A DNA stretch of 36,677 nucleotides from Acidobacteriota bacterium (GTDB taxonomy: Bacteria; Acidobacteriota; Terriglobia; Acidiferrales; UBA7541). The DNA is taken from assembly GCA_003166795.1 (NCBI GenBank), contig PMUS01000060.1, forward strand, positions 11,222-47,898, in the 5' to 3' direction. Made by a program: the position numbers and the translations under genes. A model generated the notes under the pieces. It did not search any database. It saw only the letters and a list, made by a program, of their open reading frames with translations, and was not told where the DNA came from. This document shows positions 1-36,677 of this stretch, one piece after another. Within the stretch, counting starts at the first letter, position 1; the number at the start of each line of letters is the position of its first letter.

Positions 1-27
1 GCGCCCAGGGAATTTGCGTCGGCTGTA

Positions 28-834
28 TTGCGCCGCGTTCTGAGATCTTATTGGACGTCGATAGGTTTTCGGCACATCGATCGCACGCCCCTTAGCGCGC
101 TTTCAAAGAGCAAACTGTTCGAGCCGGAATTAAAGCTCTTGCCCTTATTAATTACTAAACCCGGTTTCGTTTTCGATGTTGGGGCAAACATAGGCGAGTA
201 CACCTATGTTCTGGGAAAGGCGGTGGGAACCGAAAACGTCTATGCGATCGAGCCCTTACCGCATCTCTGCTCCCGGCTAAAGACGCTCTTTCCCAAGGCC
301 CACGTTTTGAAGATGGCTTTATCGGACGCCGCGGGCACGCTAACCCTCAAGACTCCCATCATCAAGGGTTCGCCCCTCTGGACGAGAAGCACCCTCGAGC
401 ACTTTATCGATGATGGAGAAACGGGAGCGGTATTGGAATATGTGCCCGTAATACCGCTCGACCTTCTCTGCGAGCAATTGCAAGTGCGCGATGTCGCACT
501 GATCAAAATTGATGTGGAAGGTCACGAAAAAAGCGTGCTCCTTGGCGCGCTAAAGATGCTGCGAACCTGCCATCCTGCGCTTTTAGTTGAGATTGAGCAG
601 AGGCACCATACGGAACCGATCGCAGAACTGTTTTCCTGGATAGGGGCCCAGGGCTATCGCGGCTTATTTTTTGACAGCCAGACGATGTCACTGCGATCCG
701 TTGAGGAGTTTTCAGTTGGCCGCCATCAACAGCTCGAGAATTTGGGTAGCGGGCGTTACATCAATAATTTTTTCTTCCTCAATGAGCTGTCGGCGAAAAC
801 CATGTTGGGCATCGTAAATCAAGCTGTAAGGTGA
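28..834 (+). CDS. FkbM-family SAM-dependent methyltransferase (possibly 5'-partial)
   Basis: This encodes a FkbM-type methyltransferase, a family that typically O-methylates sugars of glycoconjugates, polysaccharides or polyketides. The SAM-binding motif I is visible as FDVGANIGEY (about residues 49-58), followed by the acidic strand-2 end YAIEP (72-76). The FkbM signature IKIDVEGHE lies at about 159-167. The nearest start codon is a TTG at 28 with no Shine-Dalgarno in front. The reading frame is open back to base 1, so the true start may lie left of the window. The next methyltransferase follows after 12 bp on the same strand, suggesting one transcript of surface-glycan genes. The substrate cannot be told from sequence. 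Confidence 0.85.
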   Translation: MRRVLRSYWTSIGFRHIDRTPLSALSKSKLFEPELKLLPLLITKPGFVFDVGANIGEYTYVLGKAVGTENVYAIEPLPHLCSRLKTLFPKAHVLKMALSDAAGTLTLKTPIIKGSPLWTRSTLEHFIDDGETGAVLEYVPVIPLDLLCEQLQVRDVALIKIDVEGHEKSVLLGALKMLRTCHPALLVEIEQRHHTEPIAELFSWIGAQGYRGLFFDSQTMSLRSVEEFSVGRHQQLENLGSGRYINNFFFLNELSAKTMLGIVNQAVR

Positions 835-846
835 AAGAGGACCCGG

Positions 847-1716
847 ATGAAAGATTACAGGCACATTAAAAAGCGCATTGATCGATATCTACGCTTCAAT
901 TTTTATAGAACGGATGGATTGATTAGCCGCCTGGACGCGTTGATTTTTCGCGAGCTCGTTACCGGACAGGTCAAACAAGGGGTTCGGGGATCGCTTGTCG
1001 AAATAGGTGTTCACTACGGCCGTTCATTTTTTCTTTTGGCGTTGGGGCGCTCCGGATCGGAAAAGGCCCTGGCCGTCGATTTGTTCGAGGACGACGCATT
1101 GCACACGAATCGAGAGGGGATAGGACGCTTCGGTGGGTTCAGGAATAACTGCCGCAAATATCGATTCGACTTTTCCGATGCTGAGATTCTAAAGAGCAGC
1201 TCGCTCGAAATAAGCGCGGAGGAGATTCTCGGCCGTGTGGGAGAGGTACGATTCTTTAGCATCGATGGAGGTCACACGTACGAGCATGTGGCGAATGATC
1301 TGCGCCTCGCTGAGAAAGTATTGACCCGGGACGGAGTGATCTGCCTGGATGACATGTTTAGTGCGCTCTGGCCGGAGGTCGCGATAGCGACTTTCGATTG
1401 GCTTCGCGCTGCCGATAACAGATTCGTCCCTTTCCTGGCGACGAAGGAGAAACTCTATCTGTGCGATTCCGATTACGCTTCCTTCTACCTGGCCATGATG
1501 CGAGACGATGAAGAACTGAACTCCAGGGTATTTAGAAGTATTTCATTGCTCTCCCACGAGGCCATAGTGCTCTTGCCTTCTCTCACATCAAAAGTGATTG
1601 ACCGCGCGATCGCCTCCTTGTTCTCGATTGGACGCCTCGCCAAAATAGCTCGGTCCGGAAATGAGACTCAAGGCCCCAGCACGCCGCTGCTGCAAACGCT
1701 CCCCACGAAGAAGTAA
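847..1716 (+). CDS. class I SAM-dependent methyltransferase (Methyltransf_24 / TylF-like)
   Basis: This is a 289-residue Rossmann methyltransferase. Motif I is VEIGVHYGRSFFLLAL (about residues 51-66), the acidic strand-2 end is AVDLF (76-80), and a FFSIDGGHTYEHV block (137-148) plus VICLDDM (164-170) resemble the metal-dependent TylF/cephalosporin-hydroxylase-like group that modifies sugars. The ATG is preceded by GAAAGAGG at a good distance. It lies 12 bp after the FkbM gene and before a GT4 glycosyltransferase, so a sugar-O-methylation role in glycan synthesis is inferred. The last 80 or so residues show no motif I recognise. Confidence 0.8.
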   Translation: MKDYRHIKKRIDRYLRFNFYRTDGLISRLDALIFRELVTGQVKQGVRGSLVEIGVHYGRSFFLLALGRSGSEKALAVDLFEDDALHTNREGIGRFGGFRNNCRKYRFDFSDAEILKSSSLEISAEEILGRVGEVRFFSIDGGHTYEHVANDLRLAEKVLTRDGVICLDDMFSALWPEVAIATFDWLRAADNRFVPFLATKEKLYLCDSDYASFYLAMMRDDEELNSRVFRSISLLSHEAIVLLPSLTSKVIDRAIASLFSIGRLAKIARSGNETQGPSTPLLQTLPTKK

Positions 1717-1779
1717 CCGCGCTGAAGCGCGGGGCTCGTTGATTGTGCGCAGACCCTCTCCCAGGAAACCAGAAATCCT

Positions 1780-3039
1780 ATGAACATATTAATGCTGCAT
1801 AACGCCTACCAGATTCGAGGCGGCGAAGACGAGAGCTTCGACACCGAATGCCGAATCTTGCGCGAGGCCGGCCATTTCGTGGAGACCATTCATCTGCATA
1901 ACGACTCAATCGAAGAAACGGGGAGAGTCACAGTCGCCCTGCAATCGATCTGGTCGAGACCGTCCTACACGCTCGTGGACCGCAAACTTCGCGAGCGCCC
2001 GTTTGATGTGATGCACGTCCAGAACTTTTTTCCGCTTCTGTCGCCGTCCGTGTACGCTGCAGCAAGAAAAAATAACGTGCCCGTCATACAGACGCTTCGA
2101 AATTATCGTTTGCTTTGCCCCAATACGCTTCTGTTTCGCGACGGACACGTATGCGAAGAGTGCGTAGGAAAGACGGTGAAATATCCCAGTGTTCTCCATG
2201 CCTGTTACAGAAACAGCCTCCTGGGTAGCTTCACAGTCGCCGCCATGTCTGGCGTCCATAGTCTCCTTGGCACATGGCACAAGGATGTGGATCTCTATAT
2301 TTCTTTGACCGACTTCGCACAGAAGAAGTACATAGAAGCGGGCTTTGCACCGGGAAAAATCGTCACCAAGAGCAACTGCGTATTTCCCGATCCCGGGCCG
2401 GGACTTGGCAACGGGGGATTCGTGCTATTCGTTGGTCGATTGAGCGCAGAGAAGGGAATCGGGACATTGCTTTCCGCGTGGGACCGCCTCAGGCCAGAGT
2501 GTGCTCTAAAGATTGTGGGCGAAGGTCCGTCATCGACCCAACTCCGTGCCGGCAGCAGGAACACTCCGAACATTGAGTGGCTCGGATTGAAGACATCATC
2601 CGAGGTTCACGATTTGATGGGAGCAGCCGCGATAACCGTTTTCCCATCTGAATGGTACGAGACCTTCGGCCGAGTGGCGATTGAGAGTTTTGCGAAGGGA
2701 ACGCCGGTCATTGCCTCCAGAATTGGAGCCCTGGCCGAGGTAGTCAACGACCAGCGTACAGGCTTGTTATTCGAAGCCGGAAACGCCAACGATCTCGCAG
2801 ACAAACTTGAGTGGTGTTTCGATCATCCGGACGAACTCAAGGGAATGCGCCTCCTTGCTCGGGAGGAATACGAGCGAAAATATACCGCCGCCGCAAACTG
2901 CCGAAGACTCATGGAATGCTACGAGTTGGCCATCAGCGCGCCAGGAACGTCACCCGGCCGTCATCGTCATTCAATCACTAATCTTGTTGGGCCTCGTATG
3001 CGGGACGGTCGGGTGCTCCCGACGAAATCCGCAAGCTGA
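1780..3039 (+). CDS. glycosyltransferase family 4 (GT-B fold)
   Basis: This 419-residue protein has the two-domain layout of GT4 enzymes. The N-terminal acceptor domain begins MNILMLHNAYQIRGGEDE with the glycine-rich loop. The C-terminal donor domain starts near residue 214 with FVLFVGRLSAEKGIGTLLSA and carries IVGEGP (245-250). The EX7E nucleotide-sugar motif appears as E294-TFGRVAI-E302, followed by KGTPVIAS. Cysteines at about 113, 125 and 128 (CPN, CEEC) sit in an insertion of unknown role. The enzyme is probably cytoplasmic and adds a sugar to a lipid-linked or nascent glycan. A hairpin with a T-rich tail follows the stop, suggesting the end of this transcript. Confidence 0.9.
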   Translation: MNILMLHNAYQIRGGEDESFDTECRILREAGHFVETIHLHNDSIEETGRVTVALQSIWSRPSYTLVDRKLRERPFDVMHVQNFFPLLSPSVYAAARKNNVPVIQTLRNYRLLCPNTLLFRDGHVCEECVGKTVKYPSVLHACYRNSLLGSFTVAAMSGVHSLLGTWHKDVDLYISLTDFAQKKYIEAGFAPGKIVTKSNCVFPDPGPGLGNGGFVLFVGRLSAEKGIGTLLSAWDRLRPECALKIVGEGPSSTQLRAGSRNTPNIEWLGLKTSSEVHDLMGAAAITVFPSEWYETFGRVAIESFAKGTPVIASRIGALAEVVNDQRTGLLFEAGNANDLADKLEWCFDHPDELKGMRLLAREEYERKYTAAANCRRLMECYELAISAPGTSPGRHRHSITNLVGPRMRDGRVLPTKSAS

Positions 3040-3072
3040 CCCAAATGCAATAACGAAAACGCGTCGGAGAGC

Positions 3073-3098
3073 ACGTGCTCCCCGGCACGTTTGCTTTT
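3073..3098 (+). terminator. candidate intrinsic terminator after the GT4 gene
   Basis: A perfect 6-bp stem (ACGTGC at 3073-3078, GCACGT at 3085-3090) encloses a six-base loop and is followed by TTGCTTTT. It starts 33 bp past the glycosyltransferase stop codon. The stem is short, so this is only a candidate. The left arm is also part of a 12-bp palindrome, GAGCACGTGCTC, at 3069-3080. Confidence 0.45.
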
Positions 3099-3128
3099 GA
3101 AACACGAAATCTAGGCTTCATCCCCGCG

Positions 3129-3157
3129 TTTTCCACAGCCCTTACCTTTTTTCCACA
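3129..3157 (+). promoter_or_regulatory. two DnaA-box-like direct repeats (TTTTCCACA)
   Basis: TTTTCCACA occurs at 3129-3137 and again at 3149-3157, in the same orientation and exactly 20 bp apart, about two helical turns. Each fits the relaxed DnaA box TTWTNCACA. They lie 100-128 bp upstream of the zinc-finger ORF. They could be a DnaA-responsive operator for that gene or a site for another factor. There is no AT-rich unwinding element or further box nearby, so a replication origin is not supported. Confidence 0.4.
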
Positions 3158-3256
3158 ACTTGAACTGTCGATTCCCTTTGCCCTCCCGCTCGGGGTGTCC
3201 TAAGATCAAATCGCATCTTCAGAGGAGGCCAGCGAAGATTGAGGAGGTAAACCCAG

Positions 3257-3571
3257 ATGGCCCAGCCACAACCGGCTCGAATCACCTGTAGTGAATGCAA
3301 CGGTTTCTATGTTACCGAACGCGAATTACGCGACCACATGCAGACTGCTCATCGAAGGTTTTTCTTGGAACAAAGCACTTTCCAGCATGGTGGTTCAGCG
3401 CCAGAGGGCTTTAAGAATCAACCTGGTACGTCCAAGGAAGAATGGGCCAAACTTTCTGGGCAGTTAAGGACTCGAGTCCAAGCCCGCTTCAACCCAGAAG
3501 AGTTAGACGCCATTGACCGATTTATACTCCTTGCCAGTCAGGGCTCGGTCTTCGATCAAGTGCGCCGATAG
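3257..3571 (+). CDS. small C2H2 zinc-finger-like protein, function unknown
   Basis: This 104-residue protein opens with a textbook C2H2 zinc-finger pattern: C11-x2-C14-x3-Y-x5-L-x2-H27-x4-H32. This pattern is common in eukaryotes and uncommon in bacteria, where Ros/MucR is the best-known group and has a different zinc-ligand spacing and domain context. The remaining 70 residues are polar, with a C-terminal amphipathic segment (FNPEELDAIDRFILLASQ), and show no known domain. A strong Shine-Dalgarno (GAGGAGGT) precedes the ATG, so translation is convincing. It stands alone between the GT4 gene and the RiPP-like operon. DNA, RNA or protein binding is an inference; I do not recognise the family. 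Confidence 0.75.
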   Translation: MAQPQPARITCSECNGFYVTERELRDHMQTAHRRFFLEQSTFQHGGSAPEGFKNQPGTSKEEWAKLSGQLRTRVQARFNPEELDAIDRFILLASQGSVFDQVRR

Positions 3572-3837
3572 CAACGACTCGCAAAGCTTGTGACCTAATA
3601 TCGCGGCGGCCTTCGCACTCTGGTGTCAAATTAGCCCCGATTGCTGTGCCTCTGCTGAATCACCCACGGGCGTGCGAGTGTCTCCGCGCGCCCCGGTTTC
3701 CTCCAGTTCGCTGACATCTGACTCCACTTCATCCCTGCGATTCTTGCGATCGTTAGTATTTTCGTAAGACTTTCAAAACTGCGCCACTGATGACTCGTTT
3801 CTCGCTGTAGTTTTCTCCCTCTCTGTGGTCCTGAAGA

Positions 3838-3856
3838 CGATCAAATTGTGTGATCG
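3838..3856. promoter_or_regulatory. inverted repeat CGATCA-N7-TGATCG
   Basis: Perfect 6-bp arms (3838-3843 and 3851-3856) are separated by seven bases. It lies about 200 bp upstream of the sigma-54-like promoter. It could be a remote activator site, but an isolated 6-bp palindrome can arise by chance. Confidence 0.2.
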
Positions 3857-3950
3857 CGTTGCTGCGCCCAGCAGCACGCCGCGACTGCGAGTGCCAAAAA
3901 GTGGCTATCCGCGGCAAGAGGACCGTGCAGGGAAAAGGGCTTCCTCTACG

Positions 3951-3966
3951 GGGCAAATCCTTGCCC
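3951..3966. promoter_or_regulatory. inverted repeat GGGCAA-N4-TTGCCC, candidate activator site
   Basis: Perfect 6-bp arms are separated by ATCC. The centre lies about 120 bp upstream of the start point predicted from the -24/-12 promoter at 4055. That is within the usual range for upstream activating sequences bound by sigma-54 enhancer-binding proteins. No such activator is encoded in the window, so the link is an inference. Confidence 0.35.
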
Positions 3967-4054
3967 GCGGGGCTTGCCATCCGTGAACAAGGATTGCGGC
4001 CGCCCGATAACCAGTGAATTGTCAGTGAGTTACCGACCGACCTCGCCGCCCAAG

Positions 4055-4070
4055 TGGTATCGCACTTGCC
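4055..4070 (+). promoter_or_regulatory. candidate sigma-54 (RpoN) -24/-12 promoter
   Basis: TGGTATCGCACTTGCC fits the sigma-54 consensus TGGCACG-N4-TTGCW. The invariant GG (4056-4057) and GC (4068-4069) are present with the required 10-bp gap, and the -12 element TTGC is complete. The predicted start is near 4081, giving a leader of about 120 nt before the 4202 ATG. RpoN promoters are known for some exopolysaccharide and PEP-CTERM loci, which makes use here plausible. Confidence 0.6.
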
Positions 4071-4201
4071 AAGTAACAAGTGATGAGGCATCTCGCGAGT
4101 TATTCGGGGTGGCTGGGGGCCATTGATTCGCGGACGGATCGAGTTCAGGGAGGTCGGCAAAACGGACCGATCCACTCAACTTGGCGTTAAAGGAGATGTA
4201 T

Positions 4202-4297
4202 ATGAAAAAGTACGTGAAGCCCAGTCTGACGGCCCTTGGTCTGCTGCGCGAGGTTACGAAGTTAAGCCGTTGCGAAATATGGTGCGAAGTTCTCTAG
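4202..4297 (+). CDS. lasso-like RiPP precursor peptide (31 aa)
   Basis: This short gene encodes 31 residues. The leader MKKYVKPSLTALGLLREVTK matches the known lasso leader pattern Y-x2-P-x-L-x3-G-x5-T at every fixed position (Y4, P7, L9, G13, T19). By the lasso rule, Thr is the second-last leader residue, so the core is LSRCEIWCEVL. Leu as core residue 1 is known from citrulassin. Glu is at core position 9, which would allow a nine-residue macrolactam ring, and the core holds a C-x3-C pair (C4, C8) and a Trp. The tail would be only Val-Leu, much shorter than in threaded lassos, and the stop TAG is followed at once by TAA. A near-perfect Shine-Dalgarno (AAAGGAG, 4189-4195) lies 6 bp before the ATG. 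The genes downstream encode the matching B1 and B2 proteins. Confidence 0.8.
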   Translation: MKKYVKPSLTALGLLREVTKLSRCEIWCEVL

Positions 4298-4307
4298 TAA
4301 TTGAACT

Positions 4308-4361
4308 TCGGAAGGCGGGAAGGAACGAGTCAGCACTCGCGACAACTTTCCCGCTTTCCGA
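4308..4361 (+). promoter_or_regulatory. long stem-loop between precursor and maturation genes
   Basis: A 14-bp stem pairs 4308-4321 with 4348-4361, with a single G-U pair. Its loop contains an inner hairpin, CGAGT-CAGC-ACTCG (4326-4339). It begins 10 bp after the precursor stop codon and has no T-run. Hairpins in this position in peptide operons commonly stabilise the short precursor mRNA or cause partial termination, so that precursor exceeds enzymes. That role is inferred here. Confidence 0.65.
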
Positions 4362-4413
4362 GGACAAATCAGCCCGCTTCTTCGAAAAGTTTGGTCGAAA
4401 ACGGAGGCACGAA

Positions 4414-4683
4414 ATGATTAGCCGCGAGAGTTGCCCTAGGCGCATGGAGCAGGTGATCGCCCAGAAAGCGTCGAACGATTTTCTGCTCTTCAACATGGAT
4501 AACGGAAACTACTATTCGCTGAACGATATCGGCGGCAGGATTTGGGAGCTTTGCGACGGACAGCATAGCGTGTCGCAACTCGTTGTAACCATCGCCACGG
4601 AGTATGACGCCCCGGCTGAAATTGTTGAGAAGGATATTGTGGATCTGCTCGAGGGACTGCAGGACGGGAAGCTGATCAGCTAG
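4414..4683 (+). CDS. PqqD-family RiPP recognition protein (lasso B1-like)
   Basis: This 89-residue protein is a PqqD-like RRE (RiPP recognition element), the small winged-helix chaperone that binds a leader peptide and presents it to modifying enzymes. Typical features are the beta-hairpin FLLFNMDNGNYYSLNDIG (about residues 23-40), the helix IWELCDG and the C-terminal helices ending in DLLEGLQDGKLI. The frame is open far upstream to 4123, but the ATG at 4414 follows GGAGG (4403-4407) at ideal distance and the family starts here. The upstream part would also overlap the precursor in another frame. By context it should bind the YxxPxL part of the 4202 leader. Confidence 0.88.
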   Translation: MISRESCPRRMEQVIAQKASNDFLLFNMDNGNYYSLNDIGGRIWELCDGQHSVSQLVVTIATEYDAPAEIVEKDIVDLLEGLQDGKLIS

Positions 4684-4832
4684 AAGAGCGGTTCGGACGC
4701 GCTCGCGCCCGGCCGAGAAGAAAAACTCGGATGAAGTTTCCGGCCAGAACTCTTGATGAGTAATCGGAGCGACGATATGCAGCCGCAATCCCACTCGATC
4801 GCGATTGGCCAACTTCGATCTCGAGATCAAAT

Positions 4833-5300
4833 ATGAAACTGCGACTCTTCTCCAATGCCGCTCTCTTCCTGCGCGTGCTTGCTTTCGCAGCTGCTGTCCC
4901 GTACTTGCTAAGGCTGAAGTTGTCCACGGTCGCCCGCGTGATCGAGTCCGAAAAGAATCCGTCGGTCCTGAGTGAAGGCAGGGTCGGGAAAATAGTGGCC
5001 TATGTCGAGAGGGCCATTCGCCACGGCAGGCCTCTCGTGCGCCCAGGATGCTTGACCCGCGGCGTGACGCGCTACTACTTCCTTCGGAGAGCCGGGATGG
5101 ATGTTGCTCTGTGCTTCGGGATGGGTCGGCTCGACAAGGACTTTATTGGCCATTGCTGGCTGGCAAGTGACGGAGAGCCCTTCCTCGAGGTCGAGGACCC
5201 ACGGCGCCGGTATATTGAAATGTACCGCATCTCGCGAGAGGGCGGCCGAGCCTCCACGCATGCCGAGGCCAGCGGAATGAGGAGACTCTCCCACTCGTGA
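4833..5300 (+). CDS. lasso-type B2 leader peptidase (transglutaminase-like Cys protease)
   Basis: This 155-residue protein fits the lasso peptide biosynthesis B2 family (Transglut_core3), which removes the leader peptide. The likely Cys-His-Asp triad is C73 in RPGCLTRGV, H107 in GHCWLASDG and D113 in the same block; the H-x5-D-G spacing is that of the family. The N-terminus carries a hydrophobic helix (about residues 9-26), common in B2 proteins. No clear Shine-Dalgarno precedes the ATG, which may be translated by coupling to an upstream frame. Its last codon overlaps the GTG start of the kinase gene (GTGA). Length is normal for the family. Confidence 0.85.
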   Translation: MKLRLFSNAALFLRVLAFAAAVPYLLRLKLSTVARVIESEKNPSVLSEGRVGKIVAYVERAIRHGRPLVRPGCLTRGVTRYYFLRRAGMDVALCFGMGRLDKDFIGHCWLASDGEPFLEVEDPRRRYIEMYRISREGGRASTHAEASGMRRLSHS

Positions 5301-6301
5301 GTGAAATCCAGCAGACACGATCCTATTCTTTCCACGGCCTGGACCTCAGGATAGCGTGCTCCGCTGCCATAGCAGATTCTTTGGACAGCCGCTTCCGTCT
5401 TCTTCCTTCCGGCGAGAAGCATCAACAAATCATCTCCTTTAATTTTCGATCCGTGCCCGATGGAAGCCAGCACTGTGTGGAAAAGCCGCAGGGCGAGGGG
5501 CGATCTTTTTATGAGCTGCCCTCCGGCGAGGGCGTCTATTTCAAAGGAGGGGACCAACTCTACCTTAGCTTTGGAGACGGAGTGCGAGTCTTGAGCAGAC
5601 CTGACCTGGGTTGCGCTTCGTTTTCCATCGTCGAGTCGGAACCCGCTAACTTGTTTATGGCCTCCCATCTTATGCTCACGATCTTGTTGGTTGAAATGTT
5701 GAAGCGGCGCGGCTGCTATAGCATGCACGCGGCGGGATTCAGCAAAGACGGCAAGGTCATTCTCATTCCGGGCACGAGCGGCGCCGGCAAGTCTACGCTG
5801 GCCATCACGCTTTTGAGGGGTGGGTTCGGTTACCTGAGCGACGACATGGTGTTTCTGCGGCGGAGTTCGGATGGATTGCGAGTCCTCGGCTTCCCAGAGG
5901 ACGTGGATGTGAGCGATCAGACGATAAGGTTTTTCTCCGAGCTGGATTTTCTCCGAGGCGTTCCAAAGCCGTTCGCGTGGGCAAAAAGTCAAGTCCGGGC
6001 AGACGAGGTCTACGGGATTGAAGTGATTCGCGAAGCCCGCCCGGGAGCCATCGTAATTCCGAAGATTTCCGCAAAGGAAAAAAGCGAAATTCGGCCGATC
6101 GACGCGGATGAAGCCTTGCTCGAAATGGTTTCCAACGTCCTGCTCACGGAAGGGCGCTCCTGCCAGAGCCATCTGGATATCCTGACCGAGCTGGTAAGGC
6201 AGACGCCCTGTTATCGGCTCGAGACAGGGCGCGACTTCGATCGCATTCCCGTCATCCTCGGTGAGTTGCTGAGTGGCAGTCGAGAGGAAGTTCATGCCTA
6301 A
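5297..6301 (+). CDS. HPr kinase/phosphorylase-like kinase of a RiPP cluster
   Basis: This 334-residue protein has an HPrK-type C-terminal kinase domain: HAAGF (144-148), Walker A GTSGAGKST (159-167), then GYLSDDMVFL (178-187) with the acidic pair used by HPrK enzymes. The N-terminal 120 residues differ from classical HPrK. Relatives in lasso clusters, such as that of paeninodin, phosphorylate the C-terminal serine of the peptide. Here the predicted core ends in Leu and its only Ser is core residue 2, so the target is uncertain. Similar kinases also occur with PqqD proteins in polysaccharide loci (HPr-rel-A systems). It starts with GTG overlapping the B2 stop and overlaps the next gene by 8 bp. 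Confidence 0.85.
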   Translation: MSEIQQTRSYSFHGLDLRIACSAAIADSLDSRFRLLPSGEKHQQIISFNFRSVPDGSQHCVEKPQGEGRSFYELPSGEGVYFKGGDQLYLSFGDGVRVLSRPDLGCASFSIVESEPANLFMASHLMLTILLVEMLKRRGCYSMHAAGFSKDGKVILIPGTSGAGKSTLAITLLRGGFGYLSDDMVFLRRSSDGLRVLGFPEDVDVSDQTIRFFSELDFLRGVPKPFAWAKSQVRADEVYGIEVIREARPGAIVIPKISAKEKSEIRPIDADEALLEMVSNVLLTEGRSCQSHLDILTELVRQTPCYRLETGRDFDRIPVILGELLSGSREEVHA

Positions 6302-7508
6302 ACCACTTATGCAATCCCCAGACGCGAGAAGCCGGCGCGAAGCGGACTTGCTTCTGGCCTGTGCGCGGACTCAGATCACCCCGAGAATCTCCGATCGGAT
6401 CCGGGCGGCGGTTCAGCAGGAGATAGATTGGATTGGACTGATCCGGCTGGCGATGCGCCACGACGTGATGCCGCTCTTGTATCGGAACCTCCAGTTTGTC
6501 TGCCCAAATTCCGTGCCGGAAAGCGTATTTCGGCCAGTCCGCGCGCGATACGAGGTGCAGACGGCGCAGGCCAAGCGCTACGCTGAAGAACTCGTGCGGA
6601 TACTATCGTTGTTTGAAGAGCAGGGGATCCCCGCAGTGCCTTACAAAGGCCCGACGCTGGCCCAAAGGCTCTATGGCGATCTATCGCTGCGAGAGTTCGG
6701 CGATTTGGACATTATGATCCTTCAGCGCGACGTCCCGAGGGCCCAGGATCTGATTCGGTCCTACGGCTATAAGTTCGCCTATCTGAAAAGCGCGGACAAA
6801 CTCACTGAATACATTCGGGCCAACCGTGAATTGCAGTTCTATCACCCCGATGGAACCCAGTTGGAGTTGCACTGGCGATTTGCGTTGCAATTGGCATGTG
6901 TGAAGCACGACCCGGAGCGATTCTTACAGCGGTTTGAAACGATCTCACTTGCCGGTGCGCAGGTGCCCAGCCTGCCTCTGGAAGTTTATTTCCTGATCCT
7001 CGCCATGCATGGGACCAAGCACAAGTGGAGACAGCTCAAGTTGATCTGCGACATTGCTGAAATCCTTGGACAACCCGACCTCGACTGGAAATACGTGTTG
7101 CAGGAGGCAGACGATCTGGGTCTAAAGCGGATGTTGGCGGTCGCGGCGCTGTTGGCCGAAGATCCACTCGAAGCGGTCGTACCTGCAGAACTGGCTCACG
7201 GACTGAACATCGATCGCACGGCGAGAGCTTTAACCGCCGAGGTTCGCCGCGCCCTTTTCGAGGCGCCTGTTGAAGACTGGCATGCGCAGGCTGATTTTCC
7301 TTTTCAGCTCAAAATCCGTGAACGCCTCCGGGACAGGGCGAGCATGTTGTTCTGGAATCTGCCGTCCAAACTCGAGCCAGACGAACGCGACCGGCGTTTT
7401 CTGCCAATGCCGGAGTTTCTTTCTTCCATGTATTACATGGTAAGGCCTGTTCGATTGGCGTGGGAAAAACTGAACGATAGAGAGACCGCAAGCACGTCCC
7501 GGGTTTGA
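6294..7508 (+). CDS. nucleotidyltransferase family protein (NTP_transf_5-like)
   Basis: This 404-residue protein belongs to the nucleotidyltransferases often found beside B1/B2 and HPrK-like genes. The characteristic block YKGPTLAQRLYGDLSLREFGDLDIMI has the conserved lysine, the LYGD...R..GDLDI motif and the metal-binding D-x-D. The following H-W-R segment (LELHWRF) is also typical. The ATG at 6294 follows AGAGGAAG closely; a GTG 21 bp upstream is less likely. It may nucleotidylate a peptide or sugar, but the substrate of this family is not firmly known. It is the last gene of the coupled B2-kinase-NTase set and meets a convergent GT2 gene 14 bp later. Confidence 0.85.
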   Translation: MPKPLMQSPDARSRREADLLLACARTQITPRISDRIRAAVQQEIDWIGLIRLAMRHDVMPLLYRNLQFVCPNSVPESVFRPVRARYEVQTAQAKRYAEELVRILSLFEEQGIPAVPYKGPTLAQRLYGDLSLREFGDLDIMILQRDVPRAQDLIRSYGYKFAYLKSADKLTEYIRANRELQFYHPDGTQLELHWRFALQLACVKHDPERFLQRFETISLAGAQVPSLPLEVYFLILAMHGTKHKWRQLKLICDIAEILGQPDLDWKYVLQEADDLGLKRMLAVAALLAEDPLEAVVPAELAHGLNIDRTARALTAEVRRALFEAPVEDWHAQADFPFQLKIRERLRDRASMLFWNLPSKLEPDERDRRFLPMPEFLSSMYYMVRPVRLAWEKLNDRETASTSRV

Positions 7509-7522
7509 TGACAACTGCCTCT

Positions 7523-8302
7523 TTAGTCCTTGAAGCGATAACGAACGATGCACCATAAAGCCTGAAAGCCGTCTTTCCACGTAATTTTCTTCCCCTGCTC
7601 GTAGGTCCGGCCCGCGTAGCTGATAGGCACTTCGTAAACACGCCAATCGCCTCGCGCCACTTTGGCGGTGATTTCAGGTTCGAAGCCAAAGCGATTTGAT
7701 TTCAAGCTAATTCCCTGCAGGACCTCGCGGCGGAACACTTTGTAACATGTCTCCATATCTGTGAGGTTCAGATTTGTAAAAATGTCCGAAAGTAAGGTAA
7801 GTATTCTGTTCCCAACGTAATGCCAGAAGTAGTGCACGCGCTGAGGGCCGCCAAGAAACCGGGAGCCATAAACCACGTCCGCTCTGCCATCCACAATCGG
7901 CTCCAACAACTTTGGATAATCCACGGGGTCGTATTCGAGATCGGCATCTTGAACCAGCACGATGTTTCCGGTTGCTTCCGCAAACCCGCGTCGCAGAGCG
8001 GCGCCCTTTCCTTGATTTGGCGTTTGGAAGAAGAACCGAAGTTCGCGCAGACTGAGGGGGTCAACTCCGTCCTGAGAAGCCGCTGTTGTCTCGCCTTTGG
8101 CTTGCAGTCCAACCATTCCCTGTAGGATTTCTCGAGTTCCGTCGGTCGAGTTATCGTCTACGATTATTACTTCTGTGACTATGCCCGTTGTGAGAACGCG
8201 CCCCAATATCTCCAGGATGGTATCTTTTTCGTTATAAACCGGTATTACGACAGACAATTTGGGATTGTCCAGCGCCGCGGGATTTCGTCTACGAGTCGTC
8301 AT
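7523..8302 (-). CDS. glycosyltransferase family 2 (DPM1-like)
   Basis: This 259-residue GT-A enzyme resembles polyprenyl-phosphate mannosyl/glucosyltransferases. It shows [14 protein letters not shown] near the N-terminus, the nucleotide-binding [12 protein letters not shown], the D-x-D motif in [12 protein letters not shown], and a late [13 protein letters not shown] segment with the family acidic residues. It lacks C-terminal membrane helices, so it is probably a soluble or peripheral enzyme making a lipid-linked sugar donor for the membrane GT-C proteins downstream. It is convergent with the nucleotidyltransferase gene and divergent from the GH28-like gene, with about 270 bp between start codons. 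Confidence 0.88.
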
Positions 8303-8570
8303 ATTCTCAGAGAACTTGTGACTGCATACGGTGGCACAAGCAACGTAGTATTGCTTCTTGGGTTCTCAAGCTCGAAAGATGAATTATTGTACGTAAGCCG
8401 CAAACCTTTCGCCAGATGCTCCAGCGGATCTTTGGGTGGCTGGTGCCGAGTGGGTAACGCTCCGATTGCGGTTGCGAAATGCTACGCTCCTCTATGAACA
8501 CGGATGCGAGGAGAGGGTGGAGAAGCTCGCGCAGGTTTCTTCTTTTTTCGATCGGTATAAGGAGAGGAAA

Positions 8571-10016
8571 ATGTTGAAGACGTTTCTGCGCGCAGGTTTC
8601 CGGGCGGCCTTGCTGGGACTCTGTCTATGTTCTACCGCGGTTGCCGCGGTCACCCGCTATCCGGCCCCAGCGCCGATTCGACTTTCAAGCGACTACACCA
8701 TACTGGCCGACGGTTTGCCGATCGATGTCTATGCGGCTACCACCCATTTGCGGGACGGCAAATATTCCTACGCCTATTTCGATTTCTCGGACTCCGTGAC
8801 CGTTTCGATCAAGTCGAAATTTCCCTTCACCAACTGCCGTGTACTGCCGCTTTCTGCCGGAGTCGTTCCTCGAATCACGGGCAACTCGCTGGAGTTCACG
8901 CTGGACAAGCCTCAGGATTTGTCAATTGAACCGAACGGTCCCAACAGCCCTTTGTTGCTCTTTACCAATTCTCCGGAAACAAACCCGCCGAACCCGGGAG
9001 ATCCGAACGTCATCTATTTTGGCCCTGGTATTCATCAGGCTGGCGTTATCAACTTGGCCAGCCACCAGACGCTCTATCTGGCGGGAGGGAGCGTCGTCAA
9101 GGGAGCGATTAAGGCTCGTGGGACTGATATCACCGTTGCCGGGCGGGGCATTTTGCTGGGAGACGACTGGCCCTGGCTAAAAGGACCGGCGGGAGCCATG
9201 GCCAATTTTGAAGACAGCCACAACGTAACCATGCGCGATGTGATTCTGCAAGGATCTTGGGGATGGACCATCGTTCTCCAAGGCTGCCGTTCCGCGACCA
9301 TCGATCACGTGCGTATCGTCGGTTCTCGAGTCGAAAATGACGACGGGATCGATGTCGCCAATAGTGTGGACGTGCAGATCCGCCGCTGTTTTATCCGTAC
9401 TGACGACGATTGCATTGCCGTCAAGGGACTGGACCGTTCGCTTCCCAGTGAGAGGCTGTTGGTTGAAGATTCCACGCTCTGGACGGACCGGGCCAATATC
9501 TTTCGCATCGGTTTCGAATCCCAAGTGGCAGGCAGCATGCGTTCCATCCAAGGCCGCAACCTGGATGTGCTGCATTATCCCGGGAGGGATGGCCGTGGAG
9601 ATTATTGGTCCACTTGGGTTTGGTACATCCAGCCTTGCGATGAATTGCCGATGGAGGATATCGAATTCGAAAACATCCGCATCGACAACCGCGATGGGGC
9701 ACACAACCTAATTAAGATCCAGCCAATGATTCGCACCGAGTCTAACTGGAACGGCATACGACCGGGCAAATATGTGAAGAATGTCCTCTTCAAAAATGTG
9801 TCCTTGACCGGCAGCACCGCGGCAAAGGCTCCTGGAGTCATCTATGTGTCGGGTGCGGATCCAAAGCACGTGGTGGATGGCATCCATTTCGAAAACGTAA
9901 CGCGGTACGGCCGGTGCGTGCAGGAACATGCTCCTTCCGTCAAGATCGGAAAGCATGCGACCGATATCCAGTTCCTCTGTCCCGCGGGCGACGCCAACAC
10001 GACTGCCAAGCCGTGA
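8571..10016 (+). CDS. secreted GH28-like (polygalacturonase-type) glycoside hydrolase
   Basis: This 481-residue protein has a signal peptide (MLKTFLRAGFRAALLGLCLC... with cleavage near the AVAAV segment) and a right-handed beta-helix of GH28 type. Catalytic acids are visible as NDDGID (256-261) and TDDDC (277-281). The usual GHG histidine motif of pectinases is not evident; FRIGFES (311-317) stands in that area, so activity may differ from true polygalacturonase. I chose the ATG at 8571 because AAGGAGAGG precedes it and the signal peptide starts there; the frame is open further upstream. It may trim the polysaccharide made by this locus or degrade plant pectin. Confidence 0.82.
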   Translation: MLKTFLRAGFRAALLGLCLCSTAVAAVTRYPAPAPIRLSSDYTILADGLPIDVYAATTHLRDGKYSYAYFDFSDSVTVSIKSKFPFTNCRVLPLSAGVVPRITGNSLEFTLDKPQDLSIEPNGPNSPLLLFTNSPETNPPNPGDPNVIYFGPGIHQAGVINLASHQTLYLAGGSVVKGAIKARGTDITVAGRGILLGDDWPWLKGPAGAMANFEDSHNVTMRDVILQGSWGWTIVLQGCRSATIDHVRIVGSRVENDDGIDVANSVDVQIRRCFIRTDDDCIAVKGLDRSLPSERLLVEDSTLWTDRANIFRIGFESQVAGSMRSIQGRNLDVLHYPGRDGRGDYWSTWVWYIQPCDELPMEDIEFENIRIDNRDGAHNLIKIQPMIRTESNWNGIRPGKYVKNVLFKNVSLTGSTAAKAPGVIYVSGADPKHVVDGIHFENVTRYGRCVQEHAPSVKIGKHATDIQFLCPAGDANTTAKP

Positions 10017-10180
10017 AAAACCCGTGATGAATTGCGCAGGAGAACCCCAGATAGGCTAACTTGAACCGGGAATTAGCGTACGCCATGTCAGTTCTATGAC
10101 GACCTGCGCAAGCGAGCCGACCGACCCGAAGACGCAGCGGGGCTGCGGATCAGAAATGGACGCCCCAATGCGAATTTGTT

Positions 10181-11209
10181 ATGTTTGCGTGCATAGAGGC
10201 TTACGTGGCAAATCAAGTGGAACCCACCATTCAGCGCAAGGCGGAGATTGGACGGCGTGCTGCGAAGGCGCCAACTGAAATTGCCATCTTGATTCCTTGC
10301 TTTAACGAGGAGCTCACCGTCGGGACTGTGATTAACCAGTTTCGGGGCGAGCTGCCGCATGCAAAGATCTATGTGTTCGACAACAACTCCACGGATCATA
10401 CCGCGGAAAGGGCAGGCGAGCAGGGTGCCTTAGTCTTCCGCGAGCGCCGCCAGGGAAAGGGCTTTGTCGTCCAGAGCATGTTTCGCGAGATCAACGCCGA
10501 TATCTATGTGATGGTAGATGGTGACGGCACTTACTCAGCCGCAAGTGTTCACAAACTTCTCGAACCGGTATTGAGCAACGATGCAGATATGGTCGTGGGT
10601 TCGCGATTGAACCGCGCGAGCCAAAGTGAGTTTCGCTTAATGAACCGAATGGGCAACCGTATGTTTCTCTTGCTCACGCGGACCGTGTTCCACGCGGACA
10701 TCGAGGATATGCTCTCCGGTTACCGTATTTTCAACCGCAGTATTGTGAAACATCTTCCTCTTCTCTCCAGCGGCTTCGAAATCGAGACTGAATTGACGAT
10801 CAAGGCGCTCGAGCGGGGCTATCGCGTTATCGAGCTTCCAGTTGATTTGTCGAGCCGGCCAAAGGGAAGCCACTCAAAAATTCGACATGTCCATGATGGG
10901 TTGATAATCGTAAGCCTGATCTTTTCGCTGGCGCGCGATTACAAGCCATTAACTGTTTTCGGAGCCATCGGTCTTTTCCTCGTTGCGATGGGTTTTATTC
11001 CCGGAATCGTAGTGATCTTGGAGTTCCTTCGCACGGGGCTAATTTCCCGGCTTCCGTCGGCTGTTCTTGCAGTCGGATTGGTCGTAAGCGGACTCGTTGT
11101 CGCGATGGTCGGACTGGTGTTGCACACCGTGGCGCGGCGCTTTCAGGAATTGGATCTACAGTTGCGAAGCCTAGGACGTGAGGTTTCAGACGGGCACCCA
11201 GGGCAATAG
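10181..11209 (+). CDS. membrane-anchored glycosyltransferase family 2
   Basis: This 342-residue GT-A enzyme carries IAILIPCFNEELTVG, the FDNNSTDHT nucleotide-binding turn and the D-x-D motif in VMVDGDGTYS. The helix region LSGYRIFNRS and FEIETELTIKALERGY follow as in DPM1/GtrB-type enzymes. Two hydrophobic helices at the C-terminus (roughly residues 250-280 and 292-312) anchor it to the membrane. It probably transfers a sugar to undecaprenyl phosphate, giving donors for the GT-C proteins that follow. The start codon is uncertain: no Shine-Dalgarno precedes the ATG at 10181, and a GTG at 10205 is possible. Confidence 0.85.
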   Translation: MFACIEAYVANQVEPTIQRKAEIGRRAAKAPTEIAILIPCFNEELTVGTVINQFRGELPHAKIYVFDNNSTDHTAERAGEQGALVFRERRQGKGFVVQSMFREINADIYVMVDGDGTYSAASVHKLLEPVLSNDADMVVGSRLNRASQSEFRLMNRMGNRMFLLLTRTVFHADIEDMLSGYRIFNRSIVKHLPLLSSGFEIETELTIKALERGYRVIELPVDLSSRPKGSHSKIRHVHDGLIIVSLIFSLARDYKPLTVFGAIGLFLVAMGFIPGIVVILEFLRTGLISRLPSAVLAVGLVVSGLVVAMVGLVLHTVARRFQELDLQLRSLGREVSDGHPGQ

Positions 11210-11370
11210 AGTGAATCAACGCCGCGGAGGTACTTCACCCGGCTTCCCAATCGCAACAGTTCGACCGTCGGGCGCGGCTGCTACTTTGTGGCGCATCCGG
11301 ATGCACGCGGACCATGTCCCACCCATGGAGTTAACCCCGGAAACCGCTCCGTGTTGAGACAGCACGAAAT

Positions 11371-12966
11371 ATGCTGACGAAACGGAGTCAAATCGTCTGC
11401 CTCGTTCTATTGCTCGGCCTTTCCGCATTACTGGACGCATTCGTCGCATTGAGAATGTCCGCCACACCGGACGAAGCGCGCCACGTTCAATATGGCGCAC
11501 TCGTTCTCCAGTTACGGCCGGACCGTCTGAATGCGGGCCGCTATGACAGCCAGATGCCCGTTTCCGCATTGAACGCTGTTCCCGGAGTGGTCGCTTCATA
11601 TCTCGAGAGGCGCCATCTGTTTCCCCGCCTCTCCGCATTTCTAAGCCGCTTCCGCGCCGCGCGATTTCCCACCATTCTGGCGACTCTCGCCCTGAGCTTG
11701 ATGGTTTATCTATGGGCATACGATTTGTACGGTGCGGAAGCTGCCCTGGTGGCTTGCCTGCTTAGCATATTCTCACCGAATCTCATCGCGCACGGAACAT
11801 TGGCAACCACGGACATGTATCACGCGCTCGGGGTGGTTGGATCGCTGTATTTCGTTCGGCGCTTTCTTCTGCAGCCAACACTGGTGCATGCATTGCTCGG
11901 TGGCTTCACTCTGTCGCTGGCGCAGATTACCAAGCCGTTTGCGCTCTTTCTCTATGGTGTCGTTGGAGTGGCCATAGCACTTGCGATTTTCAGGCGCAGC
12001 CCGCTTGGATCCTTGACGCCGAGACGCCTTCTTGCCTTTGCGGCGATAGCTGCTGCATCGTTCGTGATCACAATCAACGTCGTGTACTCCTTCGACCGGA
12101 CATTCACGCCAGTGGGCTCCTATCGTTTTGAGAGTTCGCTGTTTGCACGATTTCAGCAGATTCCCGTTCTACGCCAGGTCCCTGTTCCTCTTCCTTACCC
12201 CTTCCTGCAGGGACTGGACATGACGAGGCACAATGAAAAGAACGGCCAGTCTTTCGGCAACGTCTATCTGCTGGGTCAGTTGCGGGACGCAACCGACGAA
12301 ACCTTCCACGGATTCAAGTCCTATTACGCTGTAGCAATTTTTTTCAAAGAGCCGGTCGCGCTGCAGATCCTCTTTTTATGTGGTTTGTTCTGGATCTGGA
12401 AGAATCGCAGTATCGCGGATTTCCTTTTTGGCGAAGGTTTGTTGCTGGCGGCTGCCGCAATTCTCGTGTTCTGGTTGTCCTTTTTCGATAGAGCCCAGAT
12501 CGGCATCAGACACATCCTTCCAGCCTTGGCCATTGAGACCGTAATCGCCGGAGCAGCTTTTTCCAACTTCTCGTTGAAGCCCCTGGCTAAAAAGGCCTTC
12601 TTGTCCCTCCTGGTTTTGTGGCTGGTTGTGTCTGTCGCAAGCTACTATCCACAGATGATTCCCTACATGAACGAGTGGGTTCGCGACCGCCGCCTTTCCT
12701 ACAAGATACTGGCTGACAGTAATCTCTATTGGGGACAGGACGACGCTTTGGTCCAGGAGTTTATCCGAAAGAACCCTGCCGTGTTTCTCGATCCTCCGGT
12801 GCCTGTGCCGGGTCGGATTCTCGTCGACGCTAACCGCCTCACCGGCGTCGATCGATGGAATCCGTCTGAGACTTATTTGGAACGGTATCGTCCCGTGGCC
12901 CAGGTCGGATACGCGCACTTCCTGTTCGTCGTGCCCGCAAAGGACATCACTTCTTCTCCGCCGTAG
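11371..12966 (+). CDS. GT-C membrane glycosyltransferase (PMT/ArnT family, GT39-like)
   Basis: This 531-residue integral membrane protein has about ten hydrophobic helices. After the first helix comes the periplasmic loop ATPDEARHVQYG, carrying the D-E pair typical of the catalytic loop in ArnT/PMT enzymes. Later loops contain FGNVYLLGQLRDATDETFHGFKSYY and RHILPA, common in bacterial PMT_2 proteins. It should transfer a sugar from a polyprenyl-phosphate donor to a lipid, glycan or protein on the outer face of the inner membrane. It follows the GtrB-type GT2 by 161 bp and precedes another large membrane protein, consistent with a donor-transfer set. Confidence 0.8.
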   Translation: MLTKRSQIVCLVLLLGLSALLDAFVALRMSATPDEARHVQYGALVLQLRPDRLNAGRYDSQMPVSALNAVPGVVASYLERRHLFPRLSAFLSRFRAARFPTILATLALSLMVYLWAYDLYGAEAALVACLLSIFSPNLIAHGTLATTDMYHALGVVGSLYFVRRFLLQPTLVHALLGGFTLSLAQITKPFALFLYGVVGVAIALAIFRRSPLGSLTPRRLLAFAAIAAASFVITINVVYSFDRTFTPVGSYRFESSLFARFQQIPVLRQVPVPLPYPFLQGLDMTRHNEKNGQSFGNVYLLGQLRDATDETFHGFKSYYAVAIFFKEPVALQILFLCGLFWIWKNRSIADFLFGEGLLLAAAAILVFWLSFFDRAQIGIRHILPALAIETVIAGAAFSNFSLKPLAKKAFLSLLVLWLVVSVASYYPQMIPYMNEWVRDRRLSYKILADSNLYWGQDDALVQEFIRKNPAVFLDPPVPVPGRILVDANRLTGVDRWNPSETYLERYRPVAQVGYAHFLFVVPAKDITSSPP

Positions 12967-13018
12967 CTTGCGGCACCTACGCGCTGGTTTTCACGATCGG
13001 ATGATAGCAAAGAGAGAG

Positions 13019-14947
13019 ATGACGAATAGGCTCAAAACGGGAATGCACGCAGCAGCGCTTGTCGTCGTGGCGATCGTGCTGACCTATCCTTTCTTGGCCC
13101 ACGGTCTCATACCTGGTCATGACCGTCGGGTGCACATTGAATACCAGCACCTCTTCAACGAACAGATCGCTGAAGGGGATCTTTATCCGCGGTGGATGCC
13201 GGGCCTGAACCTCGGCCGTGGCAGTCCCATATTCTTCGTCCAGTATCCGCTTCCTTATTACGTTGCCTGGGGACTCGGCCGTATCATACCGAACCATTGG
13301 GGTGACTACACCGAGACGCATACACAGGGACTCGGCATGGTGTTGGCGGCGATTCTAGGAGCGTTGTTCTCCTACGCGTGGTGCGCCACTTTTGCAGATA
13401 GCGTGAGCGCGATGATGGCGTCCGTCGTGTTTCTCACTCTGCCGTACTTCTTTTCGATAGATTTATATGTCCGCAGCGCGGTCGGCGAGGTTTGGGCGTT
13501 GGCGCTGATGCCGCTCGCATTTTATTTTGCGGAGCGAAGATCCGCGGTGCCCCGCCGCTCGCTGGCGGGCCTCGCCGCCGTTTTTGCGCTCGTGCTGTTT
13601 TCGCACCTGTTCACGGCGGTGCTGCTTGCGCCGGCCCTGCTGGCATATGCGGTCTGGCGGGCGGAACCAGCGAGGCGTTTTTCTGCCATGTGGCAAACGG
13701 CAGTTGCCCTGGCGCTCGGAACCGCTCTGGCGGCCGTTTATACCTTGCCGGTATTCGCTCATCGGCACTTTCTGCATCCCGAAAACGTGCTTACGATCTT
13801 TGGAGCCAACTATTCTCCGCTCAGCCAGATGTTCCCGTACGACCTCTTGATGTTCCCGAAAGATACTCCCGGTTGGCACTTTCTAGGCCGGTGCGCGCGC
13901 CTCCTGGCGGCGGCCACAATCTGTTTGATCGGATATGCGTGCTACCGATTCAGACGGGAAGGATTTCTGAATTTTCGTACCTTCCTGGCGGCCCTCTCGA
14001 TCGTGACGCTCGGTTTGACATTCATGGCAGGGCATTTGCCCGGCCTGGGAGCAGTTCCCGGCGCGTTGCCTCTAAGCTATTATTTGGTTGACCAACGAGC
14101 TCGCATCTTCCTGGGTAGTTTTCTAACGCTGGAGGCCGCATTGTTCTGCTACTGGTCCTTGCGGAGGCGCCCCGAACGTGGGCTTGCCGATTTTCTTGTC
14201 GGCATGGCGCTTCTGAGTTTTTTGATGATGACGCGCTGGAGCCTTTTTGTCTGGAACACGCTTCACCCTCTCTGGAGCATGCAATTTCCTTGGCGCTTCA
14301 ACGTATTCCTTGCTCTCGCCACAGCGGGTCTCGCCGCGCTGGCAATTTCAAATCTTGGAACGCGGCCCTTGCGAGAGCGAGTGCTGGGCGGCGTCCTTGC
14401 AATTGTTATTTGGGCGCTGGTCGCAGGGGGAATCGCGGAGGCGGGACACGTGAGCGACACGTATTGGGGAACACAATCGGTAGCGAATAAGCCCGCCCAG
14501 GACCCAGCTTTTCCCGTTTATGCCCAAGTGAAGAATCTGCAGGAAGCCAACGACGTCACGCATTCCAGGCAGGACCAAGTCGGCGTCGTCGTGACTGCTG
14601 GCATGGGCAAAGCGGACGTAAGTATGATGCACCCGCGGCTGATCGAACTGCACGTCACGTGCGAGAGTGATTGCACTTTGCAGATTGGGCAGTTTTACTA
14701 TCCCGCTTGGCGAGCGAGCCTCGCACAGAGCGGGGCCGAAATTCCGTTGCGAGCGGCCACGCCGGGTGGGCTGATGGAAATCTCCCTGCCTACCGGGGAG
14801 AATGACGTGTTGGTCGAACTCCCGCACGGCTGGTCCGAACAGATTGGTCCGTGGGTTAGTTTGGTATCCTTGATCTTGGTTCTCGTGTTTGCGCTGAGTG
14901 AGAAGTCGCGCAGAGGACAGTCGGCCACACGCATTCAGGCCGCCTAG
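13019..14947 (+). CDS. polytopic membrane protein, 6-pyruvoyl-tetrahydropterin synthase-related / GT-C-like
   Basis: This large protein of about 640 residues has a dozen or so hydrophobic helices and a soluble C-terminal beta domain before a last helix. The first loop reads LIPGHDRRVHIEYQHLFNEQI and continues to YPRWMPGLNLGRGSP, the pattern of the PTPS-related membrane family, whose members resemble YfhO/GT-C glycosyltransferases; the name does not imply pterin chemistry. I favour the ATG at 13019, preceded by AAAGAGAG; ATG 13001 and TTG 12968 are in frame. It sits about 50 bp after the GT39-like gene, so joint action in glycan transfer is inferred. Confidence 0.72.
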   Translation: MTNRLKTGMHAAALVVVAIVLTYPFLAHGLIPGHDRRVHIEYQHLFNEQIAEGDLYPRWMPGLNLGRGSPIFFVQYPLPYYVAWGLGRIIPNHWGDYTETHTQGLGMVLAAILGALFSYAWCATFADSVSAMMASVVFLTLPYFFSIDLYVRSAVGEVWALALMPLAFYFAERRSAVPRRSLAGLAAVFALVLFSHLFTAVLLAPALLAYAVWRAEPARRFSAMWQTAVALALGTALAAVYTLPVFAHRHFLHPENVLTIFGANYSPLSQMFPYDLLMFPKDTPGWHFLGRCARLLAAATICLIGYACYRFRREGFLNFRTFLAALSIVTLGLTFMAGHLPGLGAVPGALPLSYYLVDQRARIFLGSFLTLEAALFCYWSLRRRPERGLADFLVGMALLSFLMMTRWSLFVWNTLHPLWSMQFPWRFNVFLALATAGLAALAISNLGTRPLRERVLGGVLAIVIWALVAGGIAEAGHVSDTYWGTQSVANKPAQDPAFPVYAQVKNLQEANDVTHSRQDQVGVVVTAGMGKADVSMMHPRLIELHVTCESDCTLQIGQFYYPAWRASLAQSGAEIPLRAATPGGLMEISLPTGENDVLVELPHGWSEQIGPWVSLVSLILVLVFALSEKSRRGQSATRIQAA

Positions 14948-14986
14948 ACACCAAAGGAACTGTCACCCACAAGAGGAACCGGGCAG

Positions 14987-15505
14987 ATGATGGTGATCTA
15001 CGTCGTGACAACAGGTGGAACAATCGAGAAGGCCTATTCCGAACAAAAGGGCACAGTAGCGAATCTCGACAGCAAGATCGATCGCTATCTGCGCCTCTTG
15101 AGACTTCCCGATTCCGGAGTGCGCATTGTTCAGCTGATGAACATCGACAGCCTGGAGATGACGGATTCAGGTCGCGTCCAGATTCTGGGAACGGTAAAGG
15201 CTCTCCTGCCCGAACAAGCTCCCATTGTGATAACTCACGGAACAGACACGATGATTCAGACGGGTTTATACCTGCAGCGGGCGCTGCCTGAACTGAAGGT
15301 TCCGATTGTATTGACGGGAGCCATGACGCCGCTCGGCTTTGAAGGCAGCGACGGCCTGCAAAACTTGACTGAGAGTTTGTTTGCGGTTCGCATCTTAGCG
15401 CCCGGAGTCTACGTTGTGATGCATGGCCAATTATTTCCGGTGGACCGCGTAAAGAAGGATCATACCTTGGCGCGATTCGTGCCGACCGGCCAGGAATCGG
15501 CGTAG
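14987..15505 (+). CDS. single-domain L-asparaginase-like protein
   Basis: This 172-residue protein matches only the N-terminal catalytic domain of the AnsA/AnsB asparaginase family. It has the first nucleophile motif TTGGTIEK (near residue 8), a following Tyr, the NIDSLEMTDS loop with the substrate-binding Ser, and the second motif THGTDTM with the Thr-Asp pair. Normal enzymes are about 330 residues and their C-terminal domain helps complete the active site. Here the stop comes soon after the domain end (MHGQLFPVDRVKKD). Short homologues of this kind are known, so it need not be a fragment. It lies just before the threonine/glycine catabolic genes, suggesting amino-acid deamidation. Confidence 0.8.
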   Translation: MMVIYVVTTGGTIEKAYSEQKGTVANLDSKIDRYLRLLRLPDSGVRIVQLMNIDSLEMTDSGRVQILGTVKALLPEQAPIVITHGTDTMIQTGLYLQRALPELKVPIVLTGAMTPLGFEGSDGLQNLTESLFAVRILAPGVYVVMHGQLFPVDRVKKDHTLARFVPTGQESA

Positions 15506-15621
15506 AGAGCTTTAATCAAGTTTACGAGTCAATTCGTGACGCCAGGAAGCGAACGTAAAGCTTTTAGAGCATATGAAGACTCGGGAAAGCCGATTGATGG
15601 CGGTCCGGGAGAGAACCCAAA

Positions 15622-16656
15622 GTGAAAGCCCTGGTCAAGAAGCGCGCTGAACGCGGTCTGTGGCTCGAAGATGTGCGCGAACCTCAGGTAAGTTTTAACG
15701 ACGTGAAGATCCGCGTTCTCAGTACCGGAATCTGCGGAACCGATCTGCACATATACGAGTGGGATGAGTGGGCCAGCTCAACGATTCCCGTGCCCTTGAT
15801 CATCGGCCACGAATTTGTGGGTGAGATTGTCGAGGTGGGATCGAATGTGGAGGACTTTCGTCCCGGCGATATTGTGAGCGGCGAGGGTCACGTAGTCTGC
15901 GGGAGGTGTCGCAATTGTCTGGCCGGGAGGAGGCACCTCTGCGCGCACACCATGGGTGTCGGCGTTAACCGGGATGGAGCCTTCGCGGAATATATTGTGC
16001 TGCCGATGAGCAATATCTGGCGGCACAGCGCAAAAGTGGATCTTGAAACGGCGACAATATTCGATCCATTCGGCAATGCCGTCCATACGGCACTCTCCTT
16101 TCCGGTCCTGGGCGAGGATGTCCTGATCACGGGAGCGGGGCCGATTGGGATCATGGCCGCCGCTGTCGTGCGTCACGCTGGAGCTCGGCATATCGTCATC
16201 ACCGACGTGAATCCGAAGCGCCTTAAGCTGGCGGAGAAGATGGGCGTCACGCTCGCCGTCAATTCCAGTGAAACGCCGTTGGCCGAAATTCAGAAGAAGC
16301 TTGGCATGCACGAGGGTTTTGATGTGGGGCTGGAGATGTCGGGCAACGCGAATGCCATTCGTGAAATGCTCGCAAACATGAGTCATGGCGCCAAAATCGC
16401 GATGCTCGGCCTTCCTTCACATGAGATGGCGATTGACTGGAAACAGATCATCTTTAACATGTTAACGATCAAAGGCATCTATGGCCGCGAGATGTATGAG
16501 ACTTGGTACAAGATGACGGTCATGGTGGAGTCCGGACTTGACGTCCGGCCGGTCATCACGCACCGGCTGGCGTGGCATGAGTATGAGAAGGGATTTGCGG
16601 CAATGAAGTCCGGCGATGCCGGCAAAGTCATCCTGGACTGGCGGGAATTGCGCTAA
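15622..16656 (+). CDS. tdh: L-threonine 3-dehydrogenase
   Basis: This 344-residue zinc-dependent medium-chain dehydrogenase oxidises L-threonine to 2-amino-3-ketobutyrate with NAD+. The catalytic zinc ligands C38 ([13 protein letters not shown]) and H63-E64 (GHEFVGE) are present, and the structural zinc site is C93, C96, C99 and C107. The NAD-binding glycine motif is [10 protein letters not shown]. The start is GTG with GGGAGAG upstream. The next gene encodes the ligase using its unstable product, with 42 bp between, which firmly supports the function over other sugar-alcohol dehydrogenases. Confidence 0.96.
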
Positions 16657-16698
16657 CCGAATCAGCAGGGGGTTGTGAGGCGATAGGAGCGACCGACG

Positions 16699-17886
16699 AT
16701 GTTCGAAACCGCACGATCGCAATACGAGTCGCAGTTGCGCGAGATTCGCGACCTGGGTTTGTACAAGTCCGAGCGCATCCTTGCGAGCCCACAGAGTGCG
16801 CATGTCGATCTGCCCACCGAGAAAGCCGTCCTGAATCTCTGCGCCAACAATTATCTAGGACTTGCCAATCATCCCGAGGTGCTCAAGGCTGCCCACGAAG
16901 CGCTCGACCGCTGGGGCTATGGGCTTTCCTCCGTGCGTTTCATATGCGGCACGCAGGAGATTCACAAACAATTGGAGCTGCGGCTGAGTGAATTCCTCGG
17001 TATGGAAGACACAATCCTCTACGGCTCTTGCTTTGACGCGAATGGCGGCTTGTTCGAGACACTCCTCGACGCGCAGGACGCGATCGTCTCCGACGAACTC
17101 AATCATGCGAGCATTATTGACGGTATCCGCCTGTCGAAAGCACAGCGTTTCCGCTACCGAAACGGAGACATGGACGATCTTGAAAAAAACCTCAAAGAGG
17201 CCTCGCATGCGCGCCGGATTCTGATCGCCACGGACGGCGTCTTCTCGATGGACGGTTTCATCGCCAAGCTGCCGGAAATCTGCGATCTGGCGGAGCGGCA
17301 TAACGCAATGGTGATGGTGGATGACTCCCACGCGGTCGGGTTCATGGGCGAGAATGGTCGCGGCACGCACGAGCACCACAAGGTCATGGGACGCGTCGAC
17401 ATCCTCACTGGAACTCTCGGCAAGGCGCTGGGTGGCGCGAGCGGCGGGTACATCAGTGCGCGCGGAGAGATTGTGGACCTGCTCCGCCAACGTTCGCGCC
17501 CCTACCTCTTTTCGAACACAGTTGCGCCGGCTATCGTCGGCGCATCACTAAAGGTGCTCGATCTAGTGACGCGCACGAAAGACCTGCGGGAACGGCTCTT
17601 TTCGAACACACGGTTTTTCAGGGAGAAGATTTCGGCGAAGGGCTTCGCCATACAGCCGGGCGAGCATCCCATCGTGCCCGTAATGTTAGGCGACGCGGCG
17701 CTGGCGACAAAAATGGCCGCACGCCTGCTGGAAAACGGAGTCTATGTTGTCGGCTTTTCCTATCCCGTCGTGCCTACCGGCAAGGCTCGTATCCGCGTGC
17801 AACTCTCGGCGGCACACAGCCGCGAGGATTTGGAGTTTGCGATCGAGCAATTCGCCGCGGTTAAGGGTGAACTGCGCGCCGCATAA
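16699..17886 (+). CDS. kbl: glycine C-acetyltransferase (2-amino-3-ketobutyrate CoA ligase)
   Basis: This 395-residue PLP enzyme of the alpha-oxoamine synthase family splits 2-amino-3-ketobutyrate with CoA into glycine and acetyl-CoA. The PLP lysine is K242 in [16 protein letters not shown]. Other family marks are [42 protein letters not shown] and [16 protein letters not shown] lies upstream of the ATG. It is the second step after Tdh, and its product glycine is the substrate of the glycine cleavage genes that follow 39 bp later. Confidence 0.96.
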
Positions 17887-17925
17887 AGCGCATCTGTAAT
17901 TCGAGTCACGGAACTGAGGAGATTC

Positions 17926-19095
17926 TTGGCCGATCCCGTCACCGCGAAACTTCGCAAGACGCCGTTGAACGCCGTTCACCGCGCCTTGGGTGCGAAGATG
18001 GTGGATTTCGGCGGCTGGGAGATGCCTGTTGAATATCCCTCGACCGGGGGGCTGGTTGCTGAACACAAGGCGGTGCGAGGGGGCGTGGGCGTGTTCGACG
18101 TCAGCCACATGGGCGACATTCGAATTCATGCGAGGCGTACTTCCGGGGCCGCGCTTGAGGCGGTGCAGTACATCACCATGAACGACGCGGCGCGCTTGGC
18201 GATTGGCCAGGCACAGTATTCGGCGATGCTCTACCCCGAAGGAACGTTTGTGGACGATGTGATCGTGCACCGACTGGGAGAGGATGACTTTCTGTTGGTC
18301 ATCAATGCCGGCACGCGGGAAAAAGACATCAATTGGGTTCGGGAAAGCACGAAGGATTTCGATTGTTCGGTAGTTGATCTGAGCGATTCGTACACGCAAC
18401 TCGCAATTCAGGGTCCTCGTGCGGTCGATGTTGTCCAGAGGCTGACGAACGCAAACCTGAACAAGCTCGGGAACTATTGGTTCACTCATGGCAGCGTGTG
18501 TGGCTTGGAAAATAAGCTGATCGCACGGACCGGCTACACCGGCGAAGACGGCTTTGAAATCTATGTTCCGTCGGATCCCAAGACGAGCGAGGAGGTATGG
18601 ACTAAGGTAATGTACGCCGGGCGTGAGTTCGGCATTATTCCCTGTGGCCTTGGCGCTCGCAATACCCTGCGGCTTGAAGCGCGGCTGTCTTTGTACGGGC
18701 ACGAGATCAGCCAGAGCATCAACGTCTGGGAGGCAGGCTTGGACCGCTTCTGCAAGATGGAAAAGGGCGACTTTGTCGGCCGCGCCGCGCTGGAATCCGC
18801 GAAGGCAGCAGGCCTGACCCGCACGCTGGTGGGGCTTGAAATGGTCGATCGCGGAATCGCGCGTGACGGCTATCGCTGTTGCAAGGAGGGGGGCGACGTA
18901 GTGGGAGTCATCACAAGCGGCTCGCCTTCGCCGACTCTTGGCAGGAACATTGCGCTGGCGTTCATTCCGCTGGAAATGGCGGCGCTTGGCGCGATCGTCT
19001 ACGTTGATATCCGCGGCCAGAAGTCGAAGGCTCGCGTGGTGCCGACTCCTTTTTACAAAAGGGCCAGGACACCAGCTGCGCAAACCCAGAGCTAG
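17926..19095 (+). CDS. gcvT: glycine cleavage system T protein (aminomethyltransferase)
   Basis: This 389-residue protein transfers the methylene group from aminomethyl-lipoyl H protein to tetrahydrofolate, releasing ammonia. Family marks include LNAVHRALGAKMVDFGGWEMPVEY at the N-terminus, VFDVSHMGDI, the folate-binding YTGEDGFEIY segment and the C-terminal GVITSGSPSPTLGRNIALAF. The start is TTG, preceded by GAGGAG; no ATG fits the conserved N-terminus. Only 39 bp separate it from kbl, so there is no room for a glycine riboswitch between them. Confidence 0.96.
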   Translation: MADPVTAKLRKTPLNAVHRALGAKMVDFGGWEMPVEYPSTGGLVAEHKAVRGGVGVFDVSHMGDIRIHARRTSGAALEAVQYITMNDAARLAIGQAQYSAMLYPEGTFVDDVIVHRLGEDDFLLVINAGTREKDINWVRESTKDFDCSVVDLSDSYTQLAIQGPRAVDVVQRLTNANLNKLGNYWFTHGSVCGLENKLIARTGYTGEDGFEIYVPSDPKTSEEVWTKVMYAGREFGIIPCGLGARNTLRLEARLSLYGHEISQSINVWEAGLDRFCKMEKGDFVGRAALESAKAAGLTRTLVGLEMVDRGIARDGYRCCKEGGDVVGVITSGSPSPTLGRNIALAFIPLEMAALGAIVYVDIRGQKSKARVVPTPFYKRARTPAAQTQS

Positions 19096-19110
19096 TTGGA
19101 GAGTGAAGAC

Positions 19111-19512
19111 ATGGTGTATCCGACGACGTATCGCTACACGAAAGACCACGAATGGATCGACGTAAAGGGCGACTCGGGGACGATTGGCCTCACGGACTAC
19201 GCGCAGTGCCAAATGGGCGACATCGTCTTCGTGGAGTTACCCGCTGTGGGAGCCATATTAGAAGCGGAGAAGCCGCTGGGTACGGTCGAATCCGTGAAAA
19301 CGGTTAACGAAATTTATGCGCCGGTGTCCGGTGAAGTCATCGAGGTCAACGGCGAACTGAAAGACGCGCCGGAAAAAGTGAATTCCGATCCGCATGGCCA
19401 AGGATGGCTGGTCAAAGTGCGCCTGAAAGATTCCGCGGAGATTGCCGCATTAATGGACGCACCGGCTTACGAGGCGCATCTATCGGCCTCCGGCAAGGAA
19501 GATTCACACTGA
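19111..19512 (+). CDS. gcvH: glycine cleavage system H protein
   Basis: This 133-residue lipoyl carrier shuttles the aminomethyl intermediate between P, T and L proteins. The lipoylation lysine is K63 in VESVKTVNEIYAPVSGEV, and the N-terminal YTKDHEWI is diagnostic. The ATG at 19111 is chosen because GGAG lies at proper distance; a TTG at 19096 is also in frame. Its stop overlaps the ATG of the next gene (TGATG), showing translational coupling. Confidence 0.96.
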   Translation: MVYPTTYRYTKDHEWIDVKGDSGTIGLTDYAQCQMGDIVFVELPAVGAILEAEKPLGTVESVKTVNEIYAPVSGEVIEVNGELKDAPEKVNSDPHGQGWLVKVRLKDSAEIAALMDAPAYEAHLSASGKEDSH

Positions 19513-20855
19513 TGCGGTACCTCCCCAAGAGTCCCGCCGAGCGAGACCAGATGCTCGCCGCAATCGGCGCGCAATCGATCGACGATCTTTTTTCAAGCAT
19601 CCCCGAACGCTTCCGCCTGCGCGAATCTCTGAACCTGCCGGGTCCGTACTCCGAAGCGGAGGTCATCCAATACTTCCAGGAGCGGGCCAAGGAGGGCTCT
19701 GTGGGTTATACGAGCTTTCTGGGAGCGGGTGTGTACAACCACCTGCGCTCAGTGGTTACAGACACGATCATCCAGCGGGGCGAGTTCCTCACTTCTTACA
19801 CGCCTTATCAGGCGGAAATCTCACAAGGCACGCTGCAAGCGATCTTCGAGTTTCAGACGCTGATGTGCCAGCTCACCGGACAGGAAGTCGCCAACGCGTC
19901 CATGTGGGATGGCTCGACGGCAACGACGGAAGCAGTGCTGATGGCCGAGAGGATCACTCGGCGTCGGCGTGTCCTTGTGGCCCGTTCGTTGCATCCGGAG
20001 TATCGCGACGTGCTAAGGACCTACGCGAAGAACTCCGGCCTGCACGTGGAGGAAGTTCCTTTTGGTGCGGACGGCACGCTGGAACAAAAGGCGCTTGAAT
20101 CCGCAATCCGGGATGACGTTGCCGCCGTGGTAGTCCAGTCGCCGAACTTTTTCGGGGTGATTGAACAAGTGCCTGCGCTGGCAAATATCGGGCACTCATC
20201 GGGAGCGCTGCTGGTCGTTGCCGTGACCGAAGGAGTTTCGCTCGGCCTCGTGCGGCCGCCTGCCGAGGCCGATATCGTCGCGCTCGAAGGCCAGAGCTTC
20301 GGTCTTGCGCCGAGCTACGGAGGGCCGTTCGTCGGCGTGATCTCGACGCATGAGAAATTCGTGCGGCAAATGCCCGGGCGTCTCGCGGGACAAGCGGCCG
20401 ACTCGCACGGCCGCCGGGGATTCGTGCTGACGCTCGCCGCACGCGAGCAGCACATCCGCCGCGAGAAGGCCACTTCGAATATTTGCACCAATCAAGCGCT
20501 CTGTGCCCTTGCCGCAACGGTGCATCTGGCATTGCTTGGGAAAGAGGGACTGCGTGAGATGGCCGCACAGAACCTTTCCAAAGCGCACTTCGCTATGAAC
20601 GCGCTTGTGAAGGTTCCCGGTGTTCGGCGCGCGTTCGAGGGGGCGTTCTTCAATGAGTTTACGATCGTGTTGCCACGGTCCGTCGAAACGGTGAACCAGC
20701 AGCTACTGCATGAAAAGTTCGTCGGGCCCCTGTCACTCGGTTCCTTCTATCCCGAACTAACCGACCACGCCCTCGTGTGCGTTACGGAAACCACGACGCG
20801 AACCGAAATCGAGCGTTTTGTCTCCGCATTGGGCCGCTCGCTGGGGCGCAACTGA
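19512..20855 (+). CDS. gcvPA: glycine dehydrogenase (decarboxylating) subunit 1
   Basis: This 447-residue protein is the N-terminal half of the P protein in organisms with a split GcvP. It begins MRYLPKSPAERDQMLAAIG as the family does, and carries GAGVYNHLRSVVTD, YTPYQAEISQGTLQ and FQTLMCQLTGQEVANASMWDG. With GcvPB it forms the PLP enzyme that decarboxylates glycine. The ATG overlaps the gcvH stop. The open frame reaches further upstream inside gcvH, but that extension is not part of the protein. Confidence 0.95.
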   Translation: MRYLPKSPAERDQMLAAIGAQSIDDLFSSIPERFRLRESLNLPGPYSEAEVIQYFQERAKEGSVGYTSFLGAGVYNHLRSVVTDTIIQRGEFLTSYTPYQAEISQGTLQAIFEFQTLMCQLTGQEVANASMWDGSTATTEAVLMAERITRRRRVLVARSLHPEYRDVLRTYAKNSGLHVEEVPFGADGTLEQKALESAIRDDVAAVVVQSPNFFGVIEQVPALANIGHSSGALLVVAVTEGVSLGLVRPPAEADIVALEGQSFGLAPSYGGPFVGVISTHEKFVRQMPGRLAGQAADSHGRRGFVLTLAAREQHIRREKATSNICTNQALCALAATVHLALLGKEGLREMAAQNLSKAHFAMNALVKVPGVRRAFEGAFFNEFTIVLPRSVETVNQQLLHEKFVGPLSLGSFYPELTDHALVCVTETTTRTEIERFVSALGRSLGRN

Positions 20856-20871
20856 TGGAGCAGAAACCACG

Positions 20872-22365
20872 ATGAGCGACAAAATCACGAAGGCTTCGCG
20901 TCACGTCAGCCAAAACGAGGGGTTGATCTTCGAAAAGTCCTCTCCGGGCAAGCGCGCCTTCGATTTGCCGCCGCTCGATGTTCCCGCGGCTGACCCCGCG
21001 GAGGCGCTCGGCGCGAATCACCGCAGTGAAGGCGTCGCGGGATTTCCCGAGGTCAGCGAGATAGAAGCCCTGCGTCACTTCACCCGGCTTTCGACCTGGA
21101 ACTACGCAATCGATCTCGGGATGTACCCCTTGGGGTCCTGCACCATGAAATACAATCCGCGCGTGAACGAATTCGTTGCCCGGTTGGACGGCATTGCCAC
21201 CGAGCATCCGCTTCAACCCGAGGTTCTTTCCCAGGGCTGCCTGAAAATAATGCGGCTCCTTGAAAAGTGCTTGCTTGCAATCACCGGGATGGACGCGCTC
21301 ACGTTGCAGCCAGCGGCGGGCGCGCAGGGAGAGTTAACCGGGCTGCTGCTGATTCGCGCGTATCTTGAATCGCAGGGGGACGCTCGCAAAAAGGTGCTGA
21401 TCCCGGACTCGGCGCACGGCACCAATCCCGCGACAGCCGTCATCGCGGGTTACCAGGTCGAAAACATCAAGTCGGACTCGCACGGGCAGATCGATGCCGA
21501 AAAGCTGCGCGAGCTCGTGACGGAAGATGTAGCCGCATTGATGATCACGAACCCATCGACGCTGGGCATCTTCGAACAGCGCATCTCGGACATTGCCGCG
21601 ATTCTTCACGCGAAGGGCGCATTGCTCTACATGGACGGGGCGAATATGAATGCGCTCGCTGGCGTAGCGCGGCCCGGCGATTTTGGCGTAGACGTGATGC
21701 ATCTGAATCTGCACAAGACGTTCTCGACGCCTCATGGCGGCGGAGGCCCCGGCGCCGGACCCGTCACGATGAAGAAGATCCTCGAGCCGTTCCGGCCAGT
21801 CCCTGTTCTTGTCGAGAAAGCAGGCGGAGAGTTGACGCTCGAACAGGACCGGCCGCACTCGATCGGGCGAGTCAAGGCGTTCTCCGGCAACTTCGGCGTG
21901 CTGGTGCGCGCGCTCGCGTACATTCTTGCGTACGGTCCGGGCATCCGCCAGGCAACCGAAGACGCCGTGTTGAATGCGAACTACATTCGCAAGCATCTCG
22001 AGGGTGTCTTCGCGCTCCCTTATTCTCTGCCTTCCATGCACGAAGTTGTCTTTAGCGACGCCATCCAAAAGCAGAACGGCGTGAACACGATGGACATCGC
22101 AAAGCGCCTGATTGACTACGGCTTCCATCCGTATACGACGGCGTTTCCGTTGATCGTCCCCGGTGCTCTGATGATCGAACCCACTGAATCGGAATCGAAG
22201 GAAGAGTGCGATCTATTCATCGAAGCCATGCGGGCCATCGCGGCGGAAGCGGCCTCGGATCCCGACATCGTGAAGCATGCCCCTCACACCACGCGAATCG
22301 GTCGGCTCGACGAAGTCACCGCTGCTCGCAAGCCCATCTTGCGTTGGTCTCAAGGCCGCAAGTAG
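20872..22365 (+). CDS. gcvPB: glycine dehydrogenase (decarboxylating) subunit 2
   Basis: This 497-residue protein is the PLP-binding half of split GcvP. The PLP lysine is K282 in MHLNLHKTFSTPHGGGGPGAGP. Other marks are MYPLGSCTMKYNPR, LQPAAGAQGELTG and DSAHGTNPATA. It follows gcvPA by 16 bp, and the ATG at 20872 is taken over upstream in-frame codons because the family begins near here. The dihydrolipoamide dehydrogenase (L protein) is not in the window; it is normally shared with other complexes. Confidence 0.96.
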   Translation: MSDKITKASRHVSQNEGLIFEKSSPGKRAFDLPPLDVPAADPAEALGANHRSEGVAGFPEVSEIEALRHFTRLSTWNYAIDLGMYPLGSCTMKYNPRVNEFVARLDGIATEHPLQPEVLSQGCLKIMRLLEKCLLAITGMDALTLQPAAGAQGELTGLLLIRAYLESQGDARKKVLIPDSAHGTNPATAVIAGYQVENIKSDSHGQIDAEKLRELVTEDVAALMITNPSTLGIFEQRISDIAAILHAKGALLYMDGANMNALAGVARPGDFGVDVMHLNLHKTFSTPHGGGGPGAGPVTMKKILEPFRPVPVLVEKAGGELTLEQDRPHSIGRVKAFSGNFGVLVRALAYILAYGPGIRQATEDAVLNANYIRKHLEGVFALPYSLPSMHEVVFSDAIQKQNGVNTMDIAKRLIDYGFHPYTTAFPLIVPGALMIEPTESESKEECDLFIEAMRAIAAEAASDPDIVKHAPHTTRIGRLDEVTAARKPILRWSQGRK

Positions 22366-22528
22366 CAACCCGACCGCAGCTGCTGACCCTATGCCGCCGC
22401 AGCTTCTCCTTTCGTTGACTTGGCTATTCACGCAACCTAAGATGCCGCCCGATACGAGGTCACCGTGGCTAGCCGAATGTCTGCGCTTGAAATTCGGTCT
22501 GCCGGCGCGATGTTGAGGACCGCTGATC

Positions 22529-24073
22529 ATGTCTGAAGAAATTGAGTCGGCGAAGGGAGCGGCCGTCACCCTGCATTCCCGTCTGGTCAAGAGTCTTGGC
22601 CTTCTCGATGCGAGCATGATTGTCGCGGGCTCGATGATTGGGTCGGGAATCTTTATCGTTTCCGCCGATATTGCCCGGCAGGTCGGCAGCCCTGGATTGC
22701 TCCTCGTTGTGTGGCTCGCGAGTGGCCTGATTACCACCATGGCGGCCCTTTGTTATGGAGAGCTTGCCGCGGCAATGCCGGCAGCGGGCGGCCCGTACGT
22801 GTTCTTGCGTGAGTCCCTCGGCCCGCTATGGGGGTTCTTGTACGGTTGGACCACTTTGCTGGTCATCCAGACTGCCACGATTGCGGCCGTGGCCATCGCT
22901 TTCTCAAGCTTTAGCGGTGTCCTGTTCCCCCGCGTCTCGGCGTCCGCGTGGGTCTGGGAATTGGGGACATTTGGGCCCTACAAAATGTGGTCTGAGGTGC
23001 TGGGGCCTTACCATGTCGGGCTGAACACGCAGAACCTTTTAGCGCTCTCCACGATTGTTTTTCTCACGTGGATTAATACACGCGGTCTGCGGATCGGGGC
23101 GGTGGTACAAAACATTTTCACGATTGTAAAAATCGCCGCCCTGGGTGGATTGACCCTGTTGTGTTTCGTGTTCGCCACGCAGGCAGCACGCAGCGCCAAC
23201 TTCAGCAATCTTTGGCGAAACGGGAACCCCGGTGGATTGCACGCCTACCAGGTAGGCCAAAACGCCGTTTGGGTAAGTACCCTGACTCTAATTGCCCTGG
23301 CTACCGTTGGTGCCCTTTTTTCGTCCAGCGCCTGGACCGGCGTCACCTACATCGCAGGCGAAGTGCGAGACCCAAGGCGCAACTTGCCGCTTGCCCTGGC
23401 CTTGGGCACCGGAACGGTGACGCTGCTCTACGTACTGGCCAACCTTGCTTACCTGAGGGCGCTGCCCATGGTTGGCACCGCTGGCGCAGGATCAGTGTTC
23501 CAGCGCGGAATCCAATTTGCCACGGCGGATCGCGTGGGAACAGCCGCGGCCGAAGTGACCATTGGCGCGAGCGGTGCAGCCCTCATGTCCATTGTCGTCA
23601 TGATTTCGACTTTTGGCTGCAACAATGGCCTTATCCTGGCCGGTGCGCGCGTTTATTACGCGATGGCGAAAGACGGTCTATTCTTTAGCAGCGTCGGCGC
23701 CATGAACAAACACAACGCGCCGTGGGCCGCCCTCTGGATTCAATGCATATGGGCATCTTTTTTGTGTCTCTCTGGCACCTACGCACAGTTGCTCGACTTT
23801 CTAGTTTTCGCGGTGTTGATGTTTTATATCCTGACGATCCTCGGTCTTTTTGTTTTGCGCTTCCGGCGGCCGGACATGGAGCGGCCGTATCGAGTATTCG
23901 GCTACCCGGTTTTGCCCGGCCTGTTTCTCTTGCTCGCTTCGTTCATCGAAGTGCAGTTGCTGCGCTACAAGCCGCAATACACCTGGCCGGGGTTGGCTAT
24001 CATCGTATCGGGTGCGCCGGTTTACTGGCTCTTGCAACAATCGCAAAATCTAAAATCGCGAAGGAACGCCTAG
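22529..24073 (+). CDS. APC-family amino acid permease
   Basis: This 514-residue protein has about 12 to 13 hydrophobic helices. The first carries the APC signature IVAGSMIGSGIFIVSADIA, the unwound GSGIF motif that binds the amino-acid backbone. Helix 6 includes LFSSSAWTGVTYIAGEVRDPRRNLP, also conserved in APC transporters. It lies 163 bp after gcvPB on the same strand, so uptake or exchange of threonine, serine or glycine is a reasonable inference, though substrate cannot be read from sequence. It is convergent with the 5-oxoprolinase operon, 8 bp apart. Confidence 0.9.
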   Translation: MSEEIESAKGAAVTLHSRLVKSLGLLDASMIVAGSMIGSGIFIVSADIARQVGSPGLLLVVWLASGLITTMAALCYGELAAAMPAAGGPYVFLRESLGPLWGFLYGWTTLLVIQTATIAAVAIAFSSFSGVLFPRVSASAWVWELGTFGPYKMWSEVLGPYHVGLNTQNLLALSTIVFLTWINTRGLRIGAVVQNIFTIVKIAALGGLTLLCFVFATQAARSANFSNLWRNGNPGGLHAYQVGQNAVWVSTLTLIALATVGALFSSSAWTGVTYIAGEVRDPRRNLPLALALGTGTVTLLYVLANLAYLRALPMVGTAGAGSVFQRGIQFATADRVGTAAAEVTIGASGAALMSIVVMISTFGCNNGLILAGARVYYAMAKDGLFFSSVGAMNKHNAPWAALWIQCIWASFLCLSGTYAQLLDFLVFAVLMFYILTILGLFVLRFRRPDMERPYRVFGYPVLPGLFLLLASFIEVQLLRYKPQYTWPGLAIIVSGAPVYWLLQQSQNLKSRRNA

Positions 24074-24081
24074 CGTCCCGA

Positions 24082-24858
24082 CTAACCGTCTTTGGATCGC
24101 CGCCGGAGGGCGCTGAGTTCCACGCCCGCCTGCCGTAGCGCTTGCGCCACCGCTGCCGCAATTTTCGGCGCGCCCGGAGTATCGCCATGGATGCAGATTG
24201 TCTGTGCGCTTGCGGCGATTTCGGTTCCGTCGTGAGCAACCACCGTGCCTCGTTCCACGATATGCAGTGCTTGTTGACCAGCTTCCGCGGGATCACTTAT
24301 CAGCGCGTTTTCGAATTTGCGCGAGCGCAGAGTTCCGTCCGGCTCGTACCGTCGGTCTGCAAACGCTTCGGCGGCTACCTGCAAGCCAGCCTGCCGGAAG
24401 GCATCCAGCATTAGCGATCCAGCCAGACCCACAAGTATGACGTCCCGGCTCCACCGGGAAACTCCGCTGGCAATTGCTTCCGCCAGCGCGCGATTCCTCG
24501 CAGCCTGGTTGTAGAGTGCGCCATGCGGCTTGACGTGCGTCAAACTGACGCCGAAACCGGCGGCAATTTCCCCAAGTGCTCGCACTTGTTCGAACACGGA
24601 GTCGGCGATTGTTTCCGCCGGCAGCGACAACTCCAACCGGCCAAAATTCCCACGATCCGGATAGCCTGGATGCGCCCCGATAGCCAGATTCCAATGAAGC
24701 GCCTGCTCAATGGTTGTTTTCATCGAGCTTACGTCGCCCGCATGTCCCCCGCACGCCACGTTTGCCGACGTCAGGAATGGCATCAACGATTCTTGGCTGC
24801 CGTCATTGACGGCTTCTGGCACTTCGCCCATATCGCAATTCAGATCCATGCGGCTCAT
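24082..24858 (-). CDS. pxpA: 5-oxoprolinase subunit A (LamB/YcsF family)
   Basis: This 258-residue protein is the PxpA subunit of the three-part ATP-dependent 5-oxoprolinase, which opens 5-oxoproline (pyroglutamate) to glutamate. The N-terminal MDLNCDMGE and the block SANVACGGHAGD are diagnostic, as are HPGYPDRGNFGR and VKPHGALYNQAA. Its start overlaps the pxpC stop by 4 bp. It is the last gene of the pxpB-pxpC-pxpA operon. Confidence 0.95.
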   Translation of the reverse strand: MSRMDLNCDMGEVPEAVNDGSQESLMPFLTSANVACGGHAGDVSSMKTTIEQALHWNLAIGAHPGYPDRGNFGRLELSLPAETIADSVFEQVRALGEIAAGFGVSLTHVKPHGALYNQAARNRALAEAIASGVSRWSRDVILVGLAGSLMLDAFRQAGLQVAAEAFADRRYEPDGTLRSRKFENALISDPAEAGQQALHIVERGTVVAHDGTEIAASAQTICIHGDTPGAPKIAAAVAQALRQAGVELSALRRRSKDG

Positions 24859-25796
24859 TCCAGAATCAACTCCTCGGATGCCAGCAGTTTCTCCTGTTCA
24901 ATCAGCAACGATCGTGCGGTTTCCAACTCGATTTGTTCAAATCGTATCTCATCCCGCGGGCGGAGCTGTCCGATGCGGCGAAAATCCGCGCAAATCACAT
25001 TTGCGATTATTGGATATCCGCCCGTGGTCTGTTGTTCCACAAAAATGATGATGGGCAAGCCTTCGGGCGGCACCTGTACGGCGCCAAGCGAAACGCCCTC
25101 GGTTATCATCTGTTCGGCGCCCGCGCGCAATATCGGCGCGCCTTCCAGTCGAAGACCCATCCGATTGGATTCCTCGCCGACGCGAAACGCGGCCGCATCA
25201 AACGCGCGTTGGGATGACTCGGGAAACCAATCCCACTGCGGCCCTCGGGTGACCCGCAAGGCGCCACGCGGCGATAAGCAATCCCGCACTCGCGGACCAA
25301 TGGTTCTTTTGCGGTAGGATTTGGTCGCGGACCCAATCTCCAGAACGTCTCCTTTTCTAAGTGGTCTGCCCTCGAATCCTCCGATGCGGCTCAAGATGTG
25401 TGTTGACGCGCTCCCCAGAAAAGAAGGCACAACGATTCCGCCTTGAACGCATAAATAACAGCGCGCTCCTGAACGCGTAGCGCCCAGGCGAAGTGTTTGG
25501 CCCGGCCGAACCTCGACTGACGTCCAAAGTTCGACGGTTGCATCATCGATACTCGCCCCGAAATCGGAGCCGGTGAGTGCCACGACAGCGGCCTCGGGAA
25601 AATGGAATGTTCCGCCGAGCAGCGTCATCTCCAGACCAGCCGCGCTCTCGGAATTAGCGACCAGGCGATTTCCGAGGCGTAACGAAATCGGATCGGCAGC
25701 CCCGGAAGGTGAAACGCCCAGGGGCCCAAAACCTTCTCGCCCCAGATCCTGTACCGTGGTGAGCAGGCCCGGCGCTTGGACGTGGATGAAACTCAC
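24855..25796 (-). CDS. pxpC: 5-oxoprolinase subunit C (biotin-dependent carboxyltransferase-like family)
   Basis: This 313-residue protein is the PxpC (KipA/YbgK-like) subunit. The N-terminus IHVQAPGLLTTVQDLGREGFGPLGVSPSGAADP is the family signature, with later RVTRGPQWDWF, NRMGLRLEG and QVPPEGLPIIIFVEQQTTGGYP. It overlaps pxpB and pxpA by 4 bp each, so the three are coupled. PxpB and PxpC together phosphorylate 5-oxoproline in the E. coli enzyme. Confidence 0.95.
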   Translation of the reverse strand: MSFIHVQAPGLLTTVQDLGREGFGPLGVSPSGAADPISLRLGNRLVANSESAAGLEMTLLGGTFHFPEAAVVALTGSDFGASIDDATVELWTSVEVRPGQTLRLGATRSGARCYLCVQGGIVVPSFLGSASTHILSRIGGFEGRPLRKGDVLEIGSATKSYRKRTIGPRVRDCLSPRGALRVTRGPQWDWFPESSQRAFDAAAFRVGEESNRMGLRLEGAPILRAGAEQMITEGVSLGAVQVPPEGLPIIIFVEQQTTGGYPIIANVICADFRRIGQLRPRDEIRFEQIELETARSLLIEQEKLLASEELILE

Positions 25797-26479
25797 GCAT
25801 TCTCCAGCGCTGTGAATCGAGCACTCGAAATCGAAGTGAAGCGCACGCGGTCTCCGATGGAGAGAAAACTCATGTTGTCTCGGTCCTTGCGGAACATCTC
25901 ACTGGGAGTTCGCCCGATCAGTCTCCAGCCACCAGGAATGGCAATCGGATACACGCCAGTCTGTTTACCCGCAATCCCCACGCTACCCGGCGGCACGCTT
26001 CGGCGCGGCCGAGCCAGGCGCGGCGTCGCCAGAGCTTCCGGCAATTCACCGAGATACGCGAAGCCGGGAACGAAACCGAGAAAGTAGACGACATACGTAA
26101 CCGACGCGTGCAACTCGATTGCCTGAGCGGGTGTCATTCCGTGCAGTGCAGCTACCTCGTTCAAATCGGGTCCGAACTCACCGCCGTAGCAGACGGGGAT
26201 TTCCAATTGCCGCGGATCTGGGAGACGCACGTCCTCCAGCCGAAAGAGATAGCCTCGCAGAATCGCTTCTAGTTCGCTGTGGGTCAACCTCAACGCATCG
26301 AAGTTGATCAGAAGAGAACAATACGCAGGATTAAGGTTGCGAACGCCGGCAATGGGTTCTGATTCGAGCAGGCGCAGCAGTCGCCTCACCTGTTGATTGC
26401 TATAAATTGTGATTTCGTGGCCAAAGCGCACCAGGAGTGATCGATCGCTCGCCGGTTGAAATCGCGCCACTTCAGTCAT
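25793..26479 (-). CDS. pxpB: 5-oxoprolinase subunit B (KipI family)
   Basis: This 228-residue protein is the PxpB (YbgJ/KipI-like) subunit. Diagnostic blocks are the N-terminal DRSLLVRFG, LEIPVCYGGEFGPDL, the FLGFVPGFAYLGELP signature and PGSVGIAGKQTGVYP. The frame is open 29 codons further upstream, but the ATG at 26479 fits the family N-terminus. It is the first gene of the operon, with 182 bp of intergenic DNA before the divergent small lipoprotein gene. Confidence 0.94.
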   Translation of the reverse strand: MTEVARFQPASDRSLLVRFGHEITIYSNQQVRRLLRLLESEPIAGVRNLNPAYCSLLINFDALRLTHSELEAILRGYLFRLEDVRLPDPRQLEIPVCYGGEFGPDLNEVAALHGMTPAQAIELHASVTYVVYFLGFVPGFAYLGELPEALATPRLARPRRSVPPGSVGIAGKQTGVYPIAIPGGWRLIGRTPSEMFRKDRDNMSFLSIGDRVRFTSISSARFTALENA

Positions 26480-26661
26480 GGGAGTCAGCAATTTACGGGA
26501 GTATACAGCACGCGGGATTCTAATTGGTGAGAGCGCCGCAGTGTCTCGGCGGTGCGCTTCGCGCAAAAGGTCGGTTTGTTCCGAACCTCAAATACAATTT
26601 TCGCTTTGTCGGGTATCGAACAGAGATTCCATACCCCGTCAGATAGTCTTGCAGTCCCACT

Positions 26662-27015
26662 ATGGAGAAGGCGAGACTCCCACTCATACTCATCCTGTTG
26701 TGCCTGACTCCTGTCGGCTGTTCCAAACTATGGCGTAAGACTGCGTTGGTTTATTTCGGCTTTGATGATCCCTCGGGAAAATCGGAAGAAGTGACTGAGT
26801 TGGTCAAGACTTGGTCAAGTAGCCCGCCTTGCCCTTACTGGCGCGTAACCACCGATCCGAAGTCAGCGGACTACCGCGTGTTGGTTGGTGACGTGGCTGT
26901 GACCATTGTTGATCGCCAAGGCCAGGTCATCTATAGCGGCGGGCAGGGCGTGATGTACGCCAACGGCAACACCGATGGCAGCGGCATCAATATCTGCAAA
27001 CTGACCGGTGAGTGA
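26662..27015 (+). CDS. small putative lipoprotein, function unknown
   Basis: This 117-residue protein starts with a basic residue pair, a hydrophobic stretch (LPLILILLCL) and a Cys at residue 20 in TPVGC. That is a degenerate lipobox, with Pro at -3 instead of Leu, so lipidation is possible but not certain. The mature part contains YRVLVGDVAVTIVDRQGQVIYSGG, which looks like beta strands, and ends NICKLTGE. I do not recognise a family. No clear Shine-Dalgarno precedes the ATG. Two cysteines in the mature part (SSPPCPYW and NICK) could form a disulfide. Confidence 0.6.
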   Translation: MEKARLPLILILLCLTPVGCSKLWRKTALVYFGFDDPSGKSEEVTELVKTWSSSPPCPYWRVTTDPKSADYRVLVGDVAVTIVDRQGQVIYSGGQGVMYANGNTDGSGINICKLTGE

Positions 27016-27107
27016 CGCAAGGGCGCATGGCGTCCGGGACCGAGGCGCACCCGGTCAAGTTTCTGGCACGCTGGTAATTCAAGGTGGTACCATCGCGCCG
27101 ACCCAAC

Positions 27108-28406
27108 ATGAGCGGCCCGCGCTCTCTTTCCGTGTCGTTTCTCGTGATCCTGTTTTCAGGCTTGTTCCTGCCTGCGGCCGGGCAATCCCAGCCTGCTTCG
27201 CCACCCACTGTCGTGCTGCATGCGGCGCACTTGCTCGACATCCGGAACGGACGCGTAGTGACGCCGGGCGAAGTGCTCGTGCAGGGCGGCCGAATCGCCG
27301 AAGCCGGTCCGGTGGTCAAGCATCCGGAGGGCGCCGAAGTCATCGATCTCGGCGATCGGACGTTGCTGCCGGGACTGATCGACGCCCACGTACATCTGTT
27401 CTTGCATCCCGGCGCTGAGGATCTGCAAACCGTGCAGGAATCGGTGCCGCAGCGCACGATCGCGGCCACTCTCGCCGCGCGCGCTGACCTCATGGCGGGT
27501 TTCACCGCCGAGCGCGATATGGGCACCGAAGGCGCCGGCTCAGCCGATACCGCCGTCCGCGACGCAATCAACGAAGGACGCATTCCGGGGCCGCGCCTGC
27601 GTATCAGCGGCAACGCCATCAACATCCTCGGTGGACACGAAGATGCCATCGGCTACAACCCCGCACAGCACGTTCTGCCCAATGCCGATTACGCGAACAC
27701 TGCTGCCGAGTTGGTGGCCGTTATGCGCCAGCAATATAAGGAAGGCGCGGACTTCACCAAGATTTACGAAACTGGCTCGGATACCGTGCGCGATGGGAAG
27801 GCCTCGACGGTTTACCAGTACACGGAGGCGGAACTGGCTGCCGCAGTCCAGGAGGCAGCGCGCGTGGGCCGGCGTGTCGCCGTGCACGCCACGGGCGAAC
27901 CCGGAACGCTTTTCGCCGCGCAAGCGGGAGTCGTTTCCATCGATCACGCCAACCAGTTGGGCGATGAAACCATGCGCCTGATGCGCGAGAAGCAGATCTA
28001 TGCCGTACCAACCTTCGCCATCTTCGAGTATTTTGCTGACAACGCAACCGTGCCCGCGCAGATAGCGCGTGAGCGCCAATTGCTCGATCTCAAGGTGCAG
28101 GACTTCCGCAGGCAGGTTGCGGCGGGCGTGCCGATGGCGGTGGGTTCTGACGTTGGGCCATTTCCTCACGGCACCCAAGCGCGGGAGTTTGAACTAATGG
28201 TGAAGCACGGAATGACTCCTCTGGCCACCCTCCAGGCTGATCTGTTGAATGGTGCGAAGCTGCTCGGATGGGAAGGACAAATCGGAGCGCTGGAGCCAGG
28301 CTATATGGCCGATATCATCGCGGTGGCCGGCGATCCGCTACAGGACGTCAGCACGCTTCAGAATGTTTCGTTCGTAATGAAGGACGGGATCATTTACAAG
28401 AAATAG
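27108..28406 (+). CDS. exported amidohydrolase-family metalloenzyme
   Basis: This 432-residue protein has a signal peptide (residues 1 to about 25) and an amidohydrolase barrel. Metal ligands are visible as DAHVHLF (H94-x-H96), a probable carboxylated lysine in DFTKIYETGSD, His in VAVHATGE and SIDHANQLG, and the catalytic Asp in MAVGSDVGPFP. It resembles the imidazolonepropionase-like / Xaa-Pro dipeptidase-like group often found in Acidobacteriota, which act on cyclic imides, peptides or related amides. A GTG at 27084 is an alternative start. Beside the isoaspartyl peptidase, a role in peptide scavenging is plausible. Confidence 0.85.
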   Translation: MSGPRSLSVSFLVILFSGLFLPAAGQSQPASPPTVVLHAAHLLDIRNGRVVTPGEVLVQGGRIAEAGPVVKHPEGAEVIDLGDRTLLPGLIDAHVHLFLHPGAEDLQTVQESVPQRTIAATLAARADLMAGFTAERDMGTEGAGSADTAVRDAINEGRIPGPRLRISGNAINILGGHEDAIGYNPAQHVLPNADYANTAAELVAVMRQQYKEGADFTKIYETGSDTVRDGKASTVYQYTEAELAAAVQEAARVGRRVAVHATGEPGTLFAAQAGVVSIDHANQLGDETMRLMREKQIYAVPTFAIFEYFADNATVPAQIARERQLLDLKVQDFRRQVAAGVPMAVGSDVGPFPHGTQAREFELMVKHGMTPLATLQADLLNGAKLLGWEGQIGALEPGYMADIIAVAGDPLQDVSTLQNVSFVMKDGIIYKK

Positions 28407-28476
28407 GCGAAGAGGTCCCCGGCCAGGTTATCGGGATGCCTCTCTATTTCTGAGAGTGATCCTGAATCTTTCGGCG

Positions 28477-29508
28477 TCACTCCTTCGAGACTTTAATCGT
28501 CATCGTTCCGTCTGTGCCGACCACGCCACGCATCATGCCGTTGGTATTGAAGATCATGGCGATATGGCCCTGGTGATCAAGGCCAATGATTCCGCCGTCC
28601 CCATGCTGCGCGACGAGCTCTTTCATCACCACGTCGTTCGCCGCCTCCTCCAACGAGACGTGAAGGTATCTCACGCGCGCGCAGATATCAGCGGCGACCA
28701 CATTGCGTATGAAAAATTCGCCGATACCGGTCGCGGAAATCGCGCAACTGTCGTTGTTGGCGTAGGTACCTGCTCCGATCAGCGGAGAGTCACCCACTCG
28801 TCCGGGCATTTTCAGCGTCGTGCCGCCGGTCGAGGTCCCGGCCGCCAGGTTACCCGCTTGATCGAGTGCCACGGCCCCGACGGTTCCATGCACGTCGTTT
28901 TGAATTAGTAGCGCAGACTTGCCTTTTGCGTCGGCCGTCTTGAGGTCCTGGTAGCGTTTCCATTCGCGCTCGTTGAAGAAATAATAGGGCGACACCAACT
29001 CGATCCCCTGAGATTTGGCGAATTGTTCGGCGCCGTCGCCGACGAGCAGGACATGAGGAGTCTTCTCCATGACCAGCCGAGCGAGGCTGATCGGGTTCGC
29101 AATGTGTCTGACCGCAGCGACCGCCCCGGCACTGAGGGTACGACCGTCCATGATCGCGGAATCAAGCTCGGGTATTCCGTCACGAGTGTAGTAGGCGCCG
29201 CGGCCCGCATCGAAGGCCCCGGAGTCCTCCAGAACGCGGATTGTCGCTTCGACGGCGTCCAGGCTGGTCCCTGCGTGGGCAAGTACGTTGTAGCCGGCTC
29301 CCATGGCGTTGGTCATCGCTGCGCGGCGGATTGCGATCTGCTCCTGTGACATCTGACTGTAATCACCTGCGCCGCCGTGAACGAGTAGAACAAAATCTCG
29401 CGATCCGGGTGAACCTGGTGAGGCGGACTGCTGGCCCTTCGTTCCGGTGCTATTTGCAACGAGAACGAGTGAGAGGCTCGCAATGATAAGGAGATGCGTA
29501 CGTTTCAT
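28477..29508 (-). CDS. exported isoaspartyl peptidase / plant-type L-asparaginase
   Basis: This 343-residue Ntn-hydrolase precursor cleaves isoaspartyl dipeptides and asparagine. After a signal peptide (about residues 1-25) it begins FVLLVHGGAG (39-48), the family start. Autocleavage should expose the nucleophile T209 in NDVHGTVGAVALD, with the downstream GTSTGGTTLKMPGRVGDSPLIGAGTYAN carrying the second Thr, Arg and Asp of the site. The export signal implies action in the periplasm. It is unrelated to the asparaginase-like gene at 14987. It is the last gene of a minus-strand group, 65 bp after the permease gene. Confidence 0.93.
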   Translation of the reverse strand: MKRTHLLIIASLSLVLVANSTGTKGQQSASPGSPGSRDFVLLVHGGAGDYSQMSQEQIAIRRAAMTNAMGAGYNVLAHAGTSLDAVEATIRVLEDSGAFDAGRGAYYTRDGIPELDSAIMDGRTLSAGAVAAVRHIANPISLARLVMEKTPHVLLVGDGAEQFAKSQGIELVSPYYFFNEREWKRYQDLKTADAKGKSALLIQNDVHGTVGAVALDQAGNLAAGTSTGGTTLKMPGRVGDSPLIGAGTYANNDSCAISATGIGEFFIRNVVAADICARVRYLHVSLEEAANDVVMKELVAQHGDGGIIGLDHQGHIAMIFNTNGMMRGVVGTDGTMTIKVSKE

Positions 29509-29573
29509 AGATCTTCCTCCGCTATCGACTATTCAGCTCTGTTCTCTGTGGCCGCGGGCGCGTTGGCGTGGAT

Positions 29574-31124
29574 CTACGCGCGCGATTCGCCAGCAGTTCC
29601 GGTTCTTTCGTGCGCCGGCTGGCCTCCCCACCACCGGGCGGAATAAACAATCGCTCCGGCCACCAGCCACCCCGCGGCGTACATCGGTTCCGCCTTCCAT
29701 CGCAGAATTGCCGAGTGCATCAGGCCAATCCAGGAAAAGGCCGACGCAATCACGCACCAAATCGCCGCTCTCCCAAAGTTACGGTCGATCGCTTCGCTCA
29801 CTACTGAAGAAATCACGAGGACCAAGAAAAGAAACCCGTTGCCGAGCCCTTGCAACGATGACCAGTAGATGGACCGGTTCAACGCAGCTTGCACGCTCGG
29901 ACTGGCCGTCGAAATCTGGAGGGCCGGCAGCGCGGAATTCACGGCGGCCGATACGACCGCGCCCGTCGGCAGCACGAACCCCAATAGAACAGCACTGAGA
30001 TATTTCTTATCGACTCGACTCAACGTCGCGGTGCCGACGCCGACGGAAACATACGCGATCATCGCGGCAAGAATCGCCCACGGAAACAACCCTGCCATGA
30101 ACGAGATCAGGCCGCTCATTACGACCGCGAGGAAGATCACCGGAGTCCAGAACGCAAAACCTAAGCGGGCACCTAGCGTTTTGTACGGAGGGTGCAGTGC
30201 ATAGATCACGGGCGTGACAATGCTCCCAGCCAGGCCGCAGAGCAGCGTACCCACCGCATCGCAGGCCACCACGCTGCGCGCGTCGTAGTTGTCGCCCGCT
30301 GCCTTCGCTCCTTCGACTGCGGCGATGTCTTGCAGCACATGGTAGATCGAGATGGGCGCAATCACGGAAAGATACGGCACCGCGAGGAGCATGGCGCGCA
30401 AAGGTCCTGTGGACGGAACGAACGGAAGGACAAACGATATGCCGGACCACACCGGATGCACGTAGCCCACCATCACGCCGAGAATCAGGGGCACCATCCA
30501 CGCCACCAGAAATGGTGGAAGGTTGTAGCGAGTGATCGGTACCTTGGCGAGCACGGCCACGCACACGATCGTGAGTGCGGCGAGTCCCACCAGCGGCTGA
30601 TCGAACACGCGCTGCAGCAGGACCAGCGCGAGATAGCTGTACATCGCCGCTCCAAACACGGTCATCGAAGCGGGCACGGGAATGTAGCGCCGGAATGCGC
30701 TGGCGAAGGGAGCCGCGGCTAGCTTGATGATTCCCGTCCAGATCACCGCGGCAGCGCTGATTTCCCACGCGCGCTCCGTGTCGTGCGTTTCCAGATACAC
30801 CGGAAGGAAAATCGAAAGCGTGTACGCGAGAATCGCCGGGACGTTATTTCCGTAGACTTGTGCCGTAACGTTGTTACGGTTCTCGCGCTTGCTCAGACGC
30901 ACTCCGAGCCAAGCAAGGCCCGCGGAGCCCATCAGGAGTCCCGACGCGAATCCGGGCACAATATGTTCGAGGCTGAATCGCAGGGAAACGCCAATCGGCG
31001 CAAGCAGCAAAATCGGAATGAACATCTGGGCAATGATGCAACCGACCTGCGCAATCGTCGCGTCGATGTCCCCGCGGCCCAGCGTCCACCACGGTTGCGA
31101 ACCCGCGTTTCCGCCTGATGCCAG
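29574..31124 (-). CDS. polytopic permease (NCS2-like), probable CTG start
   Basis: This protein of about 516 residues has roughly 12 hydrophobic helices with short polar loops, resembling the NCS2 xanthine/uracil permease group, though I see no decisive signature. The first ATG (31025) lies in the middle of helix 1. The frame continues upstream with family-like sequence (QPWWTLGRGDIDATIAQVG) back to an in-frame stop at 31167, which is the stop of the previous gene. No ATG, GTG or TTG occurs in that stretch. A CTG at 31124 lies six bases behind a perfect AAGGAG, so I place the start there. Substrate is unknown; neighbours suggest an aromatic acid or amino-acid derivative. Confidence 0.75.
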   Translation of the reverse strand: MASGGNAGSQPWWTLGRGDIDATIAQVGCIIAQMFIPILLLAPIGVSLRFSLEHIVPGFASGLLMGSAGLAWLGVRLSKRENRNNVTAQVYGNNVPAILAYTLSIFLPVYLETHDTERAWEISAAAVIWTGIIKLAAAPFASAFRRYIPVPASMTVFGAAMYSYLALVLLQRVFDQPLVGLAALTIVCVAVLAKVPITRYNLPPFLVAWMVPLILGVMVGYVHPVWSGISFVLPFVPSTGPLRAMLLAVPYLSVIAPISIYHVLQDIAAVEGAKAAGDNYDARSVVACDAVGTLLCGLAGSIVTPVIYALHPPYKTLGARLGFAFWTPVIFLAVVMSGLISFMAGLFPWAILAAMIAYVSVGVGTATLSRVDKKYLSAVLLGFVLPTGAVVSAAVNSALPALQISTASPSVQAALNRSIYWSSLQGLGNGFLFLVLVISSVVSEAIDRNFGRAAIWCVIASAFSWIGLMHSAILRWKAEPMYAAGWLVAGAIVYSARWWGGQPAHERTGTAGESRA

Positions 31125-31136
31125 GGAAATCTCCTT
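31122..31136 (-). promoter_or_regulatory. Shine-Dalgarno that points to a CTG start codon
   Basis: On the minus strand, AAGGAG (31136-31131) is followed by six bases and CTG (31124-31122). It is the only good ribosome binding site in the 42-bp gap plus the N-terminal region of the permease gene, and it is in frame with it. Confidence 0.6.
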
Positions 31137-31166
31137 CGGTCCGCGAGTGGAAAGGCCGGCGGCCCC

Positions 31167-32159
31167 TCAGATTTTGAACGACTCAAGCGATTCTGGAGCG
31201 AAAAGCTCCGCTGGTTTCAAAAGACGCTTCGCGAGCCCCTGCTCGTGCGAGTAACGCAGAAAGGTTTCCAGCGTGTGCGCGTTCCGCTCGAGTCCATAGG
31301 GCCAGAAGTCCGCACCCATGAGGGCGCGGGTTTCCTCTGCGTGCCGGACGAGCCAGGGCAACATGCAGTGCAGCGCGGCCGAGTCGTACAGCTCGCAGTA
31401 CGCTATCCGCTGCGCTTGCACGAAAGCCTTGTATAGCGATTGCGCCACCCACCGGGATGTTTCATAAACATCGCGGCGGATCACGATGGCGTGCATGATG
31501 GGGAATATTTTCGTCCGCGAGAAATAGTCCTGCTCGATCGCCTGATAGTTTTCAAGGAGGCGGCGCACGTTGCCGGAACCATTGCCAAAGGTGGAAGGCG
31601 TGCGAGCCGTGTACAAGGCGTCGATTTCTCCGGACTCGAGCATCGCGGAAAGCGTCTTCGTGGGCGGGATGGATTCGAGGCGGATGTCCGGCGGCAAGGA
31701 AAGAGCGATTTTCTCCCGGCGCCCCGGCTCTTCTTCGCCGCCGCGAAGATAGATAACACTGGCGACGGGAACCTTATAGTCGTCGCTCAGCACGCCGCGT
31801 ATCCACACGCCGGCCGTCATCTGAAATTCTGGCACGCCCACCCGCTTGCCGATCAGATCCTTCGGCTCGTGAATTCCGCTGTCGCGATTGATAAAAATGC
31901 ACGAGTGCCGGAAGAACCGCGACGGGAATACCGGAATGGCGATCAGTTGCGAATTTTCGGCGAAGAGCGATAGCGCATAGGACGACAACGATACCTCAGC
32001 GACATCAAACTCGTGATGCCGCAGCATGCGAAAGAACATTTCTTCGATCGGAAGGTCCAGACAGATAAGTTCGATTCCGTCCACGGACACGCGCCCGTCG
32101 AACAAGGCGCGCGTGCGGTCGTAATTCGAACACGCCATCGAGAGCCGCAGCTTACCCAT
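31167..32159 (-). CDS. 4,5-dihydroxyphthalate decarboxylase-like / periplasmic-binding-fold protein
   Basis: This 330-residue protein starts KLRLSMACSNYDRTRALFDGRVSVDGIELICLD, as in the 4,5-dihydroxyphthalate decarboxylase family, which has the fold of NMT1/SsuA-like substrate-binding proteins. Further marks are FDVAEVSLSSYA, DLIGKRVGVPEFQMTAGVWIRG and IDALYTARTPSTFG. There is no signal peptide, which favours a cytoplasmic enzyme or ligand-binding protein rather than an exported transporter component. No ABC ATPase or permease is adjacent. It lies 37 bp after the MetE-like gene and 42 bp before the permease, within one operon. The true substrate is unknown. Confidence 0.78.
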   Translation of the reverse strand: MGKLRLSMACSNYDRTRALFDGRVSVDGIELICLDLPIEEMFFRMLRHHEFDVAEVSLSSYALSLFAENSQLIAIPVFPSRFFRHSCIFINRDSGIHEPKDLIGKRVGVPEFQMTAGVWIRGVLSDDYKVPVASVIYLRGGEEEPGRREKIALSLPPDIRLESIPPTKTLSAMLESGEIDALYTARTPSTFGNGSGNVRRLLENYQAIEQDYFSRTKIFPIMHAIVIRRDVYETSRWVAQSLYKAFVQAQRIAYCELYDSAALHCMLPWLVRHAEETRALMGADFWPYGLERNAHTLETFLRYSHEQGLAKRLLKPAELFAPESLESFKI

Positions 32160-32196
32160 GCCTGATTCCCTCGCTCAAGGTGACTCGCCCCGGACT

Positions 32197-33387
32197 CTAC
32201 GTCGGAAAAGCTGTTCGCGCCCAAAGCTGCCTGCTCGCCTTCTCGGCGCCGGCCGACAATGCGCGTAGTTTTGCCCAGGCTATCTGCGGATGGATACGTC
32301 CGCCCAGACCGCAGTCCGTGCCGGCGACGACGTTCTCCCGGCCGACGGCCTCGGCGTACCGCATGATCCGGTCGGCGACCACCTGCGGATGCTCCAGCAC
32401 ATTCGTCTTGTGGCTCACAACTCCCGGGATCACAGCCTTACCCGCGGGGAGCTTTACATCTCTCCAATCCTTCCATTCGTGCTCGTGTTGCGGGTTCGCC
32501 GCCTCCACGGAATACTGGTTAGCTTTCACCTTCAGCATCAAATCGATCACATTTCGGAGCGGCAGGTCGGTGCTATGTGGACCTTTCCAACTGCCCCAGC
32601 AGATGTGGTATCGGACCTTTTCCTCCGGTATGCCCGCCAGTGCGTGGTTGACCAGTTCCACGTGCGACTCGGCCCACTTTCGGAAAGCGGCCATGTCTCC
32701 ACCCATCGAGAAACGCCATTCGTACACGTTGACGATGATGGGATCGTCCAGTTGCACGTTAATTCCGGCATCTGTGATCGCTTTGTACTCCTCCCGCATG
32801 GCCTCTGCCACGGCAGTAGCTTGTTCCTCCGGTTGCTTGTAGTATTCGCCGGGAAAAAAGTTCACACCGGTCACCGCCGCCGTCATGAACGCATCTTCCA
32901 CATTCTTGCCGGCGAGCGCTGCTTTGAAGTTCTTGATGTCGCGCCCGACCAGTTCGTGTCCCGTATATCGGATCGGCCCAACGTTCATCGGGAATCGAAC
33001 TGGACGCGTCGAGGGGCCGGCGTAGGCTTCCGGCGACTTGTAGTAGTCCGCGAAATCCGAACGGTCCTTGCTGCCTCCCATGATCGAGTTCAGGATATTA
33101 AAGTCCGCGGGCAGGTCCCGCATTTCGAACCCGCTTAGCCGTTGATGAATGTAGGTCGCCCATGCTCCGTAATCCACTTCATCCGACATGGGCTTTCCAA
33201 ATTCCCCGTCGTTGACGACGTCTATGCCAGCTTCGACCTGCTGCCGCACCACTTCGGCGACAGCACTCGTCAGCCTCGAATCAAGCTTCTCGGCCGGTAC
33301 TTGCTCGCGGTACATGTTAATCAGATCCGCGGGCCGCGGCAGGCTGCCCACGTGACTCGTCAGTATGCGATTCGTGCTCCGTTTCAT
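32197..33387 (-). CDS. MetE C-terminal-domain-like (cobalamin-independent methionine synthase family) protein
   Basis: This 396-residue protein resembles the C-terminal barrel of MetE and its stand-alone relatives, including epoxyalkane:CoM transferase-like enzymes. It begins ILTSHVGSLPRP as those do. Probable zinc ligands are His and Cys in RYHICWGSW, and the Cys in VVAGTDCGLGGR. The N-terminal half of MetE is absent, as in other short members. The frame is open 79 codons upstream, but the ATG at 33387 starts the conserved part. It heads the minus-strand operon. It is unlikely to be a normal methionine synthase; a zinc-activated thiol acting on a small substrate is the family theme. Confidence 0.82.
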   Translation of the reverse strand: MKRSTNRILTSHVGSLPRPADLINMYREQVPAEKLDSRLTSAVAEVVRQQVEAGIDVVNDGEFGKPMSDEVDYGAWATYIHQRLSGFEMRDLPADFNILNSIMGGSKDRSDFADYYKSPEAYAGPSTRPVRFPMNVGPIRYTGHELVGRDIKNFKAALAGKNVEDAFMTAAVTGVNFFPGEYYKQPEEQATAVAEAMREEYKAITDAGINVQLDDPIIVNVYEWRFSMGGDMAAFRKWAESHVELVNHALAGIPEEKVRYHICWGSWKGPHSTDLPLRNVIDLMLKVKANQYSVEAANPQHEHEWKDWRDVKLPAGKAVIPGVVSHKTNVLEHPQVVADRIMRYAEAVGRENVVAGTDCGLGGRIHPQIAWAKLRALSAGAEKASRQLWARTAFPT

Positions 33388-33648
33388 ATCGTTGTGGCCC
33401 CCCAGCACCAACTGCGCCGCCTTATAGCGCACTTCTGGTGAGCCGACAAGCTGGCGAGTGTTTCTCGAGCAACATCTGCCCGTGGCCGCCCGGTCCAGCT
33501 CCCAGGTAGTTGCTACAATAATGCCAGTCCGATCAATGGCCCCATGCGTCTCGGGATAGCGAGCAGGGTCCAACGCAATCCGTGACTGGACCGCTGGCGA
33601 CAACATCGTCAGCGTTGTGGACAACGATTCGCGATCAAATTATTCAAC

Positions 33649-33660
33649 GAGAGGAATCTG
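33649..33660 (+). promoter_or_regulatory. purine-rich site before a probable CTG start
   Basis: GAGAGG (33649-33654) precedes the in-frame CTG at 33658 by three bases. The spacing is short for a Shine-Dalgarno, so this start is less certain than that of the permease at 31124. Confidence 0.4.
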
Positions 33661-34797
33661 GCCATCGACGAGGCAAACATTGTAATCATCGGCGGCGGCG
33701 TGGTTGGCTGCGCGATCGCGCGCGCTCTGTCCGAGAAGTGGGAAGATGTCTTTTTACTTGAAGCGCTTCCCAAGCTGGGACTTGGCGCCAGCTCGCGCAA
33801 CAGCGGTGTCATCCATTCAGGTCTGTACTATCGTCCTGGGTCGCTCAAAGCACGACATTGCGTGCGTGGGAATCACCTGACCTACGAGTTTTGTGCGTCC
33901 CATGGCGTGCCTCACCGTAAGACTGGCAAGCTCGTGGTGGCCTCGTCCGCGGCGGATTCCGAGGAGCTATCGGCCCTCGCCGAGAACGGGCGCGCGAATG
34001 GTGTGCCGGATTTGCGGATCGTTGACCGCGCCGCGATCCGCGCTCGAGAGCCTCGCATTGAGGGTTGGCAAGCCATCGACGTTCCGTCCACCGGCATCGT
34101 TTCGAGTGAGGAACTCGTAAGAGCGTACGCACGCGTTGCCACGGACCGGGGCGCAAACATTGTGACCAACGCGAATGTGGAGAAGTTGGAACGCTCGCCT
34201 GACCGGATTCGCGTCACCTCAGCCGCCGGTGAGATCGAAGCGCGCTGTTTGATTAACAGCGCCGGTCTCTATTCCGACGAGGTCGCGGGCCTCCTCGGCT
34301 CGAAAATGGCGGAGCATAAGATCTACCCTGTTCGGGGCGACTACTGCGAGCTTTCCCGCGCCAAGGCAGACTGGATTCGCGGGCTCGTCTATCCCATGCC
34401 CCGTTCCGATGGGCTGGGCCTCGGCGTGCATTTTACGAGGACGCTTTGGGGGAACACTCTCCTCGGTCCCACGGCGCGATATGTCGGGGACAAGAATGAT
34501 TACGAGCGCAACCGCGTGTCTGTCGAGGAGTTCGCGGAAGGCGCACGCCTCTTGCTTCCTGGAATTGAAGCAGCCGATCTGGCGCCTGCTCATTCTGGAA
34601 TCAGGGCGAAACTGACTCCGCCCTCGCAACTCTCCAGCGGACACTTTCACGGCACTGGAATGCCTGACTTCATCATTCAGCGAGATCCTGAAGTCCCCAA
34701 TGTCGTTCATCTCATCGGTATCGAATCCCCGGGGCTTACGTCCGCCCCTGCCATCGCCGAGCATGTCCGAGAATTAGTGGCGGAAATCCTGGCCTGA
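33658..34797 (+). CDS. LhgO-like FAD-dependent oxidoreductase, probable CTG start
   Basis: This protein of about 379 residues belongs to the DAO-type FAD oxidoreductases, closest in appearance to L-2-hydroxyglutarate oxidase. The dinucleotide-binding motif is NIVIIGGGVVGCAIA; the block GLGASSRNSGVIHSGLYYRPGSLKA and the C-terminal HLIGIESPGLTSAPAIAEHV are typical of LhgO-like enzymes. The first GTG (33700) cuts through the GGGVVG motif, so translation must begin earlier. The open frame upstream holds no ATG, GTG or TTG near the motif. CTG at 33658 would give a normal N-terminus. It is divergent from the MetE-like operon across about 270 bp. Confidence 0.85.
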   Translation: MAIDEANIVIIGGGVVGCAIARALSEKWEDVFLLEALPKLGLGASSRNSGVIHSGLYYRPGSLKARHCVRGNHLTYEFCASHGVPHRKTGKLVVASSAADSEELSALAENGRANGVPDLRIVDRAAIRAREPRIEGWQAIDVPSTGIVSSEELVRAYARVATDRGANIVTNANVEKLERSPDRIRVTSAAGEIEARCLINSAGLYSDEVAGLLGSKMAEHKIYPVRGDYCELSRAKADWIRGLVYPMPRSDGLGLGVHFTRTLWGNTLLGPTARYVGDKNDYERNRVSVEEFAEGARLLLPGIEAADLAPAHSGIRAKLTPPSQLSSGHFHGTGMPDFIIQRDPEVPNVVHLIGIESPGLTSAPAIAEHVRELVAEILA

Positions 34798-34955
34798 GAA
34801 CTCGACGGAACGCCGTCTCGCTGGTTTACTGGCTGGGTATGCTCACGGAGATTGGATCTGACGGGGCGCTCTCCACGTTGCTGGAATTCGTGTGAGCGCG
34901 GAACTCGCTTACGGAATTGTCCCTGGGTCGTGCCAATCCCGCCGACCGCGCGGAA

Positions 34956-36677
34956 TTAGGGAATAATCGCCTGCACTTCGTTCGAGTCGGTGCTTTGCGT
35001 GCCCGCATCCACGGCCGTGGCAACATAGAAGTATGTCTGGCCGGATACGACCGACGTATCTGTATAAGTCACTCCGGAAACGGGCGAGGGGTTAACCGGG
35101 GTGGTGCCGTAGCCGCCCGAAGTTGTTGCGCGGTAGATGTTGTAGCCGCTTACTCCACTCGTGACGCTGGGATTCCAGGACAATGTCACCGAATGGGATC
35201 TCGGCTGCGCCTGGCCTGTACCGGACAGCGAGATCGTTGTCGGCGAATTGGTGCTGTTGCTCGCTATCTGGACGCTCGCGCCGGTTAGCACCGTCGCAGC
35301 CGTCGGAGCAAATGTGACGGTCACTGTGGCGGACTGACCGGGCATTAGGATTGTGCCGGCTGAAATCCCGCCGGCAGTCAGTCCCGTGCCCGTTGCCGCG
35401 CCCGTGACTGTCATGCCGGAAATGTTGATGTTTGAGTTTCCGCCGTTCGTCAGCGTTGACGTCAGCGAGCTGCTGTTACCCACCTGAACTGTGTTGAAGC
35501 TCAAGCTCGTCGGGTTTGCACCTAGCTGCACCGTTGCAGTCGAGCCGGCCCCCGACAGAGTAATTACCAATGAGGAGGGCGTGCCGTTCGTCGCCAGCGT
35601 TACGGATCCATTGGTCGTTGCCGTTGAACCCGGCGTGAAGATCACATTGAAAGTCACGCTGCCACCCGGAGGAATTACCGTCGAAGTGGAGATACCTGTG
35701 ATGGTGAAGCCAGTTCCTGACGGCGTCACTTGCGAGAATGTCAGGGGGGAGTTGCCGGTGTTCTGGAGCGTGATGGTCTGCGAGTTGCTGGTCCCTCTCA
35801 CTACAGTTCCGAAATTAACGCTCGAGGGAGTTGCTGAAAGGTGCGCTTGCGTGCCGGTTCCGGAGAGTGGAATCGTGAGCGGCGAGTCCGAAGCATCGCT
35901 CGTGATCGTCATGCTGCCGGTGACCGCGCCTCCAGATTTCGGTGCAAACTGAACCTGCACCAAGGTGCTCTGGCCGACCGGGATCGAACCAGAGGGGCTG
36001 CCCCCCACAATCGCAAACGACGCGGCGCCTGAAGATATCGTCGCCGTCGAAATGTTGACTGCTGCCGTTCCGGTATTGGTCAGGCTCACGCTTTGTGCGC
36101 CAGTGCCCCCCACTGCCGTGTTACCGAAACTGAGGCTCGTCGAGCTGGCTGAGAGCACTCCTGTACCCGGATTCGCCTTGGCAGTCGAGCCGGCCCCCGA
36201 CAGAGTGATCACGAGTGACGAAGGCGTTCCATTCGTCGTCAGCGTTACGGTCCCGCTGGTGGTTGCGGTCGAACCGGGCGTAAAGATCACATTGAAAGTC
36301 ACGCTGCCACCCGGCGGAATCACCGTCGAAGTGGAGATCCCTGTGATGGTGAACCCAGTTCCCGACGGAGTCACTTGCGAGAATGTCAGAGGTGTGTTGC
36401 CGGTGTTCTGGAGCGTGATGGTTTGCGAGTTACTGGTCCCTTTGACCACAGTTCCGAAATTAATGCTCGAGGGAGTTGCTGAAAGCTGTGCTTGCGTGCC
36501 GATTCCGGAGAGTGGAATCGTGAGCGGCGAGTCCGAAGCATCGCTCGTGATCGTCAAGCTCGCAGTGGCCGCGCTATCAGATTTCGGTGCAAACTGAATC
36601 TTCACCGATGCGCTCTGGCCGACCGGCACCTTACCGGATGGGTTCGCCCCTACAACCGTAAAAGCCGCCCCTCCTGA
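34956..36677 (-). CDS. large repeat protein with choice-of-anchor-D/ASH-like domains and C-terminal FN3 (5'-partial)
   Basis: This is the C-terminal part of a protein whose start lies beyond the right edge; the frame is open to base 36677. It is made of immunoglobulin-like beta domains of the ASH / choice-of-anchor-D type. Each has a segment such as LSATPSSVNFGTVVRG, then ITLQNTGNSPLTFSQVT, FTITGIS, VIPPGGSVTFNVIFTPGS and LVITLSGAG. Two blocks are almost identical with a period of 215 residues. The last 90 or so residues (VTLSWNPSVTSGVSGYNIYRAT ... YFYVATAVDAG) form a fibronectin-III-like domain. Such proteins are usually secreted or surface-bound and very common in Acidobacteriota. The binding target is unknown. 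Confidence 0.85.
   Translation of the reverse strand, partial: SGGAAFTVVGANPSGKVPVGQSASVKIQFAPKSDSAATASLTITSDASDSPLTIPLSGIGTQAQLSATPSSINFGTVVKGTSNSQTITLQNTGNTPLTFSQVTPSGTGFTITGISTSTVIPPGGSVTFNVIFTPGSTATTSGTVTLTTNGTPSSLVITLSGAGSTAKANPGTGVLSASSTSLSFGNTAVGGTGAQSVSLTNTGTAAVNISTATISSGAASFAIVGGSPSGSIPVGQSTLVQVQFAPKSGGAVTGSMTITSDASDSPLTIPLSGTGTQAHLSATPSSVNFGTVVRGTSNSQTITLQNTGNSPLTFSQVTPSGTGFTITGISTSTVIPPGGSVTFNVIFTPGSTATTNGSVTLATNGTPSSLVITLSGAGSTATVQLGANPTSLSFNTVQVGNSSSLTSTLTNGGNSNINISGMTVTGAATGTGLTAGGISAGTILMPGQSATVTVTFAPTAATVLTGASVQIASNSTNSPTTISLSGTGQAQPRSHSVTLSWNPSVTSGVSGYNIYRATTSGGYGTTPVNPSPVSGVTYTDTSVVSGQTYFYVATAVDAGTQSTDSNEVQAIIP
35536..35940 (-). repeat. intragenic tandem repeat, copy nearer the 3' end of the gene
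   Basis: This stretch is nearly identical to 36181-36585, offset by exactly 645 bp. For example, GCAGTCGAGCCGGCCCCCGA starts at 35536 and 36181, and TTCTGGAGCGTGATGGT at 35761 and 36406. It encodes one ASH-type block. Differences are mostly silent or conservative. Confidence 0.85.
36181..36585 (-). repeat. intragenic tandem repeat, copy nearer the 5' end of the gene
   Basis: This is the partner of 35536-35940 with a 645-bp period. The intervening 240 bp encode a more diverged domain, so the duplicated unit is a pair of domains. More copies may lie beyond the right edge. Confidence 0.85.

Follow-up and report, generated by a model that had tools for sequence, protein, structure and literature searches.

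Closest described systems

Two described groups of systems combine peptide phosphorylation with RiPP maturation. The first comprises the linear polyphosphorylated peptides (LPPs) of the Bacillota (Popov et al. 2026, PMC13381572). According to the available portion of that report, the LPP HprK kinase places multiple phosphates on core Ser3, and the product is linear. The second group comprises phosphorylated lasso peptides. Specifically, in the available text of PMC10368454, the kinase BsfK targets core Ser3 of a lasso precursor, which it phosphorylates with the assistance of a RiPP recognition element (RRE), and the accessible part of PMC9266682 describes PsmN-dependent hexosylation of phospho-Ser.

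Here, we analyze a 36,677-nucleotide stretch (the window) of contig C112 from a draft Acidobacteriota genome. We think it probable that its precursor and enzyme genes belong to a lasso-derived, cyclase-free RiPP system that yields linear peptides phosphorylated on a Ser beside the leader/core junction.

The precursor gene and its maturation cassette

The precursor gene (4202–4297, + strand) begins with an ATG at 4202 preceded by AAAGGAG, ends with a TAG at 4297, and encodes the 31-aa peptide MKKYVKPSLTALGLLREVTKLSRCEIWCEVL. Placed by the lasso rule, with Thr at −2, the predicted cleavage site divides the peptide into the leader MKKYVKPSLTALGLLREVTK and the core LSRCEIWCEVL, which carries the conserved Ser at position 2. 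The leader register (Y−17, P−14, L−12, T−2) is lasso-like, i.e., YxxPxL with Thr at −2. A repeated region lies immediately upstream (4051–4201, +) and recurs 5′ of the copies of the precursor gene that contigs C36 and C7 carry. The match to C36 is 75% over window positions 4051–4273, that to C7 is 73% over 4052–4260, and copies on C71 and C33 match the window locus in the leader only. Downstream of the stop codon is a strong hairpin (4306–4363, +; a 90 nt fold of −35.2 kcal/mol, calculated without a shuffle control). Similar hairpins lie 3′ of the C36, C7, and C71 copies, and there is none after the C33 copy. An Rfam scan of 3500–4450 gave no match at E ≤ 0.1.

Four maturation genes follow on the + strand. 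The first encodes a PqqD/B1-like discrete RRE (4414–4683; PF05402, E 9.8e-19) that scores 56 bits against the lasso_PqqD model NF033536, below the cut-off of 80. Its best PDB sequence matches are the lasso PqqD-family chaperone 9x90 (E 5.1e-9) and TbiB1 5v1u (E 3.9e-8). Next, without overlap, comes a B2 leader peptidase, a transglutaminase-like Cys protease (4833–5300; NF033537, 56.7 bits, cut-off 33). The third gene encodes an HPrK-like peptide kinase (5297–6301) that scores below the curated cut-offs of both TIGR04352 (59 bits, cut-off 200) and PF07475 (26.7 bits, cut-off 33.3). It possesses the Walker A motif GTSGAGKS and, assigned by eye, residues H144, K165, D182, and D183, invariant in 4/4 homologues and equivalent to the His-Lys-Asp-Asp set described for lasso kinases in the available text of PMC9266682. 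The last gene encodes an NTP_transf_5 nucleotidyltransferase-like protein (NTase; 6273–7508; PF14907, 196 bits, cut-off 31.2) with a GTG start, a possible alternative ATG at 6294, and a GDLD motif recognized by eye. B2 and kinase genes overlap by 4 nt, and kinase and NTase genes by 29 nt (8 nt from the ATG at 6294). Profiles and coordinates thus confirm the gene order of the original prediction: the precursor gene, encoding a lasso-type leader, comes first, and the genes for PqqD/RRE, B2, HPrK-like kinase, and NTase follow, the last three overlapping. PDB sequence searches returned no match to the kinase profile or to B2, and for the NTase only two chance matches to ribosomal proteins (E 0.16 and 0.27). 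Structure predictions for NTase and kinase from three-sequence alignments had mean pLDDT values of 50.0 and 45.3 and were set aside.

Precursors dispersed through the genome

A first leader profile, built from the window precursor and four precursors of relatives, matches the window precursor in its own genome at E 3.5e-16 (the profile included it). It also identifies four additional copies outside the profile, on contigs C36, C7, C71, and C33, with E values of 2.3e-13 to 1.7e-8. The genome therefore holds five precursors, each on a different contig; a later profile containing them matches them at E 2.1e-18 to 6.5e-14. Considered together, the five leaders have a pN/pS of 0.27. Because the profile finds further copies and their leaders are constrained, the window precursor is real, beyond chance. 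Three related genomes encode such peptides as well: G541 has three precursors and one degenerate copy, and G463 and G360 have one each. Across the four genomes, precursor lengths are 23–39 aa. No RiPP gene was recognized beside the other four precursors of the window's genome. We sought a shared neighborhood for such orphan precursors and rejected the idea: ten neighbors at five places (cupin, abhydrolase, DUF4386, FtsK, O-methyltransferase, AMP-ligase, LigB, and three unmatched) have no theme.

The leaders are alike and the cores are not. Tyr and Thr, at a spacing of 15, are present in 10/10 leaders, and Pro in 9/10, with Arg in its place in the C33 copy. A Ser follows the leader Thr at a spacing of 3 in seven of the ten precursors and of 5 in the remaining three, those of G541. 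The codon for this Ser is AGC in all five copies of the window's genome; thus, its constancy can in part be put down to common descent. In G463 and G360, the core consists of FSF or LSF alone. Constraint on these tripeptide forms is weakly shown, because the pN/pS of 0.58 for the two leaders rests on few changes.

Absence of a cyclase and the question of ring closure

A whole-genome PF00733 search (E ≤ 0.001), covering the 11,221 bases by which C112 extends to the left of the window, gave no Asn-synthase match on C112. The predicted lack of a cyclase in the window consequently holds for the entire contig, and no lasso C gene lies to the left, where one had been envisaged. Matches in the genome are confined to contigs C57, C65, C67, and C92. 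The suggestion that a cyclase might be supplied from elsewhere is unlikely but conceivable for this genome: C65 encodes a lasso cyclase, but within a separate cluster and next to a precursor belonging to that cluster. The original prediction had missed the C65 lasso cluster, the four precursors on other contigs, and the LPP family already in print.

Could the C65-cluster cyclase nonetheless act in trans and close rings on the present precursors, making them true lasso peptides? We regard this as unlikely. In its favor are the lasso-like leader register, a lasso-cyclase-like gene elsewhere in three of the four cassette-carrying genomes (G000, which is the window's own, G463, and G541; best family NF033535, under its cut-off of 525), and an acceptor with a workable tail of 8–12 residues in 4/10 cores (C71, C7, C33, and C270b of G541). 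However, no lasso cyclase was found in the G360 genome (97% complete), in which three genes match the lasso-cyclase model, yet asparagine synthase or XrtA amidotransferase models fit them better. The cores also argue against it. While Asp or Glu occupies core positions 7–9 in 7/10, three of those cores have a tail of 0–2 residues after the acceptor. The other 3/10 cores contain no Asp or Glu at all, and therefore lasso ring closure is impossible for them. The precursor set as a whole does not combine an Asp/Glu acceptor at core 7–9 with a threadable tail. Moreover, the C65 cyclase and that on contig C24 of G463 each lie beside a precursor that contains Asp and has a different type of leader. 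Among 17 lasso precursors of the same family, 14 have Asp at position 8–9 and three, assigned by eye, at position 10.

The precursor is kept in all three related loci, so neither they nor the contig to the left of the window contradict the original interpretation. A cyclase gene is absent from all four PqqD-B2-kinase-NTase cassettes (G000, G541, G463, and G360). Together with the cyclase-free G360 genome and the 3/10 cores devoid of an acidic acceptor, this supports the proposal of a lasso-derived but distinct RiPP.

There is also a slim chance that B2 or the NTase has acquired a new bond-forming role, such as transpeptidation or AMP-activated condensation, and that Ser phosphorylation is only an intermediate step toward a non-lasso cycle or conjugate. 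B2 is transglutaminase-like and has HCW instead of the usual HAW motif in 4/4 cassette B2s, and many cores contain one or two Cys residues. However, the window B2 retains the protease Cys and His that 99% of sequences share in an alignment of 74 B2s, the cassette differs from phosphorylated lasso clusters solely by the missing cyclase, and three-residue cores offer little to join.

Distribution and conservation

Of 399 genomes sampled across the class, 4 encode a kinase of the cassette clade, and these belong to a single family. These drafts are 86–97% complete and share the gene order PqqD-B2-kinase-NTase. Cassette kinases form a single clade (support 100/100; 61 rows), as do cassette B2s (100/98; 71 rows), the bootstrap being not fully settled in either tree. 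A scan of a genome collection with the kinase alignment located two close loci, on the same contigs as those of G360 and G463. Both named related records are MAGs of Acidobacteria, and kinship labels put the window in the same family. The scan also returned one 30%-identical stretch in Candidatus Accumulibacter.

Polysaccharide surroundings are not conserved among relatives. Sixteen flanking ORFs were tested (5 in G463, 5 in G360, and 6 in G541), and two look sugar-related: a mannosyltransferase-like ORF in G360 and a UDP-glucose dehydrogenase in G541. Of the original interpretation, the distinct RiPP type is thus supported and the proposed tie to glycan production is not. Neither the cassette genes nor these 16 ORFs include an exporter or transporter.

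We also surveyed B2 genes across the phylum with models built in the present analysis (61 genes in 59 stretches, from 83 places listed). No cyclase-model match lies within 6 kb of 21/61, of which 12 have at least 6 kb on both sides. Six of the 21 loci encode PqqD, kinase, and NTase as well, and two have a radical SAM gene. We rejected these loci as instances of the same system, as none yielded a precursor with the present leader type.

Distribution bears on whether the small ORFs are RiPP precursors or instead a dispersed repeat element or regulatory leader ORFs. At three to four of the five loci, the ORF was copied along with its upstream region and downstream hairpin, and G541 has a degenerate copy; still, we judge this very improbable given the pN/pS of 0.27, the full lasso-type leader register, and strict co-occurrence with the cassette: among 89 family genomes, leader matches (E < 1e-6) occur in 4/4 cassette genomes and 0/85 others. 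Equally far-fetched is a lasso cluster decaying after cyclase loss, which the rare and patchy occurrence might suggest, as four enzymes and their order persist over about 45–60% protein identity across the four loci, pairwise dN/dS is 0.14–0.50 where computable (9/24 pairs are saturated), and none of the four genes has an internal stop.

Proposed pathway

Sequence analysis establishes the genes with their homologues and constraint, the lack of a cyclase, the scattered precursors, and the fixed Thr–Ser register; each chemical step below, the cleavage site, and cassette action on distant precursors are inferred as the best explanation. The PqqD-type RRE would bind the YxKPxL leader. The HPrK-like kinase would phosphorylate, perhaps repeatedly, the Ser three residues past the leader Thr (five in G541), and the NTase may attach a further group to the phosphate, e.g., a sugar or nucleotide. 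B2 would remove the leader. No ring would close, and the product would be linear. One cassette could serve several precursors encoded elsewhere in the genome, with a common leader and unlike cores. As the cores are hypervariable, our guess is that the product is a secreted signal or conflict peptide.

We offer a more specific notion only tentatively: a trans-acting RiPP system in which the cyclase-free cassette matures monocistronic precursors that duplicate genome-wide, with cores that vary freely about one constant phospho-Ser and that, in two species, are reduced to a tripeptide (FSF/LSF). If so, the end product in those species would be a phosphorylated, further decorated tripeptide, nearer in size to PQQ and mycofactocin than to a peptide antibiotic. 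PQQ and mycofactocin are RiPP-derived cofactors. The tripeptide forms would also offer the most compact substrate on which to test the activities of B2, the kinase, and the NTase, the last of which is poorly understood. Scattered precursors and a single maturation cassette make a hard target for cluster-based genome mining, because the other four precursors of this genome have no recognized RiPP gene adjacent. Searches of the open-licence PMC literature gave no description of a B2-based, dispersed-precursor system.

Comparison with known systems

Like phosphorylated lasso peptides, namely paeninodin, pseudomycoidin (PMC9266682), and the bsf cluster (PMC10368454), as far as the available texts describe them, the present system has RRE, B2, HPrK-like kinase, and NTase, and theirs is a kinase that acts on a precursor Ser (BsfA Ser3; the C-terminal Ser of paeninodin). 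Those clusters encode cyclase C, which the cassette lacks, and the present precursors have no conserved Asp/Glu acceptor. Lasso clusters of the same family (C65 in the window's genome; L073–L087 and L194) likewise have PqqD, B2, kinase, often NTase, and a YxxPxL leader. They differ in possessing C, in a precursor located between C and the kinase, in a YGxxxxLT leader, in core Asp at 8–10, and in kinases that fall outside the cassette clade.

With LPPs, as presented in the available portion of PMC13381572, the system shares a discrete RRE, an HprK-like kinase (here under curated cut-offs), and an NTP transferase with no cyclase; precursors with a conserved N terminus and variable C terminus; and a patchy distribution, often alongside a lasso cluster in the genome. 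The LPP leader consensus, YxxPxVLxHQxIxFETxxS, is matched in part: Y, P, the hydrophobic residue, and T coincide in register, as does S in 7/10 of the present precursors, while HQ and FE are absent. The constant Ser here sits in the register that is phosphorylated in LPPs (PMC13381572). Differences also exist. By that same partial account, LPPs are restricted to Bacillota, whereas the present system is acidobacterial; they sit in capsular polysaccharide loci; and they have an MsbA-like transporter, whereas none turned up among the cassette genes here or the 16 neighboring ORFs tested in G463, G360, and G541. LPP precursors are 35–200 aa and in or near the cluster (the paper searched 5 kb on either side), whereas those here are 23–39 aa, several on other contigs. 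Finally, LPPs use the archaeal-type signal peptidase LppS, whereas B2 is the sole cassette protease here, and all matches to TIGR02228 (archaeal-type signal peptidase, SpI) in the four genomes are on non-cassette contigs.

The best reading is an LPP-like linear phosphopeptide system in which the lasso protease B2 replaces the signal-peptidase-type protease. In the kinase tree, which includes no LPP sequence, the cassette has a separate origin among the Acidobacteria sampled. If this reading is right, cyclase loss leading to linear phosphopeptides is not confined to the LPPs of Bacillota, and the original B2 protease can stay.

The Cassette and Its Carriers

Bases 4202-7508 of the window code for a 31-aa precursor peptide with a lasso-type leader and then for four proteins. 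Specifically, the PqqD-type RRE, the B2 peptidase, and the NTP_transf_5 nucleotidyltransferase (NTase) pass the Pfam and/or NCBIfam cut-off, and the HPrK-like kinase scores under the curated cut-offs of both libraries. A strong hairpin sits between the precursor ORF and the PqqD gene. A 104-aa ORF at 3257-3571, just upstream of the cassette, includes a stretch resembling a C2H2 finger (E 0.0042 with Pfam zf-C2H2, below that model's cut-off). The contig, C112, spans 47,898 bases of a 3.92-Mb genome in 115 contigs (92.9% complete), and the window takes up its bases 11222-47898.

The cassette is rare. Among 250 genomes of the class, the window kinase has just two close relatives (55-58% identity; the next stands at ~29%). 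A three-sequence kinase profile added a fourth carrier among 89 family genomes, and a four-sequence profile returned the same carriers in 4 of 95 genomes of the order and 4 of 399 sampled genomes of the class. When 84,980 named species were scanned, the loci of carriers G360 and G463 came up, from two MAGs labeled "Acidobacteria bacterium", together with a single weak match. The order PqqD-B2-kinase-NTase is shared by all four loci. The four kinases form one clade (support 100/100), as do the four B2 proteins (100/98), with bootstraps not fully settled in either case; the clade's nearest neighbors are weakly supported in the trees.

In the window, glycosyltransferase and methyltransferase genes surround the cassette. 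The flanks tested in G463 and G360 encode an ice-binding protein, a two-component system, and pentapeptide-repeat proteins, with one mannosyltransferase-like gene besides in G360. Those tested in the fourth carrier, G541, encode methyltransferases, a cobalamin-independent methionine-synthase-like protein, a kumamolisin-type protein, and UDP-glucose dehydrogenase. Given these unlike flanks, the polysaccharide setting is not conserved along with the system. The cassettes of G463 and G360 (L071 and L072) share one setting of ice-binding protein, histidine kinase, and pentapeptide-repeat protein, which suggests inheritance at one site within that genus.

Dispersed Precursors with a Constant Register

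A leader profile built from the first five peptides was searched against the 89 family genomes. Only the four cassette genomes have strong matches (E < 1e-6); the next best (E 9.6e-4) falls in the non-carrier G460, at a locus (L084) that we read as encoding a YGTVRELT-type lasso precursor. Two unlike lasso-type precursors lie in this one cyclase locus (5772-6693). A ten-sequence profile, run on the four carriers plus eight further genomes (12 in all), yielded no additional copy (best non-carrier match, E 0.108).

The window's genome possesses five precursors on five contigs (C112, C36, C71, C7, and C33), each with an ATG start and a purine-rich upstream stretch. Upstream sequence is common to the C112, C36, and C7 copies (73-75%), and a post-stop hairpin to these and the C71 copy. 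In G541, two precursors share the contig of the cassette and a third lies on C417; there is also a degenerate leader copy, RKTYRKPSITALGLLRS, just before PqqD (L098, 7097-7186), in which no in-frame ATG or GTG is seen and the register is then lost. The G463 and G360 precursors, MKKYSKPSLRCLGLLRLVTKFSF and MSLKPYIKPKLRFLGLLRLLTKLSF, end three residues past the leader Thr-Lys (TK), at stop codons TAA and TGA. Leader pN/pS is 0.27 for the own five, 0.33 for the G541 three, 0.58 for G463/G360, and 0.36 for all ten.

The predicted cores, the parts after TK, are LSRCEIWCEVL, YSICLPIYSR, FSGCGIETLGRRAECTL, YSGPTCDIRINEVVVCGKY, and LSHPCVPSDCKGAITRD in the window's genome; CVYSGQLPE, QTLSGGDPNWCHRVTG, and CLYSGCPLD in G541; and FSF and LSF in the remaining two. 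Tyr-to-Thr spacing is 15 in 10/10 precursors. From Thr to the first Ser past TK, the seven precursors outside G541 show a distance of 3 and the three of G541 a distance of 5. Precursors from the family's cyclase clusters place Asp at core position 8-9 in 14 of 17 cases and at 10 in 3 (the latter by eye); one of the 17 has Ser at core 2. Three of the ten cassette cores contain no Asp/Glu, and seven have one at 7-9, of which three would leave a tail of 0-2 residues. Judged from these sequences, lasso formation could in principle be feasible for 4 of the 10.

Cyclases in the Carrier Genomes

The original prediction saw no cyclase gene in the window, and the rest of the contig shows none either: PF00733, searched against the full genome, has 0 matches on C112. 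Homologous loci, collected as it had proposed, agree: precursors are present, and the 17-20 kb retrieved per locus lack a cyclase in all four. The genome's four PF00733 matches are an XrtA-type amidotransferase/Asn synthase (C57), MnmA (C92), a 234-aa frame (C67), and, on C65, a lasso cyclase adjoining PqqD, B2, and kinase. This lasso cluster (L007, 5524-9432) has its own precursor, of another leader type than the cassette precursors, between cyclase and kinase. An N assembly gap interrupts the cyclase gene, and both pieces score under the lasso-model cut-off: the N-terminal piece has that model as its best family (277 bits), and the C-terminal piece reaches 54.0 with it, compared with 54.9 for the asparagine-synthase model.

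Lasso cyclase is likewise the best family for one gene in G463 (C24, 406.7 bits) and one in G541 (C54, 337.6 bits), neither reaching the cut-off of 525. The former adjoins its own precursor and a kinase; the latter's 10.9-kb contig yielded neither PqqD nor B2, nor a kinase or precursor. In G360 (97% complete), three genes match the lasso-cyclase model. For all three, the models for XrtA amidotransferase and asparagine synthase score better, and the cut-off of the latter is passed. Because these genes fit other models better, at least one carrier, G360, seems to use the cassette in the absence of a lasso cyclase.

Separation of B2 from cyclase seems common in this phylum, since for 21 of 61 B2 genes in 59 stretches (L099-L157) nothing within 6 kb matches the cyclase model; around 12 of the 21, the sequence extends 6 kb or more in both directions. 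Two stretches from other genomes of the phylum, L154 (3131-7381) and L156 (3463-7626), encode B2, a VFVEPEL-leader peptide, a kinase-like protein, PqqD, NTase, and a radical SAM protein (PF04055, 70 and 65 bits), with no cyclase match in either set. These sets are possibly a second cyclase-free type, with a radical SAM enzyme in the cyclase's place.

Comparison with Known Systems

The closest described parallel is the linear polyphosphorylated peptides (LPP) of Bacillota. As described in PMC13381572, the HprK-like kinase LppK sets multiple phosphates on core Ser3, just past the leader Thr, the RRE presents the leader to a signal-peptidase-type enzyme for cutting, and a linear product results; what the NTase does is left unresolved there. 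The LPP consensus given, YxxPxVLxHQxIxFETxxS, has the Y-P-T-S spacing of 7 of the 10 cassette peptides. According to PMC10368454, BsfK phosphorylates a lasso precursor at Ser3, and B2 cuts the leader of that precursor; this precedent shows that RRE, kinase, and B2 can work on one type of site. For pseudomycoidin, PMC9266682 reports that hexoses on phospho-Ser require the NTase PsmN. Counterparts of the lasso-kinase His-Lys-Asp-Asp set described there are, by eye, invariant in the four cassette kinases, and B2 keeps its Cys and His. Because of these precedents and kept residues, we read the cassette, by analogy, as an LPP-like linear phosphopeptide pathway with B2 retained. The kinase would phosphorylate the peptide Ser, the product would be linear, as in LPP, and B2 would remove the leader.

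Our search of the open-licence literature found no description of the cassette system. Compared with LPP, two markers fail here, SpI (the archaeal-type signal peptidase model) and an in-cluster transporter; SpI-model matches occur in all four carrier genomes, on contigs other than the cassette's. Moreover, LPP are reported as restricted to Bacillota; the cassette carriers are Acidobacteria. From the lasso family, the cassette departs in both cyclase and acceptor. What is unusual is B2 without a cyclase, precursors dispersed over the genome, and a core as short as three residues. We file the system as a variant of the phosphorylated lasso/LPP kind.
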